The position numbers and the translations under genes are program-made. Positions 1 through 46,012 of a stretch of 46,012 bases of DNA are shown in pieces; within the stretch, counting starts at the first letter, position 1, and every line of letters starts with the position of its first letter. The notes beneath the pieces are model-generated. The model did no database searches. It had not been told where the DNA came from and worked only from the letters and a program-made list of their open reading frames with translations. This DNA comes from Azoarcus sp. (GTDB lineage: Bacteria; Pseudomonadota; Gammaproteobacteria; Burkholderiales; Rhodocyclaceae). The stretch lies in the NCBI GenBank assembly GCA_031289095.1, contig JAITQD010000034.1, positions 1 through 46,012 of the forward strand, written 5' to 3'.

Positions 1-30
1 TTCTTCATTAAATTTCATCGCATCCCGTCA

Positions 31-1476
31 ATGAGAGAACACCCGGATATGAATACCACTACTGCGAAAAAGACAGGCAAGCGTGTCGCGGCTCCGGCCC
101 TGAGTCAATACAGCGCCGAGGAGCTTTCCGTGCTTTATCGCCAGCGCAAGCTTTCTCCCGTGGAAACGGTACGGGCGATTCTCGAACACATCGAAGTCCA
201 TGATCCTGTCCTCAACGTTTTCGCCTTTCTGGACGCCGATGCGGCGCTTGACGCCGCGCGCCAATCCGAACAGCGTTGGCAAACCGGAACGCAGTTGAGT
301 GAACTCGACGGCATCCCCGTGACCGTCAAGGATTTGCTCCTCGCCAAAGGCTGGCCCACCCTGCGCGGCAGCCGGGTGGTCGATCCGGATCAGGACTGGA
401 ACGAGGATTCGCCCGCGGTCGCGCGTCTGCGGGAACATGGCGCCATTCTGCTGGGCAAGACGACAACCGCCGAATTCGGATGGAAAGCGTTCGGCGACAG
501 TCCGCTCACCGGCATCACGCGCAATCCCTGGCGCTCGACGCGCACGCCGGGAGGAAGCAGCGGCGGCGCGGCGGCAGCGGCGGCCATCGGTTTCGGGCCG
601 CTGCACGTGGCCTCCGATGGCGGCGGCTCGACCCGGCTGCCGGCCGCTTATAGCGGCGTTTTTGGATTCAAGCCTTCATTTGGGCGCGTGGCGGGCTACC
701 CCGCCGCGCATGCGGGCACGCTTTTCCACGTCTCGCCGATTACGCGCACGGTACGCGACACCGCATTGCTGCTGAACGCCATCGCCCGCCCCGACGCGCG
801 CGATTTTCACGCGCTCCCTTATGACGATCGAGACTGGCGTCTCGGTATCGAACAAGGCGTCGCGGGTTTGCGTATCGCTTTCAGTCCCGATCTGGGTTAT
901 GCCAAGGTCGTCCCGGAAATCGGCAAACTCGTCGCCAAGGCCGTAAAGAGTTTTGGCGAATTGGGAGCGGCCATCGAACAGATCACGCCCGCCATCGAAG
1001 ATCCTTTGCTCGATATTTACCGCGTCCTGTCCAGCGCCGCCGTCGCGCGGCTTTTCGAGACACTGCCACAGGATCGCCTCTCGCTGGCCGAACCCGGTTT
1101 TCAGGAAGTCGCCGAGCAAGGACGGCAAATCGGCACCGTGCGTTACCTTGCCGCTGTGCAGGCCCGCGAAGCCTTTGCGCGCACCTTGCATCTTTTTTTC
1201 GATAAATGGGATCTTCTATTGACGCCGACGACAGCCATGGCCGCTCCCCTGGTCGAACAAGGAATCCAGAATCCGCGCTCGGGAACTTCTCCATTTACCT
1301 ATCCGTTCAACCTGTCGCAACAGCCCGCCGCCTCGATCCCCGTCGGATTCACCGCGGATGGATTGCCGGTCGGTTTGCAGATCGTCGGGCCGCGCCATCG
1401 GGACGATCTGGTTTTGCGCGCCGCGCGCGCCTATGAACGCCGGCTGCCGTTTGCCGTCACCGACACGGTGCGCTGA
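31..1476 (+). CDS. Amidase signature (AS) family amidohydrolase
   Basis: A 481-aa cytoplasmic amidase that should hydrolyse a C-N amide bond using the Ser-cisSer-Lys triad of this family. The catalytic lysine lies in VTVKDLL (about residue 99), the Gly/Ser loop is PGGSSGG (about 174-180), and the nucleophile region is DGGGSTR (about 196-202). Length and motif order fit a complete enzyme. The start is either ATG 31 or ATG 49; neither has a strong ribosome binding site. It is the first gene of a plus-strand run with a NitT/TauT-type ABC transporter and a second, allophanate-hydrolase-like amidase. That suggests the locus imports and strips nitrogen from an amide- or urea-type compound. The substrate cannot be read from sequence; an AtzE-like role (biuret-type amide) is a guess from the AtzF-like partner. 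Confidence 0.85.
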   Translation: MREHPDMNTTTAKKTGKRVAAPALSQYSAEELSVLYRQRKLSPVETVRAILEHIEVHDPVLNVFAFLDADAALDAARQSEQRWQTGTQLSELDGIPVTVKDLLLAKGWPTLRGSRVVDPDQDWNEDSPAVARLREHGAILLGKTTTAEFGWKAFGDSPLTGITRNPWRSTRTPGGSSGGAAAAAAIGFGPLHVASDGGGSTRLPAAYSGVFGFKPSFGRVAGYPAAHAGTLFHVSPITRTVRDTALLLNAIARPDARDFHALPYDDRDWRLGIEQGVAGLRIAFSPDLGYAKVVPEIGKLVAKAVKSFGELGAAIEQITPAIEDPLLDIYRVLSSAAVARLFETLPQDRLSLAEPGFQEVAEQGRQIGTVRYLAAVQAREAFARTLHLFFDKWDLLLTPTTAMAAPLVEQGIQNPRSGTSPFTYPFNLSQQPAASIPVGFTADGLPVGLQIVGPRHRDDLVLRAARAYERRLPFAVTDTVR

Positions 1477-1532
1477 TTTCTGGAACCATGACTATTCAAC
1501 GCTTTCTTTTATTTTCAACGGAGGATCATTCC

Positions 1533-2552
1533 ATGTCTACCAGTCTCTTCTCTGCCAGTTTCCTCTCTACGTTTTTACGTACGTTATATCGCTGCGGGAT
1601 TGGCGTCATTGCCGGTTTCGCCTTCGCGGCTTTCCTGAACACTCCCGTCAGAGCCGCCGAACCCGTTGTCATCGGAGAAGGCTTATCGGTCGGTTGGGCG
1701 CAATTTTTCATTGCCGATGCCGAAAAGCTTTGGCAAAAATAGGGTCTGGAAGCCGAATCCGTAATTTTCCCGAGCGGACGCCTGGTGTTGGACGCGCTTG
1801 TCGGCGGCCGCGTCACTTTCGGTACGGCAGCCGAAACGCCGGTCGTATTTTCCAACCTCAACGGTTTGCCGGTGCGTATCATCGCCACGCTGCAAAACGG
1901 CGGCGGCCAACCTCACGAACCCTTCGTATTGGTCGCCAACCAGAGCATCCAGACGCCGAAAGACATCAAGGGAAAACGCATCGGCTACTCGCAAGGCACG
2001 AACGCGCATTATTATCTTGCCAAGCTGCTGGATTCCACTCAGCTGAAATTTTCCGATATTCAGGCGACCAGTCTGACACCTTCGGATTTCGTCACCGCCG
2101 CAGTCAATGGCACGCTCGATGGCTTCATTTGGGGAGAGCCGTTTGCTTCGCAAGCGATAGGATTCAGCAAAGGAAAACTGCACGCCGTTGAATCCCCCGG
2201 TCTTTACAAAGGTATCTCGGCGGTCATTACCTTGCAGTCCACCATCGATCAGAAGCCCGAACTTCTGCGCCAGGCGATACAGGCATTGATCGCGGCGGAT
2301 GCGGAAATCAAGGCAAATCCCGACAAGTCCATTCAAACCGTCGCTACCCGTGTCAACTTCGATCTGGCGCTGGCCAAGGATTACTGGCCCAAATTGAACC
2401 TGGGCATCGGCCTGGACAAGGCCGCGGTCGTCCGCGAACTGGAAAGCCAGGCGAAATGGGCAATCGAAAACAAACTGGTGCGAGCCGACGCCAATATCCC
2501 CGACTTCAATCAGGTCGTCGTCGAAGGTTTCATTCCCGCCAAACACCGATAA
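1533..2552 (+). pseudogene. NitT/TauT-family ABC transporter substrate-binding protein with in-frame TAG
   Basis: Periplasmic solute-binding protein of the SsuA/TauA/NrtA type. A good ribosome binding site (GGAGG at 1520-1524) precedes ATG 1533. The first 40 or so residues form a signal peptide ending near PVRAA. The frame is broken by TAG at 1740-1742, between WQK and GLEAE, yet continues in the same frame without other damage to TAA at 2550-2552, giving about 339 codons in all. The sequence after the stop is well conserved in style, for example the segment LVGGRVTFGTAAETP. Its stop overlaps the ATG of the ATPase gene. The TAG could be a recent nonsense mutation, a sequencing error or a read-through codon. 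Without the part after the stop no binding protein would be made. Restart codons exist downstream but lack a signal peptide. Confidence 0.8.
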
Positions 2553-3424
2553 TGACAACAGCATCTTTATTGATCGCCGCCACGCCGGATGATCTCGAAA
2601 TTACAGAGACCGGCTTCCAAAATAATGCGTTACGGATAGAGCATTCACAGACACTGCAACAACGCCCACTGATCGAATGCCGGAATCTGGCGCAGACCTA
2701 CCTCACCCGTCTGGGAACGCGAATCGCGGCCATCACGGACATCACGCTTTCCATCAATACCGGTGAATTCGTTTGTCTTCTGGGGCCCAGCGGCTGCGGA
2801 AAAACAACCCTACTCAACATGGTGGCGGGGTTTTTGAGGCCGACGGCGGGAGAACTGCGCCTGAACGGTAACGACATCCTTCGTCCCGATCCAAATCGCG
2901 GCGTCGTTTTCCAGGATTATTCGCTCTTTCCCTGGCTGACCGTGAAAAGCAATATCGCATTCGGTCTGCGCATGGCGGGTGTTACAACCGAGAAGCGCAA
3001 AGCAAGGGTCGAGGCGCTACTCGATCTCGTGGGTTTGCCGCATATCGGCTCGCAGTATCCGTTCGAGCTTTCCGGCGGCATGAAACAGCGCGTGGCGATT
3101 GCCCGCGCCCTGGCGACGGATCCCGCCGTGCTCCTGATGGACGAGCCCTTCGCCGCCTTGGATGCTATGACGCGCGAAAGCCTGCAACGGCAATTGCTTG
3201 ACATTCAGGCGCGTACCCAAAAGACGGTTTTGTTCGTCACGCACAATATTGGCGAGGCGATCTTTCTCGCCTCACGCATCATCGTGCTGTCCTCAAGGCC
3301 GGGACGTATCGTCGAGGACATCCGCTTACAGGCGGATTTCCACCCAAGAAAGCGGACATCGCCGGAATTCAATCGGCTTTATGAACGCCTGGCCGCAGCC
3401 ATCGGTGTGGAGGGAACGGAATGA
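2552..3424 (+). CDS. NitT/TauT-family ABC transporter ATP-binding protein
   Basis: A 290-aa ATPase subunit of an SsuB/TauB-like importer that powers uptake through the permease encoded next. Visible motifs are Walker A GPSGCGKTT, signature LSGGMKQR, Walker B LLMDEPF and the switch histidine in FVTHN. The start at 2552 overlaps the stop of the binding-protein gene (TAATG), and the C terminus overlaps the permease start (ATGA at 3421). The three genes are therefore translationally coupled. About 45 residues precede the usual N-terminal beta strand, longer than many homologues, but no better start is visible inside. Confidence 0.92.
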   Translation: MTTASLLIAATPDDLEITETGFQNNALRIEHSQTLQQRPLIECRNLAQTYLTRLGTRIAAITDITLSINTGEFVCLLGPSGCGKTTLLNMVAGFLRPTAGELRLNGNDILRPDPNRGVVFQDYSLFPWLTVKSNIAFGLRMAGVTTEKRKARVEALLDLVGLPHIGSQYPFELSGGMKQRVAIARALATDPAVLLMDEPFAALDAMTRESLQRQLLDIQARTQKTVLFVTHNIGEAIFLASRIIVLSSRPGRIVEDIRLQADFHPRKRTSPEFNRLYERLAAAIGVEGTE

Positions 3425-4242
3425 GCGTCGCCGCGTCTTTTGCGCAGGCATTGCGCAAACAGTTATCGAAGCATGCCTTTCTGCTTGGCGCGCTGGGTTT
3501 GTTGAGCTTCGCCGTTCTTTGGGAAGGCATCAGCCGCAGCGGCTGGATCAACCCCATCATGTTGCCGGCGCCTTCCGTGGTTGCCCGTTCGGCCACAGAA
3601 CTGATTGCCAACGGCGAATTGATCCGGCATGTCCTCAACAGTTTGTGGCGAGCTTTTCTCGGCTTCGTCATCGGCTCCGTTCTGGGACTTCTGATGGGCA
3701 TCGCCATGGCGCGTTTGCCCAAACTGCACAGTCTTTTGAACCCGCTGGTGCAAATCTTTCGCGCCATTCCGTCGCTTGCTTTTGTGCCGCTGGCGATTTT
3801 CTGGTTCGGGATTGGAGAAATTTCCAAGATCGTGCTCATCGCATTCGGCGTTTTCTTTCCGGTCTGGGTCAACACCTACCTCGGCACGCGCGACACGAAC
3901 CCGTTGCTCAGCCGCGCCGCCGAGAGCCTGGGCGCGCACGGTTGGCGCATGCTGGTATTCCTCGTCCTGCCAGCCGCGCTTCCGTTCATCATCGCCGGTG
4001 TGCGGATCGCTCTCGGAAACGCGCTGGTGTTGCTCGTGGCCTCGGAACTCACCGGCGCACAATTCGGCGTGGGCTATTTGATCCAGTTGTCACAACAGAT
4101 TTTCCGCGTGGATCACATGTTCGTCGGGCTGATCACACTGGGACTCCTGGGTTTTCTGTTCGATTACACATTCGTGTGCGGTCTGCGAAAATTCCTGCCC
4201 TGGTACGGTGCAGAGAACAATCATGCCACTGGAACACACTGA
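3421..4242 (+). CDS. NitT/TauT-family ABC transporter permease
   Basis: A 273-aa inner-membrane permease of the SsuC/TauC type (BPD_transp_1 domain). The sequence shows about six hydrophobic segments, starting with LGALGLLSFAVLWEGI. The EAA-loop region that docks the ATPase lies around RAAESLGAHGWRMLVFLVLP, which is the typical signature. It overlaps the ATPase gene by four bases (ATGA). With the ATPase and the (interrupted) binding protein it forms a complete import system between two amidase genes, so the likely cargo is a small amide, urea or nitrile-derived compound; that part is inference. Confidence 0.92.
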   Translation: MSVAASFAQALRKQLSKHAFLLGALGLLSFAVLWEGISRSGWINPIMLPAPSVVARSATELIANGELIRHVLNSLWRAFLGFVIGSVLGLLMGIAMARLPKLHSLLNPLVQIFRAIPSLAFVPLAIFWFGIGEISKIVLIAFGVFFPVWVNTYLGTRDTNPLLSRAAESLGAHGWRMLVFLVLPAALPFIIAGVRIALGNALVLLVASELTGAQFGVGYLIQLSQQIFRVDHMFVGLITLGLLGFLFDYTFVCGLRKFLPWYGAENNHATGTH

Positions 4243-4272
4243 TTCAACAGTTCAAACCGGAATGGATTTTAC

Positions 4273-5697
4273 GTGAAAGCCACCATGGACACCCTCTTCG
4301 ATTTGCGCCTTGGAACCCTTGGCGCCCGTTACCGCGCGGGTAATGCCGCGCCTCGCCGGCTCATTGCCCAACTGCGCGAAAAAACGCTCAAGCTCAACGA
4401 CGAATACCACGCCTTCATCCACCTCCTGACCCCGGACGAGCTGGAACCCTATCTCGCCGCGCTGGATGATCGCAATCCAGATGATCTGCCGCTCTACGGT
4501 ATTCCTTTCGCCATCAAGGACTGCATCGACCTCGCGGGTATTCCCACCACTGCCGCCTGTCCAGCCTTTGCTTACACACCGGAGATTTCCGCCACCGTTG
4601 TACGCCAACTCGTTGAACTGGGCGCGGTGCCGATGGGCAAAACCAATCTTGATCAATTCTGCACCGGCGTAAACGGCACACGCTCCCCCTATGGCGAATG
4701 CAAAAACAGCGCGCATCCCGATTATCCGGCGGGCGGTTCGAGTTCCGGTTCTGCGCTGGCGGTCGCCCTGGGCTTGAGCAGCTTCGCGTTGGGTACCGAT
4801 ATAGGAGGCAGCGGCAGAGTACCCGCCGCGTTGAACAATCTGGTGGGGCTGAAAACAAGCAAAGGAATAATTTCGGCGGCTGGCGTTGTTCCTATCTGCC
4901 GCTCGCTGCAATGCATCACCTATTTTACGAGCACCGCCGCCGAAGCGAGCCGCTTGCTGGCGCTGACCGCTTGTACCGTACCCGATCCGGCGGACGCCTA
5001 CAGCCGCGCCAATCCGCTATGGAACGATGGCAAGGCTTTTGGAGCCCTTCCCTTGCCTTTCCGCTTTGCTCTTCCCAAAACACTGGAATTCATGGGTTGC
5101 GCCGAAAGCGCCGCAATCTTTGCGCGAACAGTGGAACATCTGCAAGCGATCGGCGGAATCCCCATCCCAATCGACTTTACCTCTTTTCTGGAAGCCACGC
5201 GCCTGCTCTTCAAAGGTCCGTGGGTGGCGGAACGGTATGGCGACATTGGCCCGTTTGCGGAAAAAAAACCGGAGGCAATGCTTCCGGTCATCCGCGATGT
5301 GCTGGCCAACGCCCCCGGAATCACGGGCGTCGACACCTTCCATGCCCAGCATCGCCTGCAAGAATTGAAAGCGGAATGTGACCGCCTCATGGCGGATGTC
5401 GACTGCGTCCTCACTCCCACGTATCCACGCCCGGTGACGCTCACGGAACTCCATGCCGAAGCGGTTCGCCGCAATTCGGATCTGGGTTATTACTCCAGTT
5501 TCATGAACCTGCTCGATTACGCCGCTGTCGCCGTTCCCGCCGGTTTTTTGCAAAACGGCTTATCCTCCGGCGTCACCCTCTTCAGCCTGGCATTTACCGA
5601 CCAAAACCTGCTCTCACTCGCGCATGCTCTGCAAAGAAAAACCCGACTGCCCCTTGCCGGCGGCAACGCACTGAATGACTCGCACGTTGCAAACTGA
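4273..5697 (+). CDS. Allophanate hydrolase-like amidase (AtzF-type amidase domain)
   Basis: A 474-aa amidase-signature protein that resembles the amidase domain of allophanate hydrolases (AtzF, DUR1,2), which split allophanate to ammonia and carbon dioxide. The AtzF-like features are PTTAACPAFAYTPE, GKTNLDQF, the loop AGGSSSGSA and the nucleophile segment TDIGGSGRVPAALNN; the catalytic lysine is in FAIKDC. AtzF proteins run to about 600 residues and carry a C-terminal domain that is absent here. The start may be GTG 4273 or ATG 4285. It lies 30 bases after the permease gene and ends the operon. The pairing of two amidases with a transporter suggests a nitrogen-scavenging route through allophanate, but no biuret- or urea-carboxylating enzyme is visible in the window. 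Confidence 0.85.
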   Translation: MKATMDTLFDLRLGTLGARYRAGNAAPRRLIAQLREKTLKLNDEYHAFIHLLTPDELEPYLAALDDRNPDDLPLYGIPFAIKDCIDLAGIPTTAACPAFAYTPEISATVVRQLVELGAVPMGKTNLDQFCTGVNGTRSPYGECKNSAHPDYPAGGSSSGSALAVALGLSSFALGTDIGGSGRVPAALNNLVGLKTSKGIISAAGVVPICRSLQCITYFTSTAAEASRLLALTACTVPDPADAYSRANPLWNDGKAFGALPLPFRFALPKTLEFMGCAESAAIFARTVEHLQAIGGIPIPIDFTSFLEATRLLFKGPWVAERYGDIGPFAEKKPEAMLPVIRDVLANAPGITGVDTFHAQHRLQELKAECDRLMADVDCVLTPTYPRPVTLTELHAEAVRRNSDLGYYSSFMNLLDYAAVAVPAGFLQNGLSSGVTLFSLAFTDQNLLSLAHALQRKTRLPLAGGNALNDSHVAN

Positions 5698-5909
5698 ATC
5701 CCGTTATCCTTCAATACCGTGTGAATGACGTAGGCGCTTCCGGCACAACTTGTTCCAGCTCGCAGAAGCCATGGCGACAATCGTCATGTGTCTCGCCGCT
5801 GCGCGCGCACGATCTTTTCCGCTTCGTCCGCCCAGAATTACATCGCAATCTTCGGTGTGTGCAATCACCACCACCTCGACGCCCAACAGGCTCACCGTGG
5901 AAAAGACGT
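5698..5909. other. Gene-poor stretch between the amidase operon and the guaA-associated element
   Basis: No gene can be supported here. A 69-codon minus-strand reading frame runs from a TTG at 5913 to 5704, but it has no ribosome binding site and no recognisable match; it starts inside the left attachment repeat. This stretch should be the chromosomal sequence that originally lay downstream of guaA or next to the amidase operon. Confidence 0.4.
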
Positions 5910-5925
5910 CCAATCATTCCCACTC
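5910..5925. repeat. Distal attachment-site copy (att), 16-bp direct repeat
   Basis: CCAATCATTCCCACTC, identical to 7196-7211. The minus strand reads ATT GAG TGG GAA TGA across the junction, a displaced copy of the guaA terminus. Identity stops at 5926, where AATTG replaces GATCG. Confidence 0.8.
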
Positions 5926-6026
5926 AATTGTTAATGAGCGAAAAAATACAGGCAATGACGGGCAATGACTGGAAGTCTGTAAATTGATGCCATGAAAAGT
6001 ACCATGTTGAGAAAATTGCCCGGTTT

Positions 6027-6350
6027 TCATGCTGCGTTCAACTCTTGTGACAGCTCTGGATGCTTGATGATAAGTCGAAGTAGGCACAACACTCCGCCGG
6101 GCGGTGTAAACCGCCCTTGTTCCCAGTCGCGCAGCGTCGCCACAGGGGTTGCGATACGCTCGGCGAAGACAGCCTGCGTCAGGCCGGACTTCTCTCTCGC
6201 TTGGCGCACAAGGATTTGATCGGGCGTGGTGACGCGCCCAATCCCTGCCTTTGCCTCGGCAAGCGCCTGACGCAGGTCAGGCAAAGATTCACCAGCATCG
6301 GCCTCGATAGCCGTTGCCACCTTTTCAATGTCGATTTTCTTGATACCCAT
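6027..6350 (-). CDS. HTH-type antitoxin of a HigB/RelE-like toxin-antitoxin pair (HigA/NadS-like)
   Basis: A 107-aa DNA-binding antitoxin. The C-terminal half is a Cro/CI-type helix-turn-helix: LVRQAREKSGLTQAVFAERI followed by VATLRDWEQGR. The N-terminal part (MGIKKIDIEKVATAIEAD) resembles NadS/HigA2-type antitoxins and probably binds the toxin. ATG at 6350 is chosen because it sits one base after the toxin stop at 6352 and the family begins there. It is second in a toxin-first operon, as in higBA. It should neutralise the toxin and repress the promoter at 6656-6683, where a palindrome is present. Confidence 0.85.
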   Translation of the reverse strand: MGIKKIDIEKVATAIEADAGESLPDLRQALAEAKAGIGRVTTPDQILVRQAREKSGLTQAVFAERIATPVATLRDWEQGRFTPPGGVLCLLRLIIKHPELSQELNAA

Positions 6351-6351
6351 G

Positions 6352-6648
6352 TCACACCACCTTTCTGATTTCGGCGGGAAGCATGTTGGCGCGTTCGGCT
6401 TTGGCATACGCCGCGACCAGCAGCACCACTTCCTGCTCCGTCAGGTTGAAATAAATCACTCGCGCACCGCTTGACTTGCCAGACCCTGCACGGCTCCAGC
6501 GAACCTTGCGTGCTCCATCTGCACCGGGAATAACGTCCCCGGCCAGCGGGTTCGCAGCAATCCAGTCGATGAAGGCCAGTCGCTCGTCTTCTGACCACAG
6601 CTTCTCGGCCTGCTTCTGGAATGTCGGGGTTTCGATCACGGTGCGCAT
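6352..6648 (-). CDS. RelE/HigB-like toxin
   Basis: A 98-aa toxin of the RelE/ParE superfamily (HigB2-like), which in characterised relatives is a ribosome-dependent mRNA endonuclease. Features are the N-terminal TPTFQKQAEKLWSEDE helix, the central segment KVRWSRAGSGKSSGARVIYF and the hydrophobic strand EVVLLVAAYAKAE followed by lysine/arginine near the C terminus. ATG 6648 is supported by a consensus promoter ending seven bases upstream, so the mRNA would start at or very near the start codon. It lies directly upstream of the antitoxin gene. Confidence 0.85.
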   Translation of the reverse strand: MRTVIETPTFQKQAEKLWSEDERLAFIDWIAANPLAGDVIPGADGARKVRWSRAGSGKSSGARVIYFNLTEQEVVLLVAAYAKAERANMLPAEIRKVV

Positions 6649-6655
6649 GAGGTGA

Positions 6656-6683
6656 ATTATACGGGTATCCCGTAGTTTGTCAA
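6656..6683 (-). promoter_or_regulatory. Consensus sigma-70 promoter with internal palindrome for the toxin-antitoxin operon
   Basis: On the minus strand, -35 TTGACA (6678-6683) and -10 TATAAT (6656-6661) are both perfect consensus with a 16-base spacer. A palindrome TACGGG-TAT-CCCGTA spans 6660-6674, overlapping the -10 and spacer, a typical place for antitoxin autorepression. The toxin ATG begins only seven bases after the -10, which predicts a leaderless transcript. Confidence 0.8.
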
Positions 6684-6727
6684 GCCCCACCACAAACAAA
6701 AAAGAACCCCGCACCCAATGACCGAAG

Positions 6728-6892
6728 TCAGCGACCAAAGGTCAGCGTTTCCTGCCTGCCGTTGATCGAGTAGTTGTACCGGAAAGAGATAGACCCGGCG
6801 GTGGTGATTGCCACATAGAGGCCGTCGCGGTCATTGACCTTGTACAGCTTCTCTTTCGGCTTGAGGTTGCGCAACTTGGTATCGGTAAGCAT
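6728..6892 (-). pseudogene. Truncated tyrosine-recombinase integrase (N-terminal arm-binding domain only)
   Basis: A 54-aa stub beginning MLTDTKLRNLKPKEKLYKV and continuing through GLYVAITTAGSISFRYNY to LTFGR, the classic N-terminal DUF4102 arm-type DNA-binding domain of P4/IntS-like integrases. The catalytic domain (R-H-R-Y) is absent; the frame ends at TGA 6728-6730 just where the family would continue after TFGR. A good ribosome binding site (AAGGACGGAG) precedes ATG 6892. It lies about 300 bases from the guaA attachment repeat, as expected for the integrase of this element. A deletion joining it to the toxin-antitoxin promoter region probably removed the rest. Confidence 0.85.
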
Positions 6893-6917
6893 GGTCTCCG
6901 TCCTTTTTGGGTTCGAA

Positions 6918-7066
6918 ATACCATGATTCAAATAGTCGCTCTTTTCGCCTGTTTCGCCTTGTGTATCAACGGTCTTGGTGGTTTTGATACCATGCGCCGC
7001 CCATAAATGGCAACATGGTATTGAGCGCCAGTCATGGCATCAGGTTGAATAATACCATCTACCATG
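6918..7066. repeat. Cluster of ATACCAT(G) motifs, candidate integrase arm-type sites
   Basis: ATACCATG occurs at 6918-6925 and 6987-6994, inverted as CATGGTAT at 7014-7021, and as ATACCATC at 7052-7059 followed by TACCATG at 7060-7066. They lie between the integrase stub and the right attachment repeat, where arm-binding sites of tyrosine recombinases are expected. Another TACCATG is at 6000-6006 near the left end. The rest of 6893-7130 holds no gene I can support. Confidence 0.5.
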
Positions 7067-7130
7067 CCATTAAAAAATATTGCTTGGGGGTGCTACGATG
7101 TGCCAGACGTTGCCAGACTAAAACGTGAAA

Positions 7131-7152
7131 AAGCCCGCAATGACGCGGGCTT
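7131..7152 (-). terminator. Rho-independent terminator of guaA
   Basis: Perfect 8-bp stem AAGCCCGC/GCGGGCTT with a six-base loop, followed by a short T run on the minus strand. It lies about 50 bases after the guaA stop, inside the inserted element. Confidence 0.75.
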
Positions 7153-7195
7153 GAGGGTGGTTTCGTGCTGCTCTGTGCCAGCGAGTGCCTAACGC

Positions 7196-7211
7196 CCAAT
7201 CATTCCCACTC
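7196..7211. repeat. guaA-proximal attachment-site copy (att), 16-bp direct repeat
   Basis: CCAATCATTCCCACTC spans the guaA stop codon and final codons; identical to 5910-5925. Integration here leaves guaA intact because the element brings the same terminal codons. Confidence 0.8.
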
Positions 7212-8786
7212 GATCGTCGCTGGCGGCTTGCTCGACACGTCGTAAGTCACGCGATTGATACCGCGTACTTCGTTGATGATGCGGCTCGATACCCGCTTGA
7301 GCAGCGCATACGGCAGTTCCGCCCAGTCCGCCGTCATGAAATCGCTGGTTTGCACCGCGCGGAGCGCCACGACGTAATCGTAGGTGCGACCGTCCCCCAT
7401 CACGCCAACGCTCTTTACCGGCAGGAAGACGGCGAACGCCTGGCTAGTGAGGTCGTACCAGTTTCTGCCGCTGTGGGGTTCGATGGTGGAACGCAGTTCG
7501 TCGATGAAAATCGCGTCGGCGGCGCGCAGCAGGTCGGCGTATTCCATTTTGACTTCGCCCAGGATGCGCACGCCCAGGCCGGGGCCGGGAAACGGGTGGC
7601 GGTAAACCATTTCGTGCGGCAGGCCAAGGGCGAGGCCCAGTTCGCGCACTTCGTCCTTGAACAGTTCCCGCAGCGGTTCGAGCAGTTTCAGGCCCAAGGT
7701 CTCGGGCAGACCGCCGACGTTGTGGTGGCTCTTGATCGTGGCGGCCTTGCGCGCCTTGGAACCGCCGGATTCCACCACATCGGGGTAGATCGTGCCTTGC
7801 GCCAGCCAACGGGCATTGGCGAGTTTTTCCGCCTCGCACTGGAAGACTTCGACAAATTCGCGCCCGATGATCTTGCGCTTCTGCTCGGGGTCGGCAACAC
7901 CGGCCAGTTTCGTCATGAATTGCGTCGAGGCATCGACATGCACCACTCGCGCATGCAGCTTGCCAGCGAACATGTCCATCACCATCCGCCCTTCGTCGAG
8001 CCGCAGCAGGCCGTGATCGACGAAGACGCAGGTGAGCCGGTCGCCAATGGCGCGGTGAATCAACGCCGCCGCCACCGAGGAATCAACTCCGCCAGAGAGA
8101 CCAAGCACCACTTCCTCGTCGCCGACCTGGGCGCGGATGCGAGCCACGGCTTCGTCGATGTAATTGCCCATCACCCAGTCGCCAGCGCAGCCGCAAACAT
8201 CGCGCACGAAGCGGGTGAGCATCGCCGCACCCTGTACCGTGTGGGTGACTTCGGGGTGAAACTGCACCGCAAAATAGCGTCGCGCCGCATCGAACATGCC
8301 GGCAATCGGGCAACTCGTGGTCGAGGCCATCAGCACGAATCCGGGCGGCAACTTCGTCACCTTGTCGCCATGGCTCATCCACACCTTGAGCATGCCGTGC
8401 CCCTCGGCGCTGGTGAAATCGGCAATGCCATCGAGCAGCGGGCCGTGGCCGTGCGCACGCACTTCGGCATAACCGAACTCGCGCCTCTCGCTCCAGCTCA
8501 CTTCGCCGCCAAACTGTACCGCCATCGTCTGCATGCCGTAACAGATGCCAAGCACCGGCACGCCCATCTCCCATACCGCTTGCGGCGCGCACAACTGGTG
8601 ATCTTCGTAGGTGCTGGCATGGCTGCCCGAGAGGATGACGCCTTGCGGCGCAAAGTCGCGGATGAAGGCGTCGGACACGTCATTGGGATGGATTTCGCAG
8701 TAGACGTGCGCCTCACGCACGCGGCGAGCGATCAGTTGCGTGACCTGGGAACCAAAGTCGAGGATGAGGATTTTCTGATGAGCCAT
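7200..8786 (-). CDS. guaA: GMP synthase (glutamine-hydrolysing)
   Basis: A 528-aa enzyme converting XMP, glutamine and ATP to GMP. The N-terminal class I glutamine amidotransferase domain has the nucleophile Cys82 in GICYGMQ and His177/Glu179 in QFHPEV. The ATP-pyrophosphatase domain carries the P-loop LSGGVDSS (230-237). The C-terminal dimerisation domain ends in the universal IEWE. ATG 8786 matches the family start; a GTG two codons upstream is possible. It follows guaB by 69 bases, so the two GMP-pathway enzymes are likely co-transcribed. Its 3' end is the attachment site of the element at 5910-7211. Confidence 0.98.
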
Positions 8787-8855
8787 GAGCACGGGCGTCC
8801 AGCCGGGAAAATGAAAGGGCGGCCTGGGCCGCCCGGAGGGTACAGAGGAAAACGA

Positions 8856-10906
<2,051 letters not shown>

Positions 10907-10966
10907 AACGACGCGCCCGGGCCGCGCGCCGTCGCTCGCGGGCGGGAAAGCACAGCCCGCGCTGTT

Positions 10967-11290
10967 TTACGCCTCGTGCGCCGGGCCGCCGCCTTTTTTC
11001 ATCACCTTGCCAGCCTCGGCGCGTTTTTTGCGCACCGCCTTCGGGTCCGCGACGAGAGGACGATAGATTTCGACCCGGTCGCAGTCGCGCAGCACAGTAT
11101 CTGCCCGGACGGGCTTGGCGTAGATGCCAAGCTTGTTGCGGTTGCCGAGGTCGATTTCCGGGTACTTGAGCAACAGGCCGGACGCCTCGACCGCCTCGTG
11201 CGCGGTAGCGCCTTCCGGCAGGGACAGCGTCACGATGTCCTGCTGATGCGCCAGGGCATAGACAACTTCGACCTCGATGAATTCGCTCAT
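10967..11290 (-). CDS. rnfH: RnfH family Ubiquitin-like protein (UPF0125)
   Basis: A 107-aa beta-grasp protein of the RnfH/YfjF family, beginning MSEFIEVEVVYALAHQQD. The family core VTLSLPEGATAHEAVEASG is present, with NRNKLGIYAKPVRADTVLRDCDRVEIYRPLVADPK in the usual order. The precise function is unsettled; despite its name it is usually not near rnf genes but beside ratA, as here. ATG 11290 overlaps the ratA stop by four bases (ATGA), so it is translationally coupled. The C-terminal tail is Lys/Ala rich, as is usual. Confidence 0.93.
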   Translation of the reverse strand: MSEFIEVEVVYALAHQQDIVTLSLPEGATAHEAVEASGLLLKYPEIDLGNRNKLGIYAKPVRADTVLRDCDRVEIYRPLVADPKAVRKKRAEAGKVMKKGGGPAHEA

Positions 11291-11730
11291 GGGCGCGAAA
11301 CTCCGTAAACCTGACCGGCGCGTTTGACGAACGCCTCGACGAAAGTGTTGGCGATGTGGTTGAACACCGGCCCGAGAACTTTTTCCAGAAGCCGGTTCGA
11401 AAACGCGTAATGAATATCGAATTCCACCTTGCACGCAACCTCGCCCAACGGGGTGAAGCGCCAGCTGCCATCGAAGTGGGAAAACGGGCCGTCCGTGAGG
11501 CGAATCAGCATTTCGGTGGGATACCGCTTGCGGTTCTCGGTGCTGAAATGAGCCTTGATGCCGTGATAGTTGATGTGCAGCGTTGCGGCGGTAATTTCGT
11601 CGTTGCGGACAACCAGGTCGGCGCCGCCGCACCAGGGCAGAAACAGTGAATAGTCCTCGCAACGGTCAACCAGACCGAACATCTGCGCGGGGGTGTATTC
11701 GATCAGCACCTTCTTGTGAACGTCGGCCAT
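11287..11730 (-). CDS. ratA: RatA-type START/polyketide-cyclase protein (SRPBCC, COQ10-like)
   Basis: A 147-aa single-domain SRPBCC (START-like) protein. Family features are the N-terminal VLIEYTPAQMFGLVDRCEDYSLFLPWC, the strand KAHFSTENRK and the C-terminal helix LLEKVLGPVFNHIANTFVEAFVKRA. E. coli RatA was reported to block 70S formation, while the eukaryotic relative COQ10 binds ubiquinone, so the real role may be quinone-related. The order ratA-rnfH divergent from smpB is widely conserved. ATG 11730 gives the usual MADVHKKV start. Confidence 0.92.
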   Translation of the reverse strand: MADVHKKVLIEYTPAQMFGLVDRCEDYSLFLPWCGGADLVVRNDEITAATLHINYHGIKAHFSTENRKRYPTEMLIRLTDGPFSHFDGSWRFTPLGEVACKVEFDIHYAFSNRLLEKVLGPVFNHIANTFVEAFVKRAGQVYGVSRP

Positions 11731-11800
11731 CGGCGCACCAAGCAAACTGATAAGATGCGCGATTCTAACGCAAAGCCAGGGAACGCTGATTTATTCCCAA

Positions 11801-11823
11801 CCGTTCGGGCTCAGGGCGAACGG
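11801..11823. repeat. Short palindromic element between ratA and smpB
   Basis: CCGTTCG and CGAACGG arms (7 bp) around a nine-base centre. It resembles a shortened copy of the CCGTTCGGGCTGAG-type dispersed palindromic repeats found in many proteobacterial genomes. It lies in the smpB upstream region. Confidence 0.45.
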
Positions 11824-11858
11824 TATTATTCCAGCGTTTCGCCGTCGCAGGCCTTCTC

Positions 11859-12305
11859 ATGAGCATCGTCGAAAACCGCAAGGCCCACCACGATTTCTTC
11901 ATCGAAGAAAGGTACGAGGTCGGGCTCGTGCTCGAAGGCTGGGAAGTCAAGGCCATCCGCGCCGGACGAGCCAACGTCAAGGAAGCTTATGTGATCGTGC
12001 ACGGCGAGGAGCTTTTCATCCTCGGCATGCACATCACGCCACTGGCGAGCGCCTCGACCCACGTCAAGGCCGACCCCACCCGCACCCGCAAGCTCCTGCT
12101 GCACGGCAAGGAAATCGCCCGCCTGATCGGCAAGGTCGAACGCGCCGGTTTCACCCTGGTGCCGCTCGACCTGCATTTCTGCAAGGGGCGCGTCAAGGCT
12201 CAGATCGGACTCGCCAAGGGCAAAAAGCTCTACGACAAGCGCGAGGACGAGAAAAAACGCGATTGGGATCGGGAAAAAGCAAGGTTGATGAGGCGGCAGG
12301 CGTAG
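11859..12305 (+). CDS. smpB: SsrA-binding protein SmpB
   Basis: A 148-aa protein that delivers tmRNA to stalled ribosomes for trans-translation. It shows the family opening [20 protein letters not shown], the RNA-binding beta-barrel core with [10 protein letters not shown], the motif [14 protein letters not shown], and the basic C-terminal tail [14 protein letters not shown] that enters the decoding centre. Length is typical (about 150). It is divergent from ratA-rnfH. The tmRNA gene itself is not in the window. Confidence 0.97.
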
Positions 12306-12418
12306 TCTCCGCGCTCCGCGCGCAATCGCCCTGCTGAACCGTGGCAAGAGAAGCCGTCGAAAGGCGCGCTACAATTTCAGACTTCCATCCATACACGCTG
12401 CTTTTAGAGGTTCGTCAC

Positions 12419-13144
12419 ATGGCAGGTCACTCGAAATGGGCCAATATCCAGCACCGCAAGGGTCGTCAGGACGCCCGGCGGGGCAAGATATTCACCAAGC
12501 TGATCAAGGAAATCACCGTCGCCGCCAAGATGGGCGGCAGCGACATTGGCGCCAACCCGCGCCTGCGGCTGGCGGTCGACAAGGCCAAGGGCGAATCCGT
12601 CCCCAAAGACACCATCGAAAACGCAATCAAGCGCGGCGCCGGCCAGCTCGAAGGCGTGGTCTACGAAGAAGCGCGCTATGAAGGCTACGGTATCGCTGGT
12701 GCGGCGGTGATGGTCGATTGCCTCACCGACAACAAGACACGCACCGTGGCCGACGTGCGCCACGCCTTCAGCAAATACGGCGGCAACATGGGCACCGATG
12801 GCTGTGTGGCCTTCCAGTTCAAGCATTGTGGACAGTTGCTGTTCGCCCCCGGCGCCAACGAGGACGCGCTGATAGAAGCGGCGCTCGAAGCTGGCGCGGA
12901 AGACGTGCTTACCAACGACGACGGCTCGATCGAGGTCGTCACCGGGCCGTGGGAATTCACCGCCGTGCGTGAGGCGCTGGAAGCCACCGGCTTAAAAGCC
13001 GAATTCGGCGAAGTCACCATGAAGCCACAAAACGAAACCGGGCTTTCTGGCGACGAAGCCGTGCGCATGCAAAAACTGCTCGACGCGCTCGAAGCGATCG
13101 ACGACGTGCAGGAGGTCTACACCTCCGCCGTGCTCGACGAATAA
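12419..13144 (+). CDS. yebC: YebC/PmpR family (TACO1-like) protein
   Basis: A 241-aa protein with the invariant start [18 protein letters not shown], the segment [19 protein letters not shown] and the central [19 protein letters not shown]. The family was long described as transcriptional regulators; recent work links YebC and mitochondrial TACO1 to translation of difficult sequences such as polyproline. ATG 12419 is fixed by the family start. ruvC begins three bases after its stop, the common yebC-ruvC order, so a shared transcript is likely. Confidence 0.96.
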
Positions 13145-13147
13145 ACC

Positions 13148-13720
13148 ATGGAAAGCGCCAGCGTAGCAGCTCCGCCGCCCAGCGCCACCCGCATCCTCGG
13201 GCTCGATCCCGGTCTGCGAGTAACCGGCTTCGGGATCGTCGACATGACAAATGGCCGTCTGAGCTACGTCGCCAGCGGCTGCATCCGCACGGGTGACGGA
13301 CTGGATCGCGGCCTTCCCGACCGCCTCCGCACGATCCTCAACGGCGTGCGCGAAATCATCGCCACCTATCGACCCGCCATCGCTGCGGTTGAAAAGGTTT
13401 TCGTCAACGTCAACCCGCAGTCGACGCTACTGCTCGGGCAGGCGCGCGGCGCCGTCATCTGCGGCGCGGTATCGTGCGAACTGCCGGTGGCCGAATACAC
13501 GGCCTTGCAAGTCAAGCAGGCGGTGGTCGGCCACGGCAAGGCAGCCAAGGAACAAGTGCAACACATGGTGACGAGGTTGCTGGCGCTCTCCTCCGCACCG
13601 CAGGCGGACGCCGCCGATGCGCTCGCCTGCGCAATATGCCATGCCCATGGCAGTTCGGGGCTTGGAACGATTACCGGGCCATTCGCCAGACGCCGGGGCG
13701 GGCGCATGCTGGGAAGCTGA
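13148..13720 (+). CDS. ruvC: Holliday junction resolvase RuvC
   Basis: A 190-aa endonuclease that resolves Holliday junctions with RuvAB. The four acidic catalytic residues are visible: Asp20 in GLDPG, Glu82 in VEKVF, and Asp154 and Asp157 in QADAADALA. The DNA-binding segment [16 protein letters not shown] is intact. The protein has an N-terminal extension of about 14 residues and a short basic tail (FARRRGGRM). It follows yebC by three bases; ruvA and ruvB are not in the window. Confidence 0.96.
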
Positions 13721-13764
13721 AACCTATATCCCGATCAAATAAAAACAGGTACAGCATCCGCCCC

Positions 13765-13793
13765 TTGCGGGACAGGGCGACATCGTTTATAGT
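13765..13793 (+). promoter_or_regulatory. Promoter of tRNA-Lys
   Basis: -35 TTGCGG (13765-13770), 17-base spacer, -10 TATAGT (13788-13793). The next bases GCGCGC form a GC-rich discriminator, a hallmark of stringently controlled stable-RNA promoters. Predicted start is about 10 bases before the tRNA. Confidence 0.65.
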
Positions 13794-13808
13794 GCGCGCT
13801 CTCTCGGA

Positions 13809-13884
13809 GGGGGTATAGCTCAGTTGGTAGAGCAGCTGACTCTTAATCAGTAGGTCGTAGGTTCGATCCCTACTGCCCCTACCA
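13809..13884 (+). tRNA. tRNA-Lys (anticodon CTT)
   Basis: A 76-nt cloverleaf with encoded CCA. The acceptor GGGGGTA pairs with TGCCCCT (one G-T at each end region), D-arm starts GCTC, the anticodon stem GCTGA/TCAGT encloses CTCTTAA with anticodon CTT, and the T-arm is GTAGG-TTCGATC-CCTAC. It is flanked by its own promoter and terminator, so it is a single-tRNA unit. Confidence 0.97.
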
Positions 13885-13896
13885 CGAAACACCAGT

Positions 13897-13932
13897 AACA
13901 GCGCGGGTTCTACGGAACCCGCGCTGTTTTTT
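13897..13932 (+). terminator. Rho-independent terminator after tRNA-Lys
   Basis: A 14-bp stem (13897-13910 with 13915-13928) closing a TACG tetraloop, followed by a T run to 13932. One of the strongest hairpins in the window. Confidence 0.92.
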
Positions 13933-14039
13933 GGCATCTCGGTTTCAAGGAATTACGGAAACGTTTCCGTAACCCCTGTCACCTTGCAGGCGGCGCATGA
14001 GCATACAGCGCCAGCCCGATCCGACCCAGCCTCCGGGGT

Positions 14040-15347
14040 TCAACCTTCCAACCGCATCCGCGCCGATCTCGCGTGCGCTTGCAGTCCTTCGCCGTCGGCG
14101 AGGATGGCGGCGGTGCGCGCGAGCTGCCGCGCACCGGCTTCCGAGATGTGCACGATGCTGCTGCGTTTCTGGAAATCGTAGGTGCCGAGCGGCGACGAGA
14201 AGCGGGCGCTGCGCATCGTCGGCAAAACGTGATTGGGGCCGGCGCAGTAGTCGCCGAGCGCCTCAACCGCCCAATGGCCGACGAAGATCGCCCCGGCATG
14301 GCGGATTTTGTCGATCCAGTCCTCTGCGCGATCGAGTGAGAGTTCAAGATGTTCGGGCGCGATGCGGTTGGCAAGCTCGCAAGCTTGTTCCAGGCTGTCG
14401 ACGTGGATCAGCGCACCACGACCGGCGAGCGACCTGGCGATGGTTTCGCGCCGCGGCATTTCGGGCAGCAGGCGATTGATGGCCGCATGCACGGCGTCGA
14501 TGAAGGCGGCATCGGTGCAAAGCAGGATGGATTGCGCCAGTTCGTCGTGTTCGGCCTGCGCGAACAGATCCATCGCCACCCATTCGGCATTTCCGCTGCC
14601 GTCGGAAATCACCAGCACCTCGGAGGGGCCGGCCACCATGTCGATGCCCACCGTGCCGAACACCCGCCGCTTGGCTTCGGCGACGAATGCGTTGCCGGGG
14701 CCGACGACTTTGTCGACCTGGGGAATGGTCTGGGTGCCGTAGGCGAGCGCCGCCACCGCCTGCGCGCCGCCGATGGTGAAGACACGATCCACCCCGGTGA
14801 TCGCCGCCGCCGCCAGCACCAGCGGATTTTTTTCGCCGCGCGGCGTTGGCACCGTCATGATGAGTTCGCCGACGCCCGCCACCCGGGCCGGGATCGCGTT
14901 CATCAGCACTGAACTGGGATAGGCCGCCCTCCCGCCCGGCACGTAGAGGCCAACGCGATCGAGCGGGGTGACTTTCTGCCCGAGAACCGTGCCGTTGGCC
15001 TCTGTGTAAGTCCAGGATTCGCCGCGCTGACGCTCATGGTAGAGGCGCACCCGGTCGGCGGCGATCTCCAATGCCACACGCTGTTCGCCGGAGAGCGACG
15101 TCAGCGCCGCCTGCAATGCGCTTTTGGGCAGTTCCAGCGCGGTCATTGAGGCGGCCTCCAACCCATCGAAACGACGGGTGTATTCGAGCACTGCGGCGTC
15201 GCCCGTCGCGCGCACCGCGCGCAGGATTTCGGTAACGGCGGCGTCGATGCGTTCGTCGGCGGCTGCCTCAAAGGCGAGCAGCGCGTCGAGTCGGGCGAGG
15301 AAATCGGGAGCGCGGGCGTCAAGGCGGCGAATGGGAGTCTGGCTCAT
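14040..15347 (-). CDS. hisD: Histidinol dehydrogenase
   Basis: A 435-aa zinc enzyme that oxidises L-histidinol to L-histidine in two NAD-dependent steps. Family blocks are [19 protein letters not shown], the nucleotide-site segment [16 protein letters not shown] and [14 protein letters not shown], and the zinc region [10 protein letters not shown] together with [13 protein letters not shown]. The start is ATG 15347 (MSQTPIRRL); ATG 15356 is an alternative. It lies 31 bases after hisG on the same strand; the remaining his genes are not next to it on this side. Confidence 0.97.
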
Positions 15348-15378
15348 GGTCGGCATCCGGTAACGGGACGAAACAAAA

Positions 15379-16023
15379 TCAGGCGCGAACCGCGCTGGCG
15401 AAAGCGTCAAGCAGGGGCTGGACGAGTTCGCGCTTGAGCTTGAGCGCAGCCTGATTGACGATCAGCCGCGAGCTGATTGGCATGATCTCCTCGACTTCTT
15501 CGAGGCCGTTGGCGCGCAGGGTGCCGCCCGAGGAGACGAGATCGACAATGGCGTCGGCCAGTCCCACGAGCGGCGCGAGTTCCATCGAGCCGTACAACTT
15601 GATGAGATCGACGTGCATGCCCTTGCCAGCGAAATGTATTTTGGCCGAGTCGATGTACTTGGTCGCCACGCGGATGCGCCCGCCGGGCCGCACCGCCGCC
15701 GCGTAGTCGAAGCCCTTTTTGACCGCCACGCACAGACGGCAGCGCGCGATGTCGAGATCGAGCGGCTGGTACAGCCCCGCGCCGCCGTGTTCGAGCAGTA
15801 CGTCCTTGCCAGCGATGCCGAGATCGGCTGCGCCGTACTGGACGTAGGTGGGCGTGTCGGTGGCGCGCACGATCACCAGCCGCACGTCGGGCCGGTTGGT
15901 GGCGATGATGAGCTTGCGCGAACGCTCGGGATCGTCGGCGGGCACGACGCCAGCCGCCGCGAGCAATGGCAGGGTTTCTTCAAAAATGCGGCCCTTGGAA
16001 AGGGCAAGAGTGATGCCGGGCAC
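15379..16023 (-). CDS. hisG: ATP phosphoribosyltransferase, short form (HisG-S)
   Basis: A 214-aa enzyme that begins histidine synthesis by joining ATP and PRPP. The opening [18 protein letters not shown], the segment [12 protein letters not shown] and the PRPP loop region [14 protein letters not shown] are typical. It is the short form, which lacks the C-terminal regulatory domain and needs HisZ for activity; hisZ is not in the window. The start codon is GTG 16023 with GAGG upstream. An eight-G run (16041-16048) lies between its likely promoter and the gene. Confidence 0.96.
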
Positions 16024-16172
16024 GGATCAAACCTCGAATCGGGGGGGGTATTGTACCCGCAAGCCAGTGGCGAGACGGCGCGCGCCCCACCAATGAGCGC
16101 CTGCACTTTGCCGTGTCCATTGCATGTTGACGTGCAGCGTGGACAATACTCGCCTGATCCATGCGCACATAA

Positions 16173-17210
16173 ATGAGCCACTTCATGTCTACATCCTTCG
16201 ACGCCGCCGTCCTCATCGGGCGCTTCCAGCCTTTCCACAACGGTCACGCCGCCTTGTTGCGCGCGGCGCTGGCGCAAGCCGGGCGGGCCATCGTCGTACC
16301 CGGTTCCGCGTTCCGGGCGCGAAACGCCAGAAACCCTTTCACCTGGGAAGAACGCACCGCAATGATCCGGGCAAGTCTCGACGAAGCCGACGCACGCCGG
16401 GTAGCGTTCGTCCCCGTCCGCGATTATTACGACGACCGGCGCTGGGCCGCAGCGGTAAAAGCCGGCGTGCGGGCCGCACTGGAAAAACCGGACATTGACG
16501 CACCGCGCATCGCGCTCGTCGGGTTTCACAAGGATGCGTCCAGCGATTACCTGAGCCTGTTCCCAGACTGGTCTTTCGTCGCCCTCGACCGTCAGGGAGC
16601 ATTCGACGCCACCGAGGTTCGCCAGCTTTATTTCGGCGCAACCAGCGCGCAGGCTTCGTTACAGGATTTCGTGCCGCCAGCCGTCGCCCGCTATCTGAAA
16701 AGCTGGGCAGCGCTGCCCGCCTTCGCCGCCATGCGGGACGAACACCAGGCAATCGCAGCGTACAAAAAGAAATGGGGCACCGGCCCCTTCGTCACGCTGG
16801 ACGCGGTGGTGACGGCGGCGGAGCACCTGCTGCTGGTGCGACGCGGCAGTGCGCCGGGCAAAGATTTGTGGGCCTTGCCCGGCGGCTTTCTCGAAGGCCG
16901 CGAACGCTTGCGCGACGGCGCAGTTCGGGAACTGAAGGAAGAAACGGGACTGGATGTGTCCGACGCCGCCGGGCTTGCCGCCTTGCGCGAAGTCGCCGTC
17001 TTCGACCATCCCGACCGCAGCCAACGCGGGCGCATCATCACGCACGCACATTGGTTTGATCTGCCGCTCGCCACCCTGCCCGCGGTCGCGGGCGCGGACG
17101 ACGCCGCCGAGGCGCGCTGGTTTCCCCTCGCCGCGCTCCCCGCAATGGAGGCGGAATTGTTTGAAGACCACTTCTCGATCATTACCCGCTTTCTCAACAC
17201 TGCGCCGTAG
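16173..17210 (+). CDS. Bifunctional NMN adenylyltransferase / Nudix hydrolase (NadM-Nudix type)
   Basis: A 345-aa two-domain protein of NAD metabolism. The N-terminal nucleotidyltransferase domain has GRFQPFHNGH (residues 16-25) and should make NAD from NMN and ATP. The C-terminal domain has a complete Nudix box at 238-260 (G-x5-E-x7-REUxEExGU) and in homologues cleaves ADP-ribose. A YLSLFP...FDATEVRQLYFG segment of the first domain corresponds to the second substrate-binding motif. The start is ATG 16173 or 16185. The gene is divergent from hisG, stands alone and is followed by a terminator at 17334. Confidence 0.92.
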   Translation: MSHFMSTSFDAAVLIGRFQPFHNGHAALLRAALAQAGRAIVVPGSAFRARNARNPFTWEERTAMIRASLDEADARRVAFVPVRDYYDDRRWAAAVKAGVRAALEKPDIDAPRIALVGFHKDASSDYLSLFPDWSFVALDRQGAFDATEVRQLYFGATSAQASLQDFVPPAVARYLKSWAALPAFAAMRDEHQAIAAYKKKWGTGPFVTLDAVVTAAEHLLLVRRGSAPGKDLWALPGGFLEGRERLRDGAVRELKEETGLDVSDAAGLAALREVAVFDHPDRSQRGRIITHAHWFDLPLATLPAVAGADDAAEARWFPLAALPAMEAELFEDHFSIITRFLNTAP

Positions 17211-17333
17211 CGACGCGCCGCCACTATTGCCCGCTTCTTTCAAATCAAATCTCTGTATTGGTTTCACCTCGCCGACCCACTGATGTCATGCGGCAGAAGC
17301 AGGCATTTCCATTTGCTTGCGTAAACGAACCCA

Positions 17334-17367
17334 CCGGGAAAGGTTTCGCCTTTCCCGGCTGTTTTTT
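17334..17367 (+). terminator. Rho-independent terminator
   Basis: Perfect 10-bp stem CCGGGAAAGG/CCTTTCCCGG with a TTTCG loop, followed by CTGTTTTTT. It ends transcription of the NadM-Nudix gene and lies between convergent genes. Confidence 0.9.
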
Positions 17368-17389
17368 CGGACGACGCCCATGCGCCGCC

Positions 17390-17908
17390 TCACTCCCGCA
17401 CTGGCGCGGCCTTATCGGAATCGGCGGCTTCCGCTTTCTTGACCACTGTATCCCGGTAGTTTCTCAGGATTCGACTCCAGTCTGCAAACGTCTCATCGAG
17501 GTTCTTGCGGCTCATTCCGTGTTCGAGTTCGACATCCATGTCGAGGGCAAGATCACCGTCCTGGTCTATATAGCCTTTTGCCCAGCGCTTCCTCGCGTTG
17601 AAGGCATTGACCGTTTCCAACGGAAACGGTTTGTTTTTCAGCTTCCATCCAGAGTAGAAAGTAATACTTCCGCATTTTCCCTTGTCACAACCACGAAAGA
17701 CGACAACATAACGCACGCCTTCTATACGCCCGGTAATCAAGGGAGACCCGTCCTTTCCCTGGCTCAATTCCGCAGATCCGAACCCCTTGGTGATTTCCAG
17801 TATGACCGCAGGATCGGCGCTGACCAGGCTATCGGACGCAGCCCACGCAGGCTGTGCACTTCCCAACACCAACAAAGACAAGACAGGCAACAAAACATTT
17901 GCACGCAT
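17390..17908 (-). CDS. YbjN domain-containing exported protein
   Basis: A 172-aa protein with a signal peptide (RANVLLPVLSLLVLGSAQPAWA). The mature part resembles the YbjN family: ILEITKGFGSAELSQGKDG, a central strand pair RYVVVFRGCDKGKCGSITFYSGW and the helix NAFNARKRWAKGYID followed by LALDMDVELEHGMS. In E. coli YbjN has been linked to stress and motility regulation, but this secreted version is uncharacterised. A strong ribosome binding site (GAAGGAGAAG) fixes ATG 17908. Two cysteines (CDKGKC) could form a disulfide in the periplasm. Confidence 0.8.
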   Translation of the reverse strand: MRANVLLPVLSLLVLGSAQPAWAASDSLVSADPAVILEITKGFGSAELSQGKDGSPLITGRIEGVRYVVVFRGCDKGKCGSITFYSGWKLKNKPFPLETVNAFNARKRWAKGYIDQDGDLALDMDVELEHGMSRKNLDETFADWSRILRNYRDTVVKKAEAADSDKAAPVRE

Positions 17909-18015
17909 GAATGCTTCTCCTTCTTCCAGTAAACCCTCATTTGACGGGCGTCCCATCTTACCTTTAAACGCCCCTACAAAAGCGCAACGACTCGGCGTCA
18001 TTGCGCAGGCCAACA

Positions 18016-18048
18016 CAAAACGGCAACAGGCTTGTGTGCCTGTTGCCG
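18016..18048 (-). terminator. Rho-independent terminator of ahpF
   Basis: Stem CGGCAACAGGC/GCCTGTTGCCG (18021-18031 and 18038-18048) with a six-base loop, followed on the minus strand by GTTTTG. Confidence 0.85.
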
Positions 18049-18076
18049 TGCATGATGCTGGGACGCGACTGTGAAA

Positions 18077-19624
18077 TCAGGCCCGGATCAAATAATCGAA
18101 CGCCGACAGGCTGGCTTTCGCGCCCTCACCCATGGCAACAATGATTTGTTTGTAGGGCACCGTGGTGCAATCGCCAGCAGCGAAGATGCCTGGCGCGGAG
18201 GTCTGACAACGCACGTCGATGACGATTTCGCCGGGCTTGGTACGCGCCACCGTTTCTTTGACGAAATCGGTGTTGGGCAACAAACCGATCTGCACAAAGA
18301 TACCTTCGAGGTCGATGCGGTGCGATTCGCCCGTGGCGCGATCCGTGTAGACGATGCCGTCAACTTTGTCGCTGCCGGTGACTTCGGTGGTCTGCGCCTG
18401 CCGGATGACTTTGACGTTGGGCAGGCTGGCGAGTTTGCTCTGCAAGACGGCGTCGGCGCGCAGCTGGTCGCCGAATTCCAGCAGGGTGACGTGCGCCACC
18501 ACGCCGGCGAGGTCGATGGCCGCTTCTACGCCGGAGTTGCCGCCGCCGACCACCGCTACGCGCTTGCCCTTGAAGAGGGGGCCGTCGCAGTGCGGGCAGT
18601 AGGCTACGCCTTTGGCGCGGAATTCTTTTTCACCGGGCACGTTCATTTCGCGCCAGCGCGCGCCGGTGGCGAGTATCACGGCTTTCGCCCGAAGGATGCC
18701 CCCGTTTTCCAGGCGTACTTCGGCCAGTTTGCCCGCTCCAGCGGGCTGGATGCTGGCGACTTTCTGGAAACCCATTACGTCGACGCCGTAATGGCGCACG
18801 TGTTCTTCGAGCGCTGCGGCGAGCTTCGGCCCTTCGGTTTCTTTGATGGAGATGAAATTTTCGATGGCCAACGTGTCGAGCACCTGACCGCCAAAACGTT
18901 CGGCAACGATGCCGGTGCGGATGCCCTTGCGTGCGGCGTAGATGGCCGCCGCTGAACCCGCCGGGCCCGCGCCGATGACGAGTACGTCGAACGGTTCTTT
19001 GGCCGAGAGCTTCTTCGCATCGCGCGCTGCTGTACCGCTGTCGACCCTGGCGAGGATTTCCGGCAGTTCCATGCGGCCCTGGTCGAACGGCTGACCGTTG
19101 AGGAAGACGGTCGGCACCGCCATGATCTGGCGCTGTTCCACTTCGTCCTGAAACAGTGCGCCGTCAATCATGACATGGCTCACGCCCGGATTGAGCACCG
19201 CCATCAGGTTGAGCGCCTGCACGACGTCCGGGCAGTTGTGGCAGGAAAGCGAAACGTAGGTCTCGAAACGGAATTCGCCTTCGAGGGCGCGAATCTGTTC
19301 GATGATTTCGGGCTCTGCCTTGGGCGGGTGGCCACCGGTCTGCAACAGGGCGAGGATCAACGAGGTGAACTCGTGTCCGAGCGGCAGGCCGGCGAAATGG
19401 ATGCGCGGCGCTTCGCCCGCCTGGGCGATGCCGAAGGATGGGCGGTGCGCAAACTGGCCGTCCTCGCGCACGCGCACCTTGTCGGAGAGCGCGGCGATGT
19501 CATGGATCAGTTCGCGTAATTCGCGGGATTTTTCGCCATCGTCGAGCGAAGCCACCAACTCGATGGGTTGGGCGATTTTCCCCAGGTAGGCTTGCAGTTG
19601 TGCCTTGATGTTGTCGTCGAGCAT
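18077..19624 (-). CDS. ahpF: Alkyl hydroperoxide reductase subunit F
   Basis: A 515-aa flavoprotein that passes electrons from NAD(P)H to AhpC. The N-terminal tandem thioredoxin-like domain has Cys128-His-Asn-Cys131. The FAD domain starts at [14 protein letters not shown] (about 215-228). The second redox pair is Cys343-Pro-His-Cys346 in AYCPHCDG. The C-terminal motif is [15 protein letters not shown]. It lies downstream of ahpC on the same strand, separated by 185 bases and a terminator hairpin, and ends at its own terminator. Confidence 0.97.
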
Positions 19625-19719
19625 GGGAAATCCTTGCGAGAAGTGAGGAAATGACGAAACCAGGGACGAAACGGGGAATTCCCGGCGTCATGAAAGCCGC
19701 ATGATCCGGCAGCGCGGAC

Positions 19720-19749
19720 AAAAAAACAGCCGACATAGACGCCGGCTGT
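19720..19749 (-). terminator. Hairpin with T run between ahpC and ahpF
   Basis: Stem ACAGCCG/CGGCTGT (7 bp, 10-base loop) followed by seven T on the minus strand. It should partly end ahpC transcripts, giving more AhpC than AhpF. Confidence 0.8.
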
Positions 19750-19809
19750 AAAACGTCCGTCCGGGCGGCGAGGTGAATACGCCCGGACGGTCAAATGACA
19801 GCAGCGGGA

Positions 19810-20379
19810 TCAGATTTTGCCAACGAGGTCGATGGAGGGCGCCAGCGTTTTGTCGCCTTCTTTCCACTTGGCCGGGCAAACTTCGTTCGGATGGGCGGCG
19901 ACGTATTGCGCGGCTTTCACCTTGCGCAGCAATTCCTGGGCGTTGCGCCCGATGTTGCCGGCATTGATTTCGATGATCTGGATTTTGCCGCTCGGGTCGA
20001 CCACGAAGGTGCCGCGCTCATCGACGCCGGCTTCTTCGATGTAGACGCCAAAGTTCTTGCTGATGACGTGGGTGGGGTCGCCCACCAGCGGGTATTCGAT
20101 CTTTTTGATCGTATCGGAAGCGTCGTGCCACGCTTTGTGGGTGAAGTGGGTGTCGGTGGACACACCGTAGATTTCCACACCCAGCTTCTTGAATTCGGCG
20201 TAGTTGTCGGCCAGGTCGCCCAGTTCGGTCGGGCAGACGAAGGTAAAGTCGGCGGGGTAGAAGAAGAACACCGCCCATTTGCCCTTGAGGGTGGCTTCCG
20301 AAACTTCAAAGAACTTGCCGTTCTGGTACGCCTGGGCCTTGAACGGGAGAACCTGGGTGTTGATGAGGGAATTGCTCAT
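19810..20379 (-). CDS. ahpC: Alkyl hydroperoxide reductase subunit C (peroxiredoxin)
   Basis: A 189-aa typical 2-Cys peroxiredoxin that reduces hydrogen peroxide and organic peroxides. The peroxidatic Cys49 is in FTFVCPTEL and the resolving Cys168 in EVCPAKW. The start [13 protein letters not shown] matches the family. AhpF, encoded just downstream, recycles it. A candidate OxyR site lies 107-143 bases upstream of the ATG, which suggests peroxide induction. Confidence 0.98.
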
Positions 20380-20485
20380 GGGTGTGGTTCCTTGCGTTTG
20401 ATTGACAGCGGGTTATGCGAATCGTCATGACGCTGCGTGTTGCAACGTTGGACGAATCATAACCTTCAACCCAAACGTGATGCCA

Positions 20486-20522
20486 ATTGTCAATCAAAAT
20501 ACATTGAATTGATAAAAACTAT
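20486..20522 (-). promoter_or_regulatory. Candidate OxyR binding site upstream of ahpC
   Basis: On the minus strand 20508-20522 reads ATAGTTTTTATCAAT, matching 9 of 10 fixed positions of the OxyR half-pattern ATAGnTnnnAnCTAT. Seven bases on, 20486-20500 matches a second half weakly (5 of 10). The surrounding 20380-20586 region holds no gene. Confidence 0.5.
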
Positions 20523-20586
20523 CACAGCAACAATACCAATAATATTGATGGATAAGCTTGGATTTCGCACGAAACGCCCACCGGCT

Positions 20587-23500
20587 TCAATGGGCGACCT
20601 GCAAAGCGCCACGATCTTCCGCTTCCGTGTGTTTGAGCGGCGAGGCGCCCACCTTGGTGACGATCGGCTCGACCCAGTTGCCCGTGACCGTATAGTCATA
20701 GGAAAACAGTTTTTCGATCGGGTCGCCCAACACTTTCTGCGCCAGGTAGGCGACCGCTCCCGCCGCCGGGTTGACTACCGCCGCGCCGATGGCGACTGAT
20801 TCGGACAGGGTCGGGCGCACGGTTACACGCAAGTCCTGGGTTTCGGCGGCGATGTCTGCCTGACCGCGCATCAGCACCCGCGCCGCCGGGCCGGCGATTT
20901 CGATGCTGTCGGTGCGCATCACGCCGTTGGAAACCGCAACGTTGCCAGTGATGCTGTCGAACACGAAACCGTCGGAAAACACGTCACGGAAGTCGAGCGT
21001 CGCCCGGCGCGGCAACGCTTGCAGGCTGAGGATGCCGAGTAGCCGCCCGACGCCGGGTTCGATGCGCTCAAAGCGGCCATCCTTGGCATTGAGGTCGAGA
21101 TAGCCGGAAAGCGTCGGGTAGTCGATGCCGGTGGGCGTACCGTCCCAAGCCAGTTGCCCGACGAGCTTCGCCTGTCCGCCGCGAACCATTTTGGCATAAC
21201 CCATGACACCCGCGAACTCGCCGACGTTGCTGGTGGAAAGGGTGAAATCGAGCTTGCTGTGCCGCCTGCCCGGCAGCCAAATGCCGCTGCCGGTCAGTTG
21301 CGTCTCGGGGCGCTGGATGACGAAGTTGTCGAGCAGCCAGCCTCCGTGCCGGTTGGATGCCTGCACTTCCAGCCGCCCCAGTTCGTGCCCGGCGACGACG
21401 AATTGCTCCGCCTGAATGTCGAGTCCCGGCAACTGCCTGGGTGGGGCAGCCCCGCTTTCGCTGTTGCCTTCATCGTTCGCCAGTTCCAGACGGCGCAGAC
21501 GCGCCGACAGCATCCCCTCGCCAGCCCGGCGCCAATCAATCTTGCCCTGCGCCTCGACGCTCTCCAAGTTGGCTTTCCAGCCGCCGGCATCGGCCTGAGC
21601 GCGCAGTTTCAAATTCCTGAACGTGCGGCCACTCGCACGCAAACGCTTGACGTCGAGCACGACGCTTGCCAGCGGCAACACCGCACCTTCGCCCTCGCTG
21701 GCAGCCTTGCTTCCTTCGTCCAGTGACCATTGCCAGGCATCGACGTCCAGCATATCGAGCGAAGCTGCAACATCCACCCCAGTCTTGGCCAGCATCGCCG
21801 GCTGATTCAATCCCACACCGCCGCGCACTTCACCACCAGCGTCGCGTTCGAGCAGCACATCGAACCAGCCACCCATCTTTACCGTGAGCTGCTGCGGCTT
21901 GTCCACCGCGAAAACCGCTTCGACTTGCAAGGGCAGCACATCGTCGGTTTCTTTGGCGAAAGGCGCAGGCAACCGCGAGTACAGCCCCCTGAGACCGGAT
22001 TGCACGGCGATGCGGTTGCCACCGCGCCCGAAAGCGAATTCTGCCCGCCAGTCCGTGACGCCGCCGAGCCAACCCAACAAGGGCCAGTTCAATGCCTTTC
22101 GCGCCGCCGTCGCCTCAAACTGCCCGCGCGCGCTTAGTTCGAGTTCGGTTGCGCCCGTTTTCCCTTCCAGGGTGAACGGCGCGCCGAACAGGCGACCGCG
22201 AATGGCGGGAATGTTCACACTCTCGCCGGTAAAACGCGCACCGCCCTCGGCGGATTCCAGTGTCATCCCGCTGTCTCCCAGATGAATGCGGTTGCCAGCG
22301 AAACGGTAGTCGCCGCTGACCTCGGTCGCAACGAGGTCGTGCAACGGAATCATTAGATTGAGGTCGAGCCGTCCATCGCCCTCGGCCCGTAACGGCCCAG
22401 GAAAACCGTGCAGGCGCGCCGCCAGCGGACTTTCGGCGATGAAACGCAGGAAATTGGCGCTCGGCCCCTGCGCCACGCCCTCCAGCACCAGAACCCCGGC
22501 TTGGAGATCGGAAATCTCGACACGTACAGGATCTACCCGGGTCTCGAAAATACGGCCACGCCGGGCCTCGATTGTCAGACCCGGCCCATCGAAGCTCAGA
22601 CCGCCCGCGAGATCTTCGACCACCGGCCAGCCGGCGGCGTAGTCGAGTTTGCCATCGGCCACCTTGAATGCCACCGAAAACTTGCCCTCCCCGTTGCGGA
22701 ACGGAAAATCGCGCAACGGCCCCTTGAGTTGCAAACGCACGTCGCTCAGGCGGCCCTGCCGGATGGAACCTTTCACCCAGTCGTAAGCATGCTGCCCGGC
22801 GACACGCGGGATGTAGCGCCACACCGCGCCGCCATCGGCCCGGGTCAGCTCGCCGGTGAGGTCGATCTCACCGGGGCCGACCTGCGCGGGCCAGTACCGG
22901 CCAGACACTGACCCCGCCGCATCGTCATTGGCGAAATCGACACCATTGAGCGTCACCTCCAAGCTCCCGGACTTTCGGCTCCAGCCGCCCTTGGCATCAA
23001 GGTTGGCAAAGGCGAGCAGGGAATTCTCGAACACCCTGGGCAGGTCGACATGGGCGTCTCGACCGGAAAGCGTGAAACGTCCGCTTTCCCTGTCGCCTTC
23101 GACCGACCCCGATATTCCGTCCATACCGGGAGCAAGGTCGTACGCGACAAGGCCGAGGTTTTCAAAGTCCGCCTTCAGCGACCAAATGCGCAGTTCGTTG
23201 GCCCCGCCTTCCCAGTCGAACGCCAGTTCCCGCATACGCCCCCTGGGATCAAAACCGGCCAGGTAGGCACGCACTTCCTCGCCGAGCGGCAGGAAGCTGG
23301 CCAGACCGGCGAGGGCGGTCAGATCAAGCGGCGAAGCCGTGAAAGCGCCACCGGCCATGGCCCCATCCGCGCCATACCGCAGGCGGAGGTCGAAATCCAT
23401 CGGGTAGAGCGCCTTGCCGTCCGCCGTGTCCAGCCACAGGCTGCGCGCACCGAAACCAAGGCCACCGGGGCTGCGGCTCACCAGCAGACGCCCGCCGAGA

Positions 23501-24423
23501 CGACTGAGCCGCAATACCGGCAGGTCGGGCGCCAGGGTGGCTTCGACACCGTCCAGACTCACGTCCGCACTCGCACTGCGCACGCCTTTGCCGTCACTAT
23601 CGAGCCACAGATGCACCCCGCCGTGCCCGTTGCAGGGAAACGGATAATCCACCCACGCCGACCAGCCGCCGAGATCGGCGCGTTCCAGCCCGACATAGAG
23701 ACGCCCGGCAATATCCGCTGGCGCGGCAGGATCGTAATGGTTCACCTCGCCGTTCACCTCGAACGCCGTCGCCAGCGCGACCGGCGGACGCGCCTCAAGC
23801 GCGAAGCGGTGCCGGGCGATGCCTCGCTCGAAAGTAAACCGTGCATCTTCCAGCCGCAGCATCGGTGCGGCGCGCAATTCGTCATTCCAGGTCAGTGTGG
23901 CGCCGCTCACCACGACGTGCGTCTGTCCGAACAGCCACGCGAGGGGATCGCCCCCCTGCTCGTCGCGCGGCTCGATGCGGATACCGGCCACGGTGAAAAC
24001 GCCGTCCTTGCCGCGCCCCAATTCGATTTCCGGGCCGACGATTTCCAGGCGGTGAAAATACGGCGCCCAGTGCAGCAACGACATCCAGGCCATCGTGGCC
24101 TCGACCCGTTCCAGCCGCAACACCGCGCGCTCACCGGTGTGCATCGTCACCCCGCCCAGACTCAGGCGCGGGCGCAGACCCGGCCAGTCCACGGACAGCC
24201 TGCCGATGCTCACCGGCACGCCGCTTGCCTTGGAGAGTTCGGCGGCAACCCATTCCGGATGTACGCCGATCCAGGGAAGAACCCAGAACCGCGCGGCGGC
24301 GAACAGCCCCCCGCACAAGAGCGCGACGATCAGGGAGAGGTATCCCAATCCACGCGCCCAGCGCCACCTTGCGGGCCGTTTCAGGGCGAATTTCTGCTCG
24401 GGAGGTGAAAAATCGGCATCCAT
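20587..24423 (-). CDS. yhdP: YhdP family AsmA-like protein
   Basis: A 1278-aa inner-membrane-anchored protein of the YhdP (TIGR02099/DUF3971) family. One N-terminal membrane helix (LGYLSLIVALLCGGLFAAARFW) is followed by a very long beta-rich periplasmic part, and the C-terminal AsmA-like region ends in GAVAYLAQKVLGDPIEKLFSYDYTVTGNW. AsmA-like proteins such as YhdP are thought to form bridges that move phospholipid to the outer membrane. The start ATG 24423 is chosen because it puts a short cytoplasmic tail before the helix, although its ribosome binding site is weak. The gene is divergent from glnE, with 170 bases between them, the usual arrangement. Confidence 0.93.
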   Translation of the reverse strand: MDADFSPPEQKFALKRPARWRWARGLGYLSLIVALLCGGLFAAARFWVLPWIGVHPEWVAAELSKASGVPVSIGRLSVDWPGLRPRLSLGGVTMHTGERAVLRLERVEATMAWMSLLHWAPYFHRLEIVGPEIELGRGKDGVFTVAGIRIEPRDEQGGDPLAWLFGQTHVVVSGATLTWNDELRAAPMLRLEDARFTFERGIARHRFALEARPPVALATAFEVNGEVNHYDPAAPADIAGRLYVGLERADLGGWSAWVDYPFPCNGHGGVHLWLDSDGKGVRSASADVSLDGVEATLAPDLPVLRLSRLGGRLLVSRSPGGLGFGARSLWLDTADGKALYPMDFDLRLRYGADGAMAGGAFTASPLDLTALAGLASFLPLGEEVRAYLAGFDPRGRMRELAFDWEGGANELRIWSLKADFENLGLVAYDLAPGMDGISGSVEGDRESGRFTLSGRDAHVDLPRVFENSLLAFANLDAKGGWSRKSGSLEVTLNGVDFANDDAAGSVSGRYWPAQVGPGEIDLTGELTRADGGAVWRYIPRVAGQHAYDWVKGSIRQGRLSDVRLQLKGPLRDFPFRNGEGKFSVAFKVADGKLDYAAGWPVVEDLAGGLSFDGPGLTIEARRGRIFETRVDPVRVEISDLQAGVLVLEGVAQGPSANFLRFIAESPLAARLHGFPGPLRAEGDGRLDLNLMIPLHDLVATEVSGDYRFAGNRIHLGDSGMTLESAEGGARFTGESVNIPAIRGRLFGAPFTLEGKTGATELELSARGQFEATAARKALNWPLLGWLGGVTDWRAEFAFGRGGNRIAVQSGLRGLYSRLPAPFAKETDDVLPLQVEAVFAVDKPQQLTVKMGGWFDVLLERDAGGEVRGGVGLNQPAMLAKTGVDVAASLDMLDVDAWQWSLDEGSKAASEGEGAVLPLASVVLDVKRLRASGRTFRNLKLRAQADAGGWKANLESVEAQGKIDWRRAGEGMLSARLRRLELANDEGNSESGAAPPRQLPGLDIQAEQFVVAGHELGRLEVQASNRHGGWLLDNFVIQRPETQLTGSGIWLPGRRHSKLDFTLSTSNVGEFAGVMGYAKMVRGGQAKLVGQLAWDGTPTGIDYPTLSGYLDLNAKDGRFERIEPGVGRLLGILSLQALPRRATLDFRDVFSDGFVFDSITGNVAVSNGVMRTDSIEIAGPAARVLMRGQADIAAETQDLRVTVRPTLSESVAIGAAVVNPAAGAVAYLAQKVLGDPIEKLFSYDYTVTGNWVEPIVTKVGASPLKHTEAEDRGALQVAH

Positions 24424-24593
24424 ACCATTATCTACACAAAAACACACGACCGCCCGAGGCATCGCCGCCAACGCGCCCATGCGGCCCTGCCCGGCGAGGC
24501 GGCTACAATGGCGAACCGCATCGTCTCCGAACCAAGGCCCGGAAACGCATCAACGAGAATACGTTCATTCTACCAACGCCGGAAGCTCCGCCG

Positions 24594-27296
24594 ATGTTGT
24601 CCGATCCCGCCACACCAGAAATAATCGTCCAGGCCGCGCGCCAGTCGCGCTTCCTGCAACGCATGCTCGCCAGCCGGCCATGGCTCGCCGAATGCTTGCC
24701 CCAAGCATTGATGCACAGGCTTGACGGCGACGCCATGCGTGCTTTCATCGCCTGCCAGGGCGCCGGCGAAGCCAGCCTGCGCCCCACCCTGCGTCACCTG
24801 CGCACCTGGACGCTGTGCCACCTGATTGTGCGCGACCTCGCCGGCATAGCCGACCTGGCCGAAGTCACCGAAACCATGACCGTGCTCGCCGAAGTCGCCG
24901 TCGGTCACGCCCACGACACGCTGCGCGCGGCGCTGGCAGCGCGCTACGGCGCGCCGCGCTCGCCGGAGGGTGAGGAGCAGGAATTGCTCATCGTCGGCAT
25001 GGGCAAGCTCGGTGGGCGCGAGCTCAACGTCAGTTCCGACATCGACCTGATCTTTCTCTACCCCGAAGAGGGCGACACCACCGGCCCGAAAGTCATCAGC
25101 AACTTTGAATTCTTCGAGCGCCTGGGCAAACAGATCATCGCAGCACTGGCCGAAGCCACCGAGCACGGACAGGTCTTCCGCGTCGACATGCGACTGCGCC
25201 CCAACGGCGATTCGGGGCCGCTCGTGGCGAGCTTCGATATGCTGGAAAACTATTTCGTCACCCAGGGCCGGGAATGGGAACGCTACGCCTGGATCAAGGC
25301 GCGCACCATCGTCGGCGCGCGGGTGGAAGAACTGCGCGCCATCGTGCGCCCCTTCGTCTTCCGCAAGTACCTCGACTTTGGCGCGATTGGCGCCATGCGC
25401 GACCTCCATGCCCAAATTCGACGCGAAGTGGCGCGCCGAGACCGCGCCAACAACATCAAGCTCGGCCCAGGCGGCATCCGCGAAATCGAATTCATCGCCC
25501 AGGTCTTCCAGCTCATTCGCGGTGGCCGCGATCAGGCATTGCAGGTGCGCCCCACCCTTCGAGTGCTCGCCCGCCTCGCCGAACGCGGCATTCTCAAGAG
25601 CGAAGCCGTTGCGGAGCTGGACGCGGCCTACGTCTTTCTGCGCCGGCTCGAACACCGCCTGCAATACCTTGACGACGCCCAAACCCACGACCTGCCGGCG
25701 AACGAAGCCGACCAAGCTCTGATCGCGGCGACGATGGGCTTTGCCGGTTACGCCGCGTTGCTCGACACGCTCAACCGCCACCGCACCCTCGTCAGCCGCC
25801 ATTTCGAGACCGTGTTCGGCGAGCCGGAAGACGAAGACGACGAACAACAACCCCTCGCCGCCTTGTGGCAGAACGCGGGCGACGCCGAAGACACCGCAGC
25901 CGGACTGACCCGCCTCGGCTACCACGCCCCGGACGAAGCCGCCGCGCGGCTGGCCACCATGCGCACGGGCGCGCGCTACCGTCAGTTGCCCGACAACATC
26001 CGTGGCCGCTTCGACACCCTGATGCCCCGGCTCATCGCCACCGCAGCCACCGTGCAGAACGCCGACGACACGCTGGCGCGTTGTCTCGACCTCCTCGACG
26101 GCATCGCCCGGCGCGGCGCCTACCTTGCCCTGCTGCAACAGTACCCGCAAGCCCTGCGCCGGGTGGTCGATCTCGTCGCCGCCTCACGCTGGGCGGCGCA
26201 ATATCTGGGCCAGCACCCGCTTCTGCTCGACGAACTGCTCGATGGCCGCGCCCTGGAAACCGTCCCCGACTGGCCGCGTTTCAAAAGCGAACTGGCCGCC
26301 GAACTCGACGCCATCGAACCGGATATGGAACGGCAGATGGATCTGATGCGCGAGCGCCACCACGCCCAGGTCTTCCGCCTGCTCATCCAGGACATCGCCG
26401 GTCTCCTGACGGTGGAAAAGCTCGCCGACCACCTCTCGATGCTGGCCGACATCATGGTCGACCTCGCCATTACCCCATGCTGGCGCAAGATACGGAACCG
26501 GCACCGCGAAACCCCCAGATTCGCCGTTGTCGGCTACGGCAAACTCGGCGGCAAGGAACTGGGCTACGCCTCCGACCTCGACCTCATCTACCTCTACGAC
26601 GACGACGCCCCCGAGGCCGGCGAACTGTACATCCGCCTGGCGCAACGCGTCAGTTCGTGGCTGTCGAGCCGCACCGCCGCTGGCATCTTGTTCGAAACCG
26701 ACCTGCGCCTGCGCCCCAACGGCGACTCCGGCCTCGTCGCCTGCTCGCTCGCCGCCTTCCGCCAATACCAGTGCGACTCGGCCTGGGTCTGGGAACACCA
26801 GGCGCTTACCCGCGCCCGCCACATCGCGGGCGATCCGGCGCTGGGCGCGGCCTTCGAGCGTATCCGCGACGAAGTGCTGCGCCTGCCGCGCGACCGCGCG
26901 TCCTTGCGCACCGAAGTCATTGCCATGCGCGACAAGATGCGCGCCAGCCTTGCGGGCAAAAGTTCGTTGTTTGACCTCAAGCACGACCCGGGCGGTCTCG
27001 TCGACGTCGAATTCCTGACTCAGTATTTCGTACTCGGGTATGCGCATGCGCATCCCGAACTGACGCGCAACCTCGGCAACATCGCGCTGCTGGGCATTGC
27101 CGCCGATCTTGGCCTGATTCCCGCCGATCTCGCCGCTGCCTGCGCCGACAGCTATCGCCACCTGCGCCAGTTGCAACACCGCCAGCGCCTCAACGACCAC
27201 CCCTCGCGCATCCCGCACGACGAAGCCGCCGTCTGGCGCGAGCCGGTGCTGACGCTGTGGCGGCGGGTGTTCGAGGAACAGGAGAACCACGCATGA
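24594..27296 (+). CDS. glnE: Bifunctional glutamine synthetase adenylyltransferase / adenylyl-removing enzyme
   Basis: A 900-aa enzyme that switches glutamine synthetase off by adenylylation and on by deadenylylation in response to nitrogen via PII. It has two nucleotidyltransferase domains: the N-terminal one at GMGKLGGRELNVSSDIDLIFLY (adenylyl-removing) and the C-terminal one at GYGKLGGKELGYASDLDLIYLY (adenylylating), each with the G-S/T-x-D-x-D pattern. Both RLRPNGDSG repeats are present. ATG 24594 gives a length near the usual 900-950. The ligase operon begins 82 bases downstream on the same strand. Confidence 0.97.
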   Translation: MLSDPATPEIIVQAARQSRFLQRMLASRPWLAECLPQALMHRLDGDAMRAFIACQGAGEASLRPTLRHLRTWTLCHLIVRDLAGIADLAEVTETMTVLAEVAVGHAHDTLRAALAARYGAPRSPEGEEQELLIVGMGKLGGRELNVSSDIDLIFLYPEEGDTTGPKVISNFEFFERLGKQIIAALAEATEHGQVFRVDMRLRPNGDSGPLVASFDMLENYFVTQGREWERYAWIKARTIVGARVEELRAIVRPFVFRKYLDFGAIGAMRDLHAQIRREVARRDRANNIKLGPGGIREIEFIAQVFQLIRGGRDQALQVRPTLRVLARLAERGILKSEAVAELDAAYVFLRRLEHRLQYLDDAQTHDLPANEADQALIAATMGFAGYAALLDTLNRHRTLVSRHFETVFGEPEDEDDEQQPLAALWQNAGDAEDTAAGLTRLGYHAPDEAAARLATMRTGARYRQLPDNIRGRFDTLMPRLIATAATVQNADDTLARCLDLLDGIARRGAYLALLQQYPQALRRVVDLVAASRWAAQYLGQHPLLLDELLDGRALETVPDWPRFKSELAAELDAIEPDMERQMDLMRERHHAQVFRLLIQDIAGLLTVEKLADHLSMLADIMVDLAITPCWRKIRNRHRETPRFAVVGYGKLGGKELGYASDLDLIYLYDDDAPEAGELYIRLAQRVSSWLSSRTAAGILFETDLRLRPNGDSGLVACSLAAFRQYQCDSAWVWEHQALTRARHIAGDPALGAAFERIRDEVLRLPRDRASLRTEVIAMRDKMRASLAGKSSLFDLKHDPGGLVDVEFLTQYFVLGYAHAHPELTRNLGNIALLGIAADLGLIPADLAAACADSYRHLRQLQHRQRLNDHPSRIPHDEAAVWREPVLTLWRRVFEEQENHA

Positions 27297-27378
27297 GCAT
27301 TCTTTTCCATGCAGTACGGCGTGGATGGGTAAACTCCCCTACCGGCTCGACGCCGAACGACCCATCGCGGAGGAAGAC

Positions 27379-27975
27379 ATGGCGCGCACCCTGAGTTTTT
27401 CCCTCTCTGGCAACGAATTCGCCACCACACCCACCAAGGTGGATCGAGGCAAGCTCTACGGCTGGAGCGAGACCATCGCCGTCGACGACGAAGGCAACCC
27501 CTGCCGGGCTGTGTCGATGGATGACACCGGCACCCTGATGATCCCCGCCGACGGTCTGGGTCTGGGCATTCTGGACGATGGGCTATGGGTGGATCGCGCC
27601 CAGCTCAAGACCACCCTGCTGGACGGCTCGGATGCCCCGCTGGTCAAATCCAGCTACGGCGAGCCGGTGCCGCTCGACACGGAAGCCAGCCCGGAAGACC
27701 TGCTGTCCTGCGGCATCGCCAGCGTCTACCAACTGGATGCCGCCCCGGATCTCCTCGCCCTGATAGGCGACAAAATCTATCGTTTCACTTACAGCTACCG
27801 CGACAGTTTTGAAGGCAGCCCCGCCTTCGTCCTGGCCGCGGACGGCAGGCTTTTCATGCTGGTAACATACACGGTCGCCCTGGAAATGCTCTCGCTCGCC
27901 GAAGCGGGCGCCATCGTCGAGGACGAGGACGACGCGGAAGAAGACAGCGACATCGACTTTTCCATGGGGTTATGA
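27379..27975 (+). CDS. Unrecognised protein, first gene of the ligase operon
   Basis: A 198-aa protein that I do not recognise. The strong ribosome binding site GGAGGAAG before ATG 27379 selects this start over ATG 27325. The first 75 residues are rich in small-domain features (KVDRGKLYGWSETIAVDDEG, then GTLMIPADGLGLGILDDGLW), looking like a compact beta structure. The middle contains a conserved-looking LLSCGIASVYQLD. The last 20 residues are almost all acidic (EDEDDAEEDSDID), which could mimic DNA or bind a basic partner. There is no signal peptide; a hydrophobic stretch at LFMLVTYTVALEML is too mixed to be a clear membrane segment. It ends one base before the next gene, so it belongs with the ligase. 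Confidence 0.8.
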   Translation: MARTLSFSLSGNEFATTPTKVDRGKLYGWSETIAVDDEGNPCRAVSMDDTGTLMIPADGLGLGILDDGLWVDRAQLKTTLLDGSDAPLVKSSYGEPVPLDTEASPEDLLSCGIASVYQLDAAPDLLALIGDKIYRFTYSYRDSFEGSPAFVLAADGRLFMLVTYTVALEMLSLAEAGAIVEDEDDAEEDSDIDFSMGL

Positions 27976-27976
27976 C

Positions 27977-28690
27977 ATGCGCGCCATCAATCTCGCCAAC
28001 GACAAAAAACGCAACGCCGAAGTGGGTTTTGCCGCGCTCACCCGGCGGCGTTCGACACAGACCACACTGCCGAACGGCGGCAAGCCCAAAAACGTCAAGT
28101 TTCTGAAATCCACCGCCGATCTGGATCGCCTTCTCGCCACCCATGGCGACCTGCAAGGCGTGGGCGCGGCGATCATCGCCGGCGACCCGGAAGTGGACAT
28201 GGAAAAAGCCGGGCGTCTCATCCGCCGCACCCGCAAGCTCTACCTTACCCAATCCGGCGACATCGCCTACCGGGTCAACCTCGTGCAGGTCATCCACAAC
28301 CCGGATGGCAGCGAAAAGGAACGGCGCGACGTCGCCAAGGCATTGACCAACGTCAACGCGGAATTCCCCGTGCAATGCTCGGGCAAGCTCTTTCCCAAAG
28401 CGGAAGCGGTGCGCAAGTTCGTCTTTACCCGGAAATACCAAATCCGCCACACCTCGGGCCTCACCTACGACTTTCTCTACGACATGGCAAAGACACTGCA
28501 TGAAAAAAACAGCCTGATGTTCGTGGGCGGCGGCAAGAAGGGCAATGAACCGATCGTACTCACCACCGGCGGCGAACCCTATCGCGGCTTTCTCGAAGGC
28601 CGGATCGACGGTGCGCGCTATTGCCTGATCCTGCATCTGACCAACATGGAACTGAAAGCCCTGCCCACAGACAGCGGAGAGGCCGAATGA
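27977..28690 (+). CDS. Unrecognised protein, second gene of the ligase operon
   Basis: A 237-aa basic, soluble protein that I cannot assign. It begins MRAINLANDKKRNAEVGFAAL and has a clearly basic N-terminal third (RRRSTQTTLPNGGKPKNVKFLK). A central part RLIRRTRKLYLTQSGDIAYRVNL and a later FVFTRKYQIRHTSGLTYDFLYDMAKTL look like folded alpha/beta segments. A glycine-rich loop MFVGGGKKGNEP is near the C terminus, followed by GGEPYRGFLEGRIDGARY. No catalytic motif is obvious. It starts one base after the first gene and overlaps the ligase gene by four bases (ATGA), so all three are probably made in fixed ratio and may form a complex. Confidence 0.8.
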   Translation: MRAINLANDKKRNAEVGFAALTRRRSTQTTLPNGGKPKNVKFLKSTADLDRLLATHGDLQGVGAAIIAGDPEVDMEKAGRLIRRTRKLYLTQSGDIAYRVNLVQVIHNPDGSEKERRDVAKALTNVNAEFPVQCSGKLFPKAEAVRKFVFTRKYQIRHTSGLTYDFLYDMAKTLHEKNSLMFVGGGKKGNEPIVLTTGGEPYRGFLEGRIDGARYCLILHLTNMELKALPTDSGEAE

Positions 28691-30126
28691 AGCTCGAACT
28701 GGATAGCCGCCGTCTGGATTACGGCAAAGGTTACGGCGAAGGCCCGGCGGAAGCGGTGGGTGAAGACATCGCGCAACAGGTGCTCGATTACAAAAGGGAA
28801 GTGTGCAAGAACTACATTTCCCTCAATCCCGAACAAATCGACGATCGTCTGGGCGGCAGCGACTTTTACGTCACGCGCAAATACGACGGCGAATACGCAG
28901 TGCTTTTCTGGAACGGCGAACAACTGTTCGGCATCAACAGCGGCGGCAAGGTGCGCACCGGGCTGCCCTGCATGGAAGCCGCCGCGCAAAGCCTGAAAGC
29001 AGCGGGACTGACGGACGCCATCATCCCCGCCGAACTCTACGTGAGCGAGGAAGACGGTCATCGCAGCCGGGTGTTCGAGGTGCTCACGGCGCTCGCCGAC
29101 CCCGAACAGATCGGGCGGTTGCGGCTCGCGCCTTTTGAGATCGTGCGCTTGGAGCAGGAAGCGTTCAAAGCCAGCCACTACGGCGAGACGCATCGCAAAC
29201 TTTGCGAAATCTTCCGCGACAACCCGCAAGCCACCCCCGTGCGTTGCGAGCGCGCCAATTCCAGGGCCGGGGTCGCGGATCTGTACGCCAAGTGGATCGA
29301 ACAAGAAGGCGCAGAAGGGCTGGTGGTGCGTTGCGAATTGCCCTTCGTCTACAAGGTCAAACCGCGTTATTCGCTCGACGTGGCGGTGATCGGCTTCTCC
29401 GAAGGCGTCGCGGAAAACAGGGGACAAGTGCGTTCGCTCCTGCTGGCGCTGATGCCCGCCGATGGCGTCTATCAAATCGTCGGCCACACCGGCAACGGCT
29501 TTGGCGAAGATCTGAAAAAAGCGCTCTTTGAACGCCTCCTGCCGCTCGAAATTCCGTCGCGCTACATCGAAACCGATTCCAACCACGCGGCCTTCCACAT
29601 GATCGAGCCGAAGCTGGTCATCGAACTCACCATCAACGATGTGCTGTTCGAGACCAGCAACGGGCCGATCCTGAATCCCCGCCTGGAAATTCGTGACGGC
29701 GCGTACATATCGGCGGGCGCAGCGCCGGGGCTGAGTGTCGTCTTCCCAATTTTCTCGCGCCTGCGCGAGGACAAAGCTGTCAATGCGGTGGACGTGCGTC
29801 TTGCCCAGATTGGCGAATTTTCCTTTGCCCCCACAATCAACGCCGCACCACAGACGGAGGAAGCCTCAACGTCCGAACTCCTGCGCCGCGAAGTCTATAA
29901 AAAGGAAACGGGCGGCAAATTGATGGTGCAAAAATTCCTGGCCTGGAAAACCCACAAGGAAACAAACGGCTATCCGGCCTGCGTGTTCTCCTTCACCGAT
30001 TTCAGTTCGGGTCGCGCCGATCCCCTGAAAAACGAAGTACGCATCTCGGAGAACGAAGCGCAAATCCTCTCCATTTTCGAGGATTACCTTGCCAAGAACA
30101 TCAAGAAGGGGTGGGTGCGGGTGTGA
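28687..30126 (+). CDS. ATP-dependent DNA/RNA ligase-like protein
   Basis: A 479-aa protein with the core of a covalent nucleotidyltransferase ligase. Motif I is KYDGE with the predicted AMP-accepting Lys65; a motif III-like stretch is RLAPFEIVRL (about 146-155); motif IV is EGLVVR (210-215); motif V is YKVKPRY (222-228) followed by DVAVIGF. The region after about 240 could hold the OB domain (VYQIVGHTGNGFG). A further 200-residue C-terminal part is unassigned, including a lysine-rich segment KKETGGKLMVQKFLAWKTHKE. Substrate (DNA or RNA) cannot be told from sequence. The housekeeping ligase of bacteria is the NAD-dependent LigA, so this is accessory. It is translationally coupled to two unrecognised genes. 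Confidence 0.88.
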   Translation: MKLELDSRRLDYGKGYGEGPAEAVGEDIAQQVLDYKREVCKNYISLNPEQIDDRLGGSDFYVTRKYDGEYAVLFWNGEQLFGINSGGKVRTGLPCMEAAAQSLKAAGLTDAIIPAELYVSEEDGHRSRVFEVLTALADPEQIGRLRLAPFEIVRLEQEAFKASHYGETHRKLCEIFRDNPQATPVRCERANSRAGVADLYAKWIEQEGAEGLVVRCELPFVYKVKPRYSLDVAVIGFSEGVAENRGQVRSLLLALMPADGVYQIVGHTGNGFGEDLKKALFERLLPLEIPSRYIETDSNHAAFHMIEPKLVIELTINDVLFETSNGPILNPRLEIRDGAYISAGAAPGLSVVFPIFSRLREDKAVNAVDVRLAQIGEFSFAPTINAAPQTEEASTSELLRREVYKKETGGKLMVQKFLAWKTHKETNGYPACVFSFTDFSSGRADPLKNEVRISENEAQILSIFEDYLAKNIKKGWVRV

Positions 30127-30143
30127 AAACCCGGCCCGAATCG

Positions 30144-32285
30144 TCACGATGCGGTGCGATCAGAAATGCTTTTCGACACCCGCTGCCGCCTGAGCGCGTT
30201 CAGCAAAATGCCGATGGTGCTGCCGTTGTGCAGCACGCTGGCGGCGACCGGCGTCAGCAGGCCAAGCGCGGCGGCGGAAAGAATGGCGGTATTGAGCCCG
30301 ACGGTGAGCCGGTAGTTGGCCGAGACACGTTCGAGGGCGGCGCGCGCCAGCGCCTTTGCGTCGGCAACGCGGTCGACGCCGTCTTCGAGCAGCGCAATAT
30401 CGGCGGTGAGGCGGGCGACGTCGGCTCCTTTCTGCATGGCGATGCCAACATGCGCACCGGCAAGCGCCGGGCCATCGTTGACGCCGTCGCCAATAAAGGC
30501 GATGCGCGCACCGCGATCCTTCAGGGACTGGATGATGGCAGCCTTGTGCTCGGGCAAGAGTTCGGCATGGCATTCGTCAATGCCCAGTTGTGCGGCGAAT
30601 TCAGCGGCGCGGTCGGCATGGTCACCAGTGAGCATGACGATTTTTTTCACCCCTAGCGTACGCAAACGCGCAATGGTGCCGGCGCTCTCCGCGCGCAGGG
30701 TGTCGCGCAGAGCCAGCACACCCAGAAGCCTGCCGCCAAAACCAATGTAGAGCAGTGTCTTGCCGTCGCGGTGCAGGTGATCGAGCGTGACACGATGGGC
30801 GGAAACGTCGATGCCCTCGTCGTCCTCGACAAAATGGCGCGAGCCGACGACGACGCGCTGCCCGTCGATGGTGCTGGCGACGCCGTGCGCGACGACGAAT
30901 TCGACTTCCTTGTGATTGAAGTGCCGCCCGCTCGTGGAGCGCGCCGCTTCGACCACCGCCATTGCCATCGGGTGAAAGTAATGTTCCTCAACCGAGGCGG
31001 CCAGGCAGATCAGGTCTTCGGCGCTGTAGGAGGTATCGAAAGCGATGGAGTCGGTGACGATCAGGTTGCCCGATGTGAGCGTACCGGTCTTGTCGAACAC
31101 AAAGGTGTCGGCTTCGGCCAGCCGTTCGAGGGCGTCGGCCCCCTTGACGAGAATGCCGTTTTTCCCGGCCTGATACATGGCTGCCTTGAACGCGACCGGC
31201 GTCGCCAACTTGAGGGCGCAGGCGTAATCGGCCTGCAACACGGCTGCGGCACGACGCCAGTCGGCGGAAACAACGTAAGAAGCGCCCGCGAGCGCCAGAA
31301 TCAACGGCACCAGCCGGTCGGCGAGGCGCGCGGCCTCCAGTTGCGTCGTGCTTTTCGCGGTCAGGGACTGCTGGACGTAAGCGGCAATGCGCACCACGGC
31401 AGTATGCGCGCCAACCTGTTCGGCATAGATACACAGGCGGCCTTCCTCCACATGCGTACCGGAAAGCGCCGCGTCGCCGCGCGCCTTCATCACCGGCCCG
31501 CTCTCGCCCGTCATCGTCGCCTCATTGACCAGCGCATTGCCGGAAAGCACCGCGCCATCCACCGGGATGACCGCACCGGCGCCGACGATCACGATATCCC
31601 CGACGATCACTTCGTCGGCGGGCACGGCGACCTCGCGCCCGGCGCGCTCAACCCAGACTTCCTTGTCAATCGGGTTCAGGAGGTGCTTCAGGAGTTCGTC
31701 TGAGCGGCGGACGATGGATTCTTCCAGGTACTCGCCCAGTTCGAGCATGAACACGGTCGCACCCGCCGACACGGTATCCCGCAGCATGAGTGAAATACCC
31801 ACCGCCGCCGCTTCGAGCACATGAGAACCGATGCCGTTGTCGCGGAAGTCCCGCGCACCCTTGCGCAGCACGGGCAAGGCGACGCCCGCCGTGGCGGCGA
31901 GGCGCAAGGCCGGCGGCAGCAAGGCGTTGCCAAGCAGCACGGCAAAGCTGACACCCAAAGCGCCGAGGCGGGGGCGCTCAGGCGCTTTCCGGAGCGAATT
32001 CGCGCCTTCACGGACGGCGCTCGCGCCGGGCTCCGGCGTCAGGGCGAGCAGTTGTTGCCGCAGCCGTTCGACGTCGGTCACGCCGCGCTCGTAGCGGATG
32101 ACCAAGGCGCAGGCGCGAAGGTTGAGCCGTTGTTCGACCACGCCGGGCAAAGCAGCGATCCGGCGGCAGAGCGCCGCCGGATCGCTCGCGAGGACACCGC
32201 GCGGACAGGTGTAACGAAACCGCACCCGCGCCGCAAGCCGATGCACCGCGTGCAAGGTCAAAAAACAGCGCGCTTCGGTGTTCAT
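30144..32285 (-). CDS. P1B-type heavy-metal translocating ATPase with atypical metal motif
   Basis: A 713-aa membrane ATPase that should pump a metal ion. Standard motifs are present: TGES (259-262), phosphorylation Asp398 in DKTGT, the HP locus in HYFHPMAM, and GDGVNDGPAL. The metal-site motif in the sixth helix is not the usual CPC: the sequence is ADYACALKLATP with a single Cys356 and no preceding proline, so the ion is unclear. The N-terminal 90 residues form an HMA-like domain without CxxC. It is the last gene of a six-gene minus-strand operon and overlaps the previous gene by four bases (ATGA). It converges on the ligase gene with 17 bases between. Confidence 0.92.
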   Translation of the reverse strand: MNTEARCFLTLHAVHRLAARVRFRYTCPRGVLASDPAALCRRIAALPGVVEQRLNLRACALVIRYERGVTDVERLRQQLLALTPEPGASAVREGANSLRKAPERPRLGALGVSFAVLLGNALLPPALRLAATAGVALPVLRKGARDFRDNGIGSHVLEAAAVGISLMLRDTVSAGATVFMLELGEYLEESIVRRSDELLKHLLNPIDKEVWVERAGREVAVPADEVIVGDIVIVGAGAVIPVDGAVLSGNALVNEATMTGESGPVMKARGDAALSGTHVEEGRLCIYAEQVGAHTAVVRIAAYVQQSLTAKSTTQLEAARLADRLVPLILALAGASYVVSADWRRAAAVLQADYACALKLATPVAFKAAMYQAGKNGILVKGADALERLAEADTFVFDKTGTLTSGNLIVTDSIAFDTSYSAEDLICLAASVEEHYFHPMAMAVVEAARSTSGRHFNHKEVEFVVAHGVASTIDGQRVVVGSRHFVEDDEGIDVSAHRVTLDHLHRDGKTLLYIGFGGRLLGVLALRDTLRAESAGTIARLRTLGVKKIVMLTGDHADRAAEFAAQLGIDECHAELLPEHKAAIIQSLKDRGARIAFIGDGVNDGPALAGAHVGIAMQKGADVARLTADIALLEDGVDRVADAKALARAALERVSANYRLTVGLNTAILSAAALGLLTPVAASVLHNGSTIGILLNALRRQRVSKSISDRTAS

Positions 32286-32608
32286 GCCGGGTCGTCAGTC
32301 AGGGCTTTTTCCGCTTCAGCTTCCGCCTTGAGGTCGGCCACCTGTTCGCGCAACTCCGCGAAACCACCCGCGAGGCTGCTGTACAGCGCAATGCCGCCTT
32401 TCAGCACCTTGCCGCGCAGTTCCTCGTTGGAGAGGACGTAGACCGCCGCTGCACCCACCGCCGCACCAATCAGGAACTGTTCGGACGGATGTTCCCGCAG
32501 CCACGTCCCCAGGTTGCCGAAAAGGCCGGGAGTGGTGTTCGTGCCGTTGACGGCGTTCGCGCGACGGGCAGCCTTGCGGGCTTTTTTCCCCTTGTTTTTC
32601 TTGCTCAT
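32282..32608 (-). CDS. Small membrane-associated protein of the P-type ATPase operon
   Basis: A 108-aa protein with a very basic N terminus (SKKNKGKKARKAARRA), one Ala/Gly-rich hydrophobic stretch FLIGAAVGAAAVYVL and a C-terminal coiled-coil-like helix LREQVADLKAEAEAE. It resembles the small proteins that often accompany this kind of ATPase, but I cannot name a family with certainty. A strong ribosome binding site (GGAGGGA) precedes ATG 32608. Its stop overlaps the ATPase start, so the two are co-translated. Confidence 0.8.
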   Translation of the reverse strand: MSKKNKGKKARKAARRANAVNGTNTTPGLFGNLGTWLREHPSEQFLIGAAVGAAAVYVLSNEELRGKVLKGGIALYSSLAGGFAELREQVADLKAEAEAEKALTDDPA

Positions 32609-32633
32609 GAAAATTCCCTCCACATCATTGTTA

Positions 32634-32930
32634 TCAATTGGCTACGACTGCATCGGGCAACATGCGTTGCAGTACGTGAACGCTGGCTAGCGCGCCCACC
32701 GCCGCCAGCGCCGCCCGCAAATAGCAACGCCGTTGCAGCGCGTCCGCCGCCACCGTGGCTGCCGCCAGCACCGCGCCGCCTTGCAGGGCCGTACGCACGG
32801 CGGCGCGATCCAGCCGGGGACGACCGTCACGCGCGGCGGCGGTCACAATGCCGCTCACCAGCGCCCCACGTACGAAATCGTTAGCGGCGTTGCGTTGCGC
32901 GAGCGGCTTGAATGCCTTCTTTTTCCTCAT
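32634..32930 (-). CDS. Small hydrophobic protein of the P-type ATPase operon
   Basis: A 98-aa protein with a basic start (RKKKAFKPLAQRN) and two alanine-rich hydrophobic segments, ALQGGAVLAAATVAADAL and LRAALAAVGALASVHVL. Family unknown. It overlaps the upstream gene by four bases (ATGA) and lies 25 bases before the next. Probably a membrane partner of the ATPase system. Confidence 0.75.
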   Translation of the reverse strand: MRKKKAFKPLAQRNAANDFVRGALVSGIVTAAARDGRPRLDRAAVRTALQGGAVLAAATVAADALQRRCYLRAALAAVGALASVHVLQRMLPDAVVAN

Positions 32931-33235
32931 TCCGCCGCCTTCTTCCCGCGCGGCTTGTGCGGCGCGCTTTCCTCGCCCGCCACAGCAGCCTGCTCAGGTT
33001 CGGCAGTGGACGCGTCGACAGCATCTGTCTTCGCCTTGCTGGCGGCAAGGCGGTCGCGCCATTGTTCGCTCGACTGCCGGATCACCTCCAACCCGGAAAC
33101 CGCAGTCTGGCGAATTTTTCGCTCGGCTTTTTCCACGGCTTCATGCACACCCGCGCCGGTTTTCGCCTTGCGCGCAAGCCCCACGACGGAAGCACCGACA
33201 GCAATACCCGCCACAAAAGGCAATATGGGAAACAT
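32927..33235 (-). CDS. Small membrane-anchored coiled-coil protein (DUF5132-like)
   Basis: A 102-aa protein: an N-terminal membrane segment FPILPFVAGIAVGASVVGLA, then a charged helix VHEAVEKAERKIRQTAVSGLEVIRQSSEQW and an Ala/Glu/Lys-rich tail. The glycine-spaced helix followed by a charged tail recalls DUF5132 proteins seen beside similar ATPases; this assignment is tentative. ATG 33235 is preceded by AAGGAGAAA. It overlaps the next gene by four bases. Confidence 0.78.
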   Translation of the reverse strand: MFPILPFVAGIAVGASVVGLARKAKTGAGVHEAVEKAERKIRQTAVSGLEVIRQSSEQWRDRLAASKAKTDAVDASTAEPEQAAVAGEESAPHKPRGKKAAE

Positions 33236-33245
33236 GGTTTTCTCC

Positions 33246-33581
33246 TTATATGTCAGTTGCTTGCAGATAACCATCCCGCAAGCGGTTCAACAATGCCGTC
33301 GCTTCCGGCGAGAACCGGTTCGCCAGCAAGTCGGGCCACGCGCGATCGGGGATCGCCCGATTATCGTATTCCACGATGATGGAACGCGCGAGTTTGTTCA
33401 AGTGCACCCGGCGAACGCCGGGAACGGCGTCGAGCGCATCATCGAGGCGCTTGATGCCGGCATGCCCGATCCGGCGCAGATCCTCCACGTCGGCGTTCAG
33501 CTTCAGGCGAATCCGCCCCGGAATGTGATGTGCGATGTCCACCAGGGCAATGCAACGCTGCAAAGAATCTTCCGGTTTCAT
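33246..33581 (-). CDS. HMA-like (HMA2) protein lacking CxxC
   Basis: A 111-aa protein with a ferredoxin-like HMA fold suggested by VDIAHHIPGRIRLKL (first strand and loop) and GVRRVHLNKLARSIIVEYDN (later strands). Normal metal-binding domains carry CxxC in the first loop; here it is replaced by HIPGRIR. It therefore probably does not bind copper or zinc in the usual way and may act as an adaptor. The start ATG 33581 shares its A with the stop of the preceding gene (TGATG). Confidence 0.82.
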   Translation of the reverse strand: MKPEDSLQRCIALVDIAHHIPGRIRLKLNADVEDLRRIGHAGIKRLDDALDAVPGVRRVHLNKLARSIIVEYDNRAIPDRAWPDLLANRFSPEATALLNRLRDGYLQATDI

Positions 33582-34003
33582 CAGTGCATCATCCTGCTGC
33601 GATGGAAATACAGGTGCGCCCCCAAGCAGGCAGCGAAAAAACACCCGGAAAGCGCATGCGCCCGCCTCTTCCCCCTGGCCGCCAGAGCGAACGTGGCTGC
33701 AAGACTCAACAACATGCCGTATTTCGCGTAGCGGTTCATGCCCAAACCGCGCTTGTGCTCGCTGCGCATGGCGCGGAGTTCGGCGGCGACGATTTCGTCG
33801 GCGACGGCCTCCATCGTCTCGGCGGGAATGGCCGCGGCGTCGTAATGCACGATGAGCGACGAGGCGGCGGGGCTGACGTCGACGCGCACAATGCCGTCGA
33901 AGGCGAGAAAGGCGGCGCGCAGCCGCTCGCCGCGCCCCGCGTCGGTCAGCGACTTGTGGCGGATGCGGATGCGCCCAGGAATGGAAGAAGCGATCAACGG
34001 CAT
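33581..34003 (-). CDS. HMA-like (HMA2) membrane-anchored protein lacking CxxC
   Basis: A 140-aa protein, first of the operon. Its N-terminal 85 residues match the HMA2 pattern: SIPGRIRIRHKSLTD in place of CxxC, then GIVRVDVSPAASSLIVHYD. A C-terminal hydrophobic pair follows (YGMLLSLAATFALAA and LSGCFFAACLGAHLYF). Both HMA-like proteins of this operon share the PGRIRI/L motif. ATG 34003 has a GAGGAA ribosome binding site; an upstream in-frame extension is unlikely. Confidence 0.82.
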   Translation of the reverse strand: MPLIASSIPGRIRIRHKSLTDAGRGERLRAAFLAFDGIVRVDVSPAASSLIVHYDAAAIPAETMEAVADEIVAAELRAMRSEHKRGLGMNRYAKYGMLLSLAATFALAARGKRRAHALSGCFFAACLGAHLYFHRSRMMH

Positions 34004-34138
34004 AAAACGTTCCTCATCAACGACTGCGAAAACGGGAAATTGTAATCGGCGACGCGCTTCGTGCGGCACTCAGCCCGAAGCAACGTACCGGCGACGGTAG
34101 TATCATCGCATCGACACTGTTTGTTCCGGAAAAATCCC

Positions 34139-34585
34139 ATGAAACGCCCTGCCCTGCCCGCCTTGCTGCTTCTTGCCGTACTCGCCCTGTCGTCGTGCGC
34201 CAGCGACAAACCTGTCGTCGACGTCTACAAAAGCGCGAGTTGCGGCTGCTGCGGCGGCTGGGAAGCGCACCTGCGCGCCGCAGGTTTTACGGTACAAAGT
34301 CATGCCGTGGACGACGTATCCGCGATGCGCGAACGGCTCGGCATGCCCGAGGTGCACGCTTCCTGCCACACGGCCAAAGTGGGCCAATACCTGATCGAAG
34401 GCCATGTGCCCGCCGCCGACGTGCGCCGCCTGCTGGACGAAAGCCCGGACGCCATTGGCCTGGCCGCACCCGGCATGCCGCTGGGGTCGCCCGGCATGGA
34501 ATTCGGCACATCGCAGGACTACGACGTTCTGCTGATTTCCCGCAATGGCGAAGCCCGGGTATTTCAGCATCATCCGGCGCTCTGA
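34139..34585 (+). CDS. DUF411 metal-binding lipoprotein
   Basis: A 148-aa exported protein. The signal peptide ends in a lipobox (ALSSC), so it is probably a lipoprotein. The mature part is a DUF411 domain: DVYKSASCGCCGGWEAHLR with the CxCC cluster, a later conserved Cys/His at VHASCHTA, and the C-terminal GTSQDYDVLLISRNGEARVF. DUF411 proteins (CopG/CusG-like) are associated with copper and other metal resistance. It is divergent from the P-type ATPase operon, which fits a shared metal role; the metal is not known. Confidence 0.88.
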   Translation: MKRPALPALLLLAVLALSSCASDKPVVDVYKSASCGCCGGWEAHLRAAGFTVQSHAVDDVSAMRERLGMPEVHASCHTAKVGQYLIEGHVPAADVRRLLDESPDAIGLAAPGMPLGSPGMEFGTSQDYDVLLISRNGEARVFQHHPAL

Positions 34586-34764
34586 AGCGCGGACACCGTT
34601 TCCCCGTCCGGATTCCAGATAGCAGCCCGCACAGGCTACAAACGCATACACACGCTTACACCACGGACAAGATCGCGCCAATACGATCCGGTATCGTGTC
34701 TCCCATGTTCAAGACGGTGCTGACCGACAAAACGTCGCCAGCGTCAAAACTCAGGGAGATCATC

Positions 34765-35097
34765 ATGAAAGTCCGTAAAACATCGCACGCCGCTCTGGTC
34801 ACTTTGCTCCTCGCCAGCGTCTGCATCAGCGCCCCCGCCTCGGCCCATGGCGGCGTCGTCCGCGACCTGCTGCTCGCTCCCTTGCTCGTGCCGGCGGTCA
34901 TCGCGCATGCGGCCCGACCGACCATCGTCGTGGCGCCCCCCCCGGTTGTTTACGCCCCTGCGCGCACCGTTTATTACGAAGAACCGCGTTACGAAGAACC
35001 GCGTTACGGCAGGCCGTCCTACCGCCGCGACGTCCGCCACGCCCCGCCGCCGCGCCATGGCGGACGTTGGAACGACAGGGGTCGTCATCACAGATAA
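34765..35097 (+). CDS. Small secreted Pro/Tyr/Arg-rich protein
   Basis: A 110-aa protein with a signal peptide ending APASA, then a hydrophobic stretch LLLAPLLVPAVIAHAA and a low-complexity tail. The tail carries a tandem copy of EEPRY (from a 15-base direct repeat) and ends in a His/Arg-rich basic segment. Family unknown; similar short basic exported proteins are common in Betaproteobacteria. ATG 34765 has the ribosome binding site AGGGAG, and a strong terminator follows. Confidence 0.72.
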   Translation: MKVRKTSHAALVTLLLASVCISAPASAHGGVVRDLLLAPLLVPAVIAHAARPTIVVAPPPVVYAPARTVYYEEPRYEEPRYGRPSYRRDVRHAPPPRHGGRWNDRGRHHR

Positions 35098-35117
35098 GCC
35101 GTGTCCCACAGGAAATC

Positions 35118-35152
35118 AGCGGCAGGCGGGCATGCCTGCCGCTGTCGTTTTT
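35118..35152 (+). terminator. Rho-independent terminator
   Basis: Perfect 10-bp stem AGCGGCAGGC/GCCTGCCGCT with a six-base loop, then GTCGTTTTT. It ends the gene at 34765 and lies against the stop of the convergent DAHP synthase gene. Confidence 0.85.
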
Positions 35153-36233
35153 ACTTGACCGAAGCGCATTTCACCCGCCGCCGCCGCACGCCGTCGGCGA
35201 GCAGATCAAGAACGGCAACGCTGTCTTCCCAACCAATGCAGGCATCGGTAATGCTTTTACCATATTCCGGCCTGACCCCCGGAACCAGATCCTGCCGACC
35301 TTCCTTGATGTGGGATTCCACCATCGCGCCGACGATGCGCTCCTCGCCCCCGGCGAGCTGGGCAGCGACATCGCGCGCCACGTCGATCTGCAACGAGTGT
35401 TGCTTGCGGCTGTTGGCGTGCGAAAAATCGACCATTGCCCTGGGCAGGATACCTGCGCCAGCCAGTTCCCGGCAGGCCGCGTCGACGCTGTCGGCGTCGT
35501 AGTTCGGCTCCTTGCCGCCGCGCAGAATGGCATGGCAATCCTCGTTGCCCCGGGTGGCGACGATGGCGGAATGCCCCGCCTTGGTCACGCTGAGGAAATG
35601 GTGCGGCGAGCGCGCAGACTTGATTGCATCGACAGCGATACGCACGTTACCGTCGGTGCCGTTCTTGAACCCGACGGGGCAAGACAGCCCGGAAGCCAGT
35701 TCGCGGTGCACCTGGCTCTCGGTCGTGCGCGCCCCGATCGCGCCCCAAGCCACGAGATCGGCGATGTATTGCGGCGTAATCATGTCAAGGAATTCGGTGC
35801 CCGCCGGCAGACCCATGCCGTTGATTTCCCACAGCAAGCTGCGCGCCAGCCGCAAGCCCTCGTTGATTGCGTAACTGCCGTCGAGATAGGGATCGTTTAT
35901 CAGTCCTTTCCAACCCACGGTAGTGCGCGGCTTCTCGAAATAGACCCGCATCACCACCAGCAGGTCGTTTTGGAGGCGCCCGGCTTCGGCCTTGAGGCGG
36001 CGCGCATAGTCGCGCGCGGCGTCGACGTCGTGGATCGAGCATGGCCCGATGATGACGAGCAGGCGATCATCGGCGCCATACAAAATGCGGTGGATTGCCT
36101 GGCGCGCATTGAAAGCCGTCGCCGCCGCCTCGGGCGTGGCGGGGAATTCTCGCAGCACATGCGCGGGGGGGGCCAGTTCTTTTATTTCGGCGATGCGAAC
36201 GTCGTCGATATGGTTCTTGAGCGTATTGAGCAT
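35151..36233 (-). CDS. aroG: 3-deoxy-7-phosphoheptulonate (DAHP) synthase, class I
   Basis: A 360-aa enzyme joining PEP and erythrose 4-phosphate, the first step of aromatic amino-acid synthesis. Typical blocks are LLVIIGPCSIHD (metal-binding Cys), MRVYFEKPRTTVGWKGLINDP, GARTTESQVHRELASG and VDFSHANSRKQ. The N-terminal stretch (RIAEIKELAPP) matches the feedback-regulated AroF/AroG/AroH group; which amino acid inhibits it cannot be said, so the symbol is nominal. It is a single gene, convergent with the small secreted protein. Confidence 0.94.
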   Translation of the reverse strand: MLNTLKNHIDDVRIAEIKELAPPAHVLREFPATPEAAATAFNARQAIHRILYGADDRLLVIIGPCSIHDVDAARDYARRLKAEAGRLQNDLLVVMRVYFEKPRTTVGWKGLINDPYLDGSYAINEGLRLARSLLWEINGMGLPAGTEFLDMITPQYIADLVAWGAIGARTTESQVHRELASGLSCPVGFKNGTDGNVRIAVDAIKSARSPHHFLSVTKAGHSAIVATRGNEDCHAILRGGKEPNYDADSVDAACRELAGAGILPRAMVDFSHANSRKQHSLQIDVARDVAAQLAGGEERIVGAMVESHIKEGRQDLVPGVRPEYGKSITDACIGWEDSVAVLDLLADGVRRRRVKCASVK

Positions 36234-36536
36234 GGCGGCAGAGACAGACGGCGAAAATGGAAGCGATAGATTCTAGCCCAATCCCCGGCAAACGCCTCTG
36301 CATGGTCTGCTCTGCGTTTAGCGGAACCACACGCGGCGGCGTCATCTCAGGCCTCGGGTAGCGGTTGCCCGATTGCCTGGGCAGTGCGCCGACCCTCACT
36401 GGCGGAGCAGCTTGCTCGAACTGGCTGCCGATCTGATCAGATTCGGGGCAAAGCCGAAGTTGGTGATATATTCTACCGGGATACCTCGCTCATCTCGGTT
36501 CGTTCGCATCGTCGGGCACGGGCGGCGACAATCATC
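36234..36536. other. Gene-free stretch between DAHP synthase and mazE
   Basis: About 300 bases with no supportable gene. It should hold the promoter of the DAHP synthase gene on the left and leads into the mazEF promoter at the right; I see no repeats or hairpins of note. Confidence 0.5.
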
Positions 36537-36571
36537 TTGCAAGAGTGTTGTAGTTTTACTAGAATAAAACT
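36537..36571 (+). promoter_or_regulatory. Promoter and operator of the mazEF-like module
   Basis: -35 TTGCAA (36537-36542), 17-base spacer, -10 TAGAAT (36560-36565). An inverted repeat AGTTTTA/TAAAACT (36552-36558 and 36565-36571) covers the -10, the expected operator position for antitoxin autorepression. Confidence 0.65.
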
Positions 36572-36592
36572 CTCTTTCAATAGAGGTGTTTT

Positions 36593-36838
36593 ATGTTGCA
36601 AGCCCTGCGCCGATCCGGCGGCTCACTGGTCATGACGATTCCCAAATCGTTCATCGAACAGAACGGTTTGAGCGACGGCTCAAAGGTTGCCCTTCGGTTG
36701 TCGGGTAGCACCCTGACGGTGGAAGCGACCCAGCGCCCACGCTACAATCTCACCGATCTGATGGCCGAAATGCCCGAGGGCTACCCCCGGCTGGAGGATT
36801 GGGAAAACATGCCTGCCGTCGGCCTGGAGCGCGACTGA
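36593..36838 (+). CDS. mazE: MazE-like antitoxin (AbrB/SpoVT domain)
   Basis: An 81-aa antitoxin. The N-terminal swapped-hairpin DNA-binding domain is clear: SGGSLVMTIPKSFIEQNGLSDGSKVALRLSG. The C-terminal part (LMAEMPEGYPRLEDWENM) is the acidic toxin-binding tail. ATG 36593 has AGAGG upstream. Its stop shares bases with the toxin start (TGATG), so antitoxin and toxin are co-translated. It probably represses its own promoter at 36537-36571. Confidence 0.9.
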   Translation: MLQALRRSGGSLVMTIPKSFIEQNGLSDGSKVALRLSGSTLTVEATQRPRYNLTDLMAEMPEGYPRLEDWENMPAVGLERD

Positions 36839-37185
36839 TGGCCTATTTCCCGAATCGCGGCGACATCGTTCATCTCCAGTTCGACCCCGCCTCCGGTCAC
36901 GAAATGAAAGGCCCGCATTTCGGCTTCGTGGTCAGCGGCAAGGAATTCAACCGGCAGGGCTTGGCAATGATCTGCCCGGTCTCCCAAGGCGCGACTGCAA
37001 CGGCGCGCACATACGGCACCGTTGTCACACTGATGGGCAGCGGAACGGACACACAAGGCGCGATCCACTGCCATCAATTGAAATCTCTGGACTGGCGTGC
37101 ACGTAACGCCCGCTTCAAGGAAACCGTACCGCAAGGCATTGTCGATGAAGTGTTGGCGCGGTTGGAAGCGATTTTGTTCACCTGA
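36838..37185 (+). CDS. mazF: MazF-like endoribonuclease toxin
   Basis: A 115-aa toxin of the MazF/PemK family, which cuts mRNA at short sequences. It shows the opening PNRGDIVHLQFDPASGHEMKG (GD and the conserved region around the catalytic Arg/Lys), HFGFVVSGKEFN, ICPVSQG and the C-terminal helix QGIVDEVLARLEAIL. Length and order fit a complete toxin. It directly follows the antitoxin gene with the TGATG overlap. Confidence 0.9.
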   Translation: MAYFPNRGDIVHLQFDPASGHEMKGPHFGFVVSGKEFNRQGLAMICPVSQGATATARTYGTVVTLMGSGTDTQGAIHCHQLKSLDWRARNARFKETVPQGIVDEVLARLEAILFT

Positions 37186-37262
37186 CTTGGAAAGTCGCGC
37201 CCGGCGCGGCTGAATTCTGCGGGGCTGAAACTGGAACGTGTGGGTGGATCTGATAAATAAAG

Positions 37263-37460
37263 TCATCTTGCTGTATTCTGAATCAGAATAGCATATCGCT
37301 CATCCTCAAAGACTTGCTTCCAGCACCCGCTTGCCAGTGCCACCTGACGGATTGCCATCTCGCGCCGAAGCAACATGGCTTGAGGCTTGAACAGATCGAG
37401 CAACTTTTCCCATTCTGGTGCGGCACGGCTGGCAGGATCGAGATCGCTGTTATCGCCCAT
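37263..37460 (-). CDS. Doubtful small ORF between mazF and darP
   Basis: A possible 65-aa protein (start MGDNSDLDPASRAAPEWEKLL) with sensible composition, for example LDLFKPQAMLLRREMAIRQVALASGCWKQVFEDE. It lies downstream of darP on the same strand. The purine-rich stretch GGGAGG lies directly against the ATG, too close for a normal ribosome binding site. No family is recognised. The rest of 37186-37531 holds no other gene. Confidence 0.25.
   Translation of the reverse strand: MGDNSDLDPASRAAPEWEKLLDLFKPQAMLLRREMAIRQVALASGCWKQVFEDERYAILIQNTAR
37274..37290. repeat. Perfect 17-bp palindrome
   Basis: Arms TATTCTGA and TCAGAATA around a single central A. It lies 89 bases after mazF in an AT-richer patch, inside the 3' part of the doubtful small ORF. 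Could be an operator or a chance palindrome. Confidence 0.45.
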
Positions 37461-37531
37461 CCTCCCCTGCCGACATGCAAGAAACCGCCAGCTACGCAAC
37501 TCGGCTTCGACGGGGACAAGGCGATGAAAAA

Positions 37532-38062
37532 CTACACTTGGCCCTCGTCGTCATTGATGTCACGCAAAACTCTGAAAATTTCGCGGTATGCCTTGGGGGG
37601 GCGTTGCTGTTCGCGCTCTTTCAGGGCGTTGCGCCGCAGGAGGCGCAAACGCTGTATATCGGCTTGCGGCCAATCGTTGGCGATGCGTTCGACGACTTTT
37701 TCATCAGCCAGCAGATCGTCGCGCAGGCGTTCCAGCCGGTGCTGGCGCGCAGCCTCCCCCACCGCCAGACCGCGCAGGGCGTCGAGCCGGGTGCGTATCG
37801 GTTCCGGATCGACGCCGCGCATGAGCTTGCCGACATATTGCATCTGACGGCGCAGAGCCTCGTGCTTGCCGGCGAAGCGGCGCGCTTCGGCAATGGCGAG
37901 GGCAAGCGCCTCAGGCAAGGGGATTTTCTTCAGTTGCCCGGACGGCAACGCCGCCAGTTCCGCCCCCAGATCCTGGAGCGCCTGCATTTCCCGCTTGCGA
38001 CTGCTTTTGCTCGGCGGTTCGCCGGGAAGGGGTGGCGGAAAGGAATCGGGATGAAAAACCAT
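37532..38062 (-). CDS. darP: Ribosome biogenesis factor DarP (YjgA, DUF615)
   Basis: A 176-aa, strongly helical basic protein of the YjgA/DarP family, an assembly factor of the 50S subunit in E. coli. Recognisable parts are KSSRKREMQALQDLGAELAALP, ARRFAGKHEALRRQMQYVGKLMR and the C-terminal LRLLRRNALKEREQQRPPKAYREIFR. The conserved divergent pair with pmbA supports the call. ATG 38062 gives the usual length. Confidence 0.95.
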   Translation of the reverse strand: MVFHPDSFPPPLPGEPPSKSSRKREMQALQDLGAELAALPSGQLKKIPLPEALALAIAEARRFAGKHEALRRQMQYVGKLMRGVDPEPIRTRLDALRGLAVGEAARQHRLERLRDDLLADEKVVERIANDWPQADIQRLRLLRRNALKEREQQRPPKAYREIFRVLRDINDDEGQV

Positions 38063-38127
38063 GACAGATCGCGGGCAAGGAGCATGAGCGGGGTAAGATT
38101 ATAGCTTTGCTCACCCGCCCTTCATCC

Positions 38128-39471
38128 ATGATCTCCAACTCCGGTTTTTCCTACACTCAGCCCCAACTGCAAGAGATTGCCGCCGATATTCTCAAGTACG
38201 CCCGCAAAAAGGGCGCTTCGGCCTGCGAAACGGACATTTCTGAGAGCTTCGGCCAGTCGGTTTCGGTACGCAAAGGCGCGGTGGAGACCATCGAATACAA
38301 CCGCGACAAAGGCATCGGCGTCACGGTTTACCTCGGCCAGCAGCGCGGACAGGCGAGTACGTCCGATTTTTCCCGCGCCGCGTTGAAGGCTGCGGTCGAC
38401 GCGGCTTTGTCGATCGCCCGTTTCACCGCCCCCGATCCCTGCGCCGGGCTTGCCGACAAGACGCTGATGGCGCGCGATTGCCCCGATCTCGACTTGTTCC
38501 ACCCTTGGGATATGCCGGTGGCCGACGCCATCGCCCTGGCGCGCCGCTGCGAAGAAGCCGCGTTCGCGGTCGATCCGCTGATCCGCAATTCCGAAGGCGC
38601 GGGCGTCTCGACGCAACAATCGCATTTTGTTTCCGCCAACAGCCTCGGCTTCGTGGGCGGTTTCGCCAACAGTCGGCATTCCCTGTCGTGCGCAGTCATC
38701 GCCGGGGAAGGCGACACCATGCAGCGGGAGTTCTGGTACGACGACCGCCGCGACGCCGCCGACCTGACTGCCGCTGAGGAGGTCGGGCGCATCGCTGGCG
38801 AACGGGCGCTGGCTCGCCACGGCGCAAGAAGAATCCGTACCCGCGAGGCCCCGGTCGTTTTCGAGGCGCCGCTTGCAGTGAGTCTCATCGGCAACTTCGT
38901 GCAAGCAACGAGCGGCGGCGCGCTTTACCGCCATGCCAGCTTTCTGCTCGATGCGCTCGGCCAGCCGGTGTTCTCGCCAGTGGTCAGCATCGGCGAACGC
39001 CCGCACCTTCCAAAAGCGTTCGGCGCAAGCTGGTTCGACGGCGACGGCGTCGCCACCCAGGATCGAGAGGTGGTGATCGACGGCGTGCTGCAAGGCTATT
39101 TCCTCTCCGTCTATACCGCGCGCAAGCTCGGACTCCAGACCACAGGCAACGCGGGCGGCTCCCACAACCTGCGGGTCAAGGCCGGCGACGACGATCTCGC
39201 CGCCATCCTGAAAAAAATGGACAGGGGGCTGCTTGTCACTGAACTCCTCGGGCACGGCGTCAATTACGTCACCGGCGACTATTCGCGCGGCGCGGCGGGT
39301 TTCTGGGTAGAAAAAGGTCGGATCAAGCACCCGGTACAGGAAGTCACGATTGCCGGCAACCTGCGCGACATGTTCCGCAACATCGTTGCGGTGGGCAACG
39401 ACGCCTTGCCGCGCGGGGCCAAGCATTGCGGCTCGGTGCTGATTGAACGCATGAAAATCGCCGGACGGTGA
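38128..39471 (+). CDS. pmbA: Metalloprotease TldE/PmbA
   Basis: A 447-aa protein of the TldD/TldE family. With TldD, TldE forms a heterodimeric zinc protease that processes small peptides such as microcin B17 and helps degrade CcdA. TldE itself lacks the HExxxH motif, as is seen here. Features are ADILKYARKKGASACETDIS, the segment VRKGAVETIEYNRDKGIGVTVY and the C-terminal LLVTELLGHGVNYVTGDYSRGAAGFWVE. ATG 38128 is preferred; an upstream ATG 38107 would overlap the region before darP. It is divergent from darP. Confidence 0.95.
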   Translation: MISNSGFSYTQPQLQEIAADILKYARKKGASACETDISESFGQSVSVRKGAVETIEYNRDKGIGVTVYLGQQRGQASTSDFSRAALKAAVDAALSIARFTAPDPCAGLADKTLMARDCPDLDLFHPWDMPVADAIALARRCEEAAFAVDPLIRNSEGAGVSTQQSHFVSANSLGFVGGFANSRHSLSCAVIAGEGDTMQREFWYDDRRDAADLTAAEEVGRIAGERALARHGARRIRTREAPVVFEAPLAVSLIGNFVQATSGGALYRHASFLLDALGQPVFSPVVSIGERPHLPKAFGASWFDGDGVATQDREVVIDGVLQGYFLSVYTARKLGLQTTGNAGGSHNLRVKAGDDDLAAILKKMDRGLLVTELLGHGVNYVTGDYSRGAAGFWVEKGRIKHPVQEVTIAGNLRDMFRNIVAVGNDALPRGAKHCGSVLIERMKIAGR

Positions 39472-39521
39472 CGGCGACGAAATTCCCGCAAGCTTGCTGT
39501 TCCTCCTGCATTGAGGTCATC

Positions 39522-39539
39522 TTGCAATAATCGTTGCAA
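39522..39539. promoter_or_regulatory. Paired TTGCAA palindromes before the ubiquitin-like operon
   Basis: TTGCAA at 39522-39527 and 39534-39539, six bases apart; each is its own reverse complement and the whole 18-bp block is a near-palindrome. It lies 23 bases before the first gene of the operon, a good place for an operator. Confidence 0.4.
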
Positions 39540-39562
39540 ATCACCTCGGCAGGAGAACCGAA

Positions 39563-40009
39563 ATGATTACGCGACGGCAATTGCTGGAATGGGAGGTGCG
39601 GGAAATCGGGCAATGGCTGGCCTGCTTTTCCGGCCGCGATTTGCACCCGCAGGCGGGCCTTGGCAAGCACATTGGTACTTTGTGGATTCGGGACTATCCG
39701 CTGCCCGATAAATACGCGCCTGAAGACCGCTTCGATCTCTTCGTCGATATCACCGGTTTTCCCGAAACTTCGCCGCGCGGCATCTACCTGAAAGAGACCG
39801 ACGCCAACCATGCCCTGCTGGCAAAGTTGCGGCAGAAATTCAACGTATTCGAAAACGGCGCGGTCTTCCATGAGGCAAAAAGCGCCCCTGGCTATGCATG
39901 GATTTGCTTTGGCTACCTGCACGGCTGGCAATACAACATTCGCCACCCGAACCGGAGCGATAACCTCTGGAAGATGTTCATGAATTTCTGGCGTGTACTG
40001 GGAGACTGA
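39563..40009 (+). CDS. Prokaryotic E2-like (ubiquitin-conjugating fold) protein
   Basis: A 148-aa protein judged to be E2-like from the segment FDLFVDITGFPETSPRGIYLKE (57-78), which matches the strand-turn-strand with conserved Pro of the UBC fold (compare GFP.t.P.giyL). The candidate catalytic residue is Cys115 in YAWICFGYLHGW; Cys21 is the only other cysteine. This is a motif reading, not a database match. An AGGAG ribosome binding site precedes ATG 39563. The next gene, a JAB-E1 fusion, starts three bases after its stop, and E2-E1-JAB clustering is the hallmark of prokaryotic ubiquitin-like conjugation systems. Confidence 0.7.
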   Translation: MITRRQLLEWEVREIGQWLACFSGRDLHPQAGLGKHIGTLWIRDYPLPDKYAPEDRFDLFVDITGFPETSPRGIYLKETDANHALLAKLRQKFNVFENGAVFHEAKSAPGYAWICFGYLHGWQYNIRHPNRSDNLWKMFMNFWRVLGD

Positions 40010-40012
40010 CCC

Positions 40013-41506
40013 ATGGATCGCATCAGGATCACACACGCGGTAGCGGAAAAGTTGCGCGCCCTTCATCTCGCCCCCGGCAAACGGACGGAAGCCCTGAGCT
40101 ACGCATTTGCCAACGCGCTGGAAACGGAACGTGGCGATCTGGTCGTGGTCATGGCAGACCCGGAAAACGTTTTCCTTCTCGCGCCAAACTGCTATCGCGC
40201 CCAGGACGCCGCCCACTTGACGGTACACCCTGACGTACGAGCCGGCGTAATCTGCCGCGGCATCGACGAAAAACGCAAGGCGCTCACCGTCGTCGATATT
40301 CACGACCACTGGTTCGCCCGCGATGCCGCCTTCTCCGGCACCGATGACCGCGATGACCTGCGCGCGGCCCGCCTCATGCGCAAGGACTTCGTCCCCCACC
40401 TCGAACCGGGCCGGGAAATCCACCTGGTTTCCATCCTGATCGCACGCGAAGGCTGGCGCGCACGCCGGGTGGTATGGGACGACACCGGGCGGCCCGTTTT
40501 CCGGGACGTACTGGTCGACATCCCAGGCGACCGCCACGAACGCCACGGTCTGGCCCCGGACACGAAACTCGCCTGGCAACACCGCCAAAGCGCCATGATT
40601 TCGCCGGCGCATCGCGCTGCCTTGCGCTCCCTGCGGGTTGCGCTGGCGGGCGGCGGCGGTACCGGTTCGATCATGCTGGAGGCGCTGCTGCGGCTGGGCA
40701 TCCAGCACATCGACGTCATCGACGGCGACGCCATCGAAGCCAGCAACCTCAACCGCCTGCAAGGCGCCTCGTTCTCTGACGTCTGTCGCAACAAGGCGGA
40801 ATTCCTGGCGGCCCGGGCCAGGATGATGTTCGACAATGCCGACGTGCGCGCCATCCCCATGATGGCGCATGCCGGCATGGCGGTGCAGGCGCTCCAGGGC
40901 GCCGACCTGATCATCGGCTGCGTCGACAACCATGAGACCCGCTGGTTTCTCAACCAGGTTGCCGTGCAGTACGCGATACCCTGGTTCGATTGCGCCACCG
41001 CGGTCACCACCGGCGCGGGCGGCTCCCCCGTCTTTCTGAGCACGATGAATGCCGTCATTCCCGGACGGACGGCCTGCGGCCACTGCTCGACCGTCACCTT
41101 TTACGAGCGCAAGCGGCCCGCCGCCTTTCTGAGTATGGAAACCCTGGCAGAACAGCGCGCCGCCGGCTACATCCTGGACGAACCCGAAGCCGCTTCCCCC
41201 TCCATCTATTTCCTCAACATGCAGACGGTATCCACCCTCATTCGTGAACTCATGAACTGGTTTTGCGGCTGGACACCGCCGGCCATCAACGTCTTCCAGC
41301 GTAGTGACGACACCCGGGCCGAACGGCTGGATCTGAACGCCGAAGCCTCTCTCGTCAGGCCGCGCGATACCTGTCCGGTTTGCGGCACCCTGCTCGGGCG
41401 CTGTCAGGAAGACGAACTGCCGCACGCAGGACGCAGCCTGCAAGCTTGCCACAAAGGCGAAACCGCCCGGACGGCATCAAAATTCAACCACGAAGAACCT
41501 TCCTGA
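40013..41506 (+). CDS. JAB (JAMM) protease - E1-like (ThiF) adenylyltransferase fusion
   Basis: A 497-aa two-domain protein. The N-terminal part (about 1-175) resembles a JAB deubiquitinase-type metalloprotease: Glu26 in RTEALSY, His97-x-His99, Ser108 and Asp111 in IHDHWFARDAAFSGTD fit the JAMM pattern. The E1 domain follows: ATP loop LAGGGGTGS (211-219), the D-x-D-x-IE-x-SNLNR motif at 237-248, and a candidate catalytic Cys327 in PWFDCATA. Two CxxC pairs (355/358 and 454/457) should hold a structural zinc. It should activate a modifier by adenylylation and pass it to the E2-like protein. No obvious ubiquitin-like protein ending in Gly-Gly is in the window. Confidence 0.85.
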   Translation: MDRIRITHAVAEKLRALHLAPGKRTEALSYAFANALETERGDLVVVMADPENVFLLAPNCYRAQDAAHLTVHPDVRAGVICRGIDEKRKALTVVDIHDHWFARDAAFSGTDDRDDLRAARLMRKDFVPHLEPGREIHLVSILIAREGWRARRVVWDDTGRPVFRDVLVDIPGDRHERHGLAPDTKLAWQHRQSAMISPAHRAALRSLRVALAGGGGTGSIMLEALLRLGIQHIDVIDGDAIEASNLNRLQGASFSDVCRNKAEFLAARARMMFDNADVRAIPMMAHAGMAVQALQGADLIIGCVDNHETRWFLNQVAVQYAIPWFDCATAVTTGAGGSPVFLSTMNAVIPGRTACGHCSTVTFYERKRPAAFLSMETLAEQRAAGYILDEPEAASPSIYFLNMQTVSTLIRELMNWFCGWTPPAINVFQRSDDTRAERLDLNAEASLVRPRDTCPVCGTLLGRCQEDELPHAGRSLQACHKGETARTASKFNHEEPS

Positions 41507-41526
41507 CCCGCAAAGGAGAATGTGCC

Positions 41527-41778
41527 ATGGCCACCTTTAACGCCAATAAGTTCACCAAGATTATTCTTGACGGCGAAGAGCGCCGTATTGGCAGCGATAC
41601 GCGCTATTGCGACATCGTGCCCGAAAATACGTCATCGGTTGAAATTCTCGAGCCGGAAAATGGCAAGACGCGCCTCATTCCGCGCGAGGACTTCCAAAGC
41701 AGCGTCACGCCAGGGGCATACCATACGAATCAGACAGCCGTCGAGAAAGGAGCCGTTCCCCGCCATCAGGACGACTGA
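41527..41778 (+). CDS. Unrecognised 83-aa protein of the ubiquitin-like operon
   Basis: A small soluble protein with a strong ribosome binding site (AAAGGAG) at ATG 41527, starting 20 bases after the E1 gene. It could be mostly beta-strand: KFTKIILDGEERRIG, CDIVPENTSSVEILE and GKTRLIPREDF alternate charged and hydrophobic residues. The position makes it a candidate modifier or substrate, but the C terminus (PRHQDD) is not Gly-Gly and would need trimming. One cysteine (Cys28). I cannot assign a family. Confidence 0.75.
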   Translation: MATFNANKFTKIILDGEERRIGSDTRYCDIVPENTSSVEILEPENGKTRLIPREDFQSSVTPGAYHTNQTAVEKGAVPRHQDD

Positions 41779-41798
41779 CGTTCCAGTCAGAGGCCAGG

Positions 41799-42956
41799 AT
41801 GATGAACGCAGCGGACTTCTTTGCCGATCTTGATTTTTTTGCCCGTTTGGGCCGCATCGGTTCCGCGCCGCTGTCCTTGTGGGCCGAAACGTTGAGGCCG
41901 GAAATCGGCACACAGGCGCACATTATCTGCCACTGCGGCGAAAACGTCCGTGCCACCCTGGACGGACGGTCGTTCGGTGATCGCGGCGGTCTGGTGGCGG
42001 ACGGTCACGTGCTGGTTTTCGGCGTAGCGCAAGATCGTCCGTATATCGTGCACCTCGAAGACGACGATGGCCAGACGTGTGAAATTGTGCTCCAACCGGC
42101 GGTGGACATTCCCGAAATGACCCGGCTGACGCTTCCCGCACGCCCGGACTACGCAGAGGGGGTAATTCATTGTGCGCTGGCAACGGAAAAAACTCATGAC
42201 ATCACCGCAAAGTACCGCGCCCCAGGCCGGGACTGGCGCAGCCTGCCCATGCGGGGAGAGGCTTTTGACCTGCCAGTGGAAACCCGGGCGCCGCACCGCA
42301 TCGACCTGTGCATCACCGTTGCCTCGCGTCACGCCCGTTTTACCGAACGCGCCAGGCGCACTTACGAAGCGCAGGTCGACATCCAGCATCCATTACCCAT
42401 CTGCCGCCTGGACGCCGTAGCGCAACCCATCCACCGTTTCGACGCACGGGAACTAGAACTACGGTTTCTGTACCATGACGGCGTAGTGGTCTGTCACGCC
42501 GGTGCGCGGCACGCTTTCGGCCCCGGGCATGCCGTGCACCGCCTGGTGCTCGACACCGCCACGGTTGGCGAACAACCGGTGATGGTTGAACTGCGTGGGC
42601 GGGATGGCGCGCTGCGGCATGAAGTCTTTTTCATACCGGTGCTACCTCGCCCTCATACCGTGAGCGTCACCCGGCTGGAAGACGGCTGTCACGTTGCCAT
42701 TGGCGGCGCCGTCGCCGCGACGCTGACGGTTCCCGCCCGTCATTATCAACATTCTTTTCCCAGTGAAGGGGGCCGCATCCGACACGCCCTTCGCTTGCCG
42801 GCCACCGCCCATATCGACGCCATCGACGACCAAGGCGGCGCGCATCGCACCACGCTCACCTTGTCGCCGCCACGCCCGGTGGCGCACCCTTTGCCACCCA
42901 TGAGAAAGATCGCTTTCCGCCTCGCTCAAACAGCGGGAAACATGAAAAACGTATAA
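41799..42956 (+). CDS. Unrecognised 385-aa protein of the ubiquitin-like operon
   Basis: The last gene of the operon, starting 20 bases after the 83-aa gene; start ATG 41799 or 41802. The protein looks beta-rich and soluble, with repeated strand-like blocks such as DGHVLVFGVAQDRPYIVHLEDDD, RIDLCITVASRHARF and VSVTRLEDGCHVAIGGAVAATLTV, and no signal peptide or membrane helix. A histidine-rich part (HDGVVVCHAGARHAFGPGHAVHR) is notable. It has no motif I can name. It is probably the variable or target-specific part of the system, but this is inference from position only. Confidence 0.75.
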   Translation: MMNAADFFADLDFFARLGRIGSAPLSLWAETLRPEIGTQAHIICHCGENVRATLDGRSFGDRGGLVADGHVLVFGVAQDRPYIVHLEDDDGQTCEIVLQPAVDIPEMTRLTLPARPDYAEGVIHCALATEKTHDITAKYRAPGRDWRSLPMRGEAFDLPVETRAPHRIDLCITVASRHARFTERARRTYEAQVDIQHPLPICRLDAVAQPIHRFDARELELRFLYHDGVVVCHAGARHAFGPGHAVHRLVLDTATVGEQPVMVELRGRDGALRHEVFFIPVLPRPHTVSVTRLEDGCHVAIGGAVAATLTVPARHYQHSFPSEGGRIRHALRLPATAHIDAIDDQGGAHRTTLTLSPPRPVAHPLPPMRKIAFRLAQTAGNMKNV

Positions 42957-43098
42957 TCTGAAAGATTGGCAACACAATGATTATTGATGAAAAAAACACA
43001 TCTTCCCGATGCGTTGTCAAGAAAACTTGCCCACTACCGCATTTCGTGCAAGAATGTCGTGGTAAGGTGCTGAATCGTTTTGATAATTTTGCTACACT
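42957..43098 (+). promoter_or_regulatory. AT-richer stretch before the CRISPR array, candidate leader
   Basis: About 140 bases, clearly lower in GC than the flanking genes, with no gene. It includes GATAAT and GCTACACT just before the first repeat, which could give a -10 box on the plus strand. The array may instead be read from the other side (see the repeat entry), so leader status is uncertain. Confidence 0.4.
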
Positions 43099-43333
43099 GT
43101 TTCGGGAGCCCTGAATGTGGAAGGGATTAAGACTTTTGGCAAAGACTTTTTCGTCTTTACCTATAGGTTTCGGGAGCCCTGAATGTGGAAGGGATTAAGA
43201 CATTGCTTCGGCTAGATGTCCGGTTTGTTTTGTTTCGGGAGCCCTGAATGTGAAGGGATTAAGACAGTAAGTTTGCTTCGTCAATGGCTTCTATACCCGT
43301 TTCGGGAGCCCTGAATGTGGAAGGGATTAAGAC
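43099..43333. CRISPR. CRISPR array, four 35-nt repeats and three spacers
   Basis: Repeats at 43099-43133, 43167-43201, 43232-43265 and 43299-43333. Each starts GTTTCGGGAG and ends GGGATTAAGAC; the third lacks one G (34 nt). Spacers are 33, 30 and 33 nt. Read on the minus strand the repeat ends in GAAAC, the usual 3' end of many type I and III repeats, which would favour minus-strand transcription from the cas2 side. Fifty-four bases separate the array from the cas2 stop, and no fifth repeat is seen there. The array lies between the ubiquitin-like operon and the cas genes. No effector genes are visible in the window. Confidence 0.95.
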
Positions 43334-43387
43334 GATTCTCGTTTCTGCAGCTTCTTTTTCGCCCACGACCAAGCCATGACACAGGTA

Positions 43388-43666
43388 TCAAACCACCCAT
43401 ACCCTTTGCATCGCAGGAAAACCCGCTTTATCCCATGCCAAGGCGAACGCCATATCCTGCCCGCACAGCGGATAAAAACGCACCTTGTCTTCCACCGGAT
43501 CGGCCAGCGCCGCCAATTCCAGCCGCAGACGCTGCCAGCAGTCGCGGTTCAGATCACATTCGAACACGCTTTTCTGAATGCGCCGACCAAAACCTTCCAA
43601 CAGCCTGCTGATGCGCAGACGGCGGCGGTTATCGGGAATGTCGTAGGCGACGACGAAAAAGCTCAT
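43388..43666 (-). CDS. cas2: CRISPR-associated protein Cas2
   Basis: A 92-aa Cas2. The start is MSFFVVAYDIPDNRRRLRIS with the conserved first-strand Asp, followed by the RAMP-like ferredoxin fold and RIQKSVFECDL, and it ends RVWVV as usual. Cas2 bridges two Cas1 dimers in the integrase that inserts spacers. It overlaps the Cas1-Cas2 fusion gene by four bases (ATGA). It is the second Cas2 domain in this cluster. Confidence 0.93.
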   Translation of the reverse strand: MSFFVVAYDIPDNRRRLRISRLLEGFGRRIQKSVFECDLNRDCWQRLRLELAALADPVEDKVRFYPLCGQDMAFALAWDKAGFPAMQRVWVV

Positions 43667-44703
43667 AACACCCATACCCGCTGGTCGACGTTGCGCTCGC
43701 CTATGCCAAGCCAGCCGATTTCTGGCTCGCACGCTGCGCAGAATGGGTAGGCGCGCAAAGAATCGGTTTCGGCATTCAGCATTCCGGCAAGGCGAGCAAA
43801 GTAAAACTTGGCCTCGTCCACGGTCAACCGGCACTCGAACACCGAGCGCTGTACCCGTTCGCCGAAGGCCGACAGCACCTGCTCCACCTTGCGCCGACAC
43901 CGGTCGTCGCCAATGTCGTAGGTCACCATCCATAAGCGGCGCATGGCAACCCCGTGCTCAGACCCTAGCCAAGTAAGGCCCGTATGGGGCACACCTTCCG
44001 GCACCAAGGCGCGGGCATAGCGCGCCGCCTGAGCACGCAGGAGGCGATACAGGCTGATTTTTTCCTCCCCTTCACGGCTTGCCACCGGCGCAGCCATACG
44101 GGCTTCGAGGCGGGCAATCAGGAGTTGCTTTGCTGCGGGCTGCATCCGACACATGGCGTTGACGCCATCAGGCAGTTCGAAATCCTCGTCTGGGTCGAGC
44201 GCGTGTTTGCGCGCAAGCGTCAACACGACGGCATCGACCACCAGGGGACGGAACTCTTCCATCAGATCACACACTAGGGACGGACGCCCAGCCACCTGGG
44301 CATGCAAATGACCCAGGCCGGGATGCAGGCGTAACTTGAGCAGGGTGGCATGGAGCGTGTGGAACAGCACCGAGTAACCATAGGAAAGCATGGCGTTGAT
44401 CGGGTCACGCGGCGGCATGCGGTTACGACCATCAAACCGCCAAGGCGGTGGCAGCAGTTCGGCAAAAGCAGCAAAATAGGCGCGCGCCGCACGTCCTTCA
44501 TGACCGCGCAGGACACCGAGTTCGTCGATGCGGTCGAGCCGCGCCAGACTGCGTTCGAGAACCGACATGGCGCGCTCGGCCCGCCCGGATGGCGTACGAC
44601 GCACGAAGCGACGCAGCAGGATACGGCAGTTGTGGAGTTTGCCGCGTATGCAGGCACGCGCAACGGCCACAGTGAAAGCGGGGTTGCCATCACGTTGTTG
44701 CCG
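43663..44703 (-). pseudogene. cas1: Cas1 catalytic domain fused in frame to a Cas2 domain (5' end lost)
   Basis: The Cas1 C-terminal helical domain runs from about AFTVAVARACIRGKLHNCR with the catalytic triad intact: Glu in RGHEGRAARAYF, His in GLGHLH and Glu in LVCDLMEEFRP. Most of the N-terminal beta domain is missing: the frame upstream closes at TGA 44704-44706. The frame then runs without a stop into a complete Cas2 of 93 residues from 43944 (MRRLWMVTYDIGDDR to RVWVL). The fusion is therefore direct and in frame, although the Cas2 might also be started separately at ATG 43944. In homologues this Cas1 continues from a reverse transcriptase domain, here the broken segment at 44702-45227. 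Likely inactive as Cas1 unless the frameshift is an assembly error. Confidence 0.82.
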
Positions 44704-45227
44704 TCATCGCAGGCACACGCTTCATCCTGAAGTACACCCACACCGTCCGGCGGAGAATGGGAGATACGGGCGAAACTCTCCTCTCCGGGCAGCGAGCCGG
44801 AATGCAATGCTCGTGACATTGGCTGGCTATCCGCAATTTCTGCGGCTGCTGGCAATATCCACGGCGTCGCCCTTTCCTCTGCTGCTTCGACCCGCCCACC
44901 CTTGAAACACGCGCCGATGAAGCAAAAGCCGGAGCGAAAATGAGTAATGCGGGTTTTGTCCTCATTGATTTCCAGGCGCAACGTGGCGAGTAGGCGATGC
45001 ACTTCCGCAAGCGCCGCTTCGGCTTCGAGCCGGGAACGGCATAGCACGAGAAAATCGTCGGCGTAGCGCACCAAGGTGTAACTGCCGCGTTTGAGCGCAT
45101 GGTCGAGTGGATGCAGATAAAAATTGGCGAGCAAAGGCGACACCGGCGCCCCTTGCGGTACGCCACACCGCCGCGGGAATAAAGCGCCGTTTTTCATTAC
45201 CGGCGCGGCAAGCCATTGCGCCAGCAG
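44702..45227 (-). pseudogene. Reverse transcriptase fragment of an RT-Cas1 gene
   Basis: The frame shows RT motifs GVPQGAPVSPLLANFYL and LVRYADDFLVLC (YADD, 45065-45054) and then LEINEDKTRITHF. It is cut at both ends. The first catalytic Asp motif and fingers (normally about 100 residues earlier) are absent. After FIGACFKGG a linker of about 60 residues runs on, with a trace like the start of Cas1 (VGVLQDEACACDDG), before the frame leaves the Cas1 frame at about 44703. The frame stays open after that only as a shadow of Cas1. Such RT-Cas1 fusions in other bacteria allow spacer capture from RNA. This one has lost essential parts. Confidence 0.8.
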
Positions 45228-45285
45228 CGGGCAAGAATGCCCTCGTCCAGACACTGCTGCAAGAGAAGGACAGACGGCGCAGGGG

Positions 45286-46012
45286 TCATTGTAATGCTTC
45301 CGTTTGCGGCGCTGGCTCAACCCATATCGGTACTTGCGAGCAAACACGGGCGATGGCCAGTTCAGCCCGCGTAACGACTTCCGCCGCTTCAAGCCGTTCC
45401 TGCTCACGTAAGGCGATGTCGTACGGGGTAAAGCGCCTGTTCACGCAGCTGATGAAGAAGGCGCCCTCCAGCGCGAACAGCATGCTGAAAGCCATCGCGG
45501 CGATGGCCAGGAGTCCCGGTTCACGGCCCGATTCGACGATGCCCCACAGCAATGAGGCATCGGAGATGATGCTTGCTTCGCGCGGCGGCTGGTAGCGATG
45601 GTCGTTCGCCATCTCCGTGTCAATATTTTTTTGCGCGGCGGCAAACTGTTCGGCACGGCTTGAACGTTCGTTCTCCAGATCAGTGATTTTGTCATTTACG
45701 GTCGCCAGGTTAGCGCGAAGGGTTTCCCCAGTGGTCGCCAGCTTGCCCAGCGTGTCGGCATTTTTGTCGGCCAGTGCCCTGGCGGCGCGATACTTCGGCC
45801 CCTCCCCGATCAGGCGGCCATTGAAGCCTCCTGCCTGCGCGTACATTTCCTCGGTGTTGCGCACTTCGGCAGCAGCTATTCCACTTTCGCGGGTCGCCAG
45901 TGCATCCAGCTTATTACTGATACGTTCGTGTTCCTCATGTTGCACCTTTATCAGAGCGTCCAGCGCCTTGACCCTCTCGGTATTTACCTCTTTCAGGCGC
46001 GTTGCATACTCT
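45286..46012 (-). CDS. DUF4407-like coiled-coil membrane protein, partial at window end
   Basis: At least 241 residues, open to the right edge of the window, so the start is not seen. The visible part is a long coiled coil (EYATRLKEVNTERVKALDAL, KNADTLGKLATTGETLRANLATVN, then DKITDLENERSSRAEQFAAA) followed by the membrane helix LLAIAAMAFSMLFALEGAFFI and RFTPYDIALREQERL. The PYD segment after the helix is typical of DUF4407. Its function is not established. Its stop lies 59 bases from the RT fragment on the same strand. Confidence 0.72.
   Translation of the reverse strand, partial: EYATRLKEVNTERVKALDALIKVQHEEHERISNKLDALATRESGIAAAEVRNTEEMYAQAGGFNGRLIGEGPKYRAARALADKNADTLGKLATTGETLRANLATVNDKITDLENERSSRAEQFAAAQKNIDTEMANDHRYQPPREASIISDASLLWGIVESGREPGLLAIAAMAFSMLFALEGAFFISCVNRRFTPYDIALREQERLEAAEVVTRAELAIARVCSQVPIWVEPAPQTEALQ

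Follow-up and report, generated by a model that had tools for sequence, protein, structure and literature searches.

The operon considered here lies on the forward strand of a 46,012-nucleotide stretch of Azoarcus sp. DNA, which is called the window below. Four open reading frames follow one another on the + strand. The first encodes a 148-aa protein which is probably a strongly diverged, BubB-like E2/UEV-type protein (39563..40009), the second a 497-aa protein resembling the JAMM peptidase-E1 fusion BubCD (40013..41506), and the third and fourth encode orphan proteins of 83 aa (41527..41778), a candidate modifier or substrate, and of 385 aa (41799..42956), a candidate partner, substrate or effector. 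The ORF coordinates confirmed the gaps of 3, 20 and 20 bases described in an earlier, sequence-only reading of this DNA, which had placed the operon beside a CRISPR locus. The first and the third gene are preceded by the Shine-Dalgarno-like sequence AGGAG (39551..39555 and 41514..41518, both +). The palindromic hexamer TTGCAA occurs twice with 6 nt in between 5' of the first gene (39522..39539) and is a possible operator. A consensus scan of 39300-43300 gave no sigma-70-like promoter. The four genes are presumably co-transcribed.

Codon scores were 0.15, 0.28, 0.13 and 0.11 for the 148-, 497-, 83- and 385-aa ORFs, respectively. Among the other genes pmbA, DAHP synthase and DarP yielded 0.23-0.25, mazE 0.26, mazF, cas2 and cas1 0.12-0.13, and the RT gene 0.02; the comparison with pmbA, DAHP synthase and DarP is partly circular, since these were among the six ORFs from which the reference was built. 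Antisense ORFs of 702, 200 and 265 aa scored 0.08, 0.16 and 0.07. By codon use on its own an antisense reading can therefore not be excluded. For the 497-aa ORF it is excluded by homology of the encoded sequence.

The 497-aa protein matched the ThiF family of Pfam with an E of 1.7e-38. Its best solved relative is BubCD of Citrobacter, to which residues 79-414 align through the JAMM and the E1 parts (E 4.6e-18). From the 52 columns conserved to at least 90% among 85 relatives it keeps 37, including the named JAMM and adenylation residues. To these columns belongs the JAMM metal motif H97-x-H99 ... S108-x2-D111 with E26 upstream (40301..40345, +), and D111 aligns with aspartate 104 of BubCD, the residue altered in the PDB construct D104A. 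The E1 (ThiF) part (40586..41383, +) contains G213-x-GGTGS219, D237, D239, N245, R248, K261 and D305, as well as the zinc-type cysteines C355, C358, C454 and C457, C454 being supported by a seven-row alignment only. The Pfam model Prok-JAB did not report the protein at E up to 1. Identity to the relatives compared was 23-34%, and in the tree the protein formed by far the longest branch (4.83). Its grouping there with an E1 from a viral contig (L090, support 90/42) was flagged as long branches meeting and set aside. From the alignment over both halves and the retained columns the protein is, by sequence, a JAMM peptidase-E1 fusion with intact motifs, as had been claimed; as in Bub and in the operon class 6e, the JAB (JAMM) part is N-terminal to E1 in one protein, which agrees with the earlier remark that no separate JAB is present.

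The gene of the 148-aa protein lies directly 5' of the JAB-E1 gene, in the same place as the E2 genes of nearly all relatives. With a profile of our own a Prok-E2_E-type protein was found in 85 of the 85 relatives, in 82 immediately upstream of JAB-E1 (stop-to-stop ORFs being counted at distances from -400 to +150 bases). The 148-aa protein itself had no match in Pfam, NCBIfam, PADLOC (E up to 1) or PHROGs (E up to 0.5). The Prok-E2_E model (PF14462) missed it in the Pfam scan and found no match in its own genome either, hhalign against Prok-E2_E yielded a probability of 5% with one of 50 shuffles scoring higher, and a full-profile HMMER E2 test gave an insignificant E of 0.0036 for one target. 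A profile search for the UBC fold, as the sequence-only reading had proposed, did not reach significance at whole-profile level. The structure prediction proposed with it yielded a UBC/UEV fold which matches BubB (structures 9ea4 and 9eae, representing BubCD and BubB), the underlying alignment containing E2 relatives, which favours this fold. A two-half profile test was given 3,556 ORFs; between 265 and 320 of these contained the two halves in the right order. With gaps projected to the profile ends, a rule altered after the first result had been seen, the protein took first place whichever of the three gap limits was applied; with the raw end-to-start gaps of the first version it was not counted. 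Two E2 motif expressions, composed with knowledge of the protein, occurred in order in 69 of 86 E2s and in none of 3,555 background ORFs, which include spurious frames, and the C-terminal expression alone in 85 and eight of these, respectively. Since the rule was altered post hoc and the motifs were written knowing the protein, both results are supporting and not independent. Position, motifs and predicted fold together indicate that the 148-aa protein is probably the E2/UEV-fold partner of the fusion, in line with the E2-like neighbour recognised earlier. A protein of probable E2/RWD fold is found beside JAB-E1 as in 6e and Bub, lying outside Prok-E2_E as defined by Pfam.

The 83-aa and 385-aa proteins also gave no match in Pfam, NCBIfam, PADLOC or PHROGs at these thresholds. 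A loose likeness of the 83-aa protein to Multi_ubiq, seen by eye, was rejected, the hhalign score of 10.7 being exceeded by at least 10 of 60 shuffles, which reached up to 16.9; ubiquitin-like or beta-grasp homology was not detectable in this comparison. The C-termini read ...RHQDD in the 83-aa and ...GNMKNV in the 385-aa protein. A single-sequence AlphaFold2 model of the latter had a pLDDT of 35 and was uninterpretable. Both proteins, already called unrecognised, have no relatives in the data searched.

In the genome sets searched these genes did not turn up together a second time, and the operon is seen in one genome. The 497-aa protein alone found no closer relative in genome contigs; searched at E 1e-20 through 21 genomes of the genus, at E 1e-25 through 369 of the class and at E 1e-26 through 399 of the order and 398 of the phylum, it retrieved at most its own genome and a single other one (G502, 28% identity). 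These sets overlap, and weaker matches were left uncounted. In phage records it had two weak ThiF matches. Only the own genome was found with the 83-aa protein among 199 family genomes and with the 385-aa protein among 199 family and 369 class genomes, apart from a 45-residue match of the latter with two internal stops (E 3.3e-4), taken as chance. None of the four proteins, used singly, matched the viral contigs, and the 148-, 83- and 385-aa proteins had no match in plasmids and no relative among the ORFs of 92 related loci (phmmer).

The survey of the neighbourhoods, which had also been proposed, revealed Bub-type loci around all 85 relatives, with a multiubiquitin within 3.5 kb of E1 in 84 and a DUF6527 protein in 81. 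In the operon studied here Multi_ubiq (PF14452) gave no match in the four proteins or in the six-frame ORFs of at least 30 aa in the window, and neither did DUF6527 (PF20137) in the four proteins or the six-frame ORFs of the window. A PF14452 search of the own genome was empty and proves no absence, since the controls were silent as well. The statement that there is no Gly-Gly modifier holds in that none was detected; as a clue it is weaker than it seemed, since modifiers of a second 6e subgroup (L004, L086, L026, L030, L027, L037, L040, L042, L057, L075) end in FG, FGA, FGRS, FGGA or FGGRA. The loci of this subgroup encode a Ubl that terminates in FG or in FG plus a short tail, an E2, a JAB-E1, a roughly 500-aa protein and a DUF6527-like protein. 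They share with the present operon the JAB-E1, the E2 and an additional large downstream protein, which by profile is unrelated to the 385-aa protein.

The view that the operon fits none of the well-known layouts was not borne out as worded. Both Bub and the 6e operons of Iyer et al. 2006 are built around an E2-like protein and a JAB-E1 fusion; according to that source (PMC1779556) the 6e operons consist of polyUbl, present in all neighbourhoods of this type, an inactive E2/RWD-like protein, JAB-E1 and a metal-binding protein. The 497-aa fusion is a strongly diverged branch of this known class, now called Bub (bacterial ubiquitination-like). Its two halves can both be aligned with the Bub JAMM-E1 fusion, whose JAMM residues it shares, and just upstream the operon has, like Bub, an E2/UEV-type partner gene with matching predicted fold; 6e likewise carries a JAB at the N-terminus of E1 and an E2/RWD-like protein alongside. 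The operon differs in its JAB-E1, 23-34% identical to the relatives compared, and in what surrounds it: judged from the sequence, the oddity is narrower than had been noted, namely that the genes for Multi_ubiq (polyUbl) and for DUF6527, the metal-binding protein of 6e, are undetectable and two orphan genes stand downstream in their place.

Other systems are more distant. PRTRC ThiF has a ThiF-type E1 as well, but TIGR03736 gives the 497-aa protein 48.4 bits where 144.75 are required. Bil (BilABCD) has separate JAB, E1 and E2 genes and the ubiquitin-like modifier BilA; the set of E1, E2 and JAMM is the same, whereas here JAB and E1 form one protein and no modifier was detected. Type II CBASS with Cap2 and Cap3 likewise has the functions of E1, E2 and JAMM but no classical modifier. 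Unlike its CD-NTase and Cap2 E2-E1 fusion, E2 and E1 are here separate proteins, the JAMM is fused to E1, and a CD-NTase, as stated earlier, is missing among the best 25 of 29 PADLOC matches, in all of which an E1-E2 model hits the E1 half of the 497-aa protein.

Since a JAMM-E1 fusion with intact motifs stands next to an E2/UEV-like protein, the operon is probably a ubiquitin-like conjugation module, the candidate role given to it at the outset. Our preferred reading, held with some confidence, is a Bub-derived module for reversible protein conjugation, in which the modifier has been replaced or altered past recognition. The E1 half would adenylate the C-terminus of a protein, the JAMM half would trim or remove it, and the 148-aa protein would participate in the transfer onto a target. 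The likeliest activated protein would be that of 83 aa, whose gene directly follows the E1 gene, as a replacement or extremely altered modifier, with the 385-aa protein acting as dedicated partner, target or effector. Conjugation itself, the conjugated protein, its target and any defence or stress role are what we infer from these genes. The BubCD match, the retained columns, the position and model of the 148-aa protein, the tight gene spacing, two good ribosome sites and the island-like occurrence favour the Bub-derived module; the undetected modifier, the lack of beta-grasp homology in the 83-aa protein, the longest branch of the 497-aa protein, the E2 relatives in the alignment behind the model, the failure of PF14462 and the occurrence in a single genome weigh against it. 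More tentative is the idea of a Bub-derived E1-E2-JAMM cascade, independent of CBASS, whose ubiquitin-fold modifier was swapped for an unrelated 83-aa protein, or which conjugates the 385-aa protein via a trimmed C-terminus. Should the enzymes prove active in the absence of a ubiquitin-fold modifier, they would show that such machinery can be redirected repeatedly to new protein tails, a point of interest for the evolution of ubiquitin-type tagging; the system is compact, with four genes, and a simple adduct experiment could identify the activated protein.

The strongest competitor, still rather improbable, is conjugation without any ubiquitin-like protein, as by the CD-NTase of type II CBASS through its own C-terminus, with the 385-aa protein, or an 83-aa protein of unrelated fold, being activated. 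E1, E2-like and JAMM parts are present here without detectable modifier, and PMC10097602 provides a precedent, CBASS cGAS being conjugated by Cap2 with neither ubiquitin fold nor Gly-Gly. The same paper gives a conserved G or A as last residue of conjugated cGAS, in contrast to ...GNMKNV and ...RHQDD, so trimming by the JAMM would be required first. The E1 moreover is of the Bub class, in which nearly all related loci carry a modifier.

Similarity to seven sibling stretches ends at the stop codon of pmbA, and at E 1e-20 JAB-E1 is present in one of the 21 genus genomes, a pattern expected of a gained island. The operon is located in this variable stretch beside a CRISPR array of four repeats (43099-43336), as had been described, beyond which Cas2, Cas1 and RT genes lie on the - strand. 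Kinship with Bub, the CRISPR neighbour and the variable site suggest a candidate defence role; according to PMC13373217, phage protection by Bub operons had not been demonstrated. The same paper links many Bub operons to regulators that respond to DNA damage. The restricted occurrence would also fit a decaying operon which has lost its modifier and DUF6527 genes and no longer works, as would the long branch, the missing partners and the fact that the RT and Cas1 pieces nearby sit in different frames. Four intact and closely spaced ORFs, catalytic columns kept while others drift, and codon scores within or near those of the other genes scored make decay unlikely. A modifier encoded elsewhere in the genome would account for its absence from operon and window, and is very improbable in view of the genome search, empty although with silent controls, and of the relatives, 84 of which keep theirs at most 3.5 kb from E1. 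An adenylyltransferase of ThiF/MoeB type for sulfur transfer to a cofactor or tRNA, already disfavoured, is scarcely credible: ThiF and MoeB models do score in the E1 half, but the best 25 of 33 NCBIfam matches all fall far short of the curated thresholds, the highest reaching 76 of 275 bits, a JAMM fusion and an E2-like partner are present, no thiamine or molybdenum-cofactor family occurs among 20 window ORFs scanned with Pfam, and the relatives belong to Bub-type loci.

The four plus-strand reading frames at 39563–42956, coding for proteins of 148, 497, 83 and 385 amino acids, were confirmed where the sequence-only reading had placed its compact operon, with gaps of 3, 20 and 20 bases and clear AGGAG sites ahead of the first and third frames. 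The window comprises bases 1–46012 of contig C106 in a 2.52-Mb draft assembly of 126 contigs. The 497-residue product, a fusion of JAMM peptidase and E1, yielded a ThiF match in Pfam (E 1.7e-38); the other three drew no match from Pfam, NCBIfam, PADLOC or PHROGs. Closest among solved structures to the fusion are chains of Citrobacter BubCD (E 4.6e-18), the JAMM-E1 protein of bacterial ubiquitination-like (Bub) operons. The alignment spans residues 79–414, a stretch that takes in the JAMM centre as well as the E1 domain, and pairs D111 with BubCD D104, the residue changed in the PDB construct D104A.

Relatives were collected by a profile-guided scan of GTDB genomes, which yielded 136, the best 80 being retained; six loci from viral contigs and one from a class genome (L004) were added, and five plasmid neighbourhoods out of 104 plasmid records were examined. 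When aligned with 85 relatives the fusion retains 37 of the 52 columns conserved to at least 90%. These include E26, H97, H99, S108 and D111 of the JAMM half, G213-x-GGTGS219, D237, D239, N245, R248, K261 and D305 of the E1 half, and the zinc-type cysteines C355, C358 and C457; the fourth, C454, is retained in a seven-row alignment. Among the 15 deviating columns are W100, where P is usual, and T344 in place of R. The Pfam Prok-JAB model does not report this protein, yet reports its relative at locus L008, and its tree branch is by far the longest (4.83 versus a median of 0.23). On paper the residues would suffice for a catalytically complete enzyme.

A Pfam scan of three related loci (L004, L008 and L009) revealed Multi_ubiq (PF14452), Prok-E2_E (PF14462) and DUF6527 (PF20137) proteins as neighbours, and profiles from such seeds were applied to those loci, 85 out of 92, whose JAB-E1 frame exceeds 1.1 kb. 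An E2 was found in all 85, and in 82 of them it lies directly upstream, either as a separate protein or joined to the modifier. Multi_ubiq is present at 84 loci, DUF6527 at 81, and 10 encode a protein of about 500 residues; as the loci are best hits of pattern scans, these counts describe the sampled loci and not the whole class. The layout is that of operon type 6e in Iyer 2006 (PMC1779556). Citrobacter BubB belongs to the same E2 family as the E2s of these loci, and on a Citrobacter plasmid the genes for multiubiquitin, JAB-E1 and DUF6527 follow one another. The Bub mechanism paper is Ye et al., NSMB 2026, as cited in PMC13373217 and PMC12687455.

A second 6e subgroup (L026, L027, L030, L037, L040, L042, L057, L075, L086 and L004) has the extra conserved protein of about 500 residues, which resembles a kinase only on visual inspection. 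In those members that were read, the DUF6527-like protein is longer, at about 175–200 residues; the subgroup is seemingly a distinct Bub variant. In two Rhizobium loci (L116, L117) the gene after the Bub-type operon bears the annotation ATP-dependent Clp protease proteolytic subunit, and a similar protease-like frame was seen by eye downstream in two further loci (L045, L088), a possible link of ubiquitin-like tagging to proteolysis. As BubCD-like and DUF6527-like genes adjoin Mu-like phage genes, again by eye, in an IMG/VR contig (L090), Bub-type operons may be carried on prophage-like elements.

The general reading of the operon as a ubiquitin-like conjugation system is plausible; its core proved to be of a known class (type 6e/Bub), where the earlier reading had seen none of the well-known layouts. 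It should not be filed as Bub, because defining genes of that class were looked for and not found. Most likely it works like a Bub operon. The 83-residue protein shows no kinship to the modifier family, its hhalign score of 10.7 falling within the range of shuffles, and the 385-residue protein has no profile relation to DUF6527, to the 500-residue protein of the second subgroup or to the modifier; a single-sequence structure model of it was unusable. Relatives of the two orphans were not found in 199 family genomes other than their own, in plasmids, in viral contigs or among the frames of related loci, and for the 385-residue protein 369 class genomes yielded only one short, chance-like match.

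Bub probably uses an oxyester step. In the present operon the enzymes and their motifs are established; the E1 half of the fusion would adenylate a protein C-terminus, the JAMM half would process the precursor and reverse conjugates, and the 148-residue E2/UEV-like protein would aid in transfer. First candidate for the activated protein is the 83-residue product, as its gene is small and lies directly behind that of the E1; a role as the modifier, whatever its fold may be, is possible but less likely than not. The second candidate would be conjugation via the C-terminus of the 385-residue protein, much as PMC10097602 describes for cGAS and Cap2. JAMM trimming would be needed, since the tails of both proteins are unlike G or A. 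A role in defence, suggested earlier, is a guess: according to PMC13373217, phage protection by Bub operons had not been demonstrated, though PMC12687455 places Bub among systems with apparent anti-phage activity.

Similarity with seven sibling stretches stops a few bases from the pmbA stop (39464–39476); the six that run on have other genes there than the window does, and the seventh contig ends about 150 bases past the break. Of 21 genomes in the genus, moreover, one has the JAB-E1. Operon and CRISPR block therefore lie in a variable site. The GC content of the operon does not differ markedly from its flanks. Between pmbA and the operon no regulator gene was found; two TTGCAA palindromes 6 nt apart (39522–39539) directly upstream of the operon are a possible regulator site. 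The short CRISPR array (43099–43336) is located towards the window's right end; its four repeats, of which one copy is a base short, are spaced 68, 65 and 67 apart. It is followed on the minus strand (43388–45407) by two cas2-like genes, one a Cas2 and the other a second Cas2-like domain in the Cas1 frame, with a reverse transcriptase (RT) piece upstream in another frame. An RT-Cas1 fusion appears to have been split here by a frameshift or sequencing error, since the RT and Cas1 pieces correspond to separate portions of a single model (Cas1_IIIb). A pair of MazE-like antitoxin and PemK/MazF-like toxin is encoded at 36593–37185, with the genes for DAHP synthase and darP on either side.
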